This document shows, in pieces, positions 1-64,000 of a DNA stretch of 64,000 nt. Below the pieces are notes generated by a model, which worked only from the letters and a program-made list of their open reading frames with translations, did no database searches and was not told the DNA's origin. The stretch's first letter is position 1; the number at the start of each line of letters is the position of its first letter. The DNA comes from a virus, in the IMG/VR virus record IMGVR_UViG_3300032820_000001, positions 124,001-188,000 of that record; one strand, 5' to 3'. The position numbers and the translations under genes are program-made.

Positions 1-1584
1 TCTGGAGAGTCTTAGTTCGCCTCCTCGGATCTCTTTCCATGAATTATAAGTGTATGCAGCGCCAAAGAAATCAAAAGATTGTACAGCTGTGTCAGGATCG
101 ATATAAACGTTGTTAAGGATGTGTGGGGAGGGTAAATTGATAATTACTGAAAAAACGTGTGCGTCGGTGCCGCCACCGCCGTCGGCCATATCCACAGTGA
201 TGGTAGTATCTCCAACGTCGAGCAAAGTGGGAGATCCCGAAAAAGTTATGTTTTGACCTGCATAATCTATCACATACGACATCCAAGCTGGCTCATCGGT
301 GACAAGAGCTGAAGTTACCGCAAATGGTGCATTAAAATACCACTTATATTCATAGGGCTCTTCAGCGATCCCATTCGGCAGAAGCGCCATCAGTGATGCT
401 CTGCGCCAAGTAGTAAAATCAATAGTTCCAGAATAAAAAGCAATATCACTTCCGGTGGCGAATCCGGGAAACTCACTTTGTGTTGTTTCTGCTGAGGCTG
501 TGATCCAGCTATACTGAAGGGTGCTTTGAGGAATGGCATGTGTTACATAACCATTATCATATACAAATTTATCAGTAACGACATCCGCATACCCACAATC
601 CAAAGGGGGATAAAGGCAAGATCCGTCGTCAACCGTTGCATTAACTGTATAATTACACGCGTTGGCATCGGTACACCCTTCTGGAAAATCTGGGCCTCCA
701 GGGAGGGCAGATGCCGAGGTATAGTCCCAACTGCTCGATATTACGTCAGATGACGACGTGAGAGTTTTATATAGTCGCGGGTTCCTATTTGTCGTATGAT
801 ATTTTGTGGGTACACCTGGAGGAATATCCGTCGCCTTCGGCGTGTGTCTTGCCAAGTCTTCTGACAGCTCTCCTCGAACGTTCAAGTTCCGAAAAGGAAT
901 TGCATTGTAAGCAGACATTTCTTCGCCGATTGGGTTTAAGAATCCACGCGACATTGTATACCGGCTTCCGGGAGCTGAGAACTTGTTTACGAAAATGAAA
1001 TTGTTGTATGAGCCAGTATTGTCTGGCATTGTATAGTCTGGCAATGTTCCAGTTGCAGGTTGCCCTGCAGCGTTGAGGGTATTTAAAACCCTTCCTTCCG
1101 TCCCCAAATGAAGGGGGTAATCAGTTGTGTATTGGCCGGGGAATTCGGCGAAGTGGCGAGGGTTTAATGTTCGTCCCGCTAATTGAACAACCTCATATTC
1201 CTGGCTGTAATTTCCAGGACTGTTAGTTTTTATGTTCCTGATATTTAGTGGTCGCTTTGCATAGGCATCGCGGAAGAACACGGGGCGCCCAGTTGACGAA
1301 ACAGATAGTGTTCCCGTCTGTGCTGCAACTACAAAGCCCTCTTGGCGGTCGGTGGTACTGCCAATTTCTTGATGTCTAAACGGCTCGCCTCCAACCATAT
1401 CATCAGCAAATGGGCCTTGCATTGGCGGGTTTCGGAAATCGCCATAAGTGTCCGTATGCATGTTGTTAAGTTCAACACTTGCAGTGAAATTTGTATGCAA
1501 ATCCGACAAGTATCCATCCTTTGCGGAGGAACTGAACATTGTAAATGGGACTCTTCTTGTTGATTTATTTCCGTCGTTGCTCAT
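1..1584 (-). CDS. Partial phage structural protein (fibre or baseplate-associated) with a Cys-Asp motif
   Basis: An uninterrupted minus-strand frame runs from an ATG at 1584 to the left window edge (528 codons, no stop reached), so the C-terminus is missing. An AAAGG ribosome site lies about 9 bases before the ATG. The protein is rich in Ser, Thr, Asn and aromatic residues, with many short beta-like segments, as in phage fibre and baseplate proteins. Near residues 285-310 it carries the motif GCTDANACNY followed by a DDGSC element, a calcium-binding-like Cys/Asp repeat common in surface proteins of marine bacteria and in marine phage structural proteins. It is the last gene of the tail and baseplate block in the reading direction, after gp25, gp6 and the LamG protein, where T4 has its late baseplate and fibre genes. 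Exact role unknown. Confidence 0.7.
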   Translation of the reverse strand, partial: MSNDGNKSTRRVPFTMFSSSAKDGYLSDLHTNFTASVELNNMHTDTYGDFRNPPMQGPFADDMVGGEPFRHQEIGSTTDRQEGFVVAAQTGTLSVSSTGRPVFFRDAYAKRPLNIRNIKTNSPGNYSQEYEVVQLAGRTLNPRHFAEFPGQYTTDYPLHLGTEGRVLNTLNAAGQPATGTLPDYTMPDNTGSYNNFIFVNKFSAPGSRYTMSRGFLNPIGEEMSAYNAIPFRNLNVRGELSEDLARHTPKATDIPPGVPTKYHTTNRNPRLYKTLTSSSDVISSSWDYTSASALPGGPDFPEGCTDANACNYTVNATVDDGSCLYPPLDCGYADVVTDKFVYDNGYVTHAIPQSTLQYSWITASAETTQSEFPGFATGSDIAFYSGTIDFTTWRRASLMALLPNGIAEEPYEYKWYFNAPFAVTSALVTDEPAWMSYVIDYAGQNITFSGSPTLLDVGDTTITVDMADGGGGTDAHVFSVIINLPSPHILNNVYIDPDTAVQSFDFFGAAYTYNSWKEIRGGELRLSR

Positions 1585-1629
1585 CTATGTTTTACCTTTA
1601 CTGTTCTAACTAGGCTCTTTTTGAGGGTT

Positions 1630-4600
1630 TTATCCAGTTTTGACGACCCTTCCGGTGATTTTAATTTTATTGTTTCCGGCGGGAGTTTCCGCAAGGTCGG
1701 AAGAATTAATATTGAGCTGACCAGTTTCGGGAACGTTTGTGTTTGTATCTCTCTTTTCCAGGGCGCTTGTATCTTCACTGGTTTCGAACTGGGAAACAGT
1801 TCGTGGCTGGCCATGGACAACGTTTAATAGGTTTAACCTGCCGCCGTCGACGATGGGGTTGCCAGAGAGTATGGAGTCGGGGAGCTCCAAAAATGGGCGG
1901 TTATTCCAGAATGGGTCACTATAATTAGCTGCATCGGTTACTCCATTTCCAGAATTATTTGTTGAAACATTCTGAATGGGGGCGACTACTGTTGATTCCT
2001 GCTCCACAACGTAAGATGGCACCTTATGTTCAAATTTATTTCTTTCGAGAACGTGACCTTCGATTATATTTATCGAACCATCAATAACTTCTGCGCCGGC
2101 TGGCAAAATTTGCCTAAGCATCCCAACAACTGCATCATCGATCCACTTAAAGTATTCGTAAAATTTATTGACATCTGGGGAATTTTCCATCCTGTCAAAG
2201 AAGTTTCTTCGCATAACTTCTAGTTCTGCTCTTTTATTTCTATATTTGTCTGCCGGAGAATTGTAAAGAGATGCAAAATCTTGTATAGTTGAAAAATATC
2301 TAATCATTTCATCAGAAATGGTTTGGTACAAACTCTTCTCAATCGAGAAGATTAAATTCGTCGGCTTAGAAAGCTCTTCTCTTATCTGCTCCCCTGCACT
2401 TAAAACACTAACCATATCGGAGCCGTTTGATACATCGGGAGTAATTCTAGTTAATGTGTTAACATATTCTAGGTCTACGACCTTTGCGGAGTTTGCCGGG
2501 AATCCGTAGCCTTTGCCGTCGTGAACGTTAGTAAAATCTCCATAATACTTCTCTTCAAGTCTTTTGTCGGCATAATCTAGGATCGCAAATTCTCCACCGC
2601 TAGAAGAGGTAGTTACAAGCTCAAAATTCCAATGTAATTTTAGTGTGTCAATGGACGCCATTTCATCGGTAGCGCCAAAAAGGGGCCTATTCGGGTCTTT
2701 TAAGCCAAAGTTTTTGGCATCTTTAGCATGGCTCGTGATCTCGGCGTCACTGACGTGTTTTCCCCAATATCTGATAGCGGAAACGAGGACATCTGACTTA
2801 TTGACCGTTGATCCAGTAAAATTTGTTTTATATGCGCCGGCGAAGATTCTTTTTGGTGCGTCCAAAAGTGAGAGAGCATCTGCGTTTGGCAAACTGGCGG
2901 AAAGAGAAAATGAATTTTGAATTGTTTCGCCGTCTGAGTTGACTCCTTGAAAATCTAAGAAATAATCTTCATCAGTATCGATGGCCGGGTTTCTAACTTT
3001 AGCGGCCAGAACCCAACGCTCATTCTCATACACGTCTGGGAAAATGCTTGATGTAAGATCTATGCCGAGTTCGGATGATGTTAATTGAAAGTATGCGTTT
3101 GCGCTGTTTGTCTCTTCTCTCACCACATAAACTTGCAGATCTGCTTTGTCCGGCGCCACCCAGTCGTAATCTACTTTGTTGGTTTCTTTCATTCCAAACA
3201 GGGAGCTTTTTGTAAAGGGGATATCAAAATAATATTGAGAAGCGACGTCCTTCTGTTTTGGAAAAAGAATATCTCCCTCCAAGCATATACCATTAAGACG
3301 AGCCAACTCACCGCTTGAAGAAATAAAGCCAAGTGCTGGCAACACGGTGCTTTGAGTTTGAAACATTGTTGCTTCAAATCTGCTGGGGTCGTTAAACGAA
3401 ATTGTTGGCTTTTTAATTACTGATGCGGCGTATCGATCCTCAAGGTCATACCTCTCACCATTACTATAGATATTCAGCTTCACGAGCTCATCATCTACGC
3501 CAAAACATCTTACGAGATTTCTAAAGGATTTTTCAGTGCCTTTTGAGGTCATTATATATGTGAGATTATTATAGATGTTCTGATAGATTAGGTCTTTTAT
3601 TTCGCTCAGTTTAAATTCAAGATTGCCGCGAGTGTTTTGATCCATAAATCTTTCGAGCAATGTTGCATCGATAAAAAAGTCCTCAGACTCAAAACCAAGG
3701 TTTCTCAAGTTTCTGTTAATAAAATTATACGGACGTTGTGATCCGCTTGGGTATCCTACATCTTTAATTTTATTTATGTCGGTCAATTGATTCTGAAGCG
3801 TGTCCAAATATGATGACATAATTTGTGTTAGCTTCAATATATTTTGTTCTCCGACATCATCTTCTCTAATCCACGAAGGTATTGAATTATATAACGATGC
3901 GTTGTTCTGCTGATCGTATACAAGCCCCTTAACGCGGTTTGTCTCTTTCAACGCAGCGACGTCGGGATGAGTAGAATAAATTATAGGATCTTTAAATTCG
4001 GTGAGGGACGCAGAAGATTCTATCATTGCCGAGCCAGTGCTTCGGGCTCCTGCAGAATATCCTGTCCACGTTCCGTTGGAAATTCTCCCTGAAAAATCTA
4101 AGACTGTGGAGTCAACTGACGTTCCGACGATGCCTTCGTTAAATTTGTAATATACTCCCAAGTCAGTATTGGAGGTGTCTGTGTTTGTGCCACCATAAAC
4201 TTGGGTTGTCCAGTTGAGACCAATCTGCTCGCCAGTTCTGGTAGTCTTCCAGAAACGAAATTCGTCGAGAGATCCTGAAAATTTGCACCAGCCTGGAGTA
4301 TTAACGGGGAAGGAGGTTGCACTGTCTGCAGCAGAAGCACTCATATATGCGCCGATGTTGGCGATGAATGGGCCTTCGATCTCCTGAGTTGTTGCCCCTA
4401 CGACGGTTCCACTGGAGAGGGTGCCGTCTACATGTAAAGAAGCTGTACCATTCGATGAGACTGTGACCGCATAGTGGTGCCAATCTGCATTGGGAATAGA
4501 GTTGGTAGCAAACAATCCAGATATTTCATCTGAATTTGCTTTATATTGTAGCCCGACGCTATCTGTGGCTTCATCCAAATAAATGCAAAATCTGCCAGAA

Positions 4601-5214
4601 TCTGTGCTTCCGGTTGTGACCATATCGAAGACTACTTCATGCGGCTTTGCAAAAGCTGGGACTCTCATCCAAAACTCAACCGTGTTGCCCGCTCCGAGAG
4701 TAAGATTTGCTTCTCTGTCATCGTCATCGCTAATTATGTTTGCTTTTCCACCATCTGACGGGAAAAGGGAAGCGAGATTATAGGCCGAGGCATCTGTGTT
4801 GGGGCCGCCATGTAAAGTTATATATTCTTTGTTCACTGGCAGACGGTAATTTCCCGTGGCCGATGCCTGGGCTCCCCACCCGTCGTGAGAGATGGAAACA
4901 TATCCATGAGTTCGTGGGTATTCATTTTCAAAAAGTTGATTATCTAATCCAGATCCAGAAATGTGCCACTGGAGCTTTTCGTATTTGGATCCATCATAGG
5001 GATAGAAATTATATATATTTTTTATTGCTGAAGTATAATACTCTTCTGCAGAGCCGTATGTAGCAAACGTGGAGGGATCGGCATAATCCATCCTTGGTTC
5101 TATCGTGCTTTCAAGTTCTGCTGAAGCATCAATAATCTTATAGGATTCTAGGTTTTCCTGCTGAAGTTCTTGCTGTGTCTTTGCTGCCGCTGATCTTTTA
5201 TTAGTATTGCTCAT
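1630..5214 (-). CDS. Large baseplate/tail structural protein with LamG (concanavalin-like) domain
   Basis: The protein has 1194 residues. Residues about 170-325 have the pattern of a LamG/concanavalin-A-like jelly roll: an EFWMR strand, a WHHYAVT strand, HVDGTLSSG, and the closing GSLDEFRFWKTTRT. LamG domains in phage virions usually bind glycans or mediate protein contacts. The region after residue 440 is helical and contains a conserved-looking stretch that could be the baseplate-anchoring part; the C-terminal 150 residues are Asn/Ser/Thr rich. Its start codon overlaps the stop of the preceding 586-aa gene (TAATG), so the two are translationally coupled. Placement after gp25 and gp6 supports a baseplate wedge or peripheral baseplate role. 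I cannot match it to one T4 protein. Confidence 0.75.
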   Translation of the reverse strand: MSNTNKRSAAAKTQQELQQENLESYKIIDASAELESTIEPRMDYADPSTFATYGSAEEYYTSAIKNIYNFYPYDGSKYEKLQWHISGSGLDNQLFENEYPRTHGYVSISHDGWGAQASATGNYRLPVNKEYITLHGGPNTDASAYNLASLFPSDGGKANIISDDDDREANLTLGAGNTVEFWMRVPAFAKPHEVVFDMVTTGSTDSGRFCIYLDEATDSVGLQYKANSDEISGLFATNSIPNADWHHYAVTVSSNGTASLHVDGTLSSGTVVGATTQEIEGPFIANIGAYMSASAADSATSFPVNTPGWCKFSGSLDEFRFWKTTRTGEQIGLNWTTQVYGGTNTDTSNTDLGVYYKFNEGIVGTSVDSTVLDFSGRISNGTWTGYSAGARSTGSAMIESSASLTEFKDPIIYSTHPDVAALKETNRVKGLVYDQQNNASLYNSIPSWIREDDVGEQNILKLTQIMSSYLDTLQNQLTDINKIKDVGYPSGSQRPYNFINRNLRNLGFESEDFFIDATLLERFMDQNTRGNLEFKLSEIKDLIYQNIYNNLTYIMTSKGTEKSFRNLVRCFGVDDELVKLNIYSNGERYDLEDRYAASVIKKPTISFNDPSRFEATMFQTQSTVLPALGFISSSGELARLNGICLEGDILFPKQKDVASQYYFDIPFTKSSLFGMKETNKVDYDWVAPDKADLQVYVVREETNSANAYFQLTSSELGIDLTSSIFPDVYENERWVLAAKVRNPAIDTDEDYFLDFQGVNSDGETIQNSFSLSASLPNADALSLLDAPKRIFAGAYKTNFTGSTVNKSDVLVSAIRYWGKHVSDAEITSHAKDAKNFGLKDPNRPLFGATDEMASIDTLKLHWNFELVTTSSSGGEFAILDYADKRLEEKYYGDFTNVHDGKGYGFPANSAKVVDLEYVNTLTRITPDVSNGSDMVSVLSAGEQIREELSKPTNLIFSIEKSLYQTISDEMIRYFSTIQDFASLYNSPADKYRNKRAELEVMRRNFFDRMENSPDVNKFYEYFKWIDDAVVGMLRQILPAGAEVIDGSINIIEGHVLERNKFEHKVPSYVVEQESTVVAPIQNVSTNNSGNGVTDAANYSDPFWNNRPFLELPDSILSGNPIVDGGRLNLLNVVHGQPRTVSQFETSEDTSALEKRDTNTNVPETGQLNINSSDLAETPAGNNKIKITGRVVKTG

Positions 5215-6974
5215 TATTCAACCCTAAATTTAAAAAGTTCCGGCTGCTCCTCATATCGATCATTAACTTTGTATGCCACCTTAATGCCGTAGGCATAATC
5301 TGATTCAAGCATAGATATATCGACATCGAAATAATTTCCGTCCTTATCGTAAGACATTCGCGTGTGATTGAGGCTTCCCGTACCATATGGAATAACGTCA
5401 AAGCCGTCTGCGACGCGGAAGACTTTAAAATAAGCATTTTCAATCACTTTTGTTTCAATGTTGGTTGTTGCTACCGTGTAAATTGTTGGATTCCAATCCT
5501 TATCTCTAACGAACATTCTCATTCGAGGGCTCTCAGTTTGAATATACTTTTGTTTTAAATTTGTTATGGTAGATACATACTCTCCCGTATCGACAGCTGT
5601 ATCCGTCACAAAGCTGCGGACTGATATTCTGCTTCCCGTGACATATTCGACTGACGCCGAGTGCCACACATCGTAGAGATAAGAGGCGGTGGTGTCGATA
5701 CACATCTGTGCAGAGTATATTCCGGTGGATACCCAAGAGCCAGTAGCGTTTGTGGTGCCGCTCACGCATAGGGACATTTTAGAACCAGTTGGTTCTGTCG
5801 ATCCAGAATATAAACTCACAAGAATACTTCCAGTTCCGACAGCAGGAATATTCTGTAGCTGTCCTCGAACCCGATTATATATGTATAGTGTATTTAAATT
5901 GTCGTCGGCAGGAACCAAAGAACTGGAAGCGTAGAAGGAATTTCTTCTGTCTTTCTTTGAAGAATCCCATCTGGCCTCGATTTGGGGGCGTAAATAAAAA
6001 TGTTCAGAGCCGCGAGCAAAGAATTTCTTGATATAAAAAGAACGATCCATGTCGGCAAAACTTGAAGAAACAAAAATGCCGACACCATTGCTGGGCTTTG
6101 TGCCATCGAGCCACTGCTCAACGAGGGCAGTAATATTTACATCGATATCTTGTGGGCCAGTGGTGATGGAGGCGGTATATGCGGGAGTGCTATAATAATC
6201 TCCGCCTTCAGAAACCCACCCAGCAGTTGCAGAAGCCGAGATCCAATTTGAGACCCCTTCATCCGTATATCCCTCCATGTCGAGGCCATAGCCTTCGTCC
6301 CAAGCACCAGAGACAGGGACAACTGTTAGGTCATAATCCCTGGGTAGGGTTTGGCCATGGGGAGCGTTGTGGACGCGGAGATAGAAATCAACGCTTCCAG
6401 AGGCTGGGATGCTCTCTGCGGTTCGGTCTGCATCGATGTCCGATATGGGGAAATTTATTAATATCTTAGATTCTTCTCTTCCTCCCGTACCCCCAGCAAA
6501 GTTAGTTTCTGTATCTGGAGTTGTATTGTTTAAGCTTGAAGACAGGGTATTCGAATTTCCAGCTGTTCCAAGTACAATGGATTCGATCTGAACCGAGTAG
6601 TTAAATACAGATGCAGTAAAATCTGCGGAGGCTGAAGTGTTGATTATGGACGAAATGTTTGTTAGGACATCATCCCTGTCGCCGGAAGCATCAAACTCAT
6701 TGGCCGCAACGGTTGAGCCAGTGGCGACGAATATATATGTTTGAGTGCCGGTTAATGTAAAATTTTCAGTACCATCAGTCAAAATTGCGGGGCTCTCTTC
6801 ATTGACATAAAGCCAATTTTTAGCATTAACTGCTGGTACTTGATTATATATCGTAAAGGTTTCAATAATATCCGACTCGCCCATATTGGAGTCAGTCCCA
6901 CGAGTTTGCAAATTTGCTTCGAACGCATTAGTGATGGTGTTATCTGCGTCTGCTGTATATCGTTTAAGTGCCAT
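5214..6974 (-). CDS. Baseplate structural protein, 586 aa
   Basis: This protein is Ser/Thr rich and beta-strand rich, with no signal peptide, transmembrane segment or catalytic motif. Residues around 195-300 (FYLRVHNAPHGQTLPRDYDL, then a GAWDEG.GLDMEGYTDEG stretch and a VEQWLDG motif) resemble DNRLRE-type beta domains found in surface and structural proteins. The C-terminal 200 residues contain tandem beta-sandwich-like segments. It lies directly downstream of gp6 with a 1-base overlap, and the next structural gene overlaps its stop codon, so it is co-translated with baseplate components. Position suggests a gp7/gp8-like wedge role, but no sequence motif proves it. Structural assignment is fairly safe, exact identity is not. 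Confidence 0.65.
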   Translation of the reverse strand: MALKRYTADADNTITNAFEANLQTRGTDSNMGESDIIETFTIYNQVPAVNAKNWLYVNEESPAILTDGTENFTLTGTQTYIFVATGSTVAANEFDASGDRDDVLTNISSIINTSASADFTASVFNYSVQIESIVLGTAGNSNTLSSSLNNTTPDTETNFAGGTGGREESKILINFPISDIDADRTAESIPASGSVDFYLRVHNAPHGQTLPRDYDLTVVPVSGAWDEGYGLDMEGYTDEGVSNWISASATAGWVSEGGDYYSTPAYTASITTGPQDIDVNITALVEQWLDGTKPSNGVGIFVSSSFADMDRSFYIKKFFARGSEHFYLRPQIEARWDSSKKDRRNSFYASSSLVPADDNLNTLYIYNRVRGQLQNIPAVGTGSILVSLYSGSTEPTGSKMSLCVSGTTNATGSWVSTGIYSAQMCIDTTASYLYDVWHSASVEYVTGSRISVRSFVTDTAVDTGEYVSTITNLKQKYIQTESPRMRMFVRDKDWNPTIYTVATTNIETKVIENAYFKVFRVADGFDVIPYGTGSLNHTRMSYDKDGNYFDVDISMLESDYAYGIKVAYKVNDRYEEQPELFKFRVE

Positions 6975-8770
6975 TATCTAACCGCTCCCTTGATGTCTAA
7001 AGTGGGGTATTTAATTTCATAAACCGCATTGCGAGGAATGATGATAGACCTTCCATCGTCAGACAGGTTTTCTGTCATGTCAAAAGAAATGCCACTATAG
7101 CCGGAGCCGTACTTTGTAGATATATTAACATCAACGACGTCGATGACGCCATCAACATCTTTAAGAACTTTATAGGCATCCGTTATATAAAATGCTTCTC
7201 CAATTTCTGCTTTATTATTATTGTAGAGCTGAGAAAGGGCGCCTATACATCCTTGGAGGGTGATGTTTTTATCTTTGTCTAAGTCCCCAACGACTGTGAA
7301 ATTAACTCCTAAATTAATAATTTTGGCATCGGTAATCTCGATTACGTCGCTCACCATTCGGCCTTTGTCTAGCCAAGTTTTTAAATTATCTTTTAGAACG
7401 GTGCTTGATTCTATAAAATAACCACTTTTATCTTCAGATATAATAGCTATATTTAAATTTCCTCGACGTGGATTGGGATTCTTTATTGCCTTCGCTCTCT
7501 TAATCGCGCCGAACCTTGCTGGCATCGAGTAAGTCATTGTTTCATAATCCTTAAGCGTTACCGCTCTGCGTTGGTTTGAAAAAGAATTCATAACTCTCCG
7601 TCGGAGTTCTTCGACATCGGAACTTGAAACAGAACCAACAATTGGGTTTCCATTTGTTACTTCAACAGAATCTCGAACAGTGGCCACCTCTGATGGAGAT
7701 AGAGATGCGATATCTTGAAATTCAATTGTGGGGTTTGAAATGTTTACCAGAGTGTTCGTACTGATATTTACATCCTTCTTTGTGTTTCTCAAATAAGTGA
7801 TAGTTAGTTGCGTGTTCGCTGGTGATACCCCAAGCGTGTCCGAAGAAAGCAATTTGCTAGGATCCATTTCAACATCTGTAATGTAGGCTTTTGCGTACAT
7901 TTTCATTGCAACGGAAGAGGGATCTAAAACTCTCTCGTTAGAATCACTCTCCTCTAGTCCTGAGCCGAATTGAATCTTTGCGCCGGCGGCTGTTTGGTCC
8001 GAGGTAAATCTACGTGGAACCACCATTGGTTTTAAAAGCTCTGGTGTCAACTCTCTGGTGTTGGCGTCTCTGTTCGCGGTGGCGCGAAATATAATATTTT
8101 GAGTTAGGTAATCAACCTCATAATATTCGTGGCCGTCGGCATCGACGATAGAAATGATTTCTGTTAAGTTGGAGTCCTCAACCAATTCCTCTCTGTATTT
8201 TTCAAAGTCGCCGACTGAAATGGTAGTAGAAGCAACATCCCCAGAAGAAACTGCTCCATAGTTTTTGATGGCAAAGTACGTCGCTGCGCCGGTGGTGGGA
8301 TTTGTTCTGGCAACTACAGTGTCACCAGCGGTGAAGTTCACGTCCTCGTTGAGAACAAAACGTGCGCCGGAATTGCTCGACATGGTTGTTCCCTTTTTTA
8401 TAATGGGGATATATCTCGCATCAGGGGCGACTGCAGTAGAGTCTGCGGGAACCATTACAAAAAACGTAGCAATTCCTTGAGAAGACGGGTTTCTTTTCAG
8501 TTTAAATCCCGTTTGTTTTCCGAGACTCACAAGGTTGTTAAATTCAGATGCCGTATCCACAAAGCTTTCACTTGCTTGATAGTCGGCATAAAAGGAAATG
8601 ATATCTCCAATATAAGCTACAGTGTCCAACATTAAAGAACCAAAGCCAGCTTCGTTGAAGTCTTGAAATGTGTCTGGGTAATATCTCTTTGCGTGGTCCA
8701 CCAAATCTTGCTTAATAGTCTCGAAATCTCGACTGGTATAATTTATGGGAACATTCTTGAGTTTTGTCAT
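6974..8770 (-). CDS. Baseplate wedge subunit, T4 gp6-like (baseplate J family)
   Basis: The 598-residue protein has the N-terminal pattern of gp6/baseplate J proteins: INYTSRDFETIKQDLVDHAK, then YYPDTFQDFNEAGFGSLMLD and AYIGDIISFYADYQASESFV. The middle contains SVEVTNGNPIVG and the typical ELRRRVMNSFSNQRRAVTLK.DYE segment, where the family domain is most conserved. In T4, gp6 forms the inner ring that joins the wedges of the baseplate and drives sheath contraction. The gene follows the gp25-like gene, as in T4 and its relatives, and its stop codon overlaps the start of the next structural gene. This is one of the most secure calls in the window. Confidence 0.93.
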   Translation of the reverse strand: MTKLKNVPINYTSRDFETIKQDLVDHAKRYYPDTFQDFNEAGFGSLMLDTVAYIGDIISFYADYQASESFVDTASEFNNLVSLGKQTGFKLKRNPSSQGIATFFVMVPADSTAVAPDARYIPIIKKGTTMSSNSGARFVLNEDVNFTAGDTVVARTNPTTGAATYFAIKNYGAVSSGDVASTTISVGDFEKYREELVEDSNLTEIISIVDADGHEYYEVDYLTQNIIFRATANRDANTRELTPELLKPMVVPRRFTSDQTAAGAKIQFGSGLEESDSNERVLDPSSVAMKMYAKAYITDVEMDPSKLLSSDTLGVSPANTQLTITYLRNTKKDVNISTNTLVNISNPTIEFQDIASLSPSEVATVRDSVEVTNGNPIVGSVSSSDVEELRRRVMNSFSNQRRAVTLKDYETMTYSMPARFGAIKRAKAIKNPNPRRGNLNIAIISEDKSGYFIESSTVLKDNLKTWLDKGRMVSDVIEITDAKIINLGVNFTVVGDLDKDKNITLQGCIGALSQLYNNNKAEIGEAFYITDAYKVLKDVDGVIDVVDVNISTKYGSGYSGISFDMTENLSDDGRSIIIPRNAVYEIKYPTLDIKGAVR

Positions 8771-8823
8771 TTAGCGGTTCTCCTGCCTATTTTAAATAGT
8801 TGAAAACTAAAAGTTTCACATCA

Positions 8824-9225
8824 TTAACTTATCATATAGCCATTGGCATCAAAAGATAGGTTAATAAATTCATCAATAGCCAGTGATGGTACGGTGTAAA
8901 ACATCCTCACAGTAAGGCTGTTCGAATCCTCTCCAGGTTCAACCAGAATATTATTCAACTTAATAAAGGGCATATATTTATTGAGCTGTCGGGCGGTGGC
9001 CTCTTTAATCTCCGGGGCGCTGGAAACTGCGTTTTCGAACAAGAACCTCTGAATACCTACACCAAAAGAAGTATCCATCATCCGTTCGCCGGGGATTGTC
9101 AAAATAAGATTCTTAAAGTTTTGACGAATAAGGTCAGCATAATTATCTATATGTTTGTATTCTAATTCCCCGCTCTCGCTCAGTGGGAGTGCCGGGGTTA
9201 AAATTTTTGTCGCGTCATTTGCCAT
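8824..9225 (-). CDS. Baseplate wedge subunit, T4 gp25-like (GPW/gp25 family)
   Basis: This 133-residue protein contains the family signature LILTIPGERMMDTSFGVGIQ followed by RFLFEN, in which Pro-Gly-Glu-Arg and Gly-x-Gly are conserved across gp25/W/VgrG-associated GPW proteins. gp25 sits at the inner baseplate and seeds sheath assembly. I chose the ATG at 9225: an AGAGGT ribosome site lies 7 bases upstream. A TTG two codons earlier is in frame but less well placed. The gene lies between the 2562-aa giant and gp6; gp25 followed by gp6 is the usual T4-like order. Conserved length supports an intact gene. Confidence 0.93.
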   Translation of the reverse strand: MANDATKILTPALPLSESGELEYKHIDNYADLIRQNFKNLILTIPGERMMDTSFGVGIQRFLFENAVSSAPEIKEATARQLNKYMPFIKLNNILVEPGEDSNSLTVRMFYTVPSLAIDEFINLSFDANGYMIS

Positions 9226-9249
9226 ATTCAATACCTCTATTAATAAATA

Positions 9250-12200
9250 CTAACACTCTGAAGAAGATACATCAATAATCGTATCGTTAAACGTTTTTGG
9301 TACGGGGCATTTGCTGCCGTCTTGACCATCAACGGGATCTGAACTTTCCTGTGAACCTTCATCGGTGTCGTCGCACGTCAGCTCTCCGTTGGCGTTAAGG
9401 CCAATACTCTGCAAAAGCATTTGCCCATTAGGATCTTCTAACAATAAATCTAGTAAGCGCGGTAGATCCCTTATCAGCCAAATGAGTGGCATTACAAGCA
9501 GGTAATACCAAAAGCCAAATGGTGTGGGCGGAAAAGGAGGAGAGCCAAATGCACATGGGGCAAAAGTTACCAGAGTGGCAACGCCGCCTTCAACCGTTAT
9601 CCCATTAAGAACAAAGTGAGTTCCTATTGGGTTTTCCGGTGAATTTGGCAATGTCAGATCATCAATAAGTCTAGTTCCTGGCCATGTTGGTACTTCTATA
9701 CACTTTAATTCAAAATCATTAAGTGGATCGGGAACGTTTTCCCATCTCCATATCGGATTGATTGGCATATTCATCACATCCATTATGCTTGTAGTTATAA
9801 AAACGTGAGGATCGAATGTTTTTGTCCAACCACGGAACGTTAAGAGGGGGGCGAGAATGAACATCAATAGGGCCTGCGGGTTGTTCATAAAATTGCCTAA
9901 ATCTGGTAGAAGGGCTCCAAAGTCTGGGGATTTACTTGAGGTCACATCGGTATTACACGGATCTGCACTTGGGCCGTCCTTCCAAAGCCACACAAACATA
10001 TCAAGAATTGCCTTTTTTGTACCGTTGAAGGCTCTGGACATTAATTGATTTTCGGCAACGAGGAGTGTGTATATGAGAACCAGAGAAGATACGTCCCGAA
10101 GATCAAAACAATAATCAAACATTATCTTAAAATTATCATCGGCAACAAGTGCCTTTTCCATGTGTCCTTGTATTTGAAATTTAATTGTGGCGCCTGAGAC
10201 GTCGCTTTTGTCGGGGTTTTTAGCTAGCGCGTGGACGTGCTTCACATTTTCGTCTGGGCCTGTAAGTGGGACGACAGTATAATTAAAGATCCCATGAGTG
10301 TGTGGTGGCCCGGAGCCTTGGGTAGATGTGGTTCTGCCATTTCCGTTCTCGTCAATTTCATACTGGTGATAGTGGCCATCGCCCTCGGTGGTGACACCAC
10401 TGCTTGGATAAAGTGCCCTGTCCTCGCATGCGGTGCCGTCAAGATTTATATCAAGGTTTTCCTTAACACTCTCCCAATCTTCTTCGATGAGGGAGAGGAT
10501 AACCTCTTGATCATTATATGAATAAGATAAAGAAATCCCAATTCGGTCGATGTCATCTTCGTTATTTTTGTTAATAAAGTAATTTTCAATCTTTTCGCCA
10601 TTAGGGAATCGCTTGGTGGGCTTCGTAACCATGTAATTTTTTACATTAAGGTTCGCAGATTCAACCTTGGCATATCTGATGATATCATCATACATATTTT
10701 TATTCACGCCGTCAGCGGAAGAGTCCTGCTTGTCAATACATTTTCCATGCACAACCTCTTTTATTCTGTTCGCAACAAAATCAAATTCATCCTCTAAGAA
10801 ATATCCCATTGCATCTTCCCAATTAGATCGGAAAGATTCTTCATCCAGAGAAGACTCATCAATGTGCCCAGTGTCTGCAAGATAATTAAATTGCTGCACA
10901 ATCTTTGCTTTTACGCCGTTGGGGTTGTCTCCGGTTAAGAAAAGGCCCATATCCCGCTTAAGATTCTTGATAATAAATTCTTTTATGACCGCATCTTTCT
11001 TACTAAAGAACAGCTGGGAAAATGGAATGATTCCTCTTAAAATTAAATCTACAAGATAAATTCGTGCCAGAATTCTCGGAACAGAAGTTTTTAAAGCTTT
11101 GTATAGGGGCGCCTCGTCTAGTTTGTCGGGGCATGATAAAAGGGTAGAGTAATCTTCGGACACCTGCTCTGAGAACGACTCCATATCGATAAGGCGTGGG
11201 GTGGTGTTGATTTTTATAAAGTTTAGTCCAACTAATTCTCCGCCATGGCCATCGTTAGTGCCTGGAACCGTTTTCAGAAGGGGAGAGTCGGAAACCTTAA
11301 ATAGCATTGCCGTAAGTGCTTCTCGATAGATATTATCATATACCGTGGTTTTAAGATCTTCTGGACTTAACTGTAAGTTAGGTGATGTTTGATTGACCAC
11401 AAATTCAAATACATTTTCTTGAGGAGTATATTTTAAATTATCGGGGAGATCATCATCGCACTCGGCGTTGGCGCCCTCGTCATACCCAGCATCAGCTATC
11501 TTCTTTCGGAGATCCGCAGATAGGGAAAAGTCAATGGAAGCATCAAAAGAGAAGGGATCTGCTCCCTTTTTCTCAAATTTTACTGATTTCTTTCCGTCGA
11601 GGGCCGAGCCATATCTTGTTCCGTGGGTTATTGTAGAGTAACTATCCTCAAGAAGAGTTGCGATGCCCTGCAGGTGTGTGGGGGCGCTGAGTAAGCTAGT
11701 TTTAGATTTGGAAAGGATGTTTTTATACCCGCGATTGGAGGTCGTGTTTGTCCTGTCGGCAAAATAAGCTGCGGAATCACCAGAGAGATCATCAGACATA
11801 GAAAAATTTAAATTTGCTTTTTCTAGAGCCTTAGTAGATTCGCCGCCGAGCTTAACAACTGGTTCTGCCACAGTCGCATATTCTTCAGTATAATCAGTAT
11901 AAGGGCCAAGAGCTTTGCCTGGGCCAAGATTTCTAACATCTTCATCTTCTTGAACCGATCTTGGTGGGCGCTTCTCTGGCCAACCCCAGGCAAACCAGTC
12001 AGTTTCTACGACACCGCCTGCCTTGGTGCCGTCGATTTGGCCAAGAAAATTTGTTGGCACAAAACCTTGATCAACGACAGTGCGAAACTCAGGGTTGATC
12101 TGAGTCTCTTCTATCTCTATAACTTTCGAAACCATTTTGTTGCTGGCGTTATCATACACGTCTCTGTGGATTTTCTCCTCTTTCCAAAATACCTTTTTGA

Positions 12201-15200
12201 TTTGGCGAGTTTTTTCATCTACGGAGGTTAATCCCAAGCGGTAAAGAAGAAGATCACTATCATAAGCTAACAGAACTGAAGAAAAAACATCTGAAATTGT
12301 TTTACTTAGTGCTCTCTTTTCAAAATCCGAGAGAGGTGTTGGGGTGGGACAGGCATTGGGAGAGGTGGAATTTTCCGAAAAATCAAAAATCCTCTGAGCG
12401 AGGGCTTTTGCTTTTGCGGCGGCCATGGGAGATAACCCTTGGCCATACACATCTCTAAAGTTTTTGCCCGGTGGGCAGGGATCATCAGATACCGGAAAGT
12501 TTGCAGAAAGAATGTCTGCCATCTGTGTCAATTGATTTATGGCTGCTCTTGCGCCCAGAGCCTCACCAAAAGAGCCAAAAATAGTGGGAATGGTATTAAT
12601 GTTCACGGTGGATGAAGATTTAGTAAAATTGTCTCTAACAATATCTTTAACCTTTCCTATGACTGCATCAGAAGCGGTGCCACCTAAAAGCTGTAGGGAT
12701 TCGTCAGGCTCAAGTGTATCTGTTGTTTTCCTAATAATTTCTATAGTAGTGTTTCGATCCAAGAGCGAGGTGCTTGTGTCCTGTATCGATAATTGTAAAT
12801 CTGGCTCTCCTGGGCCGCCGGGGTAGGCATAAGTTTCTTCAGCAGCGAATGCTTCTTCGGACCACACGACGTCGCCAAGGTTAAGTGTTACGGGGGTTCC
12901 GGGGGCTCCCGCAACACCGCCGGCGCCTGTCACCTTTACTGACGATTTGACGAACTCCATGGACTCTTCTGTGAAGTTATAAAGATCCTTCATTAAGTCA
13001 TCCCCTGCTTCGCCACGCAGGAGCTTCAGGAGAGAATTATCACCCATTGCATCACCAAACGCATCGTTCCATGCAGCGCCCACATCGCCGCCTGCAAGGG
13101 CGCCCTTTGTGAGACCTTGCAATAGTTGCTTCCAGTTTTGGCAATTTAATATATACTCCTCCAGCATATCTAAAAGAAAGTCAGAGAGGGTTTTTATCAA
13201 ATTCGTTATAACGGTTTTCTCAATAAACATGCCAACATTCAGATATGGGTCTTTGGCAAACTTTGGCATCTTAAACATATTTTTAATGTCTTCAATAGTG
13301 GCTTCTGGGTCCATACCAAATTCAACAAGGTCGTTGATAAACTTTACAATCATCGCGCAGAGCTTTGCCAAGTCGACATTTCTATTAAGTATGTCAATGA
13401 ATTTGTCTTCGTCAGCGAGCTTAAAAAGCCGGGCAACAATAATAAATTGATCGCTATTCTTCATGGCCGCAACGGATTTTGCCGGTGAGGGCTCAGAGCT
13501 ACTGGTGAAGGTCGATGGGTTATTTGAGGTGACACTAAGTGGTGTTAAATCAATTGAAGATATTCTATCTATGATTTGGCCCTCGACATCATCAATTGCT
13601 CCAGTAGAAAGACGGTCTCCTACGGAATCGCCCATGCGCCACCAAGCAGACGCCTTTACAGAAAGGCCGTAGGAATTTAAATTCTTATCACTTTCAATTT
13701 TAGCCAACGTTCTCCAGTCTTCGTTTGGTAGAACATAGGGGAAAATACAAATTTCGTCGATTTGTCCGGCGAAGCCCTTCGAGCTTTTGGTGGCCTTCTC
13801 AGATGCAACAATAATTTTAGATCCCGGATCTTTTACAGCAAGTGGGCCTCGTATTCTGGATCCTCTTATTAGTTTTGTTTTAACTTCGCGGCCGTCGATG
13901 ATCAATACAAGTTCGCCAATTGATCCAACCCAAGAAAAGCCAATCTGGTGGAACTTTCCATCAAATATGTCGGCTTCGCCAGAGGAAGAATACTCGGCGG
14001 TTTTGCCATCTGCGGATTTCAAAACTACACTAATATTTCCTTTACTTGTTTTCTTTATTGCGAAAGTGTCTTCATGGGAGAAAATGAATTTTGTGTATCC
14101 TGCGTTGACTTCTCGCTGGTTTGGTATCCCATTGGCTATGTTTGCCATCGTGGTTGTTCTAACGAGGAGAGAAACAGAAAATTTATCTGGGCCGTTGGTG
14201 TATAAATCCTTGGGGTCGAAATCTCCCGATTTTAAAAGGCCGTCGCCATTAAAGGAAACAGCCTTAAAATTATAGCCCTCTGATACGGCTTCGTCCCACT
14301 GCTCTAGGGCCGCCATGATTCCATTCCTATCATCGAACACATCTAGGTTGGCAAAGTTCTCAACCATATCTCTAGTTCGCCAAAGGCCAATCCACTTAAT
14401 TATCTCTTTGCAGTCTGAGGGCATCAGACATTCTATAATTCTTTTGGGAAGGGTGTTGGGACAAACCTTTGAAATAAATGGATCTAACAGGGCCTCTTTC
14501 CAGATCTTCCCGTAATCCATTTCGCCAACGCCTTTGAACATTCCGCTTCCGACATCTAACATTCCACCAAAGGAACTCCCTAAGCCAGCTTTTGGAACCT
14601 TAATTACTTTACCCTCCAACAAAGTCAGTGCATTCCCATATTTATCATAACTCTCTTTAAACGTAGCCTCTAGGCCCTTGTTTAAACCAAGTAATCCTTC
14701 GCCTGTAAATGAATAGTCTCTTGACAGAATCGCCAAAGGTGAGTCCTTGCGGTTTTCTTCTCGTTCCGCGAAGCCGGGTGATATCTTCTCCCTCTCCTTG
14801 AGACTCCTTTCCGACAATTGAGGTGTGCCATGGCCTCCGGCAATTATCCACTCCGCCTCTTTAGGTTTGCCAAGGCCGAGATATTCCTTTTCTCCGGCGT
14901 CATCAATGGATAGATATTTTATCATTGAATCCTTTGGGCTTACGATATAATCATTCGCCATAAAATCTATCGCTGTCTCTTGGGCTGCGTCCACAGTGCC
15001 TTTAACAACTTTGCTGAATGCGGATACATCTGTCTTTGTTTCGTTGGCTCGTTTTTCTTTTTTCTCGATTTCCGTTCCTGGGGCGTTCATTATGTTCGGG
15101 CGCTGGAACTGTTTTGAGAATTTAATATAATCAGTATAGGAATTGGAGGTTAGGGCTGCCAATCCAGCTGGGAGGTTTGCCATCCAAGAGTTTGGATTTA

Positions 15201-16938
15201 GACATTCACTATATTCCTCTTTCCCGAAAAATGCTTTGGAGGCTGATTGGGCGCCCATTAAGTTGGCACTCACATTGAAACTCTCTTTTGCAGCCATTTC
15301 CAGAACCGAAAACTTATTTAAATATCTTAAACAGTTCCCGGTCTTGAGTGGGGAATCGTCGCTGAAAAGTTCTGGTTTAAGAAAGAGGTTTGCTATGAAT
15401 TGGGGGCTAGCCTTGCCTGTTTTTTTTGAAATCCCGCCGTCATAACTGAATATAATTACTCCCTTAAAATTAAATTGTTTATCAGTTACAATTGTTGCTT
15501 GATACTTTGATTCAAATCTGGATTCAATAATATCAGACACGTCAGAATTATTTTCTTGAAGTGCCTTAAGAATTTGATCTGGGACTTCTTTCAGTTGGCG
15601 TAAATCTCTTTTAAAATCATTTCCAAACGTATATACCTGCTTACCTCTTTCCATATCCCCTTTTAGGCTTTGATCCAAATAAAGAAACAACTTCTCAATG
15701 CTTTGCATTTTAGAAGAGTAGTATTCCGCGAATGGTTTTATCAACTCAAAACCCAGAGCGTCATCTTCCAATCTGCTTAATTTAAAATTCTTATCCAAAA
15801 GAGAAACTTTGTCTTGCAAGAGGTCTTCAGATAGAAGAGAATTTAAATTTATGAAATTAAAATCGAATACCGATGCGCCGGGGATGAGGAGACTTATCTC
15901 ACGGGCTTGTTTAGTGGATTCGTGGATGGCGATAACTCTTTTTTCATGTGCGGCCTCTTCCTCGTCTTCAATCCTTTGAGCTTCCTTTTCTACTTGTTCT
16001 GCGGTTAGTCTACGAATGGTAGCAAGGCCGGCTTGTTCTTCATCTGAGAGGAGTGTTTCGGGCTCAACATATGCGGTGCCATATAGGTCCTCAATTGCTT
16101 GTTGTATGCTGCCAGTATCTTGAAGATCAAGATCAAGTCCATATCGCGGGTCTGTAAGTGAGAAAATCGTCTCTGCGTCGGCGTTGGCATATTCCCTTTC
16201 AAGATTATCGGCCAAGTTAAGATCACTGCTCATGGCTGAAATATTGCTGGCCATTCGATACTCTCTCTGGTGGTAGCGTGGTGATTTTAACCTTGCCACC
16301 TGAGCCATTCTCTCTATTGATTGATTACTTCCTTGGAGAGTTGCTATTCTTTGGCTTTCACTTTCCGGAGTGATTACTTGCCGCGACCCGGATGGTTTTA
16401 AGAAGTGTTTTGCTAATTCTTCGTCGACCCAAAACTCCGCTTCATACCAATCCAATGCACTGGAAAGGCCCTCGGCCATATCTTTATCAATTTTCGCTGC
16501 AGCTTCGGAATTTAGATTTTTTATTCTTTCAAGCCGGGCTTTTTCTTCGTCGGCCAATTGCGCCAAGGTAAGTGGTGTTACGGGCCCTTTGCGGGCGACT
16601 CCCTTGTTGAGACTTGTTACAAGGTCCACCTGCTGTAAAATATCTGACCACTTCTGATCAAATTTCATTTGGGAAAGTCTTCGTAAAATTTCTTCCCGCT
16701 TTTCTATCGCATCTTTTTCGACCAAAAAAGCCAACTCTGTCCAAAACTTTTGGTTGTAAGCTCTCTCATCATCTTCGCGTTTCGCGGTGCGTTGCATCGC
16801 TATTTTCTTTTCGACTACCTCTACTGCAGCAACAGCTTCACTGCTAGACAAACCAAAAAGATGCATTGCTGCACCAGCAAGGTGGGCATTTAAATTTTCT
16901 AAACGTTCTTCGTTTTCGTTTTCTGCGTCGGAGGCCAT
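9250..16938 (-). CDS. Giant 2562-aa tail/baseplate structural protein with LamG domain
   Basis: The longest protein in the window. Residues about 1-120 and 300-360 are charged and helical, likely coiled coil. Residues about 912-1070 form a LamG-like domain (FSVSLLVRTTT, FDGKFHQIGFSWVG, LVLIIDGREVKTK, FAGQIDEICIFPYVLP). Residues about 2183-2237 are His-rich (GHYHQYEIDENGNG, PPHTHG, KHVHAL), a pattern seen in marine phage structural proteins and reminiscent of metal-coordinating His clusters in receptor-binding tips. Near the C-terminus are two hydrophobic stretches (ALLMFILAPLLTF and WYYLLVMPLIWLI), unusual for a virion protein. It sits between a hub-like protein and gp25. Very large proteins occur at this locus in T4-like marine phages, but I cannot assign a T4 counterpart. 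Confidence 0.7.
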   Translation of the reverse strand: MASDAENENEERLENLNAHLAGAAMHLFGLSSSEAVAAVEVVEKKIAMQRTAKREDDERAYNQKFWTELAFLVEKDAIEKREEILRRLSQMKFDQKWSDILQQVDLVTSLNKGVARKGPVTPLTLAQLADEEKARLERIKNLNSEAAAKIDKDMAEGLSSALDWYEAEFWVDEELAKHFLKPSGSRQVITPESESQRIATLQGSNQSIERMAQVARLKSPRYHQREYRMASNISAMSSDLNLADNLEREYANADAETIFSLTDPRYGLDLDLQDTGSIQQAIEDLYGTAYVEPETLLSDEEQAGLATIRRLTAEQVEKEAQRIEDEEEAAHEKRVIAIHESTKQAREISLLIPGASVFDFNFINLNSLLSEDLLQDKVSLLDKNFKLSRLEDDALGFELIKPFAEYYSSKMQSIEKLFLYLDQSLKGDMERGKQVYTFGNDFKRDLRQLKEVPDQILKALQENNSDVSDIIESRFESKYQATIVTDKQFNFKGVIIFSYDGGISKKTGKASPQFIANLFLKPELFSDDSPLKTGNCLRYLNKFSVLEMAAKESFNVSANLMGAQSASKAFFGKEEYSECLNPNSWMANLPAGLAALTSNSYTDYIKFSKQFQRPNIMNAPGTEIEKKEKRANETKTDVSAFSKVVKGTVDAAQETAIDFMANDYIVSPKDSMIKYLSIDDAGEKEYLGLGKPKEAEWIIAGGHGTPQLSERSLKEREKISPGFAEREENRKDSPLAILSRDYSFTGEGLLGLNKGLEATFKESYDKYGNALTLLEGKVIKVPKAGLGSSFGGMLDVGSGMFKGVGEMDYGKIWKEALLDPFISKVCPNTLPKRIIECLMPSDCKEIIKWIGLWRTRDMVENFANLDVFDDRNGIMAALEQWDEAVSEGYNFKAVSFNGDGLLKSGDFDPKDLYTNGPDKFSVSLLVRTTTMANIANGIPNQREVNAGYTKFIFSHEDTFAIKKTSKGNISVVLKSADGKTAEYSSSGEADIFDGKFHQIGFSWVGSIGELVLIIDGREVKTKLIRGSRIRGPLAVKDPGSKIIVASEKATKSSKGFAGQIDEICIFPYVLPNEDWRTLAKIESDKNLNSYGLSVKASAWWRMGDSVGDRLSTGAIDDVEGQIIDRISSIDLTPLSVTSNNPSTFTSSSEPSPAKSVAAMKNSDQFIIVARLFKLADEDKFIDILNRNVDLAKLCAMIVKFINDLVEFGMDPEATIEDIKNMFKMPKFAKDPYLNVGMFIEKTVITNLIKTLSDFLLDMLEEYILNCQNWKQLLQGLTKGALAGGDVGAAWNDAFGDAMGDNSLLKLLRGEAGDDLMKDLYNFTEESMEFVKSSVKVTGAGGVAGAPGTPVTLNLGDVVWSEEAFAAEETYAYPGGPGEPDLQLSIQDTSTSLLDRNTTIEIIRKTTDTLEPDESLQLLGGTASDAVIGKVKDIVRDNFTKSSSTVNINTIPTIFGSFGEALGARAAINQLTQMADILSANFPVSDDPCPPGKNFRDVYGQGLSPMAAAKAKALAQRIFDFSENSTSPNACPTPTPLSDFEKRALSKTISDVFSSVLLAYDSDLLLYRLGLTSVDEKTRQIKKVFWKEEKIHRDVYDNASNKMVSKVIEIEETQINPEFRTVVDQGFVPTNFLGQIDGTKAGGVVETDWFAWGWPEKRPPRSVQEDEDVRNLGPGKALGPYTDYTEEYATVAEPVVKLGGESTKALEKANLNFSMSDDLSGDSAAYFADRTNTTSNRGYKNILSKSKTSLLSAPTHLQGIATLLEDSYSTITHGTRYGSALDGKKSVKFEKKGADPFSFDASIDFSLSADLRKKIADAGYDEGANAECDDDLPDNLKYTPQENVFEFVVNQTSPNLQLSPEDLKTTVYDNIYREALTAMLFKVSDSPLLKTVPGTNDGHGGELVGLNFIKINTTPRLIDMESFSEQVSEDYSTLLSCPDKLDEAPLYKALKTSVPRILARIYLVDLILRGIIPFSQLFFSKKDAVIKEFIIKNLKRDMGLFLTGDNPNGVKAKIVQQFNYLADTGHIDESSLDEESFRSNWEDAMGYFLEDEFDFVANRIKEVVHGKCIDKQDSSADGVNKNMYDDIIRYAKVESANLNVKNYMVTKPTKRFPNGEKIENYFINKNNEDDIDRIGISLSYSYNDQEVILSLIEEDWESVKENLDINLDGTACEDRALYPSSGVTTEGDGHYHQYEIDENGNGRTTSTQGSGPPHTHGIFNYTVVPLTGPDENVKHVHALAKNPDKSDVSGATIKFQIQGHMEKALVADDNFKIMFDYCFDLRDVSSLVLIYTLLVAENQLMSRAFNGTKKAILDMFVWLWKDGPSADPCNTDVTSSKSPDFGALLPDLGNFMNNPQALLMFILAPLLTFRGWTKTFDPHVFITTSIMDVMNMPINPIWRWENVPDPLNDFELKCIEVPTWPGTRLIDDLTLPNSPENPIGTHFVLNGITVEGGVATLVTFAPCAFGSPPFPPTPFGFWYYLLVMPLIWLIRDLPRLLDLLLEDPNGQMLLQSIGLNANGELTCDDTDEGSQESSDPVDGQDGSKCPVPKTFNDTIIDVSSSEC

Positions 16939-16953
16939 ACTAATAAATACTCT

Positions 16954-17997
16954 CTAGTCTAGTTTGTGGTGGGTGCTGGCAAACTTTGGAAGTCTTATTT
17001 GTTTGTCGGAAGGGCGTTTGCGGCCTTGTAATTGATCTAAAACTCCCTGGCCGGCTTCTGAGTTCATTGCTCCCAATTCCGCCAGAGACCACGATTTCAT
17101 TTCGGCCTGAAGGAATCTTCCCTCTTCCATGATTTCAGTCCAACCTTCCAGAGAACACTTACCAAGAGCTTGGGGGTTTCCGGGGTCTGGTACATCTGGT
17201 GTACCGTAAAAGGGAGACATGTGAGTTTCCATTGCCACCTTAGTATTAAAGTGGCCCTGAGCAGTCTGCAAGTTCACAACCATGTTTTCTATTCTCGTCA
17301 TAAACTCAAGCATTTTTAATAAAGTGTCAGATAGTGCATTTGCTTTGACCATTGGTTCCAATCGGCCTCCGGCTACCAATTGAACACCTATCTTTCCGGA
17401 TGCATCACCATTAAAAGAGTTTCTCTGGTTGGGGTCTTGGTGAACCATTAATTTTATTCCGCCTGCTGCGTCGCGGGAGATAATTCTTACTGAATCGGCT
17501 TTTATTCCAACTGCGGAACGTTCAGAATAGCCGTCAGGGCTGGGGAGATCAAAAAGAGAATCGATGTCTGTTCGTTGACTCATATAAATCCTGGCTGCGT
17601 CGTTTGATGAAATTCCATAGGAATATTCTTCTTCTACGGGGGCTGCTCCAAAAAACTCTGCAACGGCTTCGATGGACCACTCTCCATCGCCTTGTGGTTT
17701 GAGATTAGCGTTCGGTGTTCGGCCGACAGCGAGGTCAATCATTCCTACTCCAGTATCGACTGTTGGTTTGCCATACTCGCGACCAAGAACAATGCTTGAA
17801 TTATTTTGGGTTTCAAATACTTTCTCCCAAGATTTCTTTACGGGAGTTACTAGCGGGCAAATTTCATTTGCCAGGGAATTGATATATTTTAACTTCCTGT
17901 CTTGCTCTGTGTTGCCAGTATTTGCAAAGGGTTGTTCTTTTGCCTTGTTCGTTGTTGGACTTGTTTGTACTGGTGTAACTGGTTCGTTTTTTGGCAT
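16954..17997 (-). CDS. Probable baseplate hub/spike-associated structural protein
   Basis: The 347-residue protein starts with a low-complexity Pro/Thr/Asn segment and then has a globular part. The stretch GIKADSVRIISRDAAGGIKL resembles the beta-helix entry of gp5/VgrG-type spike proteins, where short repeats of this sort stack into the spike. No lysozyme motif is present. Just upstream is the M15 peptidase gene, and just downstream is the 2562-aa structural giant. In T4 the hub protein gp5 carries its own murein hydrolase; here the hydrolase may be a separate neighbour. Structural role is likely, hub identity is inference. Confidence 0.5.
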   Translation of the reverse strand: MPKNEPVTPVQTSPTTNKAKEQPFANTGNTEQDRKLKYINSLANEICPLVTPVKKSWEKVFETQNNSSIVLGREYGKPTVDTGVGMIDLAVGRTPNANLKPQGDGEWSIEAVAEFFGAAPVEEEYSYGISSNDAARIYMSQRTDIDSLFDLPSPDGYSERSAVGIKADSVRIISRDAAGGIKLMVHQDPNQRNSFNGDASGKIGVQLVAGGRLEPMVKANALSDTLLKMLEFMTRIENMVVNLQTAQGHFNTKVAMETHMSPFYGTPDVPDPGNPQALGKCSLEGWTEIMEEGRFLQAEMKSWSLAELGAMNSEAGQGVLDQLQGRKRPSDKQIRLPKFASTHHKLD

Positions 17998-18000
17998 TTA

Positions 18001-19212
18001 TTAATCTCCTTCGTAAGCGGCGGGGCCTTCTCTTTCTTGGGTGCGTTTTTGTTCTTCCTTGTGTTTTGTGATTCGGATTCCCTCTGAGGGGTCTGCGCCG
18101 CCTTCGTCCGAACAGTAAGGGACACCAGCGGCGTTGTTGCCGTACTGGGCCTGTGCTGTTTCAAATCCCTGGAATTTCAGGGCCACATGATATAACGACC
18201 TCTTCTTTAAAACAAAGGGCTTTGGGTTTAATTTTTTTAATTCTGCGCCGATGTTGCTCCACTGCTCCTCCGAATAGGGGCTGCGAGGTATATCAAAAGC
18301 AAGCCCTCTAAGGTGGTAAGAGCCCAGCGTTTTGCCTTCTTCTGGTTCGATACCGCCGACCCTTGTGTTTTCTGACGCCGTTCGGAAGCCAGAAGAAATT
18401 CTTATATTTAGCCCTGTTTTGTTTGCCAACTGCTCTATTATCCCCTTCGTCTCCGGGGTTAAGCATGCCCAATTAACTTTCTTCGAATAAAGAGAAATAC
18501 TCCCCTTTCCGACCTTCTTATTTGTTTTTACGGGGGAACCATTCTTGTCGGTGAAGAAATCGGCGTTGCCCTCTAATGAAGAATAATCAGGGGGAATGTT
18601 ATTTCCGCCTGTTGGGTTTCCAATTGTTGCAGATGGGTCGAGTGGTTTAATTAAAAATCGGCCCTCTATGTTATCGTGATAGGCATAAACGTAATCATTG
18701 ACGGCGGGGGGTTGTTCATTGTCAACAATCTTATATATCCCCTCCGGTAAAAGGCCAAGCAAAATATTTCTCTTTTTTGCTTGAGGTGATTCTTTTTCTT
18801 TTTCTTTCTTAAATTCTTCGCCGCCGACGCCGGCCATTGACATTTTCAACTCATCCGACTCGCTTCCCACAGAGTGGCCCTCGTAACCTGTTCCGCCTTC
18901 TGCGAGAACGCGGGTTTGCGAGCCGTCAATATCTGGAAGAATTTGTCCTCCGAACACTTGGCCATCGAGCTTCTCTAGGATTTTTATTCTATAAAGTTGA
19001 CATTTAACGCCCTTTTCTTTCGATAAAACATAAAGAGGTATTTCTAGATCGGCCTGATCATAACAAAGGCTTTTAACTTGTGCAATATACTGCTTACTAT
19101 AGTCTACGGCGCTGGCATCTTGGCCAACTTCAATTTGACTATCGTTTACAATCTTTCTTAGGGCACGAGCCTTACTTGGTGGCTGCCTTGTCTTAACGGT
19201 AGAGGCGACCAC
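18001..19212 (-). CDS. Tail-associated M15-type peptidase (D-Ala-D-Ala carboxypeptidase-like)
   Basis: The C-terminal third matches the M15/DD-carboxypeptidase fold: SGFRT around residues 274-278, the zinc motif SYHLRGLAFDI (His300, Asp307) and a final YHVAL (His342). These enzymes cut peptide stems of peptidoglycan. Residues 1-230 have no catalytic motif and look like a structural domain, so the protein is probably a tail-mounted murein hydrolase used during DNA entry rather than a soluble endolysin. It starts with GTG right after the stop of the upstream 97-aa gene and ends 3 bases before the hub-like gene. There is no signal peptide. An endolysin role is the alternative. Confidence 0.72.
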   Translation of the reverse strand: MVASTVKTRQPPSKARALRKIVNDSQIEVGQDASAVDYSKQYIAQVKSLCYDQADLEIPLYVLSKEKGVKCQLYRIKILEKLDGQVFGGQILPDIDGSQTRVLAEGGTGYEGHSVGSESDELKMSMAGVGGEEFKKEKEKESPQAKKRNILLGLLPEGIYKIVDNEQPPAVNDYVYAYHDNIEGRFLIKPLDPSATIGNPTGGNNIPPDYSSLEGNADFFTDKNGSPVKTNKKVGKGSISLYSKKVNWACLTPETKGIIEQLANKTGLNIRISSGFRTASENTRVGGIEPEEGKTLGSYHLRGLAFDIPRSPYSEEQWSNIGAELKKLNPKPFVLKKRSLYHVALKFQGFETAQAQYGNNAAGVPYCSDEGGADPSEGIRITKHKEEQKRTQEREGPAAYEGD

Positions 19213-19506
19213 TTATTCGACCCCCTGAATTAACTCGAATAGATCTTCCTTCTCCTCTCTCGATAATCCTTCGGGGCCGGCGTGGGCATTTGCTCGTTGA
19301 ATAATTCCGGCGATTTTGACAATTTGCTCATTTGATCGCTGAAGAGTTTCAACATACTTGGCTGCAATTGTACCTGCCTCTACGTGTCGGTCATTAGACA
19401 CGGAAATATAATCAATAAGATCATTAAGGAGGCGCTTGGTGACGTCGCGGTCTTCCGTGACATTCTCCAACGCTTGTTCAATTTGTTCTTCTAAATTTCT
19501 TGACAT
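19213..19506 (-). CDS. Small helical conserved phage protein, 97 aa
   Basis: Not recognised with confidence. The protein is acidic and almost wholly helical, with heptad-like spacing across residues 1-80 and a C-terminal SREEKEDLFELIQGVE segment. It lies immediately after the gp55-like sigma gene and immediately before the M15 peptidase, with no gaps, so it is co-transcribed with both. A small-terminase-like or chaperone-like role would fit size and composition, but no motif supports either. Confidence 0.6.
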   Translation of the reverse strand: MSRNLEEQIEQALENVTEDRDVTKRLLNDLIDYISVSNDRHVEAGTIAAKYVETLQRSNEQIVKIAGIIQRANAHAGPEGLSREEKEDLFELIQGVE

Positions 19507-20226
19507 CTATATTTTTCCCTCGTCCCATTTGGCCTTAAAATTTTTATATCTGGTTCTCACCTTGTTAAGACTGCTAACGACTTGTTTTGTATTGAGACCT
19601 GTTATTTCTCTTATATAGAAGTAAATAGCTTTCTTATTGAAAATTTCAATTGCGTCTGGTTCGGAAAGAAGGATTCTAATTGCATCAATTACTTTCTTCT
19701 CGTTTGCCTTCGAAGCTAACTTATCCCACTCATCAATTTCTCCCCACAAAGATTGCCAAAACTCGTGGCCTTCCCTGATTTCAAAATACATATTTGTGGT
19801 GGAGAGGTGCAGCTGCTCCATGTCTTTCGGCATGTCGTCATAGTAGACCTCACGGCGATTTTGGAGTGCTGTTCGCTTGACTTTGTGGATGAACCAATTT
19901 TTTGTGATAACGGAAAAATAGGAAAACGCTTTTGATCCTTTTGACGGATCAAACTTATCTAAAATTGTTGTGAGCCAAACTTTACATTCGGCCTTTAAAT
20001 CATCAATATTTGGGAGGTTTGTGAATTTATATGTATAAACAATTTTGTCAACCATCTCGTTGAAAGCGGGGTTGATAAGGTCTACATACAGTTTTGTCTT
20101 TACTTCCCGCGAATCGGAAAGGGCATATTGTACAATTGCGTCTTCGTGATCTTTGGTAAAATAGGCTTTACCGCCGCCCCTGCTCATTCTCCGGCGCTTG
20201 ACCTTCTTCTTCGTTGTTTTCGACAT
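19507..20226 (-). CDS. Late-transcription sigma factor, T4 gp55-like
   Basis: The protein (239 residues from the ATG at 20226; a TTG three codons earlier is also in frame) is sigma-like and resembles gp55. After a basic start (KKKVKRRRMSRGGGK) it has the region-2 pattern: LINPAFNEMVDKIVYTYKF, then LKAECKVWLTTILDKFDPSK, then FSYFSVITKNWFIHKVKR, the counterpart of the -10 recognition and core-binding helices. gp55 directs host RNA polymerase to short late promoters. The presence of the gene implies that structural genes here are read from late promoters, though I found no clear TATAAATA set upstream of minus-strand genes. The 5' end overlaps the upstream membrane protein gene by 59 bases. Confidence 0.85.
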   Translation of the reverse strand: MSKTTKKKVKRRRMSRGGGKAYFTKDHEDAIVQYALSDSREVKTKLYVDLINPAFNEMVDKIVYTYKFTNLPNIDDLKAECKVWLTTILDKFDPSKGSKAFSYFSVITKNWFIHKVKRTALQNRREVYYDDMPKDMEQLHLSTTNMYFEIREGHEFWQSLWGEIDEWDKLASKANEKKVIDAIRILLSEPDAIEIFNKKAIYFYIREITGLNTKQVVSSLNKVRTRYKNFKAKWDEGKI

Positions 20227-20506
20227 ATTCTTCAAACTCTCTTTCAGTTAGTGCGTATGCATTCTCACACTCTGTCAAGAAAGTTGATAAATGTCTTGTA
20301 TGATCCAGAAGAACATGCAAGGTCTCGTCGCCATAAAATGTATCTAATTCGTAGACATTGCTTAAATGTTCCTTATATCTTTCAACTTCTGACAGAATGT
20401 CTGATGTATTATCGGAAGCGAATAATATCTTCCTTAGAAGAAGATATCCGTACCATCCAAGAAAGATATTTAATAAAATAGACAAAACTAAAATTAACTC
20501 AATCAT
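20168..20506 (-). CDS. Small single-pass membrane protein, 112 aa
   Basis: An N-terminal hydrophobic helix (residues 2-25, ELILVLSILLNIFLGWYGYL) is followed by a soluble, acidic helical tail ending in a Glu-rich segment. This is a typical single-pass protein with the tail in the cytoplasm. Its 3' end overlaps the gp55 gene and its start overlaps the FmdB-like gene by 8 bases, so the group is one transcription unit. Similar small proteins occur beside gp55 in T4-like marine phages; function unknown. Confidence 0.7.
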   Translation of the reverse strand: MIELILVLSILLNIFLGWYGYLLLRKILFASDNTSDILSEVERYKEHLSNVYELDTFYGDETLHVLLDHTRHLSTFLTECENAYALTEREFEEYVENNEEEGQAPENEQGRR

Positions 20507-20759
20507 TGTTGTACTCCCGATTCACAAGATCTTTTCTTTCTTGTTTCAATTCCTCGCGAGCATCTTCGATAAATTCTTTTACTCTCCCGCCGGTGGTGCT
20601 GTCGTCAGCAATATCCATTCGGAGAAAATTAAACGAAGGTATCCTCATGAGTGAGTTTATTGTATCACACTCAGAACAATCTTTAAGCTTTTCTTTCATG
20701 GAATGGATTATTTCTTTAACAAATCCGCACTCTTTGCATTCGTAAACGTATTTAGGCAC
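20499..20759 (-). CDS. FmdB-type zinc-ribbon protein
   Basis: The 86-residue protein begins MPKYVYECKECGFVKEIIHS and continues with a CSECD pair, giving two Cys-x2-Cys knuckles as in the FmdB putative regulatory zinc ribbon family. The remaining 50 residues are charged and helical. FmdB ribbons are thought to act in transcription regulation, and several phages carry one near late-transcription genes. It overlaps both neighbours (8 bases each), next to gp55, which suggests a role with late transcription. Metal binding is well supported by the four cysteines; biological role is inference. Confidence 0.8.
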   Translation of the reverse strand: MPKYVYECKECGFVKEIIHSMKEKLKDCSECDTINSLMRIPSFNFLRMDIADDSTTGGRVKEFIEDAREELKQERKDLVNREYNND

Positions 20760-20949
20760 TCGTTTCCACCAATTTATCTTCTATTTTGTCTTCATCAACA
20801 TGAATTGTTGGTGGGTTTGTTACGGAAAGCTCATCTCCGTCAACTACAAAATCCAGCTCCTTAAGCAGTGGTACAATATCACTTTGTTCCATCAAGCACT
20901 TCTGCAGAACCATCATTAGCGTTCCAATTGATTGATTTGATAATTTCAT
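20752..20949 (-). CDS. Small conserved T4-like phage protein, 65 aa
   Basis: The protein reads MKLSNQSIGTLMMVLQKCLM, followed by EQSDIVPLLKELDFVVDGDE and LSVTNPPTI. The same layout is familiar from small proteins of marine T4-like phages. It has one amphipathic helix and a short strand pair, with no catalytic motif. It lies 9 bases after the 195-aa tagged gene and overlaps the FmdB gene. Role unknown. Confidence 0.7.
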   Translation of the reverse strand: MKLSNQSIGTLMMVLQKCLMEQSDIVPLLKELDFVVDGDELSVTNPPTIHVDEDKIEDKLVETSA

Positions 20950-20958
20950 AATATCTCC

Positions 20959-21546
20959 TTATGATTTATTGAATTGTTCTGCTAATTTTTTAACAGACCA
21001 TTTAGAATTTCGTGAAAGCTTGGCATAGGTATCCAGTTCCTCTTTAAAGGTCAAAGGTCGATTTCTCACCCTAGTCATGAACTGATCTTCTTGGCCCATC
21101 TTCAAATCGCCAACCATGTGCCTATCCCCGTAGGGGGGAAAGTCGTTGGTTTCGCTCGTGCCAAAAAGGTAGGCACCTTCGGTGCCGACGGGAATAAAAA
21201 GAAAAGAATCCTGTCCGTACTCTTCAGATAAAGTAAACATCATCGTTTCGAACCCTGGATCGTCTGGGAGGTTTACGACAAAGAAACTCTCTTCTGATAC
21301 CTCCATGGCTGCGGGTTTTGTAAAGTTTTCTATATATGAGCCCTTCACAGCCGTTACTCCATATCCTCTTTCCAGAAGGCGAGCTTTCAGAATCCGATTG
21401 GTCTCATAATTTTCTTTTGTTTCCCTGTCTCCTCGGAAACTTGTAATTATGGCCGTATCGTGTTCGAGCATGTGTGAGTATACCCTCGAAAGTGAGGACA
21501 TCTCATTTAAGAATTTTTTCCAATTGTCGTGTATTTTGTTTGTCAT
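20959..21546 (-). CDS. DUF3293-like protein with a capsid-targeting-like N-terminus
   Basis: The first 15 residues, MTNKIHDNWKKFLNE, closely resemble the tag shared by six proteins at 36-40 kb and end in L-N-E, the cut-site type of T4-like prohead proteases. The body has NRILKARLLERGYGVTAVKG, then EESFFVV and a YGQDSFLFIP strand, a layout like DUF3293 domains (function unknown). The C-terminus is basic and helical. A GGAG ribosome site precedes the ATG. The gene lies between glutamine synthetase and the gp55 group. Packaging into the head is inferred only from the tag; the DUF3293 resemblance is from memory of the pattern. Confidence 0.55.
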   Translation of the reverse strand: MTNKIHDNWKKFLNEMSSLSRVYSHMLEHDTAIITSFRGDRETKENYETNRILKARLLERGYGVTAVKGSYIENFTKPAAMEVSEESFFVVNLPDDPGFETMMFTLSEEYGQDSFLFIPVGTEGAYLFGTSETNDFPPYGDRHMVGDLKMGQEDQFMTRVRNRPLTFKEELDTYAKLSRNSKWSVKKLAEQFNKS

Positions 21547-21555
21547 ATCGTTCTC

Positions 21556-22557
21556 CTACTTGAGAGTAGTTTTTAAAATTCTCCAACAAACCAAATATGG
21601 ATCGCAATTGGAGGCAGGGCGTCTATCTTCTAAATAGCCCTTCCCGTCTCTATTTACCTGCCATGGAATCCTAATTGATGCACCTCGATCTGAGACTCCT
21701 GCTCTGAAGGTATCAATGTCGCACGTTTCGTGGTCGCCTGTCAATCGTTTTTCGTTTCCGTTACCATACATAAAAATATGTTCCTTATGCATCTTCTCTA
21801 ATTTGTCAATTGCTTCATGAATAAATTTAATTCCATTCTCTTCTCGCATGGCTTTGGTGGAGAAATTTGTGTGGCAACCTGCGCCGTTCCAGTCGCCTTC
21901 GACGGGCTTAGGGTCGAGTGATACGGTCAATCCCTTTTTGGCACAAATCTTTTCCATAAGCCACCGGGCCACCCACAAATCATCAGATACACGAAGAGGG
22001 TCTGCAGCTCCGATTTGGTATTCCCATTGGCCAAGCATTACCTCAGAATTGATACCGCCTATTTTGATACCACACTCAATGCACATGTCCAGATGGTAAT
22101 GAGCAATTCCGTCGCCAATGTTTCTTCCGCAATAATAATCACCTTGAGGGGGAGGCTCGCCATTGTGCCACCCAAGAGGCTGGCTACCTTTATAGAGAGT
22201 ATATTCTTGTTCAATGCCAAACCAAGGATCGCTGGTATCGGATGCCGTAAAGGATTCTAAGACCTGTCGAGTGTTTGTTTTGTGGGGGTTGTCATCGACA
22301 TTCCAGACCTCACATAAAACTAAATAACCAGAATGATCCAGGGGGTTTTCATATACCCTAACTGGCTTTAAAACACAATCTGAGTCATTGCCTGCTGCCT
22401 GATTTGTTGAGGAACCATCGAAGCCCCAAATCGGGCAATCCTCCACCAAGGGGAAGTCTTCGAAGGTGCCGAAACTATCTTCAACAATTTTTGTTTTACT
22501 CCTCAGTGTCGGGGTTGGTTGTGTACCATCTGTCCATATATATTCTAATTTGGTCAT
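21556..22557 (-). CDS. glnII: Glutamine synthetase, GSII (eukaryotic-type) class
   Basis: The 333-residue protein is full length for GSII and has its motifs in order: WGFDGSSTNQAAGNDSDC near residue 45, EQEYTLYK, NSEVMLGQWEYQIG, GDWNGAGCHTNFSTKAMR, HETCDID, DRGASIRIPWQ and YLEDRRPASNCDPYLV. These form the metal, ATP and glutamate sites. The enzyme makes glutamine from glutamate, ammonia and ATP. The shorter GSII type is typical of eukaryotes and of some bacteria, and differs from the GSI type of most enterobacteria and cyanobacteria. It overlaps the HAD gene by 4 bases and opens the metabolic block. In a phage it would act as an auxiliary metabolic gene supplying amide nitrogen for nucleotides and amino sugars, which fits the adjacent sialate genes. 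Confidence 0.92.
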   Translation of the reverse strand: MTKLEYIWTDGTQPTPTLRSKTKIVEDSFGTFEDFPLVEDCPIWGFDGSSTNQAAGNDSDCVLKPVRVYENPLDHSGYLVLCEVWNVDDNPHKTNTRQVLESFTASDTSDPWFGIEQEYTLYKGSQPLGWHNGEPPPQGDYYCGRNIGDGIAHYHLDMCIECGIKIGGINSEVMLGQWEYQIGAADPLRVSDDLWVARWLMEKICAKKGLTVSLDPKPVEGDWNGAGCHTNFSTKAMREENGIKFIHEAIDKLEKMHKEHIFMYGNGNEKRLTGDHETCDIDTFRAGVSDRGASIRIPWQVNRDGKGYLEDRRPASNCDPYLVCWRILKTTLK

Positions 22558-22871
22558 TTGCTATCTCCTGTAGGTTTGCCAAAAAAATCTTCTGTGTTCA
22601 TATTTTTATCATCTATAAAGAGGTCATATTGAGGTTTCCCAAATTTCAATTCGTGGTATTGGACGCCCCAATCGTCGAATTGTCTTTCTGTTACTTTTCT
22701 CCAGTTTATTCCAGTTCCAGTTCCTCTTGCCGTCCAATAAATTATCGTATCTCCATTATCATACATTTTGTTTATTTTGTTAATGTTTTTCTTTATGGGA
22801 ATGGCCTTTGAATAATCTCTGCTTTCCGGAGAAACACAAATTGTTTCATCGATGTCAACGTAGATAATCAC
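22554..22871 (-). CDS. Small HAD-family phosphatase
   Basis: The 105-residue protein begins MIIYVDIDETICVSPESRDY, with the DxDxT nucleophile motif (Asp6, Asp8), then IIYWTARGTGTG (motif II Thr) and QYDLFIDDKNMN (motif IV Asp-Asp). It is near the minimal HAD core with no cap domain. Such short enzymes in sugar clusters are often sugar-phosphate phosphatases of the capsule-biosynthesis kind, which fits a phosphatase step in sialate synthesis. It overlaps glutamine synthetase by 4 bases and sits beside the PhyH gene. Substrate unknown. Confidence 0.8.
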   Translation of the reverse strand: MIIYVDIDETICVSPESRDYSKAIPIKKNINKINKMYDNGDTIIYWTARGTGTGINWRKVTERQFDDWGVQYHELKFGKPQYDLFIDDKNMNTEDFFGKPTGDSK

Positions 22872-22874
22872 ATG

Positions 22875-23570
22875 TTACTCCGGATCATAACTGGATACAA
22901 GAACAATTCTTACTTTGTCCTTCTCCTGATTCAAGCCACGGTGGGCGCCAGCTACGGCAGCAATAACTAAATCGCCCTTTTCGATCCCCGTATAAACTTC
23001 ATAATTATCCCTCTCTTCGCCGCTGAGGGGTTCGTAAATATCATATCTTCTGTGGTATTTCTTGCCTCCCTCAAGGTGAGTGCCCTTTATATAACTAAAC
23101 GGTCCATAGGTCTCGTCTGGAACGTCAGTCAGAAAACAAAAAGATTTTACCCTTGATGGGAAAATATCGGAATCTGCATGAATCCCTCTGGTTCGGACGC
23201 CACGATTTACATAGAGGTTGTGGGTAAAAAATTTATATTTTGTTTCGAAAGATCGTTCAATAACGTTGAGTGAGTGTGTTTTTATCTTTTCTAAAATATT
23301 TTGGCTTTCCGGTGAAAAATAGCGATCAATATTCCAAACATCGATCAGGCCATCGTCTCCATCGCGAGTTGGTACTCGGCGGTTTATCACATACTCCTTA
23401 CTCTCCCTAAGTGATTCATAAGTGTTAGCTAAGTCAGGCTGAACGTTGTAAATATCCTTCTCGTGAACAAGAGTGTCCACCTCAGACAAAATTAAAGATA
23501 ATTCATTATCGGAAAGAAAACTTTCCCTCTTTAGGACGCCCTCTTCTCTAAGAACTTTCTCTTCTTTCAT
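22875..23570 (-). CDS. Phytanoyl-CoA dioxygenase (PhyH)-like Fe(II)/2-oxoglutarate oxygenase
   Basis: The 231-residue protein shows the iron-binding HxD in TRGIHADSDIF, the distal His and 2-oxoglutarate Arg in AGAHRGLNQEKDKVRIVLV, and the KSFCFLTDV and GPFSYIKGTH strands typical of PhyH enzymes. These hydroxylate small molecules. Within this cluster a sugar or lipid hydroxylation is plausible. It overlaps the sialyltransferase-like gene by 4 bases. PhyH-like genes are common in marine phages, where their substrates are unknown. Confidence 0.82.
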   Translation of the reverse strand: MKEEKVLREEGVLKRESFLSDNELSLILSEVDTLVHEKDIYNVQPDLANTYESLRESKEYVINRRVPTRDGDDGLIDVWNIDRYFSPESQNILEKIKTHSLNVIERSFETKYKFFTHNLYVNRGVRTRGIHADSDIFPSRVKSFCFLTDVPDETYGPFSYIKGTHLEGGKKYHRRYDIYEPLSGEERDNYEVYTGIEKGDLVIAAVAGAHRGLNQEKDKVRIVLVSSYDPE

Positions 23571-24178
23571 ATAATCTCCTTCTCACATAGCATCATTTCA
23601 AAATATTTTTGTGTTTTATTTTCTAGAATAATGTTTTTATTATTTAATAAAAAACTCTTATAATACAGAAGATCCTTCTCGATGCTGTGGCACCTTTCCT
23701 CTTCTCGTAAGTCCTCTAAATCATAATATCCACTAATATAATTCATCTTTGATGAAAATCCATTATAATAAAAATCAAAACCTGCCACAAAGACCTCTGC
23801 ACAAATTGAGGATAAGTAATCAACAATGGCTGTTCCATAGTAAGGGACGTGCGGTGCAAACTTTTGTCTGAGCTTGTTCCATGTGCTTTCTATATCATAA
23901 ATTTTCGCTCTCTCTTCTAAGACGCCGGATAGCAGTGTTATATCTTTTTTTTCCTTTACGAATATTGTTTTTCCTGTGAGACTTTTTGCCCTTTCCGGGG
24001 AACTATAAAATTTCACACAACTCGTATTTAAAAATATAACATCAAAATCAACCTTCCTCGATAATTCAGATTCCATCACCTTGTTTGTTCCGACAACGTT
24101 GTCATAATTTTTGCATTCTGACAAGTCAAAGCCCTCAAGTGCCTGCAGTGATGGTCCAACTAATATGACTTTTTTCAT
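23567..24178 (-). CDS. Sialyltransferase-like glycosyltransferase (GT29/GT42-like fold)
   Basis: The 203-residue protein starts MKKVILVGPSLQAL, a nucleotide-binding strand-loop like the sialyl motif region, and later has PYYGTAIVDYL and VFVAGFDFYYNG, the latter typical of small sialyltransferase-like proteins. Such enzymes move sialic acid from CMP-sialate to an acceptor glycan. The nearby NeuA and NeuB genes would make the donor. The start overlaps the FkbM gene by 4 bases. There is no transmembrane segment. Family placement is moderately sure; acceptor unknown. Confidence 0.6.
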   Translation of the reverse strand: MKKVILVGPSLQALEGFDLSECKNYDNVVGTNKVMESELSRKVDFDVIFLNTSCVKFYSSPERAKSLTGKTIFVKEKKDITLLSGVLEERAKIYDIESTWNKLRQKFAPHVPYYGTAIVDYLSSICAEVFVAGFDFYYNGFSSKMNYISGYYDLEDLREEERCHSIEKDLLYYKSFLLNNKNIILENKTQKYFEMMLCEKEII

Positions 24179-24885
24179 TTGTTTTTCACCGCGAACAGCT
24201 GCAGCTGTCCTGTTTTTGCTGTGAAGGTTGTGACATCAAAACCTTCTTCTCTGATGTTCTGGACAATGTGTTGAGACATTGCTTTTGAGTTTGCGATGTT
24301 CCAATGAAATTCAACCGAAATAAATCTGAGCTCTTTGATTTTCTCTTGCATCATCTCTGAAAGGAAGAGTTCGTATTCTCCTCCCTCAATGTCGCAAATG
24401 AGTGCATCAAAAACCAGACCGTTCTCTTGCTCAATCTCTCGAACAGTCTTTGTTTCTATGTCCAGTGTTTCGTGAATTCTGCTTTTCTGCATAGCAGTAG
24501 ACGAGCCGAGGATGCTGCGCTTGTCAACATAGAACTCGACAGAGCCTTCTTTGCTGCTCACAATGCAGTTTTTCACTTTAAACTTTGAGTCGTTCAGGTT
24601 TTTGTTGTTCTTTATCGTTTCGATTAAGTTTGAGTTTGCCTCGACGACGACATGGTTTTCCTTGTTCTCCAAGAGACGATTCGTGGCACAAGAGATAAAA
24701 CCGATGCAGCCACCGAGTTCCAAGACTGTGCAGTCTGAAGGCATAGTGTTCAGCATTTCGAACTCTTCGGCTTCCCATTCTCCAGTCTTCAGTCTCTCAA
24801 CAAGTTTGGAACCAAACAAATCGCCAGAAGGAGATAGTATCTCCTCCTCGACAAAAATCTTGATGTTATCAATATTGTAAAGCAC
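24175..24885 (-). CDS. FkbM-family SAM-dependent methyltransferase
   Basis: The 236-residue protein has the class I SAM-binding pattern VLELGGCIGFIS (motif I), VVVEANSNLIETIKNNKNLN (motif II) and ALICDIEGGEYELF, the Asp-x-Glu-Gly signature of FkbM O-methyltransferases. FkbM enzymes methylate hydroxyls on sugars and natural products. In this cluster a sugar hydroxyl is the likely target. Its start touches the stop of the next methyltransferase gene (shared base at 24885). Complete and intact. Confidence 0.82.
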   Translation of the reverse strand: MLYNIDNIKIFVEEEILSPSGDLFGSKLVERLKTGEWEAEEFEMLNTMPSDCTVLELGGCIGFISCATNRLLENKENHVVVEANSNLIETIKNNKNLNDSKFKVKNCIVSSKEGSVEFYVDKRSILGSSTAMQKSRIHETLDIETKTVREIEQENGLVFDALICDIEGGEYELFLSEMMQEKIKELRFISVEFHWNIANSKAMSQHIVQNIREEGFDVTTFTAKTGQLQLFAVKNK

Positions 24886-25535
24886 TATCTCTTCCTCAAA
24901 ACATAGGTTCCAATACGCTTATTCCCAGTGTATCTCAGTTCACCAATTTTTTCCACCAAAGACTCATCAACGTCATCGACAAACTGAATTACACCCTTCA
25001 TGTGTTCTGCATAATCATCTAGTAATATATACCCACCCTGTTTTACTAGAGGAAGGTATTCTGTGAAGTCTTTTTTTACAGAGTCATAGTCGTGATCCGC
25101 ATCAATAAAGAGAATGTCTACTTCTTCAGAAAAAAAGTCTCTAACTTGATTTGGAACAGAGGGATCTCTTAAATTTCCTGCGATGAGGGTAAAATCATTA
25201 TCAAAAGGATTATTGGATTCAATATTACTTCTTGTTCTTTCAATGTTTATTTTGTCATGGTTTTTGTGTTTGGGATCATGAGTGTCTTCAAAGAGATCGA
25301 CCCCGCAACACTTTACACCACTGGTGGATGAGATAACGGTGCAAAAAGATGCACCATTGTGAACCCCCAGTTCTAAATAATTTATCCCTTTTCGGTTTTC
25401 TGCAAGAATTTTCGTCAATATAGAGGCAGAAATGATCTCATCATGAATGAACCTGCCATTGAAATTCTTCTTTATTTCCTTCAATCTATCAAGCTCTTCT
25501 TGAACTCGTTTCTCTTCTTGTAAAAGCTTCAACAT
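24885..25535 (-). CDS. Class I SAM-dependent methyltransferase (Methyltransf_24-like)
   Basis: The 216-residue protein carries YLELGVHNGASFCTVIS (SAM motif I), CCGVDLFEDTHDPKHKNHD, then EEVDILFIDADHDYDSVKKD with the D-x-D-H motif, and GGYILLDDY. This is the cephalosporin-hydroxylase/Methyltransf_24 branch often found in O-antigen and phage sugar clusters. It lies 3 bases from NeuB and adjoins the FkbM gene. Substrate unknown, sugar O- or N-methylation is a reasonable inference. Confidence 0.78.
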   Translation of the reverse strand: MLKLLQEEKRVQEELDRLKEIKKNFNGRFIHDEIISASILTKILAENRKGINYLELGVHNGASFCTVISSTSGVKCCGVDLFEDTHDPKHKNHDKINIERTRSNIESNNPFDNDFTLIAGNLRDPSVPNQVRDFFSEEVDILFIDADHDYDSVKKDFTEYLPLVKQGGYILLDDYAEHMKGVIQFVDDVDESLVEKIGELRYTGNKRIGTYVLRKR

Positions 25536-25538
25536 TTT

Positions 25539-26357
25539 TTATCCCCTCAAACTCTTTCGCTTATCAAGTTCCCCTCCGAGGCAAACTCGTGCAGCTTTAA
25601 TTCCCATTGCAGAGTCTATATCTCGGATTCCCTTTGTTAATTTCATAAACCCTTGTGGCTCAACGGAAGCAACCTGATCGCTGCCCCACATGGTGCGGTC
25701 GAGGGTGAGGTGTCTTTCTACCCAAGTACACCCCATTGCGACGGCCGCAAAGGTCGTCACCAAGCCATATTCGTGGCCACTGTAGCCAATTTCGGCGGGG
25801 TACTTGTCTTGAAGCCACTTTATATAATTTAAATTAAGCTCTGAGACAGGTGACGGATACGTAGAGTTGGTGTGCATTATAACATCGGGGTTACATGCCG
25901 CCACACACTTCTCTATTTCTTCCTCCGTACTCATTCCTGTAGAGATTATAAGAGTTTCAAAATTATTCCTAGCGTAGCGGCACAAATCCAAGTCTGTGAT
26001 TAGGGCAGATGGAATTTTAGATATATTCCCATATTTTTTCATAAAATCTACAGACGGAAGATCCCAAACAGAAGCGAAGCATTCAACCCCCTTCTCTTTT
26101 GCGTATGAAAAAATTTGATCAAACTCTTTCTCCTCGAATTCGATCCTCTTTTTATAATCAATGTATTTTATCTCTCCCCAGGGAGTTTGTCGCAATTTGT
26201 TTTTCTGGTCGTCGGGGACGCACAGATCCGGAGTTCTCTTTTGGAATTTAACATAATCGCATCCCGCGATGGAAGCCACGTCGATAAGCTTTGTTGCTAT
26301 ATCGACAGAGCCATTGTGATTGATTCCTATTTCTGCAATAACTTTTGTCATAACCAT
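25539..26357 (-). CDS. neuB: Sialic-acid (nonulosonate) synthase NeuB-like, catalytic barrel only
   Basis: The protein has the NeuB barrel motifs in order: IAEIGINHNG, DYVKFQKRTP, LIISTGMSTEEEI, HTNSTYPSP, EIGYSGHEYG and ERHLTLDRTMWGSDQVAS. NeuB condenses phosphoenolpyruvate with a 6-carbon amino sugar to give sialic acid or a relative. At 272 residues it ends where the linker to the C-terminal antifreeze-like SAF domain would start (KRKSLRG), so that domain is absent; the next gene begins 4 bases later, so this is not a frameshift. The motif WGSDQ in place of the more usual GPDH suggests a subfamily with a different sugar. Two ATGs (26357 and 26351) fit; the second overlaps the NeuA stop as ATGA. 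Confidence 0.87.
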   Translation of the reverse strand: MVMTKVIAEIGINHNGSVDIATKLIDVASIAGCDYVKFQKRTPDLCVPDDQKNKLRQTPWGEIKYIDYKKRIEFEEKEFDQIFSYAKEKGVECFASVWDLPSVDFMKKYGNISKIPSALITDLDLCRYARNNFETLIISTGMSTEEEIEKCVAACNPDVIMHTNSTYPSPVSELNLNYIKWLQDKYPAEIGYSGHEYGLVTTFAAVAMGCTWVERHLTLDRTMWGSDQVASVEPQGFMKLTKGIRDIDSAMGIKAARVCLGGELDKRKSLRG

Positions 26358-26971
26358 AGTGATACCTTCTTCAGTTCTTCTTCATAGTCAACATCAACGA
26401 CGTCTCCTATTTTATAAAAATATGTATTTTTATTATACATGTTGTTGTTTAAATTTTTAAGTTCCGAAATATTAAAAATGCATATATAGTGACTCAATTC
26501 AAAGCACTCTGGATAATCCTGGCGGCGGTGAAGATTATGAGGTATAATTTGCTTTCCAGCGGTGGGAGATGATTCGATCATACATAAGTAAGGGTGAGAC
26601 TTAACAGGTTGGCGGCACAATAAGGAGCTGGCGCCGGCGTGGAGATAGCACTGATAAGCATCTATAACGTGTTGCCAACGACGCTCTGGGTAAGTTAAGT
26701 AGAGCATAATTATATCCTCGTCCTCTTCCGACCCCTTCACAACCTCTGACACGACTGACCAAATTGAAGAAGTGTCTTCCGAAACATCGGAACTTCTTTG
26801 ATGGATTTCCACACCTTTTGGTAGCACCTTTTTAATCTCCTCGTCGTCTGTAGATACCACAACATTCGCAAGATAGTCCGCTGGTATTGTATCCAAAGTA
26901 TATCGCAGCAATTTCCGATTTTTATAAGGAAAGCCCTTAGAGCCCGCCCTCGCTGGTATTAAAATCTTCAT
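26348..26971 (-). CDS. neuA: CMP-sialate (acylneuraminate) cytidylyltransferase NeuA-like
   Basis: The 207-residue protein starts MKILIPARAGSKGFPYKNRK, the NeuA signature for CTP binding, followed by NVVVSTDDEEI and LYLTYPERRWQHV. It would activate the NeuB product to a CMP-sugar for transfer. It ends with the conserved GDVVDVDYEEEL segment. The gene is ATGA-coupled to NeuB and overlaps the upstream sialyltransferase-like gene by 4 bases. NeuA, NeuB and two sialyltransferase-like genes in one phage cluster make a nearly complete nonulosonate pathway; the epimerase NeuC is not seen in the window. Confidence 0.87.
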   Translation of the reverse strand: MKILIPARAGSKGFPYKNRKLLRYTLDTIPADYLANVVVSTDDEEIKKVLPKGVEIHQRSSDVSEDTSSIWSVVSEVVKGSEEDEDIIMLYLTYPERRWQHVIDAYQCYLHAGASSLLCRQPVKSHPYLCMIESSPTAGKQIIPHNLHRRQDYPECFELSHYICIFNISELKNLNNNMYNKNTYFYKIGDVVDVDYEEELKKVSLWL

Positions 26972-27702
26972 TTTATATTTATCCGTGGTATTTCTGAAGA
27001 TAGTTCTGATACTTCCGAAATTAAAAAGATCTCCACCCCAATGGATTTACAAAAAGAATATAACTCAGAAGTAGAAGATATCAATTCATCCTTTTCGCCA
27101 GGGAATAACTGTCCTATCTTCGCTCCTGGGTTTTTTAACACCTTCTTCGCTTTCTTTTCGTCATAAAAGTGTTTGAGAGTTCCGTCATCGGCAGTAGTAT
27201 AGTCCCATCCATTTATATATAATTTAGAAAAACCCATATGAAGCAGTGTGGGAAGTACCGTTTCATACATAATGCCAGGACCCCACCTTCTTATTGGCCC
27301 GAAGGAAAAATCATCAAAATTACAATCCGACGCGGTGGTGTCGCGGTGGGTATCTATCCCACAAAACAAATCCGGGGTATAATTAAAAAAGGTTTTATAT
27401 TGTTCCGCAGAGAGGGCGCCAGAAGAAGCAAACTTTAAAGTATTCGGGTGGTATACATATTCTAAAAAATTATTATCATTAATAAAATGAAAATCTGTTA
27501 TTTCTTTAAGTTTTATTTGAGATTGTTTTATGCATGCTACTTTTTTATTCTCACAGAATTTCTCTATATCTCTCAACTCTAAAGACTTAAATGACGGCCC
27601 GCACGAAAATATTACACACTCTTGTCCCGCAAATGAGCCTTTCATGAAATCAGATTTTTGTTTAAAAGATTGCAGCTCCCTGAGCGACTTACATGAAAAC
27701 AT
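26968..27702 (-). CDS. Sialyltransferase-like/DUF115-like protein of the sugar cluster
   Basis: From an ATG at 27702 (with a GAGGCGAG ribosome site) the protein starts MFSCKSLRELQSFKQKSDF. It has FAGQECVIFSCGPSFKSLEL, a nucleotide-binding turn like that of the neighbour at 23.6-24.2 kb, and later SKLYINGWDYTTADDG and a C-terminal SIGVEIFLISE strand. The pair may transfer CMP-sugars. A longer reading frame reaches 27804, but that overlaps the upstream GT4 gene deeply, so the shorter start is preferred; ATG at 27651 is a further alternative. Fold assignment is tentative. Confidence 0.55.
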   Translation of the reverse strand: MFSCKSLRELQSFKQKSDFMKGSFAGQECVIFSCGPSFKSLELRDIEKFCENKKVACIKQSQIKLKEITDFHFINDNNFLEYVYHPNTLKFASSGALSAEQYKTFFNYTPDLFCGIDTHRDTTASDCNFDDFSFGPIRRWGPGIMYETVLPTLLHMGFSKLYINGWDYTTADDGTLKHFYDEKKAKKVLKNPGAKIGQLFPGEKDELISSTSELYSFCKSIGVEIFLISEVSELSSEIPRINIK

Positions 27703-28957
27703 TTCTCGCCTCTGCTTCGAGCTCCTCGCGGTGTGTGCAGTGATCCAAAACAATTGAAGAAAATTTATTATACATTTTTTCTGCCTCAAACTCTTCTTCA
27801 ACAAATTTCTTCAACTTCTTTGCCTTGTTGGAGGCCAACTGATAGTCCTTGTAAACATCTCTCATTTTGCTTTTTGCAGAGTTGTCCTTGGGATACGCCC
27901 ACATAGAATCTGGAGTTATAACCCCTTCCCAGACAGACTCCTTTTGAACTTTATGTAAGTCATAAGAAACTTTCCCAAAAAGACCTTTTCTTTTTGTCTT
28001 TCCTTTTTTATCCTTCTGGGGGGCGTAGAGAAAGTCCATATGGCCACTCCAATCTGTGGCGATAATTGGTAAGTCATTGTAGGTCGCTTCAAAGAGGGGG
28101 AGGCCGAAGCCTTCTCCGTGAGCCAACGATACCATACACTTAATTTTGTCATGACGATAGAGTGTAGTCATCTCTTCGTCTGAGAGTCTCCCGTGTAAAA
28201 GATAGATCTTACATTTTCTATCTGGATATTTCTTAACTAGGTTTTTTAATAGACTTTCGGTACCGAGCTTATCGTATGTTGATCCGCCCCTAATTGCGGT
28301 TTTTAAAACAAGACCTACATCCTCCTCATCCTTGAATTCCTCAACAAAGTTCAAAATTGTCTTTTCAAGATTCTTTCTCTGACCCCATAAAGCGACAGAT
28401 AAAAAATTAAAAGAAGTTTCAAATTCAAAATTGACCTTAGCAGGTTTATATTTTTTAACCGGATACCCAACAACTGATATTGGGGTTTCACAAACTAAGT
28501 CAGATACATGTTCACCACTGTTATTCGTTAGGGGATATTTGGTGTTTTCAAATCCGCGTTTTGCGTGTTCTGAAACTACAATTATCTTGTCCATTTCGTT
28601 GGCCTTTTGGAGCCAAATTGGGGCGATCTTGGTTGTTTCGATCCCTGCCGTTACACCGATATTTACTTTGGCCATCTTCTCAAATTCATTTGGAATTGTC
28701 ACCTGCAACGATATGTCAAAATCTAAGTTCTCTTTATTTTGGCTGATATAGTTGGCAGTTTTCCCGATAAGACCATCGATCCACTCTCGCTCTTCGGAAT
28801 CTTCAAATATCCATCCCGTTTTGCCCCAATTAAGGTTGTGAAAATATATATCAAAAATATCCTCTCTGGTGCGGAGAGCTCTCAAAACGAAACGTGCATG
28901 CTCTCCATACCCAGACGCGGTGAGGGCTGGGCCTTTTACAATTACTTTCTTTTTCAT
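27689..28957 (-). CDS. GT4-family glycosyltransferase
   Basis: The 422-residue protein has the GT-B layout. The N-terminal domain starts MKKKVIVKGPALTASGYGEH and the C-terminal domain has FLSVALWGQRKNLEKTILNF, IYLLHGRLSDEEMTTLYR and the donor-binding signature LAHGEGFGLPLFEATYNDLP with the E-x7-E pattern. It would transfer a nucleotide-activated sugar. It overlaps the following sialyltransferase-like gene by 14 bases and the second GT4 gene by 4. It may extend or modify host surface glycan or a virion glycan. Confidence 0.85.
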   Translation of the reverse strand: MKKKVIVKGPALTASGYGEHARFVLRALRTREDIFDIYFHNLNWGKTGWIFEDSEEREWIDGLIGKTANYISQNKENLDFDISLQVTIPNEFEKMAKVNIGVTAGIETTKIAPIWLQKANEMDKIIVVSEHAKRGFENTKYPLTNNSGEHVSDLVCETPISVVGYPVKKYKPAKVNFEFETSFNFLSVALWGQRKNLEKTILNFVEEFKDEEDVGLVLKTAIRGGSTYDKLGTESLLKNLVKKYPDRKCKIYLLHGRLSDEEMTTLYRHDKIKCMVSLAHGEGFGLPLFEATYNDLPIIATDWSGHMDFLYAPQKDKKGKTKRKGLFGKVSYDLHKVQKESVWEGVITPDSMWAYPKDNSAKSKMRDVYKDYQLASNKAKKLKKFVEEEFEAEKMYNKFSSIVLDHCTHREELEAEARNVFM

Positions 28958-30216
28958 ACAATCTCCTTCAGCGTCCAGTTATTATATTTTTTTCTTTCTG
29001 CCCAGGAGCCATAATCTACCATCGCCTTTTCAATCAGGTCAGCCCATGTCTTTTGGAAGTTCTCAAAATTATAATTCTTATCAACGTGTTCCTTGCCAAG
29101 TTGTCCAAGTTTCTTTCTCTCATCTTCTGACATTTCGAACATCTTTTGCATGGCATCCGTAACATCTTTTCCGTTGAGGCGATCTTCGAAGATCCAGGGA
29201 ATCTCCTGTGAGCCTATGATTGCTTTGGATGATGGTTCGATGCCGAAGCCGAAGAAGTTCTCGCCGTCCGTGACCTGCTCTTGGAGACCACCTGTCATCG
29301 TAGCAATGATTGGGGTTTCACATGCCAGTGATTCAAGAGTCGCCAAACCAAATCCTTCGGCATCGGAGACGTTTATCGTGCAATCGGCCATGTTATATAA
29401 GTGTGCCAAGTCTTGTGGTGGCAACTTTGCAGTCGAAAACATAACTTGCCCATTGGCCATGCCAAGTTCTTTTATAATAACCTCTAAGTCCTGACCATGT
29501 GGATCTTTGACGTCAGTGTGCATAATTAGGCATGTTTTGTCATCGCCAATGCGGTCTAACAAATCCTTATACCAATAGATGAGGGAGCCGCTTTGTTTTC
29601 TTCGAGCATTTCTATTGTTCCAAAAGAAGATAAACTTATCTTCTCCTTTGATTTTTTCCATTACTCTGTTTTTATATTTTATTATTTCATCGCCCGGAAG
29701 AGGCTTGAAGATCTCCTGGTTCACCGCGTGGGGAACGTAGTGGCATTCTACTTCGGGTGCCACCGTTCGAACTATATCGTCCGTGACCTTGGAGATTGTA
29801 GCAATTACATCATTAGATAAATAATGTTTTCTATTGAATGTCGGGTAAGGGTAATTATCCCAAACGTGATAATAAACCAAGGGGCACAGCGCACGAATCT
29901 CGTCATCTATTTCCCACAACCAACCCCAGAAGCGGGGATCGGTCATTATCCACACCATGTCTATCTTTTCAGTTCTTAAAAACGAACGAATTAGATCTGG
30001 TGTTCCGTAGCCGTCGACGGGATGAGTAATCCAATCTTCTCCATACTCTTCGGTTTTGGTGGGATTATAATTGCCGTGTTTAACGGCGCCTCCCAGAGAA
30101 ATAACTTTGTATTTTCCCGTTTTCATCAAAGCATCAATAACATACTTTGTCTGTGTTCCGACACCACTTGGTGAAAATGGGTGATCGGAAATTGTTAAAA
30201 TCTTTTTCTTTGTCAT
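28954..30216 (-). CDS. GT4-family glycosyltransferase
   Basis: The 420-residue protein (start ATG at 30216, with a GGGGAAA ribosome site; an earlier in-frame start at 30234 would overlap the nuclease gene) begins MTKKKILTISDHPFSPSGVG. The C-terminal domain has FIFFWNNRNARRKQSGSLIY, LAHLYNMADCTINVSDAEGF and GLATLESLACETPIIAT, the GT4 donor-site signature. The N-terminal domain holds the acceptor-side WDNYPYPTFNRKHY stretch. Distinct in sequence from the neighbouring GT4. Likely acts in the same glycan pathway as the NeuA/NeuB genes. Confidence 0.86.
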   Translation of the reverse strand: MTKKKILTISDHPFSPSGVGTQTKYVIDALMKTGKYKVISLGGAVKHGNYNPTKTEEYGEDWITHPVDGYGTPDLIRSFLRTEKIDMVWIMTDPRFWGWLWEIDDEIRALCPLVYYHVWDNYPYPTFNRKHYLSNDVIATISKVTDDIVRTVAPEVECHYVPHAVNQEIFKPLPGDEIIKYKNRVMEKIKGEDKFIFFWNNRNARRKQSGSLIYWYKDLLDRIGDDKTCLIMHTDVKDPHGQDLEVIIKELGMANGQVMFSTAKLPPQDLAHLYNMADCTINVSDAEGFGLATLESLACETPIIATMTGGLQEQVTDGENFFGFGIEPSSKAIIGSQEIPWIFEDRLNGKDVTDAMQKMFEMSEDERKKLGQLGKEHVDKNYNFENFQKTWADLIEKAMVDYGSWAERKKYNNWTLKEIV

Positions 30217-30224
30217 AGTTTCCC

Positions 30225-31007
30225 CTACGGGCAATGTGTCGTCCCCCTAAACTCACATCGATTACAGGACAGACGATTCTTAACATAGTTTTGCCTATCA
30301 ATATTATAAACCGATTGTTCCAAAAGTTTAAGGGCATTATTTGTCTTTTTTTCTCCCGATGTAACACGGAAGAATTCAACCCTATCTTTTTTGCCTGTTC
30401 TCTTGAGGAGAGCAAAATAAGTTTCAATATTTTCTTTTGGAATTCCTCGTTTTTCTGAAATGAAATGCTTGTAATAAGTCAGTTGATATGTCACCATTGG
30501 ATCTGTGCGTTTCCGCATGTCCCAACCCCAGCTGCAGGATTTCCAGTCAATGACATGATACTTTCCATCTGGGGTTTTGATGATACAATCCACATATCCC
30601 TTGAAGGAATACTGGTCATCTGTATCTAATCTTAATTTTTCATTTATCTCTTCCTCTGAAGAGACAAGATCAAACTCTCCAAAGTATTCTTTGAGGGCTG
30701 GTAATATGTGAGGGATTATTTCCCTCCCTTGCTCTAGGAACACTTTGGCATCATCCATCGATGGTGCAACATCGGGAGGAAGAATTTTCAACTCTTCGAC
30801 GAGCTGTTTTTTGAAATATTCCTCTGGTTCAAAGGATTTCTTAATTTGGTTGCTAATAAGCATAGCTTCACAAGTGTCGTGAATAGCTTTTCCAAAGGCG
30901 GTATAAACGTTTCCTTGGAAAACTTTTAATTTATCTATTCTCGTTAGCTTATGGTAAAAGGCACAAAATTTCCAGTCTTTAATAGCGGAAAATGATACGT
31001 GTGGCAA
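30225..31007 (-). CDS. PD-(D/E)XK nuclease, Cas4/RecB-like with iron-sulfur cysteines
   Basis: The 260-residue protein has the nuclease core GYVDCIIKTPDGKYHVIDWK, where Asp and D-x-K form the catalytic site, followed by YQLTYYKHFISE (the QxxxY motif). One Cys near the N-terminus (FCAFYHK) and three at the C-terminus (CNRCEFRGTTHC) give the four-Cys pattern of Cas4/AddB-type iron-sulfur nucleases. Such enzymes process DNA ends in recombination, and phage copies occur in T4-like marine phages. Two bases separate it from the upstream small gene. Confidence 0.85.
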   Translation of the reverse strand: MPHVSFSAIKDWKFCAFYHKLTRIDKLKVFQGNVYTAFGKAIHDTCEAMLISNQIKKSFEPEEYFKKQLVEELKILPPDVAPSMDDAKVFLEQGREIIPHILPALKEYFGEFDLVSSEEEINEKLRLDTDDQYSFKGYVDCIIKTPDGKYHVIDWKSCSWGWDMRKRTDPMVTYQLTYYKHFISEKRGIPKENIETYFALLKRTGKKDRVEFFRVTSGEKKTNNALKLLEQSVYNIDRQNYVKNRLSCNRCEFRGTTHCP

Positions 31008-31009
31008 AA

Positions 31010-31363
31010 TTAGCTCTCTTTCTTTTTATATGTCCTCTTTTTTGTCTTTGCCTTCTTTTGGGGGGCAACACTTGGAGGAGCATCAATATTTTCTTTTTTC
31101 TTATTATTCAAGGCCAATTTCTGTGTTTTTTCCACAAATAATGAAAAAATCCACGTTCCATCGTGCCTTGAATTATTATCATGATTATCTATTGTATCAT
31201 GTGAAATACATTTGTCAAGCTTAAAATCATCGTTTTCAAGCATTGTTTGCACCATTTTCGTAGTAATGGTCATACGAGGATCTCTTGCCATAATCCTCTT
31301 TTTAAGTGATAAACAAATCGTCACTTCATTATTATCTTTATTTACAACGATCTCTTTCTTCAT
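31010..31363 (-). CDS. Small basic phage protein, 117 aa
   Basis: Not recognised. Residues 1-80 form a compact alternating strand/helix part (KKEIVVNKDNNEVTICLSL near the start) and the last 30 residues are Lys-rich (KKAKTKKRTYKKKES), suggesting nucleic-acid binding. It overlaps the zincin gene by 4 bases and precedes the nuclease gene. A role in DNA or RNA metabolism is inferred from composition only. Confidence 0.6.
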   Translation of the reverse strand: MKKEIVVNKDNNEVTICLSLKKRIMARDPRMTITTKMVQTMLENDDFKLDKCISHDTIDNHDNNSRHDGTWIFSLFVEKTQKLALNNKKKENIDAPPSVAPQKKAKTKKRTYKKKES

Positions 31364-32013
31364 ACAAATTTCTCTCCCAAGTTATCTAACAACTCTTCAA
31401 TCTTAAAATAAACAGCTGGACTAAACAACTTTACGTGCTTTGCTTCCCTCATGAAATACTCCTCAAACGCAATTGCAAAATATTCTCTTACTGACGTGGC
31501 CGCATAGGGCGACAGGAAAAGACCAGAAGCAAAGTTTCTTAATAGTGGATATCCAATATCTAAATAGAGGAAATCATCAAACTTTTCCGAATATTCTGCA
31601 TTAAAGAAGTCTAAACCGCTTAAATCATATCCATGTGATGACAGAATTTCATAGAGTTTTTTTCTTTTTCCCAAAAATTCTGTTTCAATTGTCTCGTCCT
31701 CATAAATTTGTGGGAGTAATTCTTCAATTGAATGGGCCACCTCGTGAACCACGCTCAAGAGGGCAGTTTCGTCATCTTCTATATTTGAGGACATATAAAT
31801 GATGCCATCTTGATATACTGAATCTACTTCTCGATCTCTGAGGTAATCGGAATTGCTTATAAGTATATAATCCAAATCTTGTGTCAGCGGCTGTGGGAGC
31901 TTTTTCTGCACAGCTTTCAGAACTGCCTGTACATTGAAGGACGCCTTATCCTGAATGATGACTGGAATTCTGTTATACAATAACAATTCTTTTTGTTCTC
32001 TATTAACTATCAT
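31360..32013 (-). CDS. Zincin metallopeptidase-like protein (ATLF-like)
   Basis: The 217-residue protein has the zinc motif VVHEVAHSIEE (His90, Glu91, His94) and a downstream helix REYFAIAFEEYF (Glu177 and Glu184) of the type that supplies the third zinc ligand in anthrax-lethal-factor-like (ATLF) peptidases. It lacks a signal peptide, so it would act in the cytoplasm or in the virion. It is ATGA-type coupled to PIN-PhoH upstream and to the small basic gene downstream. Target unknown. Peptidase fold is well supported; activity is not shown. Confidence 0.72.
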   Translation of the reverse strand: MIVNREQKELLLYNRIPVIIQDKASFNVQAVLKAVQKKLPQPLTQDLDYILISNSDYLRDREVDSVYQDGIIYMSSNIEDDETALLSVVHEVAHSIEELLPQIYEDETIETEFLGKRKKLYEILSSHGYDLSGLDFFNAEYSEKFDDFLYLDIGYPLLRNFASGLFLSPYAATSVREYFAIAFEEYFMREAKHVKLFSPAVYFKIEELLDNLGEKFV

Positions 32014-33320
32014 AAAATTTTAGCCGCAAGTGTTGCCACTTCGCTTCGCTCACCTTTTTTAAACGACACATGGCCGCCTAAGCTATATTCTTTAAATTTC
32101 TCCACCGCGTGGGTGAGACCATTAGAGGTCTCATCAACATAAGCATTATCTATTTGTTCTATATCTCCCGTCAATACCAATTTAGAATCTTCTCCCACTC
32201 TTGTTATTATAGTCTTTAATTCGTGTCTTGTTAAATTTTGAGCTTCATCAATGACAATAAAAGCCTTTGAAATAGATCTTCCACGAATATAAGTGATAGC
32301 TTCCATCTCTATTGTACCACGATCTAAGTATTCTTGCAACATTAATTTATCATTTCCCATGAGGAATTGAAGATTATCTTGGATTGGGGTAAGCCACGGG
32401 GCCATTTTCTCTTCCATTGTGCCGGGTAGAAAACCAATGTCCTTTCCAAGTGGTTGTATTGGCCTCGAAACAATTAAGCGAGTGTAATCTCCGGAAGCCA
32501 TGACTTGCTCAAGGCCGGCAGATAAGGCACATAATGTTTTGCCAGTCCCAGCAGATCCAAGCAGACTGACTACAGGAATCCTTCTATCAAAAAGGATATC
32601 CATAGCAAACTGTTGTTCTTTGTTACGGGGAGAAATTCCATAGGTAGTCTTTTTGTTAAAAATCTTACGGAGTGGTTTGCCGGGCTCTATAAATCTCGCA
32701 AGGGCCGTCTTATTCTTGTCTGACTGTGATTTCAGCAGAAGAAACTGATTGGGGTTGAGATCATCGCACTTTAACTTAAAATTCTTTCCAGCATAAAACT
32801 TGTCTATTTTCTCATCGGATATTGTCCTCTCTGTAAATCCAGTATATACTTCGTCTCCAGACTCAAGAACTTGATCTGGATTATAATCTTGAGTTGGGAG
32901 GCCCAGGGCATCACATATTACTCTCATATTAACATCGCGAGATACAAGGATAACATTAACTTTGGGTCGGTTTTTTCTCTCCTGCATTGCTGTTGCAATT
33001 ATCTTGTGGTCGGGGATTTCTGGGGAGAGGTCATCTGGGAGGTATTTATGTACGTCTACATCACTTGGTCTTACTCTTAGAATTCCTTTTCCCTTTTGAA
33101 TTCGGACTCCTTTATATAAAGATCCTATCTCTCGCATATCATCGAATATGCGGATAATAGTTCGAGCGTTCGATCCCACTGAGTCTTGTCTCTTCTTATG
33201 CTTGTCGATCTCTTCTAGCACCTTCATTGGGACAATAATATCGTTTGTTCCATATGCATAAACAGAATTGGCATTTGTCAGAAAAACGCTCGTATCGAGA
33301 ACGTAGGTACATTTTTTCAT
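32010..33320 (-). CDS. phoH: PIN-PhoH protein (PhoH2-type RNase/ATPase)
   Basis: The 436-residue protein has an N-terminal PIN domain (CTYVLDTSVFL, then PMKVLEEIDKHKKRQD, and PDHKIIATAM plus NVILVSRDVNMR as acidic-site segments) and a C-terminal PhoH ATPase with Walker A LLGSAGTGKT, IVSRPIQPLGKDIGFLPG and Walker B FIVIDEAQNLT. PhoH2 proteins couple RNA unwinding to cleavage. PhoH is widespread in marine phages, some induced in phosphate stress. It is the first gene of the leftward group after the divergent region at 33,321-33,427. Confidence 0.9.
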   Translation of the reverse strand: MKKCTYVLDTSVFLTNANSVYAYGTNDIIVPMKVLEEIDKHKKRQDSVGSNARTIIRIFDDMREIGSLYKGVRIQKGKGILRVRPSDVDVHKYLPDDLSPEIPDHKIIATAMQERKNRPKVNVILVSRDVNMRVICDALGLPTQDYNPDQVLESGDEVYTGFTERTISDEKIDKFYAGKNFKLKCDDLNPNQFLLLKSQSDKNKTALARFIEPGKPLRKIFNKKTTYGISPRNKEQQFAMDILFDRRIPVVSLLGSAGTGKTLCALSAGLEQVMASGDYTRLIVSRPIQPLGKDIGFLPGTMEEKMAPWLTPIQDNLQFLMGNDKLMLQEYLDRGTIEMEAITYIRGRSISKAFIVIDEAQNLTRHELKTIITRVGEDSKLVLTGDIEQIDNAYVDETSNGLTHAVEKFKEYSLGGHVSFKKGERSEVATLAAKIL

Positions 33321-33360
33321 AAACTCTTTCTTTCGATATCTCTTTTAAACCTTCTATTCT

Positions 33361-33382
33361 AAATAGTTTTCCATAACTATTT
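33361..33382. repeat. Perfect 8-bp inverted repeat in the divergent region
   Basis: AAATAGTT and AACTATTT are perfect reverse complements separated by 6 bases. The pair lies between the leftward PIN-PhoH gene and the rightward protease gene, the only divergent gene pair in the window. It could be an operator controlling one or both, or a hairpin in the leader of PIN-PhoH. No convincing -10/-35 pair was found beside it. Confidence 0.5.
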
Positions 33383-33427
33383 CTGAATAAGTTTTGCTTT
33401 TTGTGTGGATTAATGGTAATTACTAAT

Positions 33428-34120
33428 ATGAAAAAACTATTCCTTATTCCACTGTTAAGTATTCTTTTCTTAGTCTCCAGCTGTGCCTTCACAAACCTTT
33501 TCACGAAAAACCTGCTAGATCAAAGAAGGAAGTCCTTTGTGGGTCTTACAAAATTTGTTTTCAACGCCGAAAAACAGATGGTTGGAATGTCCTCGGCATC
33601 GGGAGCAATTATAGGCCATCACAATAAAAAGACTTATATTTTAACTGCAAGACACTTCTGCGATGAAGAGAAAGACGGGCTTCTCGATGTAATTAACGCG
33701 CATACTCAAAGGGCCATAACGGTGGAAACCAAGGTAATCAAAAAAAGTAATGATATTGATGCATGCATCTTGGAATCAGATAAGCTACCAGAAAGGGCTA
33801 TCAGTATAGCTTTATCAAAACCAGAAATTGGTGAAAAGGTTTATAACCTCGCTGCACCGCAAGGTGTCTTTGGTGAAGATCTCATAATGCTCTTTGAGGG
33901 ATTTTACTCCGGCGTTTTGAAGGGGGATGGTTTTCATAATCCCGATGCTGATATATATTCTCTCCCGGCGAATCCAGGCAGCTCTGGATCTCCCATTATA
34001 AATTCAAGAGGTAAACTCGTGGGAATGGTTTGGGCAATCCATTCAAGATTCCACCACATCACTCTATCAGTCCCTTATGATAAGATGAAAAAATTTGTAA
34101 ATTCTGTTTTGCCCAAATAA
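33428..34120 (+). CDS. Trypsin-like serine protease lipoprotein
   Basis: From the ATG at 33428 the protein (230 residues) begins MKKLFLIPLLSILFLVSSCA, a lipoprotein signal with lipobox LVSSC (Cys19), so the mature enzyme would be lipid-anchored in the periplasm. The chymotrypsin-type triad is visible: His76 in LTARHFC, Asp109 or Asp111 in SNDIDACILE and Ser186 in PGSSGSPI. It is one of only two plus-strand genes, set between leftward blocks, followed after 15 bases by the J-domain gene. A periplasmic protease made in infected cells could alter the envelope, act in lysis or exclude other phages. The start at 33401 would put extra residues before the signal and is rejected. Confidence 0.82.
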   Translation: MKKLFLIPLLSILFLVSSCAFTNLFTKNLLDQRRKSFVGLTKFVFNAEKQMVGMSSASGAIIGHHNKKTYILTARHFCDEEKDGLLDVINAHTQRAITVETKVIKKSNDIDACILESDKLPERAISIALSKPEIGEKVYNLAAPQGVFGEDLIMLFEGFYSGVLKGDGFHNPDADIYSLPANPGSSGSPIINSRGKLVGMVWAIHSRFHHITLSVPYDKMKKFVNSVLPK

Positions 34121-34135
34121 CATCCGGGGTTTGAA

Positions 34136-34810
34136 ATGGTACGCAAAGCGAAGATGCCTTTATCTAAGAAAAGAGAAGAGGCAAAAATAAAAAAAATAAG
34201 ACTAAGCTTCCAATTCAAAAAAGCGGAATTTCTGGAAGCTGAAATAATTTTAGAGGATGCAATCGAGGGCTTTAACAATCGATTTGAAACCGGGCGGAAA
34301 CCGAAGAAGATAATTGAACCAACGGCGCAGTGTGATTCAACAGAAATGATGAAAGGTCAAGAACGAGGACATCGAGCAGAAGAGGAAATTCCAAAAATAG
34401 AAAAAGAAATTTGGGATAACGAAGAAGAAATTTTCGGAAGAGATAAAGATCTCAGGGAATTATTTAAAAAAATAGCTATTAAGACACACCCTGATAAATT
34501 AAAAGATGTAGATGATAACGAGAGAGAATATAAAATAAATTTATATAAGGAAGCTGCGAATGCAGTTAAGAACGGGGATGGAGCCTCACTTCTGGAGATT
34601 GCCTATGAATTGTCTGTTCAATTCAAAGTGGATAAGGACAAGGAAATAAGTTGGCTAAACCAGAAAAACAAAGAACTTGATCAATCTATTTTAAATATAA
34701 AACAAACCGCCGAGTGGATTTGGTTCCACTCAAACGGCTTTAATAGAGAGATTGTTGAAAAGAGAATAACCGATCAGTTGGGGTTTAAATTGAAGGAAGA
34801 TTTACTTTAG
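34136..34810 (+). CDS. J-domain (DnaJ-like) protein
   Basis: The 224-residue protein has a J-domain in the middle: LRELFKKIAIKTHPDKLKD, with the HPD motif at residues 118-120. Flanking regions are highly charged and helical, coiled-coil-like. J-domains stimulate host DnaK (Hsp70) ATPase and direct it to substrates. T4-like marine phages carry similar small J proteins. The gene follows the protease by 15 bases, with a CGGGGT ribosome site, as the second plus-strand gene, and its 3' end overlaps the convergent lipoprotein gene by 9 bases. Confidence 0.82.
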   Translation: MVRKAKMPLSKKREEAKIKKIRLSFQFKKAEFLEAEIILEDAIEGFNNRFETGRKPKKIIEPTAQCDSTEMMKGQERGHRAEEEIPKIEKEIWDNEEEIFGRDKDLRELFKKIAIKTHPDKLKDVDDNEREYKINLYKEAANAVKNGDGASLLEIAYELSVQFKVDKDKEISWLNQKNKELDQSILNIKQTAEWIWFHSNGFNREIVEKRITDQLGFKLKEDLL

Positions 34811-35068
34811 GCGGCATGTACTATAAGTAATACACCATTCGCCTTCACAAACCATCTCAGTTTCAAACTCCGTACAAATTTTCGGATGGCCGCAGAGCTC
34901 TTCGTATTTGCCGGCATCCATATCCTCTCTCACAGAGGCGTCGAGGTTTTCGCAAACTGCAGCGCGGGGGATTATAATTTCCTGCGCTGCGAACGATTCT
35001 GTTTGTACGTGAGTGTCTGTACCGCAAGCAAACATTGCGGGTAAACTAAATAAAAGTAGTTTTTTCAT
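34802..35068 (-). CDS. Small Cys-rich lipoprotein
   Basis: From the ATG at 35068 (AAGGAT ribosome site) the 88-residue protein begins MKKLLLFSLPAMFACGTDTH, a short signal with lipobox AMFAC. The mature part has seven further cysteines (for example LCGHPKICTEF and CEGEWCITYSTC), suggesting disulfides and a periplasmic location. It starts 2 bases after the stop of the 57-aa gene, forming a small operon. The gene is convergent with the J-domain gene. Superinfection-exclusion or envelope-blocking lipoproteins are known in other phages (for example T5 Llp); that role here is inference. Confidence 0.72.
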   Translation of the reverse strand: MKKLLLFSLPAMFACGTDTHVQTESFAAQEIIIPRAAVCENLDASVREDMDAGKYEELCGHPKICTEFETEMVCEGEWCITYSTCRLK

Positions 35069-35070
35069 TT

Positions 35071-35244
35071 TTAATCCTTGTAACATCCGTAATCCCATTT
35101 TTCGTCTTCCGTGAGAAGTTGTTTATCTCCTCTCTTACCCTCATTTGATAAAAGCATAACTTTAACCATTTGTCCCTCTTTGAGTTTCGATATATAAATC
35201 AAAGCTTCTTCTTTTGTCATTTTTAGAACAGGAATTTCGAACAT
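35071..35244 (-). CDS. 57-aa small acidic-basic protein
   Basis: A short frame from ATG at 35244 to TAA at 35071 encodes MFEIPVLKMTKEEALIYISK and a further 37 residues ending in GCYKD. A good ribosome site, GGAG, lies 8 bases before the ATG. The stop is 2 bases before the lipoprotein start, and a promoter-like sequence and an inverted repeat lie just upstream, which together make it a real gene. It is not recognised; it is soluble with one helix and a strand pair. Confidence 0.65.
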   Translation of the reverse strand: MFEIPVLKMTKEEALIYISKLKEGQMVKVMLLSNEGKRGDKQLLTEDEKWDYGCYKD

Positions 35245-35276
35245 AATAAATTCTCCTTTATTGAGTGATTTGTGAA

Positions 35277-35300
35277 TTCGTCATATTAAGTAATGACGAA
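35277..35300. promoter_or_regulatory. Inverted repeat, operator-like, upstream of the 57-aa gene
   Basis: TTCGTCAT and ATGACGAA form perfect 8-bp arms separated by 8 bases. It overlaps the expected transcription start of the promoter-like -10 at 35306-35311, so binding here would block initiation. It could instead form a leader hairpin. The arm core TTCGTC recurs in the leader of the outer-membrane protein gene (36056-36080), hinting at a shared regulator. Confidence 0.45.
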
Positions 35301-35305
35301 CATAC

Positions 35306-35314
35306 ATTTTAACA
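35306..35314 (-). promoter_or_regulatory. Weak extended -10 promoter candidate
   Basis: On the minus strand the sequence reads TGTTAAAAT, an extended -10 (TGn plus TAAAAT). The -35 region at the right distance (TTTATT) is a weak match. It would drive the 57-aa and lipoprotein genes, separated from the preceding gene by a strong terminator. Confidence 0.35.
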
Positions 35315-35345
35315 CAAAAATAAAGAAAAATAAAGCTCTTTTAAC

Positions 35346-35376
35346 AAAAAAAGGCCCCGAATTGGGGCCTTTTTAA
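35346..35376. terminator. Bidirectional intrinsic terminator
   Basis: GGCCCC and GGGGCC form a GC stem around the loop GAATT, flanked by an A run on the left and a T run on the right, so both strands make stem plus U-tract. It lies just after the stop of the leftward outer-membrane protein gene and would insulate it from the small lipoprotein operon. Confidence 0.9.
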
Positions 35377-35398
35377 TATTCATTATTATTATTTAAAT

Positions 35399-36037
35399 TT
35401 AGAATGTCAGCGCAGCTGAAACTGCCACAACATTCGCGTCATCATTGCCAGGGGTTTGTTGGCGGAAGTATTCTACACCAGCCGAAAGGCCAGGGCAAAC
35501 TTCTTTGGATACGGCGGCGGAAATTCGGTTTTCCACCAACCCACCTTCATTAGCGTGGATTTCATCACCAACACTCAAGTCGAGGCTCACGAAAGGTAAC
35601 GCAATAGTTTTACTAAGAGTTACTTTTTCGCGAAGAATCAAAGAGTCAGTGGTGACTGCAGTAATATCATCCCCAGCTTCCATCTGCAAGCGCAAACGGT
35701 TTGAGAGGTTGATACCCATAGGAAGACCAACACCAGCATTCAAATCCAAGTGAAGTCGGTTGCTTGATGTTCCTTCGGTGTTGGTGTTGCGAACACCAAG
35801 ACTTAGACCGATATTCTCAGTCACAGAACGAGAAACGGCGAACTCAGTATGCTCATAGCCTGCTGGTTTCGTCACCATGTCTCCACTAATGCTTAGATCA
35901 TGGCGGGTTTGTTCTGCCACAGACAGAGTATTATCGCCAAGCTTCGCTGATGCGCCAGCTTCCAAACGTAATTCGTCTGCATAACCAACGGTACTTACCA
36001 AAAACGCCATAACGGTCGCTAATAGTGCTTTTTTCAT
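35399..36037 (-). CDS. Outer-membrane beta-barrel protein
   Basis: The 212-residue protein begins MKKALLATVMAFLVSTVGYA, a Sec signal cut after YA, and then alternates hydrophobic and polar residues in some ten strands (for example TEFAVSRSVTENIGLSLGV and HLDLNAGVGLPM). It ends in VSAALTF; a C-terminal Phe is the BAM insertion signal. This is a small outer-membrane barrel, DUF2490-like or opacity-like. A phage copy would be inserted into the host outer membrane, perhaps masking receptors, as lambda Lom or other phage barrels do. It is a single-gene unit with its own near-consensus promoter and strong terminator, so it may be expressed early or even independently of late phage sigma. Confidence 0.82.
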   Translation of the reverse strand: MKKALLATVMAFLVSTVGYADELRLEAGASAKLGDNTLSVAEQTRHDLSISGDMVTKPAGYEHTEFAVSRSVTENIGLSLGVRNTNTEGTSSNRLHLDLNAGVGLPMGINLSNRLRLQMEAGDDITAVTTDSLILREKVTLSKTIALPFVSLDLSVGDEIHANEGGLVENRISAAVSKEVCPGLSAGVEYFRQQTPGNDDANVVAVSAALTF

Positions 36038-36055
36038 AGTTTTTTTCTCCTTTAG

Positions 36056-36080
36056 TTCGCCTACTGAATTGCAGGACGAA
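36056..36080 (-). promoter_or_regulatory. Leader hairpin of the outer-membrane protein gene
   Basis: In the leader mRNA, TTCGTCCT can pair with AGGCGAA with one bulged base. It sits between the transcription start and the AAAGGAG ribosome site (36047-36053). It may stabilise the mRNA or bind a regulator. Its first bases, TTCGTC, match an arm of the inverted repeat at 35277-35300. Confidence 0.35.
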
Positions 36081-36094
36081 GTTAAGTTGTACTT

Positions 36095-36123
36095 ATTCTA
36101 TCATAGTTAAAGTAAAGTGTCAA
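36095..36123 (-). promoter_or_regulatory. Near-consensus sigma70 promoter
   Basis: The minus strand shows TTGACA (36118-36123), a 17-base spacer and TAGAAT (36095-36100). This is a full -35 consensus, ideal spacing and a five-of-six -10. It reads into the outer-membrane protein gene. It is by far the best host-type promoter in the window, so the gene is probably transcribed by unmodified host polymerase. Confidence 0.9.
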
Positions 36124-36157
36124 GGTTAAAGTATTGGTTTAAGAATGACGCGGTGTG

Positions 36158-37219
36158 TCAACTCTTTTTAACGCGGATTTTGATTTCTCTGACCGCTTTC
36201 TTAATAAAAGGGGGCTCAAGATTAAATTCGGAATTAGGTATTGCTTTAAAGATTTTAGCCAGACCCTTATCTCCCCCAATAGAGGGGTGATCTAATTGTG
36301 GCATATCAGGACGATCTGGTGCAGCACTCGAAGGTTGTGGGAGATTCCCCAGATTCGTTGCAACTTTATTTGCGATTTTATTTATAACCACCTTGGCATT
36401 CTCAGCCTCTTCGGGTGTAATATTTGCCCACTTTAAAATAACAGGATCTTTAGTTTTTCCTATCGTTGCGATCATCTCAGGATTTAAGAGATTACCAGGA
36501 GCTTTATCGTCGGTTCGTTCATCTATGTTAGCCAATATCATCTGTTTTATTTCTTCCGCGTCTTTGCCAATTATATCCGTCTTTGCGTCGCCGCCCTTTG
36601 AGGGGAATTCATCAGAAGGATTTGGATCAACAGCGGCAACTGCAAGTTGGGCAGCTGCAAGTTTTTGAGTTTCGTTGCCGGGGAAGCCCAAATTATTTAC
36701 TGTAATGCTCGCCGCTGGATTAATTGCATAAGCTCCTGACCATCGGTGGTGGCCATCAAGCACATACGGAAGAGAAACGGTAATGGGGCCATGGCCGCCA
36801 CTTTCGATGGCATTCTTTAAGGCTTTTGCAGAACCAAGGGGGAAGGCCACGGATTGCATTAAATCAATAAAAGCCTGAGTGGGGTTCATATCATCCAACT
36901 TTATGGGCTTTTCTGCAGACACAGGTATTTTATCATCCGTGGATGAGCCATCATATTTTGAGTGGGCCATTGCTAGAAATTTCCGGACTTTAGAATCTTT
37001 ACCTTGAGGAGAGTTCATGAATGCTCGGACGCCGGCTGGGCCATTGTTAAAGGCTTTCTCGATGGCAACCGCTAATTCTTCTCGCCCTAAAAGTTCGATT
37101 TCATCATCCATCTTTGCTTGACTTGATCCTGGGAGACTTACCTCTTTGAGTATTTTTGTGGGTTTTCCCTCTTCTTCGAAGTGGCGCCAGTTTTCCATAA
37201 TTAATTTCATGTTGCTCAT
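36158..37219 (-). CDS. Tagged protein with ParB/Srx-like DGHHR motif
   Basis: The 353-residue protein begins MSNMKLIMENWRHFEEE, the cassette tag in its most diverged form. Around residues 150-175 it has PYVLDGHHRWSGAYA, the motif of ParB/sulfiredoxin-like domains, which bind nucleotides (ParB uses CTP). The C-terminus has a Pro/Asp-rich linker and a basic tail ending IRVKKS. AGGAGA precedes the first ATG by 7 bases. It is the last gene of the cassette in the reading direction. The tag suggests head packaging; enzymatic role unknown. Confidence 0.6.
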   Translation of the reverse strand: MSNMKLIMENWRHFEEEGKPTKILKEVSLPGSSQAKMDDEIELLGREELAVAIEKAFNNGPAGVRAFMNSPQGKDSKVRKFLAMAHSKYDGSSTDDKIPVSAEKPIKLDDMNPTQAFIDLMQSVAFPLGSAKALKNAIESGGHGPITVSLPYVLDGHHRWSGAYAINPAASITVNNLGFPGNETQKLAAAQLAVAAVDPNPSDEFPSKGGDAKTDIIGKDAEEIKQMILANIDERTDDKAPGNLLNPEMIATIGKTKDPVILKWANITPEEAENAKVVINKIANKVATNLGNLPQPSSAAPDRPDMPQLDHPSIGGDKGLAKIFKAIPNSEFNLEPPFIKKAVREIKIRVKKS

Positions 37220-37286
37220 AATTAAGTCTCCTAAAATAAGAATCTAACAATACTAAATAGCATTCTAGCACAGTAAGTGCCTTTTT

Positions 37287-37598
37287 TTAATGATCGTGGC
37301 CACACTCATATTCTTTTTTATTTTTATCTCCCCAAAATTTGAGATATATCATCCAAAGAATGGGGACGGCAACTGGATGGAGGCACAAAAGCCAGCTTAC
37401 GGGGATTAAAGCGTAAAATGCTGGGAAGTATTGTCCTAACCAATAGAATAAGGCCGGGAATAAAATATCCTCTACAATCTCCCATCCAATAAGGATGACG
37501 AGGAGAGGCATTCCATAATCCACTATAATCTTTTTAAAATTGTCTCGTTTCCAGAAAGAGAATTTATATTTCACTTTCTCCACAAATTGTTTAAGCAC
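37287..37598 (-). CDS. Small membrane protein, 103 aa
   Basis: An amphipathic basic start (VEKVKYKFSFWKRDNFKK) is followed by two or three hydrophobic helices (YGMPLLVILIGWEIVEDILF, FPAFYALIPVSWLLCL, VAVPILWMIYLKFW) and a tail with CGHDH. Inner-membrane location is likely. It sits between two cassette genes but lacks the tag. Function unknown; a lysis or superinfection role would be a guess. Confidence 0.68.
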   Translation of the reverse strand: MLKQFVEKVKYKFSFWKRDNFKKIIVDYGMPLLVILIGWEIVEDILFPALFYWLGQYFPAFYALIPVSWLLCLHPVAVPILWMIYLKFWGDKNKKEYECGHDH

Positions 37599-37600
37599 TT

Positions 37601-38110
37601 TTAAATCTTTCTATCTATGATTGCTGATTCTGGCGGACTCACAAGAATTTCCGAAAAGGTCATGTAGGGATCATCACCTTCCCAATACGCTTCTGCAAAA
37701 CCCCTCGCTCGATCTTCGTCGCCACGCTCAAAGGATGTGACTGCCTCAGTCCAGTATTCGGAATTTGTTCTAAATAAATTGTATTCTCCCTGAAGTCTTA
37801 TCTCGTAAGTCTCACCTCCGCCACGGGCTGGATAACTACAAAAACTGCCTCCTTCTGGGCCGTCAAGGTTCTCACACAAATAAACACAATCTAAGCGGCT
37901 GGGGCGTTCTGGAAATTGTTCTTTTCTGACTTCCTCAAAAATCTCTTCTACTCTGCCGTTCCCTTGGGAGCGAGGATTGGATCGCGGGACGTGACTGGAG
38001 CCTTGACGGATTTTGCCGTCACCACTCCAAGCTCCTGTCGTCTGCCAATAATAGGTTTGACGGGGGCCTTCGTTTAAATAACTTTTCCACTGTTCCATTA
38101 ATAGTTTCAT
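37601..38110 (-). CDS. Tagged ADP-ribosyltransferase-like protein
   Basis: The 169-residue protein starts MKLLMEQWKSYLNE. The rest has RPSRLDCVYLCENLD, GGETYEIRLQG, ARGFAEAYW and MTFSEILVSPPESAIIDRKI. This sequence of an early Arg-Ser pair, short strands and a late S-E-I-L segment recalls the ADP-ribosyltransferase fold, as in T4 Alt and ModA, but the ExE motif is not clean. It is ATGA-coupled to the next gene. If packaged and injected it could modify host targets at once, as Alt does. Tentative. Confidence 0.5.
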   Translation of the reverse strand: MKLLMEQWKSYLNEGPRQTYYWQTTGAWSGDGKIRQGSSHVPRSNPRSQGNGRVEEIFEEVRKEQFPERPSRLDCVYLCENLDGPEGGSFCSYPARGGGETYEIRLQGEYNLFRTNSEYWTEAVTSFERGDEDRARGFAEAYWEGDDPYMTFSEILVSPPESAIIDRKI

Positions 38111-38490
38111 TTTAATTTCCGCGCCTTTTCGATGGCAACATTGAGCATTTGTTTAACGAGCTGTTTGGGAAAAGTTTTAATCACATTGCCGTCTTCGGCT
38201 TCTTCATAAAAACCCTTATCCACATAATAATCCATCGTATTTTCAAGCATTTCTGTGTAGTCATCAGTGATACGATTATCATCGTTACGCGAGACGAGCC
38301 TTTCAACCGCCGCTGGCATATTCGTGGTTAATAAATCTCTCATATCACTGTGGAGTGATTCTGAACCGATTCGCTCAAGTTCTTGGTGGTTGTCCCAATC
38401 GTCTTGTGGTAAACCAACGGGCTTAAGCCTAGATGCTTTTTCATCGTTCTCATTTATAAATTTTTTCCACTGTTCCATTAAAAGTTTCAC
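38107..38490 (-). CDS. Tagged protein of unknown function, 127 aa
   Basis: It starts with GTG: MKLLMEQWKKFINE, ending in the I-N-E cut-site type. The body is acidic and all-helical, with no motif I recognise (for example DMRDLLTTNMPAAVERLV and YYVDKGFYEEAEDG). It is coupled by overlaps (ATGA and GTGA) to both neighbours. Inclusion in the cassette is based on the shared tag. Confidence 0.65.
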   Translation of the reverse strand: MKLLMEQWKKFINENDEKASRLKPVGLPQDDWDNHQELERIGSESLHSDMRDLLTTNMPAAVERLVSRNDDNRITDDYTEMLENTMDYYVDKGFYEEAEDGNVIKTFPKQLVKQMLNVAIEKARKLK

Positions 38491-39119
38491 TCTGCGTCCT
38501 CCTTAACAAGTTCTTTATCAACAATTTTATATCCGTTGACAACGCCGACATTGTAATAATCAAATCCGTCCAGTAAGCAAATCTTTTGTTCCTGAAATTC
38601 TCCGGTTGCTTCTTTCGCGCAGACCTGTCCGACGATTTCTGTAAATAGGGCGGGTGCGGCTTCTGGAGGTAATGTTTTTAAATGAACATTGTAGGCTTTT
38701 AATTCTCCGGCCAAACCGAACGGTGTTCCTGTCGAACCGAAAGCTTGAATGTGAGACATATAATCATGGATGGCTCGGAACTTTGCATTTGTAATTTCAT
38801 CGAATAAAGCATGATCTGCATCGATTGTTGCAACCTTCATTATTCCGTTCTCCTCGACATCTCGACGGATATCCGCATCGGTTTCGTAGGGGTGGTAATC
38901 AACAAATTGTACTTCGACTCTCGATTGAATTTGTTTGAACATCTTTTCGATGAATGGAACGGTGGCCTCAAAAGATGAAACAGCTCTAGGCTCAAAACTT
39001 GGTGCAGCCATGTAAGCCTTTGCAACCAAGTCACGATACAAGTCCCAGCCATTTGGCCCAGGCTTGAGCATGAGCTTTTCGTTCAAAAATCCTCGCCAGT
39101 TTTCCATTAGGAGTTTCAT
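38487..39119 (-). CDS. Tagged protein of unknown function, 210 aa
   Basis: It starts MKLLMENWRGFLNE. The body includes VEVQFVDYHPYETDADIR, MKVATIDADHALFDEITNAK, FRAIHDYMSHIQAFGSTGTP and KICLLDGFDYYNVGVVNGYK. The His-Asp-Tyr-x2-His segment could bind metal, but the family is unknown to me. It is ATGA-coupled to the 2H gene upstream and GTGA-coupled downstream. The tag predicts packaging in the head. Confidence 0.65.
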   Translation of the reverse strand: MKLLMENWRGFLNEKLMLKPGPNGWDLYRDLVAKAYMAAPSFEPRAVSSFEATVPFIEKMFKQIQSRVEVQFVDYHPYETDADIRRDVEENGIMKVATIDADHALFDEITNAKFRAIHDYMSHIQAFGSTGTPFGLAGELKAYNVHLKTLPPEAAPALFTEIVGQVCAKEATGEFQEQKICLLDGFDYYNVGVVNGYKIVDKELVKEDAE

Positions 39120-39634
39120 TTTACACTGTCTCCTGGATTTCCCGTAAGGTTGGCTAATGAAACATGAAATATGCGCTCTGGTTCGGGGTTGGGAGAACCG
39201 CCGATCATTTCCATTATAAGATTAACATAATCTCTCATATCTTGCTGGTTCGCAACATTTGCCACCCACGACATTCTCTGGAGATCTTCAGCCACCTTCA
39301 TTTGGGGTGGTTCACTCAAATCCAGTTGAACTGGGGGTGGTTCAGGAAGCTTGTTTTCTTTGCCCATTTGTTTGAGTAATTTTTTATAAGGTTTTAAAAC
39401 ACTCTGGTGGGCTAGCGTCACATGAAAATTTTCAGGTGTCAGCGGTACAGGAGAGGCTGACGATCCGGGTTTCCAGGGAATTTCAACCTTCTCCGGTAAT
39501 TTATTTAATGCTTCCTGTGCCTGGGAGACAATATCTGACGAGGGCATTAATTTAAGGATGCCGCTAAACTTAACTTTGGGCTGCCCCTCTTCTTCTGTCA
39601 TATATTCTCGCCAGTTTTCCATTAATAATTTCAT
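39116..39634 (-). CDS. Tagged 2H phosphoesterase (LigT/Acb1-like)
   Basis: The 172-residue protein starts MKLLMENWREYMTE. It has the two 2H motifs: FHVTLAH (His71, Thr73) and FHVSLANLTG (His157, Ser159). 2H enzymes cut 2',5' or 2',3'-cyclic phosphodiester bonds. T4 Acb1 (gene 57B) is a 2H enzyme that destroys cyclic oligonucleotides made by CBASS defence. Others act on RNA ends. The combination of a capsid-type tag with a 2H enzyme suggests a protein delivered with the DNA. ATGA overlaps on both sides. Confidence 0.68.
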   Translation of the reverse strand: MKLLMENWREYMTEEEGQPKVKFSGILKLMPSSDIVSQAQEALNKLPEKVEIPWKPGSSASPVPLTPENFHVTLAHQSVLKPYKKLLKQMGKENKLPEPPPVQLDLSEPPQMKVAEDLQRMSWVANVANQQDMRDYVNLIMEMIGGSPNPEPERIFHVSLANLTGNPGDSVK

Positions 39635-40326
39635 GCCTCTAAACTCCTTAAAAAATCGACGGTGCTAGAGATATTATCTGCAGAGTGATGTATAGCTTCT
39701 CCTCCGGCTTGTTCAAATTGATCTATATATTTGGTGCGGTCATCAATTAAAATAGCTCGTCCTCCTGCGTCGATGATTCCCAGGTTCTGGAGGGCAGCGC
39801 CTTTTTCACCGGTAATAATTATATTATCGATTTCTGGAAAGTGATGAGATAACCATTCTTTCTTTCCTTCCGCCGAAGCATCATCAACTGGCGATGTCAA
39901 CACATGTACATTTCCCAGACCTTGGGCCAAGTCCACCATTTCTTTCGCTCCGGGAAGGATTCCCATATCAGCCCACACTTGAGAATCGTTGGAAATAAGG
40001 GAAAACAAATAATCACTAATTCTCTTTTCCACTTTGGTTCTTTCTTGGCCTGCATCTTTTCTGGCTGTCATCTCTTCTAGTTCTTTGGGAGTTATTGGTG
40101 TAGTTCTTCCTTCTTCTTCCATCACCTTCTGGAGTCTTCTCAGTGCTTTTCGTTTGGATTTGGATTCGGCATAAAACTCATCTGGATTTTTATCTATTGT
40201 GCTGTTAATTAATTCTGCAACTTTGCCAGCGAAATCAACTAACACACCATCCATATCAAAAAAGATATTAACGCCTTCGGTATCTTCATTCAAATACTGT
40301 CGCCAATTTTCCATTAAAAGTCTCAT
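39631..40326 (-). CDS. Tagged HAD-family 5'-nucleotidase-like protein
   Basis: The 231-residue protein starts MRLLMENWRQYLNE. It has the HAD motif NIFFDMDGVLVDF (Asp24 and Asp26), HVLTSPVDD (motif II), KGAALQ and ILIDDRTKYI (motif IV Asp-Asp), a pattern close to deoxyribonucleotidases of the NT5C kind. These remove phosphate from nucleoside monophosphates. The insert of about 60 charged residues after motif I would be the cap. It is the first tagged gene in the reading direction and has an upstream ribosome site; the 16-bp palindrome at 40354 lies before it. Confidence 0.75.
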   Translation of the reverse strand: MRLLMENWRQYLNEDTEGVNIFFDMDGVLVDFAGKVAELINSTIDKNPDEFYAESKSKRKALRRLQKVMEEEGRTTPITPKELEEMTARKDAGQERTKVEKRISDYLFSLISNDSQVWADMGILPGAKEMVDLAQGLGNVHVLTSPVDDASAEGKKEWLSHHFPEIDNIIITGEKGAALQNLGIIDAGGRAILIDDRTKYIDQFEQAGGEAIHHSADNISSTVDFLRSLEA

Positions 40327-40353
40327 AAAATCTCTTTTTCCCTTTAAAAACAG

Positions 40354-40369
40354 GTACTTACGTAAGTAC
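40354..40369. repeat. 16-bp perfect palindrome before the tagged cassette
   Basis: GTACTTACGTAAGTAC is its own reverse complement. It lies in the 49-base gap between the 60-aa membrane gene and the first tagged gene, 28 bases before the start codon. It is a candidate operator for the cassette; a methylation or integration site is less likely. Confidence 0.55.
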
Positions 40370-40375
40370 TTGATT

Positions 40376-40558
40376 TTATTGGTGTTTTTTTGACGGTTTT
40401 GGCCGCTTTTTAAACTTCTTTTCTACCTGCTCAAGACGAACCTTAATAAGCTCCGTTTCAATTTCAAGTTCTCGAAGGGTTGTGCCAACATAAGTCATCA
40501 TTCCAATAACCAATGCAGTCACCACCGCTGTTCCTACTTTTGCTAAATCAATTTTCAT
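40376..40558 (-). CDS. 60-aa membrane-anchored basic protein
   Basis: Residues 8-28 (VGTAVVTALVIGMMTYVGTT) form one transmembrane helix, followed by a coiled-coil-like ELEIETELIKVRLEQVEKKF and a Lys/Pro-rich tail. Size and layout recall small phage spanin- or Rz-like or Imm-like proteins, but no lipobox or signal peptide cleavage site is seen. It lies between the SH3-like gene and the cassette. Function unknown. Confidence 0.62.
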   Translation of the reverse strand: MKIDLAKVGTAVVTALVIGMMTYVGTTLRELEIETELIKVRLEQVEKKFKKRPKPSKKHQ

Positions 40559-40579
40559 AAAAATAAGTAGTATCTTGTT

Positions 40580-40783
40580 TTAAGATAGCTTCTCTAAATC
40601 GTATCTACGCTCGTAAAACGAGTAATATCCAATCCATGGACTCTCGACAAGCCAATGAACTGTATACTCTGTTTTGTGGCTTGGTTCATAATTCACAACG
40701 ATTCCGACACAATTATCATTATGGATAGATGTCCCTCTAACCAAATCTCCCACCAGAATGTCTTCGTGAATGCTATAATTCAT
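40580..40783 (-). CDS. Small SH3-like barrel protein, 67 aa
   Basis: The protein has GDLVRGTSIHNDNCVGIVVN and VHWLVESPWIGYYS, a five-strand pattern like small SH3/KOW barrels. A similar sequence (GDLVRESIFHRGN, then YGIVVDRLTIKG) is encoded at 56996-57229, so these are paralogues. It begins immediately after the Lon stop codon. Function unknown; such small barrels occur in T4-like phages. Confidence 0.65.
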   Translation of the reverse strand: MNYSIHEDILVGDLVRGTSIHNDNCVGIVVNYEPSHKTEYTVHWLVESPWIGYYSFYERRYDLEKLS

Positions 40784-43138
40784 TTATTCCAAAGCTAGTG
40801 CAAAAACTTCCTCCACCGTTTCGGGAAAGAAGAATTCAACCTCTTCTTTGATTTTATCTGGAACATCTTTCATATCCTTCTCATTTTTTGGAGGAAGGAG
40901 TATTCTTTTGATTCCTAAGCGGTGAGCAGCAATAACTTTCTCTTTGATTCCGCCCACAGGCAGCACCAGACCGCGCAGGCTCGTTTCTCCGGTCATTGCA
41001 GTGTCCGAGCGTACCTTCTTGTCACTTAATAGCGAAACGAGTGCTGTGCTTATTGCAATGCCTGCTGAGGGGCCGTCCTTTGGGGTTGCCCCAGCTGGGA
41101 AATGGATATGGAGATCTGTTTCTTCTAAAAAGTTCTTGTTCTCTTCTTTTGTGAGGCCAAGAGCAATTGCTTTGGATCGAATTAAACTTACTGCAGTCTT
41201 TGCAGATTCGGTCATGACGTCGCCAATCTTACCAGTTAAAGTTAAATTTCCTTTGCCGGGCATTTTGGTGGCTTCGATATATAATATATCTCCCCCGGAA
41301 GCAGTCCAAGCTAAACCAGTTGAAACACCAGGATTTCTTGCTCTTGTATCGGGCTCAACGTCAAATTTTTCTGGACCAAGAAATGTATCAAGATTATAAG
41401 TATTTATAATTTTAATGATGTGTTGCGGCTGTTCTTTTTCTTGTTCCTTGGCAACCAATGCCGCAACATAACGGCATACTTTGGCAATTTGTCTTTCAAG
41501 CCCCCGGACTCCAGCCTCTCTGGTATATTGCAAAATAATTTTATTAAGGGCGCCCGGTTTAATGATGATATTAGTATCAGAGAGTCCATTCTTTTTTATT
41601 TGTTTTGGGACAAGATGTTTGGTTGCAATATTTTCCTTTTCTTCGTATGTATATCCAGATAATTCTATAATTTCCATTCGATCACGAAGAGGCCCAGATA
41701 TTGTTCTGAGACTATTGGCTGTTGCAATAAAAAGGCAATTTGAAAGATCAATTGGAATATCAAGGTAGTGATCCATAAATTCATTGTTCTGCTCTGGATC
41801 AAGAACCTCTAGCATCGCTGATGCTGGATCTCCTTTATAATCTTTGCTCATCTTATCAATCTCATCGAGTAAAAAGAGTGGGTTGTTGACGCCAATATTT
41901 ATCATCGACTTTACTATTTTTCCTGGCATGGCGCCGATATAAGTTTTTCGATGGCCTCTAATTTCTGATTCATCGCCGACGCCGCCGAGAGAAACTCTTT
42001 TCATTTTGCGACCTAAAGCTTGGGCAATTGATTTTCCTAGCGAAGTTTTGCCAACTCCAGGTGGCCCAACCAAACAAAGGATTGGCCCTTTCATATCGTC
42101 CTTTAATTTACGGACAGCAAGATATTCAATAATTCTATCCTTAACGTCGTCAAGGCCATGGTGGTCATCGTCAAGTTGTTTTTTCACATCTGTCAATTTT
42201 AGACTATCGCGGGTATAAACATCCCAGGGAAAATCTAAAATAGTTTCAAGATAATTTAGAGAAACATTATATTCCGCCTGATTTGGCTGCATATTACGCA
42301 TCCTCTTAATTTCTTTCGTGGCTGTCTTAACAACCTCATCAGGTAAATCAATGTTTTTCATCTTTTCCTTGAAAACATTTAACTCATCATTTTCTTCGGC
42401 GCCTTCGCCAAGCTCTTGATTAATTGCTCTGAGTTGTTGGCGCAAATAATATTCTCTTTGATTCCTTGAAATTTCTTCTTTAACTGATGTATTAATTTTA
42501 TCTGAGAGGACGAGCATTTCGTGCTTTCTTCCTAAAATTTCCATGGCCTTTATAACTCTTTGGCTTACATCATATGTTTCCAGTACTGCTTGTCTTTCCT
42601 CAACCGCTTCACCTAAGTTTCCTGCTACCACGTCGGCCAAGACCCCAGGATCTTCGATGGTATCAATAAAGTTCTTGACGCTTGAAGGAATTTCAGGGAG
42701 AGCAGAAATAATATCGAAAGAAGTTTCTCTTAAAGTTTGAAATAGTAATTGAAGTTCACTTGAATTCGATGAAGGTGGAATTTCAGGATATTCTACTGCT
42801 GCAGTAAAGAACGGTTCTGAGGTATTCATTTCACTATATTCAATTCTTCTTATTCCCTCGATAATTACATTATAATTACCATCGGAGGTTTTAGAAAATT
42901 TTATAATTTTCGCTAACGTTCCAACTTTATATAAATCTAAATCAATTGGTTCTTCAACCTCTACGTCTTTTTGAGCCACGACGCCAAATTCAGTTCCCGT
43001 CTTGATAACTGCATTGATTAATTTTAAAGATTTCTCTCGACCAATTAAAAGAGGCATAACTGTGCCAGGAAAGAACACTGCATTTTTTAAAGGCAGGATA
43101 GGTATTAAATTGTCTTTTCCTTTATTTATTCCAAACAA
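40784..43138 (-). CDS. lon: Full-length Lon protease (ATP-dependent)
   Basis: The 784-residue protein has all Lon parts: N-terminal domain (IPILPLKNAVFFPGTVMPLL), a coiled region, AAA+ module with Walker A GPPGVGKTS (about 358-366), Walker B FLLDEIDK (about 422-429), TANSLRTI sensor and RDRMEII arginine finger, and the protease domain with Ser691 in KDGPSAGIAIST and Lys732 in LPVGGIKEK. It is complete and looks active. Lon removes damaged or regulatory proteins. It is transcribed with the 121-aa gene from a promoter at 43.7 kb. Full-length Lon is unusual in phages; T4 instead makes a Lon inhibitor (PinA). Confidence 0.95.
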   Translation of the reverse strand: MFGINKGKDNLIPILPLKNAVFFPGTVMPLLIGREKSLKLINAVIKTGTEFGVVAQKDVEVEEPIDLDLYKVGTLAKIIKFSKTSDGNYNVIIEGIRRIEYSEMNTSEPFFTAAVEYPEIPPSSNSSELQLLFQTLRETSFDIISALPEIPSSVKNFIDTIEDPGVLADVVAGNLGEAVEERQAVLETYDVSQRVIKAMEILGRKHEMLVLSDKINTSVKEEISRNQREYYLRQQLRAINQELGEGAEENDELNVFKEKMKNIDLPDEVVKTATKEIKRMRNMQPNQAEYNVSLNYLETILDFPWDVYTRDSLKLTDVKKQLDDDHHGLDDVKDRIIEYLAVRKLKDDMKGPILCLVGPPGVGKTSLGKSIAQALGRKMKRVSLGGVGDESEIRGHRKTYIGAMPGKIVKSMINIGVNNPLFLLDEIDKMSKDYKGDPASAMLEVLDPEQNNEFMDHYLDIPIDLSNCLFIATANSLRTISGPLRDRMEIIELSGYTYEEKENIATKHLVPKQIKKNGLSDTNIIIKPGALNKIILQYTREAGVRGLERQIAKVCRYVAALVAKEQEKEQPQHIIKIINTYNLDTFLGPEKFDVEPDTRARNPGVSTGLAWTASGGDILYIEATKMPGKGNLTLTGKIGDVMTESAKTAVSLIRSKAIALGLTKEENKNFLEETDLHIHFPAGATPKDGPSAGIAISTALVSLLSDKKVRSDTAMTGETSLRGLVLPVGGIKEKVIAAHRLGIKRILLPPKNEKDMKDVPDKIKEEVEFFFPETVEEVFALALE

Positions 43139-43199
43139 AATTTAACTCTCTTTCTCTAATGGTTACATAAGTAATTATGCTGGAAGTAGGGCAACCATC

Positions 43200-43565
43200 T
43201 TATTTTTCTTCATCAAAGTATGGGTCTGGATTAAAACCCTTCAGTAGTTCCATCCATTCGGCACTTTTCAATCCTAAAAAGTTCTGAGCTTCTGCTTTTG
43301 AATGGCAAGCACTAAGCGCATATTTAATAATAGCATCTTTAACGATTAAGTCAAGGTATTTATAAATAGGGATTCCATACATTTTATTGCCAGCTGCTTT
43401 TGCTGCCAACTCTAATTTAAGAGAGATCACCTCTTCTAGATTGAGAGAATTTAACATTGACTCAAATTCATCAGTTGTTTTTTTCTTTCTTCGAAGAGAT
43501 TTAGATACTGAGTAGTTTTTATTTGTACCTTGAAAATGCTTATTGTTTTTCCATGTTTCTTTCAT
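43200..43565 (-). CDS. 121-aa basic protein with a possible Fis-like HTH
   Basis: The N-terminus is basic (KSLRRKKKTTDEF), and the middle has LDLIVKDAIIKYALSACHSK followed by AEAQNFLGLKSAEWMELLKG. The spacing of Ala, Leu and Gly looks like a Fis/NtrC-type helix-turn-helix. As the first gene behind the promoter at 43,677-43,705 and directly before lon, it could be a regulator of that unit. The HTH call is from pattern only. Confidence 0.5.
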   Translation of the reverse strand: MKETWKNNKHFQGTNKNYSVSKSLRRKKKTTDEFESMLNSLNLEEVISLKLELAAKAAGNKMYGIPIYKYLDLIVKDAIIKYALSACHSKAEAQNFLGLKSAEWMELLKGFNPDPYFDEEK

Positions 43566-43676
43566 AGTATTTATTCTATAGTATTAATATTATTATAATA
43601 ATTTAATTAATAATAAATTATATATTAGTAATAAGCATATATGCAGATCTGCTTAATTGCTTAGGTTAGTATAATC

Positions 43677-43705
43677 ATTATGCATCAAGTCTCAGGATTT
43701 GTAAA
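43677..43705 (-). promoter_or_regulatory. Sigma70-type promoter of the lon operon
   Basis: The minus strand reads TTTACA (43700-43705), a 17-base spacer, then CATAAT (43677-43682): five of six at both boxes. It would drive the 121-aa gene and lon through an AT-rich leader of about 100 bases. Host-type boxes suggest early or host-polymerase expression. Confidence 0.72.
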
Positions 43706-43768
43706 GAACTTTTTTCAATATATCTCCTCAGTAAACAAAATAATTAATTTTGTTCTTAAAACACCACT

Positions 43769-43798
43769 TAAAAAAATAGCAGGCGATTTGCCTGCTAT
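43769..43798 (-). terminator. Intrinsic terminator after the ligase/nucleotidyltransferase operon
   Basis: ATAGCAGGC and GCCTGCTAT form a 9-bp stem with a 5-base loop. On the minus strand it is followed by a run of seven or eight T. It lies 36 bases after the stop of the 1000-aa gene and would end the leftward transcript from the 46-58 kb block. Confidence 0.9.
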
Positions 43799-43833
43799 GC
43801 TAAGGAAAGGGTGAGGTTGAAGATTTAAATCGA

Positions 43834-46800
43834 TTAAATCGCTGCTTCTTCGCCGCCTAGTTCAAAATCTTCTTCGGCTCCCATCGCTGCTTCGTCTTCA
43901 CCAGCGGCTGCCTCTTGATCATAGATTTCACTTTCAGGTTCGTCGACAACATTTGCCAATTCATCTTCAAACTTATCAAAATAAAGTTTTAAGTTTGCGA
44001 TGAGGTAATCATAAAAAAGATCCTGGTCTTTTGGATCAGATAATCTTCGGTAAGACTCAACAATGTTGGTTTCAATTCTTTCCCAAGTTCCCATTGCAAA
44101 ATTTCGACCGGTCTCATCTTCACCTTCGAGCGCGAAGTCTTGCTCTTCTTCTGCTTCTTCTGTTTCTTTGTCGTTGGCCTTGGGATCAATATCAATAAAT
44201 TTATCTCCCGTATCCACCGCAACTTCAATCTCTTCGTTGGCATCGCCGGTCTCTTCGAGCGACATTTCATCTTCATCGGGAGTATCTAGAATTTCAATAC
44301 CATCGCTAGCACTGGAAGTTATATCTGGAGATAAGGAGTTTGCTACCGCATTTATAATATGCGCTCTATACGATTCCCGCTGTTCTGACGTAGTTGTTAA
44401 ACTTTTATAATCAGGCTCAATAACGGGGATAATCCTCTTCAGAAGTTGTTCTAACTCATTAATACCGGTATTTGCATACGGAGCATCCTTCATATCTTCT
44501 TGGACCATTTTTCTAATCGCCAGCCGCGCTTCAGATTCTCTTAAGAATTCTTTTTTCTTAATTCCTCGAAGAATGCCCCGAATGTTTTCGCGCAGAGCGA
44601 GCTCTTCAATAAATTTCTTTCTGTCAATTGTGTGCATTTCGTCTAGCTCCTCTTCTCTAATTAGTGATTCCGTTTCTTTATTACCAATGCCGGGGCCAGC
44701 AACGTTGCCACCAGCCATGCTGCTAACTTCTCTCATTCCAGTCTTACTCCTTTTCCAGTTAGTGAGAAAATCTACTATTTCTTCTTCTGGCATACTTTCG
44801 ATACTATCAACAAAGGCATCAGCGGCCTCTTGATCAGGGAGAGACTTAATATAATCAAACATTTCGTGGGCCATCATTTCTTTTCCTGTGTATGATTCTG
44901 GCGCATCTACTCCGCCGATAATTTCATTAAGTTTATTTTCCAGCGGCCAACGCTTGGAGGTAGACTTTATAATATTCATAATAGTTTCAGCACTCACACC
45001 ATCCGGCTTATATTTTTCTACGTCACTTAAATCTTTTTCTTCTATTGCTTTTGTCATTGCATCCCGAAAGTCAGTGGCGCTGATACTCCCAAGCGGTTCG
45101 CGAGGTTTATTAATTAATTTGAGGTTCGATCCCTCTGGCGCTTCGTATTTTTCTTTCATGTCGTCGAACCTTTTGATATCTCCAGCATCTTTGGTGCTGA
45201 CGCCCACTACCACGCTTTTTTCTTCACCCTTCTCAGCAATATCCGCTAGATAATCATGAGTAAAGGCCAGTGGATTATTATACCCCTCCTTCCAGATGGG
45301 TATAACCTCTATTTTGCCCTTGAGTCCAGCATTTTCAATATATAAATCTAAAATCCTTTTTGCGGCATCTGGTTGCACTTCAAGTTTGACCCCCTGTGAA
45401 GGTAATTTGATAAATCGGATTGATTTTTCTTTTGTGGGTTTTGAAATAAGAACAACAACTTTGTTGGCGTCGTGTAATAGGTAATCCTTCATCAGTTGGA
45501 AATGTCCAATATGGGGAGGTTTAAATGATCCTGGAACGAGAGCAATATCTGCCTTATGTTTGTGTTCATTATCTTCGACGTCTGATTCTTCTTCTTTTAA
45601 TTCTTCTTGTTCTTTCGAACCTCGGCTGCCCGGATACTTTTTAATTCCAAGTATTTGATTTATGGGAGCGAAATTGCCAGTAAACTTATAGGTGATACCA
45701 TCATAATCAAAAACAAAACCTTCGGCCGCCGTCGAAACCTGTTCTACGTCTTTAAGTTTTTTCATTTGCTTCATTAATGTCGACATTTCTTTTTCATCAC
45801 TTGCTGCTTCAATTTCTGCAACCGCGTCAGACACTCTCTTTTTGAGATTTGTTATTTCGGCTTCATTATCTAAAACAAACGCAGACTCAAGGCCCTTTAA
45901 CATTTCCACAGAAAAATCATGAATGATATCTTCGAGCGGCCAGATTGCTGCTGAGTATATTTTTCCGGAACCATTTACGAGGTCTCTAATTTTATTTTTT
46001 AATTCCCCATTTTCAGGAGGAAGCATTTTATAAATTTTAGTGAGAGATGCTCCACGAACGTGGAATATCCTCTTCATCAACTCCTTCTTCAATTCGGGGT
46101 CAAGAGGTGGGAGTAATTTATCCACGACTTCACCGACTCGCTTGTTAAGGTAATCCCCAACCGTATTGCTCATCGTCATATCATCTTCGCTCATCAGATT
46201 ATGTAATCGACTTAAAGCTTCATTTAAAATTCGGTCATCTGCAATTGCTTCAAGGTTTCTAATTGCATTAACTTCAACTTTGTATTCTTCGTCGCTTAGG
46301 AAGTCACTAACATCGTCAAGCGCATTTTCTAAAACTTCTGCATTGCCAGACACGTCCTTGTCGACGGTGGCTCCGGATTGCTTATCAAATTCTTTGTGAC
46401 CAACTCGGTGGATTGTCAAAGTCTTGTTATCGTAATTTATAACATTGGATGTTCTTGGATCTTGGACTTCAGCGTTGTACCAGATATTGGCATCGGGCCC
46501 AAAGATATCGAGCTGAGTTTCTATATGTAGGAGATCAATGGCCTGAGAGAATATATTAAAGGCATCATTAAATGATTTTGCCAAATCCCCTCTGCCTTTA
46601 AATTTGTGGGCTAGCTCATCCGCTGTCAGACCGCCGGCTTTGATATTTCCCATGTTCCGCGCAGCTTTAGCTTTCCCGTCCTTAACAGAATAAGATACGA
46701 ATAAATTCTGACCATCGGTTTTTTCAGTACCTACAAGACTGCCCTGACTCGCTTTGATGAAGATATCTTCTATCCCGCCAAAACTAAGATCAGGGTTGTC

Positions 46801-46836
46801 ATAGAGGTGATTCATGTGCTTGGCTACACCGCCCAT
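43834..46836 (-). CDS. Ligase-like nucleotidyltransferase fused to HIGH-type nucleotidyltransferase
   Basis: The 1000-residue protein joins two nucleotide-transfer folds. Residues 1-400 look like an RNA/DNA-ligase-type domain: motif I GTEKTDGQNLF (Lys39), WYNAEVQDP, motif IV AEGFVFDYDG (Glu372) and motif V TYKFTGNF. Residues about 430-640 match the HIGH superfamily (NMN/cytidylyl/pantetheine adenylyltransferase): VPGSFKPPHIGHFQLMKDYL (His442, His445) and ISATDFRDAM. The remaining 360 residues are acidic, helical and without motifs. Similar fusions occur in T4-like marine phages, and a role in NAD or RNA-end metabolism is likely. The gene starts the transcript that ends at the terminator at 43.78 kb. 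RNA repair and NAD salvage are alternatives I cannot separate. Confidence 0.8.
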   Translation of the reverse strand: MGGVAKHMNHLYDNPDLSFGGIEDIFIKASQGSLVGTEKTDGQNLFVSYSVKDGKAKAARNMGNIKAGGLTADELAHKFKGRGDLAKSFNDAFNIFSQAIDLLHIETQLDIFGPDANIWYNAEVQDPRTSNVINYDNKTLTIHRVGHKEFDKQSGATVDKDVSGNAEVLENALDDVSDFLSDEEYKVEVNAIRNLEAIADDRILNEALSRLHNLMSEDDMTMSNTVGDYLNKRVGEVVDKLLPPLDPELKKELMKRIFHVRGASLTKIYKMLPPENGELKNKIRDLVNGSGKIYSAAIWPLEDIIHDFSVEMLKGLESAFVLDNEAEITNLKKRVSDAVAEIEAASDEKEMSTLMKQMKKLKDVEQVSTAAEGFVFDYDGITYKFTGNFAPINQILGIKKYPGSRGSKEQEELKEEESDVEDNEHKHKADIALVPGSFKPPHIGHFQLMKDYLLHDANKVVVLISKPTKEKSIRFIKLPSQGVKLEVQPDAAKRILDLYIENAGLKGKIEVIPIWKEGYNNPLAFTHDYLADIAEKGEEKSVVVGVSTKDAGDIKRFDDMKEKYEAPEGSNLKLINKPREPLGSISATDFRDAMTKAIEEKDLSDVEKYKPDGVSAETIMNIIKSTSKRWPLENKLNEIIGGVDAPESYTGKEMMAHEMFDYIKSLPDQEAADAFVDSIESMPEEEIVDFLTNWKRSKTGMREVSSMAGGNVAGPGIGNKETESLIREEELDEMHTIDRKKFIEELALRENIRGILRGIKKKEFLRESEARLAIRKMVQEDMKDAPYANTGINELEQLLKRIIPVIEPDYKSLTTTSEQRESYRAHIINAVANSLSPDITSSASDGIEILDTPDEDEMSLEETGDANEEIEVAVDTGDKFIDIDPKANDKETEEAEEEQDFALEGEDETGRNFAMGTWERIETNIVESYRRLSDPKDQDLFYDYLIANLKLYFDKFEDELANVVDEPESEIYDQEAAAGEDEAAMGAEEDFELGGEEAAI

Positions 46837-46842
46837 TTATCA

Positions 46843-47091
46843 CTACTCCTTATTTTCTTCAAACAATTGCACTCTTTCTTCAAGTAAGCTAACTTTCTCT
46901 TGGAGTGAAAATACCTCTTTTCTCACAGTACGAAGATTAGATTTCATATTTTCTACTAGAACTGCTTGAGACTGAGAGGTGGGCCTAATCTTTGACAGAC
47001 CTTCCTTCAGTGCCCGAAGATAGGAGCCGACACTTACGTCTTTACCTTCTCCTACGAGAAACCTTCTCGTCATTCTATAAAAATCTACCAT
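46843..47091 (-). CDS. 82-aa coiled-coil protein
   Basis: Starting at the ATG at 47091, which overlaps the stop of the preceding gene (TGATG), the protein has a basic start (VDFYRMTRRFLVGEG) and a heptad-rich C-terminus (LREV-like EVFSLQEKVSLLEERVQLFE). Likely a coiled-coil oligomer. Function unknown; it is coupled to a basic Ala-rich gene and lies next to the ligase fusion. Confidence 0.6.
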   Translation of the reverse strand: MVDFYRMTRRFLVGEGKDVSVGSYLRALKEGLSKIRPTSQSQAVLVENMKSNLRTVRKEVFSLQEKVSLLEERVQLFEENKE

Positions 47092-47402
47092 CAATCATCA
47101 TCCCTTGAACCAAAAAGGTTAATTGTCCCTTTTTTCTTCTTGGTATATTTCTTTTTTGGCTTTTCAGATACAACATGTACCTCTTCTTCCACCTCTTCAA
47201 CAATCAGAGCTTCTTTGGCGAGGTTTAATGCTTCCTCTTTCGCCTTTTCGGCCGCTGCATGTGCTAACGCATGTTTTTCAGCCTCTTCTTTTTTGAGAGC
47301 CTCCAATTCTGCGTTTTGTGCCGCATCTGCCTGAGCAGTTGCCGCTTTTTTTGCAGCTAATGCTGCAGCTTTCTTTTCTCGTCTTTTTCTTGGACTTGGC
47401 AT
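47091..47402 (-). CDS. 103-aa Ala/Lys/Glu-rich low-complexity protein
   Basis: The start MPSPRKRREKKAAALAAKKA is strongly basic and the rest is Ala/Glu helix with a Lys-rich end (KKKYTKKKKGTINLFGSRDD). Composition is like histone-like or scaffold-like proteins and fits DNA binding or packaging. It is coupled to the next gene by a TGATG overlap. No homologous fold is recognised. Confidence 0.6.
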   Translation of the reverse strand: MPSPRKRREKKAAALAAKKAATAQADAAQNAELEALKKEEAEKHALAHAAAEKAKEEALNLAKEALIVEEVEEEVHVVSEKPKKKYTKKKKGTINLFGSRDDD

Positions 47403-47424
47403 AATATATCACCACCTTTCTTTT

Positions 47425-48165
47425 TTATTTATCTTCCTCGTTCGGAGAAATTATTATATGGCCACCACTTTCGGTGGGACCAGCTTTACTATAATCTTGT
47501 CGGGCGACTCCAAGAGCCGTTTTGAGATGGGCTCCTTTATTGAGTGCGGCAGTGTCCCCGGCAACCTCACCTGCCTTGCTTAAAATTGTTTTCACAAACC
47601 AAGTTATGTTTCCAGGACTTCTAAGTGCCATCAATGAGCTTCTGACTCCGGGCAGCGCCAGCCAACGATCCATACTTTTTGTGAGTACCTCTTCGTGGCC
47701 CTTTGTTTCATCAGCCTCTACGTCTACGGCTGCAGCGTCTTGATCCACCTCGTCAAGATTCGCTTTTCCATCTTCCTCATCATGAATTTGTTGCTGAAGG
47801 CCAGCGGCCATCTCCGGAACACCTATTTCATCTATATTTTTCCCCATAAATGGTGAAGTATAGGGTCGAGAATCAGAAGCAAACCCATATAGGATAGAAC
47901 CATCAATTGCCCGTAAAACACTTTCCATTTGTTGCGGAGATGCTCCTTTGCGAATCATTTGTCGCACACCCTGAAGAATTGGACCTTCAAGTGCGTTAAG
48001 TGTGTCGCTGTCCATCGGCCGGCCAGTTAAAGTTGGCCGAACATCACTTGGATCGGTGTTAAAGGGAACCTCATCGCCATGCTCTGCCAGATTTGGTTTT
48101 ATTCCTTGATTTTCAAATAATTTTTTAAACAAATCTTCATTTCTGTTTTTTAGATATTTTTTCAT
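47425..48165 (-). CDS. 246-aa protein with shared LFKKLFENQG N-terminus
   Basis: From the ATG at 48165 (GGAG ribosome site 4 bases upstream) the protein begins MKKYLKNRNEDLFKKLFENQ. The neighbouring gene begins MKNLLNERSSKLFKKLFENQ, so the two share the same N-terminal helix. The rest is acidic: DVRPTLTGRPMDSDTLNALE, then SMDRWLALPGVRSSLMALRS. Role unknown. The shared tag, distinct from that at 36-40 kb, may be a second head-targeting helix. Confidence 0.62.
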   Translation of the reverse strand: MKKYLKNRNEDLFKKLFENQGIKPNLAEHGDEVPFNTDPSDVRPTLTGRPMDSDTLNALEGPILQGVRQMIRKGASPQQMESVLRAIDGSILYGFASDSRPYTSPFMGKNIDEIGVPEMAAGLQQQIHDEEDGKANLDEVDQDAAAVDVEADETKGHEEVLTKSMDRWLALPGVRSSLMALRSPGNITWFVKTILSKAGEVAGDTAALNKGAHLKTALGVARQDYSKAGPTESGGHIIISPNEEDK

Positions 48166-48166
48166 G

Positions 48167-48595
48167 TTACTCCTTTTTATTTTCCATGAGATCTGGGTTT
48201 GAGAAATTATCAACCTCAAAACCAGGGGGCCATTCGCCCTCCATCCCTTTAAAAACTACCGCAAAATCATCGTTGGCCCATCCGGGATATTGATCGCGAA
48301 GGCTATTATCTTCGCCTACAGCTAGATCCGCAAAGGCACCGCGAGAAAGATTCCATATCTCCCCGTCGTGGTCTTCACTGCGAAGGAAGGCAACTACCGT
48401 TTCCGGAGTTTCTTTGGTTCGACCTTCTTCTTCCCACCCTCTCGTCCCCGGAGAACCGACTTTATCTGCGTGACGTGCAGAGGTGTAAGGACCTTCCTCT
48501 AGGGAATAATTTTCATACTTTTTCGTATCAACACCCTGATTCTCAAATAATTTTTTAAAAAGCTTGCTGCTTCGTTCGTTTAGTAAATTTTTCAT
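48167..48595 (-). CDS. 142-aa protein with shared LFKKLFENQG N-terminus
   Basis: Starts MKNLLNERSSKLFKKLFENQ, then acidic and Gly-rich sequence (ADKVGSPGTRGWEEEGRTKE, ETVVAFLRSEDHDGEIWNLS). It is not recognised. Its start overlaps the zincin gene by 4 bases and its stop lies 1 base from the start of the tagged neighbour. The N-terminal helix repeats that of the neighbour, so a common targeting or docking role is likely. Confidence 0.6.
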   Translation of the reverse strand: MKNLLNERSSKLFKKLFENQGVDTKKYENYSLEEGPYTSARHADKVGSPGTRGWEEEGRTKETPETVVAFLRSEDHDGEIWNLSRGAFADLAVGEDNSLRDQYPGWANDDFAVVFKGMEGEWPPGFEVDNFSNPDLMENKKE

Positions 48596-49119
48596 GATGA
48601 ATCACGATCTCCCTTGCTGTAATGTGCGGAATGGTTGCCTGCAGGCCCTAACCACTCTTCTCGGTCGTTATTTCTTATTGGAATTGCTCCGTCGTCGCCA
48701 GGATCGGCTCGATGTTTGTCAATTCCTTGATTATTGTTCTTTCTGCCATCGCACCAGTCTCTAAGTAGCATGTTTCCCTCTAAATACGCCTGTTTTTCCA
48801 TTTCTCGAAGGTGTTTATCGTCTTGAGCGTATCCTTCGGACGTAGGCGCAGCACCCCCGAAATTGCCTTGACAATTCTGGTTATGGTGAACCAACTCATG
48901 CGAAAAGCTCCTTAAAACGTCTTTTGGGTGCCTTCCGGTTGAATATAAGTGGATTTCCATACCTTGAGGGTCGTAATATGCTGTTTTTCCAAGGGGATCT
49001 GCGTAATTTTCCTTATTTTCGCGCAAAAACACCTTGCAGGACTCATTAAAGCCCAATTGCTTCTTTGCATAGGGGTAAAACTCCCTTATAAGCTCGTGAA
49101 TGGTGTTTTTGTTATGCAT
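48592..49119 (-). CDS. Zincin metallopeptidase (HExxH), 175 aa
   Basis: The zinc motif SFSHELVHHNQN (His74, Glu75, His78) is followed after about 28 residues by LREMEKQAYLEGN, supplying a Glu ligand, the SprT/DUF-type metallopeptidase arrangement. No signal peptide. The C-terminus is Asn/Asp/Gly rich and disordered. The start codon lies inside a 14-bp palindrome and has no clear ribosome site, which suggests leaderless or regulated translation. Confidence 0.75.
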   Translation of the reverse strand: MHNKNTIHELIREFYPYAKKQLGFNESCKVFLRENKENYADPLGKTAYYDPQGMEIHLYSTGRHPKDVLRSFSHELVHHNQNCQGNFGGAAPTSEGYAQDDKHLREMEKQAYLEGNMLLRDWCDGRKNNNQGIDKHRADPGDDGAIPIRNNDREEWLGPAGNHSAHYSKGDRDSS

Positions 49120-49123
49120 AACA
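49110..49123. repeat. 14-bp perfect palindrome over a start codon
   Basis: TGTTATGCATAACA is its own reverse complement and covers the ATG of the zincin gene. Just upstream on the minus strand is an extended -10 sequence. An operator overlapping the gene start is the simplest reading. Confidence 0.55.
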
Positions 49124-49136
49124 GTTAGTAAGTAGT

Positions 49137-49145
49137 ATTATAGCA
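49137..49145 (-). promoter_or_regulatory. Extended -10 promoter candidate before the zincin gene
   Basis: The minus strand reads TGCTATAAT, a perfect extended -10. The -35 region is poor. The predicted start would give a leader of about 10 bases, with the 14-bp palindrome just downstream. Confidence 0.45.
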
Positions 49146-49159
49146 TGCATTATGCTCTT

Positions 49160-49501
49160 TTAAAGGGCTATTTGGATGATAATGATGATAAGAGATAATA
49201 ATAAGCACAAAATTGTCTTAACTGTGAGGCCCTCATCCATCAAAGCATACAACAAGATGGCCCCTATGACCGTTCCCGACGAGAACCCGATGATCCGCAT
49301 TGGCCATATCTCTCCATCGAAGCCTTGGTACCCATATTTCGATGCAATGATAACTAAATAGCCAGATGGAAGGCCCATCAAGGCAATTATATAAGGATAT
49401 TTTCTAAAAAACTCCCATAAGAACTGTCCGTTCACTTGAAACCAGAAAATAAGCTGGCTTAGGCAGACAAGTCCAACGTATAGAAGAATATTTTTGGACA
49501 A
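49160..49501 (-). CDS. Four-helix membrane protein, 113 aa
   Basis: Four hydrophobic helices are visible: NILLYVGLVCLSQLIFWFQV, YIIALMGLPSGYLVIIASKY, IGFSSGTVIGAILLYALM and ILCLLLSLIIIIIQIAL. It is an inner-membrane protein with short loops. It lies between the zincin and small acidic genes and has no known family that I can name. Holin-like or superinfection-exclusion roles are possible. Confidence 0.7.
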   Translation of the reverse strand: MSKNILLYVGLVCLSQLIFWFQVNGQFLWEFFRKYPYIIALMGLPSGYLVIIASKYGYQGFDGEIWPMRIIGFSSGTVIGAILLYALMDEGLTVKTILCLLLSLIIIIIQIAL

Positions 49502-49519
49502 AGAGCCCTCTGCTTTCTT

Positions 49520-49960
49520 TTATTCTTTTGGCTCTTTAGATTCCTTGGCGGTAAGGGGCATTCCCAGGTCAACTGGTTTCCCTGTGGCCACGCGGCCAAG
49601 AGTATCTTGTTTAACCTTGGTCAACATTGGATTTTCACCAGTCATTGTGCTTGCCAAGTAATCAATACTACCATCAATTGTTGAAAGTGTATTTAATTTG
49701 TCGCTAATTTTCTGGAGGAGTCGAATAAGCTCAGGATCGGCATCTTCGGTCTCTTCTTGAATAATTTCTTCTACCATCTCAGTGTTACCAATCAAATCAG
49801 CTTCTCGGTGAGCATCCACCTCATCGCGATCTTCTGAGTTTGAAACCATGGGCGAAGCTTCCACGGAGGGGTATGCATCTTCACTTACTTCCTCTTCGGT
49901 GTACCGTCGCCAGTCCTCAAATATTTTCTGTTGCTTTTTAAAGCTGCTAAATTTTGTCAT
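49520..49960 (-). CDS. 146-aa acidic protein with an EDWRRY N-terminus
   Basis: From the ATG at 49960 (GGAG upstream) it begins MTKFSSFKKQQKIFEDWRRY and continues TEEEVSE. The FEDWRRYTEEE stretch recalls the tag ENWRxFLNE, so it may be a diverged capsid-targeting sequence. The rest is acidic with a helical core (LIRLLQKISDKLNTL). It overlaps the upstream gene by 14 bases. Unknown function. Confidence 0.55.
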   Translation of the reverse strand: MTKFSSFKKQQKIFEDWRRYTEEEVSEDAYPSVEASPMVSNSEDRDEVDAHREADLIGNTEMVEEIIQEETEDADPELIRLLQKISDKLNTLSTIDGSIDYLASTMTGENPMLTKVKQDTLGRVATGKPVDLGMPLTAKESKEPKE

Positions 49961-50291
49961 TTTTTTTCTCCTCTCGAAATGGTTCCATTTCGGCACCCTT
50001 GAAGGAAGGTAGATCAGGACGCGATGGGCCCGCATCGGGATCCCGTTGCAAATCAGGACGGCCCGCGTAGATTTCATCTACCCAGCCCAATACCTTCTCC
50101 TTGATTTTGCTGATAGCTTCCTCGCCGATGGCTGAGAGATCCATACCCAAGAATTTTTCTAGGTCGCCTACATTTTCGGCTGAGTAATCAATCCCCAAAC
50201 GCTTTGCGCGACCCCGCGCCAAAGCAGTTTCGGAAACCGCTTCTTCCTCGACATGTCTATTCCACGTTTCGTGTAATTTATGATATTTCAT
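49947..50291 (-). CDS. 114-aa acidic protein with an ETWNRH N-terminus
   Basis: From the ATG at 50291 it begins MKYHKLHETWNRHVEEEAVS, with a W-N/R-x-H/Y-x-E-E pattern resembling the tag at 36-40 kb. The middle is helical (GEEAISKIKEKVLGWVDEIY) and the end Pro/Asp rich. The gene begins 1 base from the stop of the 2215-aa gene. Function unknown; a weak member of the tagged group. Confidence 0.5.
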   Translation of the reverse strand: MKYHKLHETWNRHVEEEAVSETALARGRAKRLGIDYSAENVGDLEKFLGMDLSAIGEEAISKIKEKVLGWVDEIYAGRPDLQRDPDAGPSRPDLPSFKGAEMEPFREEKKNDKI

Positions 50292-50292
50292 C

Positions 50293-53200
50293 TCATCCTC
50301 CCGGTGGTGCGGATTTGCCCAATTTGGTTGAAGCAATCTTCATTCCCTTGGTCAAATATTTATTGCCGCCTTTAATATTTAGTTTCAAAGCTCGCTTTTG
50401 CCACTTTTTGGCTTTCTTTTGATAAGGTTCGATCTCATTCACAATCTCGTCAGCAACGATTTCTGTCAAGCCATCATCGCCAGTGCCGTAAAACCCGCCA
50501 GGGCCTCTATCTTGGTTTTCCTTCGGAAACTTATCAGGATATTTCTCAATGTATTTCTGCACAGCCATCGTCAAGGAGGCTTGCGCGGCTTTCTTATTCT
50601 GAGAAACTACTTTCATTCCCGCGACAAACAAATCGTTCCAAGCAGTGAGCGTTGATAGTGTCATATCAAGCGTCGCCAAGATATATTCGCTTGCAGGTTC
50701 GAACTTGTTTAGATACTGATGGTTTTGCATCGCAAATATTAATCCCTCTACAGCCTGCGGCGCACTCTCTTCGGCAGGAGTGTCCGTTCCGGGGAGTCCT
50801 TGCTGTATGGCTTCTCCCTTCCCGACAATTCTCTCTAAGGCTTTCATACCAATTCTAAACATGAAGTCTTTATTATCAGATAACTCAGATGAAAGAAATC
50901 CATATGGTACGTCTTTTGCATTGTCGGGCTTCAAAAAAGAAATTTGAAATCGTATAGTTCTGTCTTCCGGAAAAATGCTTACGCCCAATCCTTCGAATTG
51001 TTCTTCAAAGCCATCGTGCGCGTTCTGGTCATCTACCAGTTTATCATACTTGGTTCCTTCGAGCATTTCATGTTTAATAAGTATTCCACGAATTTTATCT
51101 TTAATATCTTTATAGTTGTCATCAACAGTGTGCCTCACATCTTGAAGAAAGCGATCTGTAGCATTGATAACCTCGTTTTCATCACCTTCATCATAACTGC
51201 TAAGACTTTTGAATCCTGTTATAATAACTTGGACAGTTGTATGCCCAGTTCTAATATCAATATTATCTTCGTGGGCGTCATCCTGAATATTTTCGGAATT
51301 GTCGCCCGCTGTAAGTCCACCAGATTCGTTGGTAAACGACTCGTCGATTTCCTCATACCCAAGTATATCTAATTCGTCAGCGAATTCTTTATCCGCTGGG
51401 CGATCAAAAAGAAATTCTACTCGAAAGCTTGGAGTTACATAAAGCCCACCTTCGTCGATGTCATAGCCTCCATCAACGGTGGCATCTATAGTTAATTCTC
51501 GATGATCAATGTGTTCTCTTTGTTCATCGAGTACCCTTGAAACTTCCTCCTCCCAATCCTTATGTTCATAATCCCAAACTTTGGGATACTTCTCTTCATA
51601 ATCATGATCGGCCATGGCACTTCTTAAAACACTGTGAAGCTCTTCCCACTTTTCTCTATCAACTTGGCTATCATTGACATCCATAAACTGATGAGAACCA
51701 TAATGGAATTGCCACTTCTCTCCGGTTCCCTTGTCTTCAATGTAAAACAGTGGGTCATCTTCTTTATAATATTGTTCAAAGTAATTTAATCCGGGCGCTG
51801 CAGTACACCAATCGGTGCCTTTGCCAAGAGTGCAGGCTGCACCTTTGTTATTGATAACGGCAACTCTCCACTCTTCGTCGTCACGCAGAACGTCCGTTCC
51901 TGCCTCTGCGTTCTTGGAGAGCTCTTTGGCATCCGCCGCTTCGATGCGAGGTTTTGCATCCTTGACAACTTTGTTCAAGGCGCCAATGCTAATAACTGCA
52001 TCAAGGCCCTTGGGCTCCATGTGTGTGTTGTGCTGAAAAAACTTCTCCAGATTATTGCGAAGGGTACCATAAGATTCATTACCAATAATACTTCCTACGG
52101 GATTAACGAAATCTTCGCGGCGCTGCAGGCTTTTTTTGATTTGTCGTAGAAGCCACAAAGATGCTTGTGCCTTTTGGCCATCCTCGATATCGCGGGGCAT
52201 AAAATGTAAAACCTTTCCACGGAATGCGCGCAGCATACCATCTAAATCTTTGGTAGGTTCATTGCCATGATCATAATTCCAACCCTTGATGAGCTTCGTT
52301 CCCTGCTTCTCGACAGAGGCTCTTGCATCAGCATATGAAATTTCTTGTAGTGGTTCTTGTACTTCCGTGATGGGGCCGATAATTAAATCCGGATTTATGG
52401 GATCACGAAATAGCGTATCTGAGACATGGTTTTCCCGCATCGATTTAATTTGTTCGTCAAGAAGTTTATGAAATGCTTTCTTAAAGAGTTCAATATTATT
52501 GTTGACGACTGTGAAGTTTTGAAAGAAGATTTTAGTTCGCGCTATTTCCTCTGCGGTTCCTGCGGAGGAGGGCTTGAATACTAACCCCCAATATCGCGGC
52601 CTTGGCAAGCCCATTGGGATTGGTTCTTTATTGACATTTATTTTGCCACTGTCGACTTCCACCGTTCCATTACTAATATCTAATTTAGAATCTGTAGGGA
52701 GGTAGGCTTGCATGTCAGGCATATACATTGGAGTTTCTTCGTTTTCTATCCCAAGTTCTAATGACGTTTGTCTTTCTGTAACTTCTCGCACAACTTCCAT
52801 TGCCTGCGTAATCAGCCTTTTGCCGATCTCTGGGGACTCTAGCCATTCTACGCCAGCCTCACTCAAATCATAACCTGAGCGCGGGAGATCTTGATAGGAC
52901 AAAAAGATATTTGCAAACTCCATATCGGCATGCATGAATACATTAAAATTATCAAATTTCTTTTCTAGTGCCTTACCGTCGTCAGCTTCGAATTCTTCAT
53001 CCACATCATTCTTTTTTATGACGCCCCACTCTAGCAGTTTCTTTCGCATGGTTCCGCCGATGGTTTCGTAGTTGCCATCGATTGTGCGATCAACATCGCG
53101 GAAGAAATCTAGTGATTCCTCTGTGGCTTGATGTTCGTCGTTCAACATGTCGTCACTTATATAAATCGTTCTGTGAAAGGAAAAATCTATTGAAAAATTA

Positions 53201-56200
53201 TCACCCTCACCTAACGTGTCAACATTGTCCGATGCATCAGGCCCGTATGCTATGTTCTCTCCCTCGTCCTCGCAATCTTCGTTGCCGGGACAAAAATACC
53301 CGCCGTTTGCGTCAGTAAAAAGTTCAGCAAGCTCCGCCATAATCCTATACTCTCCGTCTATTTGTTCTTGAGACCATTTCTTGTGTGGGGGTTCCCATGG
53401 ATCAGTTCGGTTCGCAGGGACGGCTTTAGGCAGATTAAGACTAGCTAGTGGATCTCCAGTTCCCCCATTGCGGTCAAAGGTAAATTTTGTTGTGCAATAA
53501 AGATGAACTCTGCTATCTTCATAATCTTCTTCATAATCAAAACTAATATCAACATTTTCGGGGTGAGACTGTTTCTCTTTAATTTCTTTAAGTTCAGCTG
53601 TTAGGATAGCATTAACATCGACGAACTCAAAGTCAAAAACTAACTCCTCAAACCTTTCTTTCTGCCCAGCACTTTCAAGGGCATCTTTTAATCGGTCATG
53701 AAGTTCTTCAAATTTGTCTTTGCTGGGCTTTACATCGTCAACATCCATAAATTCTTTTTTCCCATAAGAGAACTGGTATCTTTCGTCGTCGGGAGTATGA
53801 ATATAAAATAATGGATCGTCTCTGCCACCGTAGTATTGTTTAAAATAATCTAGTCCGGGAGAAGCTGTACACCAGTTTGTTTTCTTTCCGAGAAGGCAAG
53901 CTGCGCCTTTGTTGTGGGCACCAGCAATCACCCAACCATCGTCGCCCTGATTAAAGAGTGGCAGTCCGCTGTCAGGATCTCGCATAACACTTCCATCGTC
54001 GTCATAGTGAAAGTCTCCCGTAAAGAACTCGGTTCCTTGTGGGGCATCTTTGGATAACTTTTTATCTTTGTCTGCTTCAATCGATTTTTCCGCTTGAGTC
54101 ACTACGTCGTTCAACATTTCCGGGCTCGCAATTTTATCGAGCTGGTTAATTTTCATGTGTCGCTTATGCTGAAAGAAAGTTTCAAGGCCCCGCGAGATCG
54201 TGGTTCGAAGACCCCACGGAAACTGCGTACTTTGCGGCGCACCAACATCGGCGCCACCCCATGCATGGATTATCCCGTCCCTTACGTCTGGGCTTGTGCG
54301 GAACATGCGACTGAGCCAAAGAGTTGCCGCTCCCTTTTGACCATCTTCGATATCGTCGGGAACCAGACTGTGCAATGTGTTCTTAACAACTCTCATGGCA
54401 GCCTTCAGTCCACGCTCAGGATCGCCTTCGGGGTCTCTTTGGAAATTATAATTTTTAATGACGTTGCGATTCTTTTTGCCGTCGAGGGTTTTCAATGCGT
54501 CCTCATAACTAACCTCTTTCAGAATCATTTTTCTATAAAGTTTTTCTTCCAAGGACATTGGGGCTTTGTCTTCTTCGAAGAGTGACATAATATCTTCGAT
54601 GCCTTTCTCTATTTCCACCTTTTCTTCTTCGGCCGAAGGACGTGGATTGTTCTCCATCCAGTCTTTGGCTAATTCCTTAATTTCTTTTCGGTATTGTTTT
54701 TGGAGGGGCTCTCCCCATGCTCCAGCTTTACTGGGAGAAAGTTTGCTCCACTTGGGGTTAATGGAGGCATCTAAGTTTCGCATATCCTGCCAACCATGTT
54801 TCATCGCCAGCTTCTTAACTTTATTATCATCCTTATATTCCTCATACCACGCATTGGTATATTGATAGCCACCGGCCTGTTCGATAATAAAATAAACGAG
54901 TGAAGGGTCGCCACCGGGGTGGGGCTCCTCCCCTATTTTGACATCACCAATTTGTTTTTTAACAAGCTTACCACCATTAATGTCGGCATATGCCATTCCC
55001 AGGTGTTCGGTTCTTTGTGAGAGAAGGGAGCGATCTAAGTGTTCATTAACATATTGAGCAAAGCTCTCTCGGCGTCCTCTGTCAGCGCCGCTGAAAATAT
55101 CGTCGCCTGTTACAGACTGGTAGTTTCCAATTTCTTTTGGCATGGGAACCTTGACGTAACTCATCCAATCAAATCGAAACTTCACTTCATCCCCAACAAA
55201 GTGGGGGCCAGAGGTTTCGTCAATACTTGGATCAACGTTTGCCATCGGGCCTTCTTCTTTTAGATACTCCCAATATTTTACTAGCTCGTTGCCGGGATTG
55301 GGGTTAGCGTTAAGATCATCATGGATGGAAACCATCATCTTCTCCATGGTATCTTCGACGTCCTTTCTCTTTATTCCCCAGGTGGGAAACATTTCTCTCT
55401 TTACTTTTCCTAGACTCAAATCATTATTCTGGGCATCCCACACACTATTGAGTACTCCGTCGCTATCCAATACAACAGCAAGTTTATCATATCGAGTTCG
55501 TTCTTGCGGCTTTCCTTTTTTACTAGGAGCTTTCTTTTTCTTCTTTCCCATCCATGGCACCAGCTTGTGATAATTATTAACGACATCGGCAATTCTTTGG
55601 GTGGCCCCATAAAGGGGTCTATTTTTTATGCCACCCTCTTCGTTATAGTAGAAGTCACGATCATCACTCACAATCTGGTCGAGTTGTTTAACCATCCATG
55701 GAAGATATTTTTTATTCTCAGTTGGATCCCACCATGCCAGCTTATCGATTCCTCTGGCACCGCGATGCTCGTTGTCGGTATAGCTTCCCCGCTCTACATC
55801 CAGATGAGGATATTTCTTTTTTAAGTCCTCCACTTTTCCTTCAAAAAGATCGTCGAGCAACTCGTCAGTAATATCGTATGTTTCGACATCTTTCGCGGGC
55901 AGCTCTGGTGGTGGTATAACCTTTTTCGGGAGAACATAATAAAGAGTCATCCCGTCGTCATTATAATAACGCCTGAACCAATTTTCTTTAGGGTCTGCTG
56001 CTGTCGTACACCATGTCGACCCAGCACCGTATAGGCAGGATGCCTTGGTGGAAACGGGAACGACAATTTTAAAGTAGGGGCCATCATAGGCCGTTCGGTA
56101 ATCTTGGCCGGGGATAACATTCTTGGTAGCCTTCTTAAATGCTGATGCCTCCCTATCGGCTGCAGCTGCTTTTACGGCGGCTTCCATTTGATCAAACGTT

Positions 56201-56940
56201 AAACTTGCGTGGTCTTTATAATTAATCTCTTTTTCTTCCCCGACAAGTCGCTCGTAGATTTTATCTTCCATCTTTCGCTGGTATCCCTCAACAGGAACCA
56301 AGTCCTCTGGACGCACAAGCAATTCCTTCTCATCATAAGCGTTGCTCCAAACGTGAGGAATCGAAACAAGAACATCTTTTAAATTTATATAATAAGCGTC
56401 AACGTCGGTGTGGTCATGTTTGTGATGGGTATATTCTTTTTTACCTTTGCAAAATCTATACGCATACTTCTCACTCCACGTTACAGAAGTGATAGGCTGA
56501 TCGCTGTCATCCATTTCTTTGGTTGAGCCACATCGCCAAACTTTAATCACTGCACCAGAACCGTCAGGGCTTTGGGTTACGATGCCGTCTTTCGTCAATC
56601 CACGTCGAGATAATTCTCCAAGCTCTTCTCTGGACTTGTAGATTTCGTCCATAGAAATTCCCTTGTCGGCAATCCTACGCTTCTCCATCTCTTTCTCAAT
56701 CCATTCTTCTTTGTCTTCTTCATAGCTGTCACCCTCTTCCCACTCACGGTACTCCGGTTCGGGAAGAAGAAAAGACATATCGTATTGAGGGTCGCTCTCT
56801 GACCACAAACCAGAAATAGACTCAGTGTCGCAACATGCATCACTGGCCATCATCATCTGAGTCAAGCGGCTTAGTTGGCCACCAACGTCGAGGCGTTCAT
56901 TCGTAAGTTTTTTGTAGATTAAATTTTCGAGGTTTTTCAT
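50293..56940 (-). CDS. 2215-aa protein with ART-like domain and three repeated modules
   Basis: Residues about 130-220 resemble an ADP-ribosyltransferase: VWRCGST (Arg136), the strand ITSVTWSEKYAYRF (STS-like) and YDEKELLVRPEDL with the Glu204-x-Glu206 pair. Three modules follow with the core Cys-x-(L/Y)-x3-(S/T)-x-WCT-(A/T): residues about 300-315 (SCLYGAGSTWCTTA), 1014-1028 (ACLLGKKTNWCTASP) and 1702-1716 (ACTLGKGTDWCTAAP). Modules 2 and 3 begin alike: ILKEVSYEDAL (about 806) and LQEISYADAR (about 1532), each an L-x-E site, and each then has IEDGQK and FFQH. A short element, NLENLIYKKLTNE at the start, MEDKIYERLVGEE (224) and LEEKLYRKMILKE (797), precedes the modules. The three-copy module is unknown to me. 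It may be a packaged, cleaved polyprotein. A clear ribosome site is lacking. Confidence 0.75.
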   Translation of the reverse strand: MKNLENLIYKKLTNERLDVGGQLSRLTQMMMASDACCDTESISGLWSESDPQYDMSFLLPEPEYREWEEGDSYEEDKEEWIEKEMEKRRIADKGISMDEIYKSREELGELSRRGLTKDGIVTQSPDGSGAVIKVWRCGSTKEMDDSDQPITSVTWSEKYAYRFCKGKKEYTHHKHDHTDVDAYYINLKDVLVSIPHVWSNAYDEKELLVRPEDLVPVEGYQRKMEDKIYERLVGEEKEINYKDHASLTFDQMEAAVKAAAADREASAFKKATKNVIPGQDYRTAYDGPYFKIVVPVSTKASCLYGAGSTWCTTAADPKENWFRRYYNDDGMTLYYVLPKKVIPPPELPAKDVETYDITDELLDDLFEGKVEDLKKKYPHLDVERGSYTDNEHRGARGIDKLAWWDPTENKKYLPWMVKQLDQIVSDDRDFYYNEEGGIKNRPLYGATQRIADVVNNYHKLVPWMGKKKKKAPSKKGKPQERTRYDKLAVVLDSDGVLNSVWDAQNNDLSLGKVKREMFPTWGIKRKDVEDTMEKMMVSIHDDLNANPNPGNELVKYWEYLKEEGPMANVDPSIDETSGPHFVGDEVKFRFDWMSYVKVPMPKEIGNYQSVTGDDIFSGADRGRRESFAQYVNEHLDRSLLSQRTEHLGMAYADINGGKLVKKQIGDVKIGEEPHPGGDPSLVYFIIEQAGGYQYTNAWYEEYKDDNKVKKLAMKHGWQDMRNLDASINPKWSKLSPSKAGAWGEPLQKQYRKEIKELAKDWMENNPRPSAEEEKVEIEKGIEDIMSLFEEDKAPMSLEEKLYRKMILKEVSYEDALKTLDGKKNRNVIKNYNFQRDPEGDPERGLKAAMRVVKNTLHSLVPDDIEDGQKGAATLWLSRMFRTSPDVRDGIIHAWGGADVGAPQSTQFPWGLRTTISRGLETFFQHKRHMKINQLDKIASPEMLNDVVTQAEKSIEADKDKKLSKDAPQGTEFFTGDFHYDDDGSVMRDPDSGLPLFNQGDDGWVIAGAHNKGAACLLGKKTNWCTASPGLDYFKQYYGGRDDPLFYIHTPDDERYQFSYGKKEFMDVDDVKPSKDKFEELHDRLKDALESAGQKERFEELVFDFEFVDVNAILTAELKEIKEKQSHPENVDISFDYEEDYEDSRVHLYCTTKFTFDRNGGTGDPLASLNLPKAVPANRTDPWEPPHKKWSQEQIDGEYRIMAELAELFTDANGGYFCPGNEDCEDEGENIAYGPDASDNVDTLGEGDNFSIDFSFHRTIYISDDMLNDEHQATEESLDFFRDVDRTIDGNYETIGGTMRKKLLEWGVIKKNDVDEEFEADDGKALEKKFDNFNVFMHADMEFANIFLSYQDLPRSGYDLSEAGVEWLESPEIGKRLITQAMEVVREVTERQTSLELGIENEETPMYMPDMQAYLPTDSKLDISNGTVEVDSGKINVNKEPIPMGLPRPRYWGLVFKPSSAGTAEEIARTKIFFQNFTVVNNNIELFKKAFHKLLDEQIKSMRENHVSDTLFRDPINPDLIIGPITEVQEPLQEISYADARASVEKQGTKLIKGWNYDHGNEPTKDLDGMLRAFRGKVLHFMPRDIEDGQKAQASLWLLRQIKKSLQRREDFVNPVGSIIGNESYGTLRNNLEKFFQHNTHMEPKGLDAVISIGALNKVVKDAKPRIEAADAKELSKNAEAGTDVLRDDEEWRVAVINNKGAACTLGKGTDWCTAAPGLNYFEQYYKEDDPLFYIEDKGTGEKWQFHYGSHQFMDVNDSQVDREKWEELHSVLRSAMADHDYEEKYPKVWDYEHKDWEEEVSRVLDEQREHIDHRELTIDATVDGGYDIDEGGLYVTPSFRVEFLFDRPADKEFADELDILGYEEIDESFTNESGGLTAGDNSENIQDDAHEDNIDIRTGHTTVQVIITGFKSLSSYDEGDENEVINATDRFLQDVRHTVDDNYKDIKDKIRGILIKHEMLEGTKYDKLVDDQNAHDGFEEQFEGLGVSIFPEDRTIRFQISFLKPDNAKDVPYGFLSSELSDNKDFMFRIGMKALERIVGKGEAIQQGLPGTDTPAEESAPQAVEGLIFAMQNHQYLNKFEPASEYILATLDMTLSTLTAWNDLFVAGMKVVSQNKKAAQASLTMAVQKYIEKYPDKFPKENQDRGPGGFYGTGDDGLTEIVADEIVNEIEPYQKKAKKWQKRALKLNIKGGNKYLTKGMKIASTKLGKSAPPGG

Positions 56941-56995
56941 ACTGGCCCATTATAACATAAAAAACATAAGTTTTACACTATAAATAGGCTTTTAA

Positions 56996-57229
56996 TTACG
57001 AAACAACCTCTAATTGTTTTTCTTGAACAAAGCAAGTGTATGCTTTGGCCGACACCGGGAACTGTGGACAGGCAGACCAGCAGACTTTGCACATGTTATC
57101 ATGAACAATCCCTTTAATTGTTAGACGATCAACAACGATGCCATAGCGCCAAACATTTTCATCTGCTTCTGGCCGGTTGCCTCGGTGGAATATGCTCTCT
57201 CGAACCAAGTCACCAATATTAATCTCCAT
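56996..57229 (-). CDS. Small SH3-like barrel protein, 77 aa
   Basis: From the ATG at 57229 (GGAG 7 bases upstream; overlap of 11 bases with the next gene) the protein starts MEINIGDLVRESIFHRG and has YGIVVDRLTIKG, MCKVCWSACPQFPV and a Cys-x2-Cys. It matches the small barrel protein at 40580-40783. An upstream start at 57283 would add a hydrophobic segment inside the neighbouring gene and is not preferred. Function unknown. Confidence 0.62.
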   Translation of the reverse strand: MEINIGDLVRESIFHRGNRPEADENVWRYGIVVDRLTIKGIVHDNMCKVCWSACPQFPVSAKAYTCFVQEKQLEVVS

Positions 57230-57947
57230 GATCATGCTCCCCAAAGAAATATTCAAAATCAAAGTCGTCAGTAGAATCAGCATCGTTCAACGTCGGGAGA
57301 GAATCAATAAACTTTTCTAACTCCTCCATATCTTCGTCAGACAACACCCAAGTGCCAGCACCGGGACTTGAATATAATTTCTTTTTCTTTCCCAAAGATT
57401 TTAGTTTTCTCATTTTCGATTTACTAAATTTGGTTTTCTTTGATTTAGGATCATCACCGGATGATTGAGCTTTGGGATCTTCTTCGGTGACTGGATCCCT
57501 CCCAGGAAGAGGAATAATATCTTTCGTGGTTTGCTCTTCCCAATCATCAAAGAACTGATCGTCAGGATCTGGATCTATCGCCGGCTCTTCGATCAACTTA
57601 TCAGTTTCTTCTTTTCTGGGTTCGCCAAAGATGTCTTCGAGAATTTCATCTCTCATTTTCTTGAACATATCTTCCCTCTTATTGAGGTTGTGTATGGCTT
57701 CCTTTAAAACATCGTCATAAATTTCATTAGACTTTTTAACTTTTATCATTTGATTATCTCGGAACCAAACGCGGGTGCCACGATATTCTACTTCCACATA
57801 TACCTCGCCAACCCAGTCGCCTTCAGTCACTTTTACTACTCTGCATATTTTGTCACACAAGTTGGTGTGTGCTTCTGTCCAATGTTCCCACGAATAATCT
57901 GGACGTGGAGTGATCTGAACATAATCGCCTTTTACAAATTTCGCCAT
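57219..57947 (-). CDS. 242-aa protein with N-terminal SH3-like part and acidic/basic linker
   Basis: From the ATG at 57947 (AGAGGT ribosome site) the start MAKFVKGDYVQITPRPDYSW and EVYVEVEYRGTRVWFRDNQM look like a small KOW/SH3 barrel. Residues 90-190 are a low-complexity charged linker with a Lys-rich patch (KKTKFSKSKMRKLKSLGKKK), and the C-terminus is acidic (DSTDDFDFEYFFGEHDH). Possibly nucleic-acid binding. It lies 14 bases after the HNH gene. Unknown. Confidence 0.55.
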   Translation of the reverse strand: MAKFVKGDYVQITPRPDYSWEHWTEAHTNLCDKICRVVKVTEGDWVGEVYVEVEYRGTRVWFRDNQMIKVKKSNEIYDDVLKEAIHNLNKREDMFKKMRDEILEDIFGEPRKEETDKLIEEPAIDPDPDDQFFDDWEEQTTKDIIPLPGRDPVTEEDPKAQSSGDDPKSKKTKFSKSKMRKLKSLGKKKKLYSSPGAGTWVLSDEDMEELEKFIDSLPTLNDADSTDDFDFEYFFGEHDHGD

Positions 57948-57961
57948 ATATTTTACCTCTA

Positions 57962-58543
57962 CTACAGAAACCTTTTCCAAGCCTCGTTTGGAAATCTTTT
58001 CTCATATCTTTTAAAATACCCGCGATCCCAAAAAAGGGGCTTAGGTATATTAGACAACATTAATCCTGATTTGTCAAGATCTTTATTGCCTTTTTTGTTA
58101 TTACATCTTTTACACGCCGTTACTGCGTTCTCCCAAGTCAGAGTTCCACCCTTTGAGGCTGGGATCACATGATCAATTGTTGTTTCCGAATGCATCAGCT
58201 TCATCCCGCAGTATTGACACACACAAAGATCTCTAAAGATGACATTATTCTTTGTGCAAGCAGATTGCCTTGGGACTCTCTGTTTATAATTTCGCAGAAT
58301 AACAATGTCGGGAATCCCAAAAACAGAACTGACAGATCTCAGGGCCTTAAAATCTTTATCTACTGCATATGTATTTTCAGAGTGCCTTATCCACTCTTGC
58401 AATTTAAAAATATTATAATCTTGATCAATCACATTCGCAACCTCACGAAAAACTAAATAGATTGCGCCTTTTAAATTTACAATTCGAATAGGTTGATAAT
58501 TTTTATCCAATACTAAAGATTTACTATTGAATATGTTCCCCAT
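57962..58543 (-). CDS. HNH endonuclease
   Basis: The 193-residue protein has a C-x2-C zinc site (LCVCQYCGMKL), the HNH core TTIDHVIPASKGGTLTWENA, and CKRCNNKKGNKDL, which complete the fold. The N-terminal 90 residues (VLDKNYQPIRIVNLKGAIYL) are those of the common free-standing phage and bacterial HNH family. HNH enzymes act in packaging or as homing endonucleases; no intron or intein is visible nearby. It lies 3 bases from the fibre gene stop. Confidence 0.9.
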   Translation of the reverse strand: MGNIFNSKSLVLDKNYQPIRIVNLKGAIYLVFREVANVIDQDYNIFKLQEWIRHSENTYAVDKDFKALRSVSSVFGIPDIVILRNYKQRVPRQSACTKNNVIFRDLCVCQYCGMKLMHSETTIDHVIPASKGGTLTWENAVTACKRCNNKKGNKDLDKSGLMLSNIPKPLFWDRGYFKRYEKRFPNEAWKRFL

Positions 58544-58546
58544 CTT

Positions 58547-61500
58547 TTACCCGCAATGATATGTGCAACCAACAAAGGCCACCTTATATACTATACCATC
58601 GTGTTCGACTTCTTTACAATCGTAATCTTCCGACTCTAGATCGAAGTAGCAGTCTTGTGTAATTTTTGCTACAGTGTAATTTCTTAAGATGTCGTCGTCT
58701 TGTTTCATGCCGTAGCCAGGGATGTCAGATGAACAGATATAATCTCCGTTCTCTAGGAAGCCAGATATATCGCTTACCCAGATGCCACCTTCGCCGAGGG
58801 AGTTGATTTCGTAGCGAGTTATCAAACTCTCGTCAATACCAGAGCCCATAAAACTTTTATTTTTCAATTTACTCTTTGCCCACTCTCCCGCATAGACGCC
58901 AACAACTTTCTTATCTTTAGCGTTACTTGTCAATTTAATCACGGGAACAGATTCTTTGATATTAACCCTGTGTCGTAATGATGTTTCGACCCCACTATGA
59001 TCGTCAACAAATCCTCTCTCATAATTAAAATTATCATATTCTCCAGTTGAAGAAACGATCATGCCTTGTTCTATGGGTGTACTGTTATCTTCTGCTGCAC
59101 ATTTATGCTGCCCCGTGAAAGACATAAAGTTGTAAGATGCATCAGTTCCGAGCTCATAAACCTTCGCCTGTGTTTCTAAATCCTTCGCGGGAACCCAACC
59201 TTCTAGCCCGATTGCATGTATAATTGGTCTGTCGTCGTTGCCTGTATTCACCGACCTGATCCGACAAAGGTATTTTCCAGTTTGAGCAACCGAGATTCTT
59301 ACATGCCTTTTGTAGTGAGTCCAATTACTTGGATACAAACCACCGGCGTAGCCATACTCAACCCCGTCTTCCATTTGGCATTGATTCCCTTTTGAAGTGG
59401 TCCCACTATAAAACTTAGTATCCAGATTTTGCGACCAGTTTGCACCATTATCGAGAGAAGTTTCTACTATTAAATAAGCAGCCGAGGCTGCAGCGTCGAC
59501 GGTAGATCTTGAGTAATAAATTGAGTCGCCGGAACCGTATCGTTTGGTATACATATAATCTATATGCATTCTGGTTGTTCCATAGAAGGGTTGTCTGAAT
59601 TCAATTCCCGGCTCGGAGCTGCGGCAAATCATTCCTGTCTTTTTGATCTTATAGGCACCACCGGGGCCCCAGCTGGTATTTGTATATTTTATAACCCCGC
59701 TAGCCGCTCCGCTATCCCAGATCATATCTGCCGATTCTGGCCACAATTCAAGGCCGGCACTATATCCATCACCTACGTGTATATTATTTGTGGCATCTCT
59801 GAACCCCCACCATGAACTTTGGTAAGATGCCTGTCCGAGTTCAAAATTATACCACTTTATATCACCCGAAAAATCACTCACTTGAGGATCTCCTGAAACG
59901 ATCCCAGTGTATCTCCACAACCCAGATGGATGATATATATCTCCCGCTAACTCTACCATATCTCCCGGCTGGGCATCCGTAGGTGGAACACTACCATAAC
60001 CAATTGCGACTGTCGGATTATTCGTTGCATTTGCTTTTAGAAGTCTACTTGTGGTTCCATCGAACTTTCGCCGCGTAACGCCTGTATCCGACATTGGGCC
60101 AAAATTCATGTTCGTAATTATCGCCTCCGGCTGCTTGAAACTAGAATCGAAAAACAGCTTATTTGCGATAGAAACGGTGACAGTTCTTTCTGTTGTGCCG
60201 TTCCAAAGATACTTGATCTGATAACCATCATAAACTACGGAGAAAACATCACCAACAGAATAATTTCCCACCGTTAATGCCGCATCGCCGCTTTCATATA
60301 TTCTAGCCTCGCCATCCCTGAAATACCAAGCATAATCAAGAGTTTCATAGCTGCCATCTGTTGTTGGATCAGTATTCAAACCAAACATACATCTTCTGTT
60401 GTCCAAAGCGGTGCCCGGAGCTGCGCTTGCAAAGGCGCCTCCCACGAAGCCATCTTTCGAATACACTTGCTGAACCCAAGTAGACCCAGCGGCTGTTCTT
60501 CTCGCTGTCGTTCCAACGAGGGATACTCCACTAGATGCAATGAACCTATTTGTTCCTGTGCTTCCAATGTTTGATGCAAAGGGCGCGGTCATATCATCAA
60601 AATCAGAAGCAGCCGGAAATTCCAATTTCCATTTGCCATTTCCATCGTCGACGAATGCACCATCTTTTAAGCCATCATATGCACCTTTGCCTTTGGATAT
60701 ATCTGCCACCGGGCCGAAGTCCATGTTGCTTATTTCTGAATCCTTGTGCCAAAAGTGTGCATCAAAAAACAGCTTCCCCGCAATTGCTACCGCCACGCTC
60801 CTCTTTTCTTCGCCGTTGTGGAAATATTTCACATAGGCCCCATCATATTTGACAGAAAAAACGTCGCCGGTCGACCATGCTCCAAAATCTTCTTTTTCTG
60901 AGCCATTCTCATATATATAAAATTTGTCTTGGGAGTCTCTCATATACCAGCAATATTCTATATCATTATAGCTACCCAAATCAGTTGCATCTGTGCTGAG
61001 TCCGAATGCTATCCACTGGGTATCCCCGCCACCGGCGCCGCTATTGGGTGCTTTTGGGAACGTGGCACTAGCATATGCTCCGCCCGTATATCCGTCCTTA
61101 GAATAGACTTGTGCATCCCAACCATCAGCCGTGGAAGTCTTGCGCGCAGTCGTGCCAACTAAAGACACATTACTTGATGCAATGAAGTTGTTTGTTCCTG
61201 TGCTTCCAATATTTGATGCAAAGGGTGCCGTCATGTCAGTGAAGTCAGACCCGTCCGGGAATTCCAATTTCCATTTGCCATTTCCATCGTCGACGAATGC
61301 GCCATCTTTTAAACCATCATATGCACCTTTACCTTTGGTGGCGTCATCTTTAACGCCCTCACCGACACTTCCAGCATCAAATGCATTTTCGTTATTGGCA
61401 GCAAAAGGTGACGTGATATCACCAAAGTCAGAGTCGGTTGGAAACTTTAATTTTAATTTGCCAGTTCCATCGTCCTCAAAAATGCCTTCGTTTAAGCCAT

Positions 61501-64000
61501 CGTATGCACCTTTGCCTTGGCCGGCCCATCCATAACTTATTGGATCCATTTCTTCTAAATCAGCATGTGGATTATATTCAACCTTAAATGTGTCTATTAT
61601 TATATATTCTGCGCCACTGGATGCCGCATGCGGGAGTCTAAAAAATAGTTTAAAATTTGTTGTTCCGCTTCTCAGATTCTGCAATTGTTGAGATGTAATT
61701 TCCCAGGTTTTTTCCTGCCATGTATTATTGGACGATGGACTGCCACCATAACTAATATCCAAAGAACCATCGTTATTGAAATAAATTTTCCCTAGAGTTT
61801 GAGTGGCACTATAACATTCTATGCCGGCATAAACGGATCCGTTAACATCAATGTTTTTTTGTCTGAGCGTGAATCTATATTTACCTGTTTCTGTGTTATC
61901 AACACTAATCGGTGTTGCGGAGAAAAACCATGTATTATATGCGAATTGTCCCAAGTTTCTTCCGTATTTTGCACCAGCGTTATTTTCTAAAAGAGAGAAG
62001 TCATCACTGCTTGCAACGCTTTGTTTACCAATTCCACTGGACGTGCTCCAACCTGTTCGTGAGGAGAAATCAAAATTCTGTCCCTCAACAGCAGTGAATC
62101 TGTCATCGTCAAATACGTCGTCAACAATACCTTCAGGGCTATCTGGGTAAGATCCCATGCCAACGTGATCTTTATCGACTGCGGAGTTTTTCACTCCACT
62201 GGCCACAAGATCGCCCCAGGTACTTCCACCAAATTTAATTTTTATCCCGTCGGTGCCACTATCTTCTATACTCATTCCGTCTATGCCATCGTATGCACCT
62301 TTGCCTTTGGTGGCATTATCTTTAACATCCTCACCAGGAGTTCCATCGTCAAAAGCATTTTCGTTATTGGCAGCAAAAGGTGAATCTACAGATCCAATGC
62401 CGCTGTCTCCAAAAGTAAATCTAAATTTGCCAGTTTCACCAATTTCTTCAATTGCTCCTTCTGCAATCCCGTCGTAGGCAGTCTTTCCATAGGATGCTTC
62501 TTGTTGGACACCTTCGCCAGTTCCGCCTTCTGCCCAGACTCCATCGATTGTTGCACTGCTGTGATCATCCGGGTTGGTTGCAACCCAAGGAGCTATCGCA
62601 CCATCTTTTTTGGTTTTTGCAACAATAAGCCCTGCCATGAGTTCCCATTCAACTGAAACTTCTTTAACAAATATCTGACTGTAATTATCTTCCTTTGCGC
62701 CGAGGATATGGATACTCATCCACTTGGGTTCACCAGTTCCTCGTTCATAGAGGTTGGACCAATTTGAATCCTCCCCGAAAGTTACTTCATGAGTATCAAC
62801 CGCCCAAGCAGTTGCGGTTCCCGTTTTTTCAAGATTCTTATAGCTATAGAGATTATCACCGCCATCGATGGAGTTCCAACCTGTTGTATTATCAGCTCCA
62901 GTTCTATAAGCAACACTGACAATGTTGTCACCATAAGTTGATAATCCCCGATCATCATGTGATGTTGCAAATGTTTTCGTAGAAGAGGCAATATATCTCT
63001 GATCTCCCGTTAAATCATCATCTGAATAATAAACATACATAGAGGGGTAGTCGCTATCTGAATCATCGTTGCCGGGAGTTCTATAATATCTTATTGTAAC
63101 CTTGAGCCTATGATCTGGGCTTGGTATTTTGATAGCTCGAAATATGAGACCTTTTCTGTCTATTTGCCCGTTGCCTGGAATGCCATCATCTGAGGCTCCT
63201 GCGGCCATGATGATCACACCCTGTTCCCCGTTTGGGTCGGGAATAATATCAGACTCAGGATCTCTCATGGCCGCCCGCTCTTCAAAGGTAGCGGCCGCAT
63301 TAAACCGTGAAGTGAGTATACCTGCTGGATAGCCATCGGGTGCCAATATATTTAATTTACCATTGTAAATACTTTCTGGGCTTCCGGCAGCGACATCTTC
63401 GTTGGTGTGGTGATTGGCAGCTGCGTTTTCAGCACCAGCCGTTTCGTTTTTAACAACAGCTTCAGCAACTATCGAGACACCATATACATCAACATAAAGA
63501 CCTTTGCCAGACTCATTGATAAGTTGATATGTCCACTCTGGAGTTCCGTTGGAGTCGATATCAAGTAGGCCGTCTCCATCGGCGTCCTTAACGTATTCAT
63601 ATTCAAGACCTATCTTAAATTCCACAGCTGCCTCTTGGAGCTCTTTTATTGTGGATGGTAGAATTAGGGCATTAAAAGTTTGATACCTATCGTTGCAGAT
63701 TGGTAGCTTCGCGCCGTGGGCCTTTTTAGTGGCCGAAGTAAACGTGTCGGACAAATACCACAGAGCCGAAAGGGATCCATCGGCTTGCGCGGTTTGGGCT
63801 GCAATATCAGGAAGAGCTTTTATTAAATTTCCATTTTCCCACGGACCAGTGTTGATGCCGGCTGACGCTCCACCAGCACCCATCCAAGATTGAAGAAGAC
63901 GCGGGAAATAAATATAATTATCGTCAGTAATAGTCCCCGGCAAACCTTGAGCATCATAAGTCTGTATAAACAATTTTGCTTTAAGGGTACTGTCGCCCAT
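58547..64000 (-). CDS. Large repeat-containing fibre-like structural protein (edge of window)
   Basis: The frame runs from an ATG exactly at the right edge to TAA at 58547 (1817 residues). The real start may lie outside. The sequence is Gly/Asp/Ser/Thr rich and beta-strand rich. A short module, KGAYDG.(x)G...DDG.GK.KL.F, recurs about five times (near residues 510, 572, 835, 895 and 1107), with linkers such as PFAANNENAFD. A domain of about 170 residues with a WYFRDGEARIYESG-like strand (cf. WYMRDSQDKFYIYENG) occurs twice, roughly at residues 950-1090 and 1160-1300; it looks like a concanavalin/SPRY-type domain. The C-terminal 200 residues with a chaperone-like DSGVETSLRHRVN stretch may be the tip or intramolecular chaperone. 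A tail fibre or appendage is likely. Confidence 0.7.
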   Translation of the reverse strand: MGDSTLKAKLFIQTYDAQGLPGTITDDNYIYFPRLLQSWMGAGGASAGINTGPWENGNLIKALPDIAAQTAQADGSLSALWYLSDTFTSATKKAHGAKLPICNDRYQTFNALILPSTIKELQEAAVEFKIGLEYEYVKDADGDGLLDIDSNGTPEWTYQLINESGKGLYVDVYGVSIVAEAVVKNETAGAENAAANHHTNEDVAAGSPESIYNGKLNILAPDGYPAGILTSRFNAAATFEERAAMRDPESDIIPDPNGEQGVIIMAAGASDDGIPGNGQIDRKGLIFRAIKIPSPDHRLKVTIRYYRTPGNDDSDSDYPSMYVYYSDDDLTGDQRYIASSTKTFATSHDDRGLSTYGDNIVSVAYRTGADNTTGWNSIDGGDNLYSYKNLEKTGTATAWAVDTHEVTFGEDSNWSNLYERGTGEPKWMSIHILGAKEDNYSQIFVKEVSVEWELMAGLIVAKTKKDGAIAPWVATNPDDHSSATIDGVWAEGGTGEGVQQEASYGKTAYDGIAEGAIEEIGETGKFRFTFGDSGIGSVDSPFAANNENAFDDGTPGEDVKDNATKGKGAYDGIDGMSIEDSGTDGIKIKFGGSTWGDLVASGVKNSAVDKDHVGMGSYPDSPEGIVDDVFDDDRFTAVEGQNFDFSSRTGWSTSSGIGKQSVASSDDFSLLENNAGAKYGRNLGQFAYNTWFFSATPISVDNTETGKYRFTLRQKNIDVNGSVYAGIECYSATQTLGKIYFNNDGSLDISYGGSPSSNNTWQEKTWEITSQQLQNLRSGTTNFKLFFRLPHAASSGAEYIIIDTFKVEYNPHADLEEMDPISYGWAGQGKGAYDGLNEGIFEDDGTGKLKLKFPTDSDFGDITSPFAANNENAFDAGSVGEGVKDDATKGKGAYDGLKDGAFVDDGNGKWKLEFPDGSDFTDMTAPFASNIGSTGTNNFIASSNVSLVGTTARKTSTADGWDAQVYSKDGYTGGAYASATFPKAPNSGAGGGDTQWIAFGLSTDATDLGSYNDIEYCWYMRDSQDKFYIYENGSEKEDFGAWSTGDVFSVKYDGAYVKYFHNGEEKRSVAVAIAGKLFFDAHFWHKDSEISNMDFGPVADISKGKGAYDGLKDGAFVDDGNGKWKLEFPAASDFDDMTAPFASNIGSTGTNRFIASSGVSLVGTTARRTAAGSTWVQQVYSKDGFVGGAFASAAPGTALDNRRCMFGLNTDPTTDGSYETLDYAWYFRDGEARIYESGDAALTVGNYSVGDVFSVVYDGYQIKYLWNGTTERTVTVSIANKLFFDSSFKQPEAIITNMNFGPMSDTGVTRRKFDGTTSRLLKANATNNPTVAIGYGSVPPTDAQPGDMVELAGDIYHPSGLWRYTGIVSGDPQVSDFSGDIKWYNFELGQASYQSSWWGFRDATNNIHVGDGYSAGLELWPESADMIWDSGAASGVIKYTNTSWGPGGAYKIKKTGMICRSSEPGIEFRQPFYGTTRMHIDYMYTKRYGSGDSIYYSRSTVDAAASAAYLIVETSLDNGANWSQNLDTKFYSGTTSKGNQCQMEDGVEYGYAGGLYPSNWTHYKRHVRISVAQTGKYLCRIRSVNTGNDDRPIIHAIGLEGWVPAKDLETQAKVYELGTDASYNFMSFTGQHKCAAEDNSTPIEQGMIVSSTGEYDNFNYERGFVDDHSGVETSLRHRVNIKESVPVIKLTSNAKDKKVVGVYAGEWAKSKLKNKSFMGSGIDESLITRYEINSLGEGGIWVSDISGFLENGDYICSSDIPGYGMKQDDDILRNYTVAKITQDCYFDLESEDYDCKEVEHDGIVYKVAFVGCTYHCG
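60619..60692. repeat. Near-identical DNA repeat, copy 1 of a 642-bp tandem unit
   Basis: About 74 bases here match, with only a few differences, the segment starting 642 bases to the right. The offset equals 214 codons, so the repeat stays in frame. It encodes the KGAYDGLKDGAFVDDG module of the fibre-like protein and marks a recent duplication of a 214-residue unit. Confidence 0.75.
61261..61334. repeat. Near-identical DNA repeat, copy 2 of a 642-bp tandem unit
   Basis: Second copy of the segment at 60619-60692. Protein differences between the two 214-residue units concentrate in the jelly-roll-like part, while the KGAYDG module is nearly unchanged at DNA level. Confidence 0.75.

What the first reader, a model, noticed from the sequence alone, without database searches (positions are those of the whole stretch)
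36158..40326. Cassette of six unrelated proteins with one shared N-terminal tag: a candidate injected effector arsenal
Seen: six adjacent or near-adjacent minus-strand proteins begin MKLIMENWRHFEEE, MKLLMEQWKSYLNE, MKLLMEQWKKFINE, MKLLMENWRGFLNE, MKLLMENWREYMTE and MRLLMENWRQYLNE, then share nothing further. Five are coupled by 4-base ATGA or GTGA overlaps. Known: T4 internal proteins and Alt carry a short N-terminal capsid-targeting sequence removed by prohead protease gp21 at an L/I-x-E site. Inferred: L-N-E, I-N-E and M-T-E ends make these tags capsid-targeting sequences, so the bodies (ParB-like, ART-like, 2H phosphoesterase, HAD nucleotidase, two unknown) are packed in the head and injected. 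The W-R-x-F/Y core is a distinct form of the tag.
Basis: partly seen in the sequence, partly recalled or inferred. Interest (0 to 1): 0.92.

Follow-up and report, generated by a model that had tools for sequence, protein, structure and literature searches.

The report
Phage head-targeting tags on injected enzymes
A T4-like phage and dozens of its relatives put one short "pack me in the head" peptide on many unrelated enzymes, probably cut off by the phage's own head protease so the enzymes are injected with the DNA; this gives a way to read injected phage weapons straight from sequence.

Summary
Six tagged genes lie at 36158-40326 on the minus strand, five chained by 4-base overlaps; their N-termini match far beyond background and their bodies are unrelated. 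A seventh, variant-tagged gene (SAM-lyase family) sits at 20959-21546.

The tag, M-K-L-L-M-E-N-W-R-x-[YF]-L-x-E, is in at least 119 IMG/VR stretches: 213 tagged proteins in about 103 body families, among them zeta-type kinases, Nudix, GNAT, HAD, ParB-like and SAM lyase. It is almost absent from bacterial genomes.

The capsid-targeting reading is well supported. The phage encodes gp21 protease, gp23 and portal; all nine tagged records of 150 kb or more carry gp21. Tag residues W8, F/Y11, L12, E14 match the spacing of the mutationally defined T4 IPIII residues Y4, F7, I8, E10. Tags lacking the terminal [LI]xE have one shortly downstream (16/19 versus 36/153, p=3.5e-7). SAM-lyase orthologs in unrelated gp21 phages carry different leaders, nearly all ending [LI]xE just before the body. 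Cultured Flavobacterium phage immuto and relatives use a second tag dialect.

Packaging, cleavage and injection remain inferred; no virion data exist. This is a new, very large variant of the T4 internal-protein system.

The parts
36158..37219 (-). Tagged protein 1 (353 aa): leader MSNMKLIMENWRHFEEEGKPTKILKE, then a ParB/Srx-like body (DGHHRW motif)
   Evidence: phrog_2859 9e-5, phrog_1033 (ParB-like) weak at 0.078; tagged homologs in L079, L111, L118, L073, and in cultured Mel-JY01 with leader MGILKQLLKE
37601..38110 (-). Tagged protein 2 (169 aa): MKLLMEQWKSYLNE, then a DUF2441-type body
   Evidence: PF10386 3e-6, phrog_5663 1e-11; tagged homolog in L061
38107..38490 (-). Tagged protein 3 (127 aa, GTG start): MKLLMEQWKKFINE, orphan body
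   Evidence: no relatives in IMG/VR at this sensitivity
38487..39119 (-). Tagged protein 4 (210 aa): MKLLMENWRGFLNE, then a phrog_3170 domain also found inside large virion and polyvalent-type proteins
   Evidence: phrog_3170 3e-19; homolog in Rhodococcus phage E3 gp205, annotated 'structural protein'; BFVD matches to polyvalent-type proteins
39116..39634 (-). Tagged protein 5 (172 aa): MKLLMENWREYMTE, then a body with two HxTL/HxSL motifs (2H-like, weak)
   Evidence: motifs HVTLAH and HVSLAN; PF13563 only E 0.1; homolog in L025 with leader MKHLMREWRKFLSE
39631..40326 (-). Tagged protein 6 (231 aa): MRLLMENWRQYLNE, then a HAD 5'(3')-deoxyribonucleotidase
   Evidence: PF06941 2.6e-10, phrog_2643 1.6e-17; untagged homologs in related phages L070, L095, L131
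20959..21546 (-). Seventh tagged protein (195 aa), variant tag MTNKIHDNWKKFLNE, SAM-lyase family
   Evidence: PF23780 1.6e-11
37287..37598 (-). Untagged 103-aa membrane-like ORF inside the cassette (not a cargo)
   Evidence: no significant family

Best explanation
The 14-residue leader is a capsid-targeting sequence (CTS) of a T4-like phage. Its aromatic core (W8, F/Y11) docks the protein on the scaffold core of the prohead during assembly; the gp21-type prohead protease then cuts after E14, or at a nearby [LI]xE, and frees the body inside the head. The bodies, small enzymes acting on nucleotides, RNA, SAM, DNA or proteins, are injected with the DNA to counter host defences and reprogram the cell before phage genes are expressed. 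The tag is a modular add-on, so cargo genes accumulate in cassettes and turn over rapidly. Shown: tag, its clade-wide spread, cargo diversity, gp21/gp23/portal, motif identity with the T4 residues, selection to keep [LI]xE, tag gain/loss and swapping on one body. Inferred: scaffold docking, cleavage, packaging, injection, anti-defence role.
For: gp21 protease, gp23, portal and terminase in the same record. gp21 in all 9 tag-1 records of 150 kb or more, in all 6 tag-2 records of 150 kb or more, and in immuto, Mel-JY01, Slicko01, CP220 and two Lak phages. Relaxed tag pattern: 89 hits in 28 tagged records against one in the reversed control. 213 tagged proteins in about 103 body families; relative entropy falls from 2.58 bits at E14 to 0.53 and 0.31 after it. 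Core [FYW]xx[FYH][LIVM]xE in the first 20 residues of 143/172 tagged proteins against 6/1,885 body windows. The four residues needed for T4 IPIII targeting and processing (4, 7, 8, 10; PMC9026906) have identical spacing here. Tags without [LIVM]xE at the usual place: 16/19 have [LI]xE within the next 24 residues versus 36/153 (p=3.5e-7); one-residue insertions keep it (YLLTE, FIIKE, YILKE). SAM-lyase leaders differ by lineage yet end LNE, LSE, LTE, INE, LGE, LSE, LNE, INE, FNE just before the conserved S-S-L-S-R. The same HAD enzyme is tagged or untagged in relatives. The model of protein 4 leaves the tag as a detached low-confidence helix, and its body occurs inside a phage E3 protein deposited as structural.
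Against: No virion proteome of any W-tag phage; cleavage and injection are not observed. The conserved MKLLMEN half has no counterpart in the 10-residue T4 tag. Three of 19 non-canonical tags have no nearby [LI]xE. The background frequency of gp21 in large viral contigs was not measured, so the co-occurrence alone is weak. No clear T4-type late promoter was found at the cassette.
Confidence: 0.86

Rival explanations
1. The leader is a docking peptide that gathers these enzymes on another phage structure (tail, phage-made complex, membrane) during infection, with no cleavage or packaging.
For: The tag is a mildly amphipathic helix, which could dock anywhere; no virion data.
Against: Does not predict the terminal [LI]xE, its compensation downstream, or [LI]xE at the body boundary in unrelated leaders.
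Confidence: 0.08
2. The tagged proteins are packed as scaffold or head-assembly helpers (like T4 IPIII in head morphogenesis) rather than as injected effectors.
For: T4 IPIII loss slows head assembly (PMC9026906).
Against: Bodies are enzymes (nucleotidase, SAM lyase, zeta-type kinases, Nudix, GNAT, kinase) that vary from phage to phage, unlike assembly factors.
Confidence: 0.04
3. The shared N-terminus is a recombination or translation element (shared 5' DNA that helps gene-cassette exchange or initiation), and the peptide itself has no function.
For: Cassette organisation with 4-base overlaps; many genes share the start.
Against: All common Leu and Arg codons are used for the same residues and DNA identity is only 71% within the tag; a second tag of different sequence does the same job in a sister clade.
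Confidence: 0.02

Closest known systems
T4 capsid-targeting sequence of IPI/IPII/IPIII and Alt, processed by gp21
   Same: Short N-terminal leader on unrelated bodies; aromatic-x-x-aromatic-[LI]-x-E core; gp21-type protease and gp23 in the genome.
   Different: Leader is 14 not 10 residues, with a conserved MKLLMEN half and W in place of Y; up to eight tagged genes per record and over 100 body families instead of three IPs plus Alt; many bodies here are recognisable enzymes.
T-even internal-protein loci with variable cargo behind a conserved CTS (PMC3012670)
   Same: Conserved CTS, fast-changing cargo.
   Different: Different phage clade, different CTS dialect, much larger cargo repertoire.
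Polyvalent proteins injected by phages (PMC5512222)
   Same: Share domains (ParB-like; the phrog_3170 domain lies inside polyvalent-type proteins) and probably purpose.
   Different: Here each domain is a separate small protein with its own head tag, not part of one huge chain.
Giant-phage ejection proteins cleaved by prohead protease (SPN3US, phiKZ; PMC5694885, PMC9026906)
   Same: Proteins packed in the head and cut after Glu by a gp21 relative.
   Different: I know of no single short shared tag described there; lineages are distant.

Membership tests
T4 CTS / internal-protein system | Short N-terminal leader shared by otherwise unrelated proteins | tested here: met
T4 CTS / internal-protein system | Residues known from T4 IPIII mutants: aromatics for targeting (4, 7), [IL] and E for processing (8, 10) | tested here: met
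   Same spacing at W8, F/Y11, L12, E14 in 143/172 versus 6/1,885 body windows; T4 data from PMC9026906; T4 sequences
T4 CTS / internal-protein system | gp21-type (S77) prohead protease in the genome | tested here: met
   relatives
T4 CTS / internal-protein system | [LI]xE cut site at the leader/body boundary, under selection | tested here: met
   of the seven own proteins two are marginal (EEE with ILKE downstream; MTE)
T4 CTS / internal-protein system | gp22-type scaffold to dock on | tested here: inconclusive
   A Glu-rich gene directly upstream of gp23 (C1:79389-80468) fits by position and composition only
T4 CTS / internal-protein system | Protein present in virions with leader removed | not testable with these tools
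   Needs mass spectrometry
T4 CTS / internal-protein system | Protein enters the host with the DNA | not testable with these tools
   Needs infection experiment
Polyvalent proteins | Several effector domains in one large polypeptide | tested here: not met
   Proteins are 127-353 aa with at most one recognisable domain each

The most novel reading that the evidence does not exclude
Each clade of gp21-bearing phages uses its own capsid-targeting dialect (W-tag, immuto NFDLKKFLVEN-tag, T4 YQEFIAE), and cargo genes move between clades by acquiring the local tag; together these tags mark well over a hundred families of injected effectors, most of unknown function, that can be listed from sequence alone.
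Probability: 0.72. Interest if true: 0.87.

Novelty: new variant of a known kind. Interest (0 to 1): 0.8.

Why it matters
Which phage proteins are injected is a long-standing gap, because internal proteins share no body homology and need virion proteomics to find. A sequence-readable tag with a built-in cleavage site turns that into a search. Two dialects already yield roughly 150 body families, including SAM lyases, nucleotidases, zeta-type kinases and ParB-like proteins, which are natural candidates for first-minute counter-defence. The tags are also ready-made addresses for loading proteins into phage heads.

Tried and rejected
A T4-type late promoter (TATAAATA) at the cassette: nothing clear. 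Rfam search of the region: nothing. Relatives of the 127-aa orphan: none. AlphaFold of the DUF2441 protein was too poor (pLDDT 51, two-sequence alignment) to test the ART claim. PDB fold search with the model of protein 4 gave no hit. SAM-lyase and 2H-like bodies have no sequence match in the PDB. No paper in the held library contains the tag sequence, but preprints and most subscription journals are not held, so novelty in the literature is not proven. The W-tag is absent from the two nearest cultured phages, immuto and Mel-JY01; they have leaders of their own instead. 'Recombination element' and 'translation leader' were rejected on codon diversity. PADLOC defence families matched few tagged proteins and mostly weakly.

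Full report
WHAT IS THERE. The window is part (124001-188000) of a 191,133-base IMG/VR virus record. On the minus strand six ORFs at 36158-40326 begin with the tag. Their 14-residue N-termini score 43-65 in pairwise BLOSUM62 against a background maximum of 26, and their bodies do not match each other. Five are joined by 4-base overlaps; a 103-aa untagged membrane-like ORF separates the sixth. A seventh protein at 20959-21546 has a variant tag, MTNKIHDNWKKFLNE, and a SAM-lyase-family body (PF23780, E 1.6e-11). Pattern searches over the whole record found no further tag of this form.

HEAD GENES. The same record encodes a gp21-type prohead protease (PF03420, E 6e-33; phrog_207, E 7e-56; C1:97049-97678), gp23 major capsid protein (PF07068, E 2e-58), gp20-type portal and large terminase. 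The gp23 N-terminal region has LLRE|ASSMAAG at about the place where T4 gp23 has FLTE|AEIGG, and the protease itself begins MENLMSKFLLTE (compared by eye). A Glu-rich gene just upstream of gp23 fits a gp22 scaffold by position only.

HOW WIDESPREAD. Relaxed scanning of the fetched loci gave 213 tagged proteins, 172 after removing near copies, in about 103 body families. Across 28 tagged records a relaxed pattern gave 89 hits and one hit in the reversed control; hits are all on one strand within a record, mostly in tight clusters, with up to eight per record (two of the records, G003 and G004, overlap). All tagged records of 150 kb or longer (9 of 9) carry gp21; shorter fragments do so less often, as expected for fragments.

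WHAT THE TAG LOOKS LIKE. Aligned on the Trp, conservation is high from M1 to E14 and drops at once afterwards: relative entropy 2.58 bits at E14, then 0.53, 0.31 and about 0.1. All common Leu and Arg codons are used, so selection is on the peptide. The core [FYW]xx[FYH][LIVM]xE is in the first 20 residues of 143 of 172 tagged proteins but in 6 of 1,885 windows of the bodies. In T4 IPIII (MKTYQEFIAE) amber-suppression work showed that residues 4 and 7 direct targeting and residues 8 and 10 processing (PMC9026906). The W-tag has aromatic, aromatic, [LI] and Glu at exactly the same spacing (8, 11, 12, 14).

EVIDENCE FOR CLEAVAGE FROM SEQUENCE. Some tags carry one inserted residue and keep the motif (YLLTE, FIIKE, YILKE, FLLKE). 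Of 19 non-redundant tags that lack the motif at the usual place, 16 have an [LI]xE within the next 24 residues, against 36 of 153 tags that have it (Fisher p=3.5e-7; a few of the 19 are related to each other, so the number of independent cases is somewhat lower). The own protein 1 is such a case (WRHFEEE...ILKE).

SAME BODY, DIFFERENT TAG. SAM-lyase orthologs carry lineage-specific leaders that stop at the same place: window FLNE|MSSLSR, L206 FLSE|MSSLSR, L207 LLTE|SSLSR, L116 FINE|SGFSR, Mel-JY01 MQFKQYILGE|SSLSR, Slicko01 ALSE|SSLSR, Lak-C1 ELNE|KSLNR, Lak-B5 TINE|SSINR, and CP220 KFNE|SSLAR. All the named phages among them have an S77 protease. The HAD nucleotidase is untagged in some relatives (L070, L095, L131, starting close to the catalytic D-M-D-G) and tagged in the window, L037 and L066. 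A CPPATQ-type body carries the W-tag in L036 and an FDLKKFITE leader in L257.

A SECOND DIALECT. A blind search for shared N-termini recovered the T4 IPII/IPIII tag as a positive control and found a new one in cultured Flavobacterium phage immuto, the nearest cultured relative by gp21 and terminase. The tag, MxNFDLKKFLVENKLTxNSKxLxE, is in 81 IMG/VR stretches, on 60 non-redundant bodies of about 45 families, and conservation again ends around an [LI]xE-like position. Six of six such records of 150 kb or more have gp21.

WHAT THE CARGO IS. Among one representative per family, matches include Zeta_toxin/AAA_33 kinases, a tRNA-ligase phosphodiesterase domain, Nudix, NT5C/HAD, protein kinase, GNAT acetyltransferase, ParB-like and DUF2441; most have no match. 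The body of protein 4 is a domain of Rhodococcus phage E3 gp205, deposited as 'structural protein', and its predicted fold matches domains of large polyvalent and head-morphogenesis proteins; phage E3 has no S77 protease, and there the domain is inside an 858-aa protein without the tag. This is independent support that the body can be virion-delivered. In the AlphaFold model the tag is a separate low-confidence helix.

MECHANISM. Most likely the leader docks on the prohead core, gp21 cuts it off, and the freed enzymes travel with the DNA. T4 internal proteins act against first-response defences such as GmrSD (PMC9391042; PMC3012670). A SAM lyase delivered at entry would fit that role by removing the cofactor of restriction and BREX methyltransferases (inference from family knowledge). 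Docking, cleavage, packaging and injection are all inferred here.

VERDICT. It works like, and by all features testable here belongs with, the T4 CTS system, in a new dialect with a much larger cargo set. What is missing is direct virion evidence.

Noticed in passing
window 40784-43138, minus strand: A full-length Lon protease (PF05362 E 2e-78) lies just upstream of the tagged cassette; phage-encoded Lon could act in host takeover.
   Followed up: partly
window 33401-34120, plus strand: Trypsin-like serine peptidase (PF13365 E 2.5e-14) with a lipoprotein-like signal, on the opposite strand to most neighbours.
   Followed up: partly
window 32010-33320, minus strand: PIN-PhoH fusion protein (PF13638 + PF02562).
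   Followed up: no
window 21556-22557 and 28954-30234, minus strand: Short glutamine-synthetase-like protein next to the SAM-lyase gene, and a group 1 glycosyltransferase.
   Followed up: no
G000:C1:95376-95608: A bS21-like ribosomal protein gene a few genes from gp21, as also annotated near the protease in Microcystis phage Mel-JY01.
   Followed up: partly
L210-L289 and MW353175 (immuto): Second N-terminal tag family (NFDLKKFLVENKLTxNSKxLxE) on about 45 body families; one immuto member, beside the terminase gene, is annotated cob(I)alamin adenosyltransferase.
   Followed up: partly
gp23 N-termini: G000:C1:77669-79426, immuto, Mel-JY01, T4: The gp23 propeptides share a [KQ]WxxxGLLEG / NKWKPLLEGE stretch that resembles the tag core; tag and gp23 propeptide may dock on the same scaffold site.
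   Followed up: no
L145 (MAG contig PBSV01000031.1, Opitutia): Several tagged genes in a 15.9-kb bacterial MAG contig, most likely a phage contig binned with the genome.
   Followed up: no
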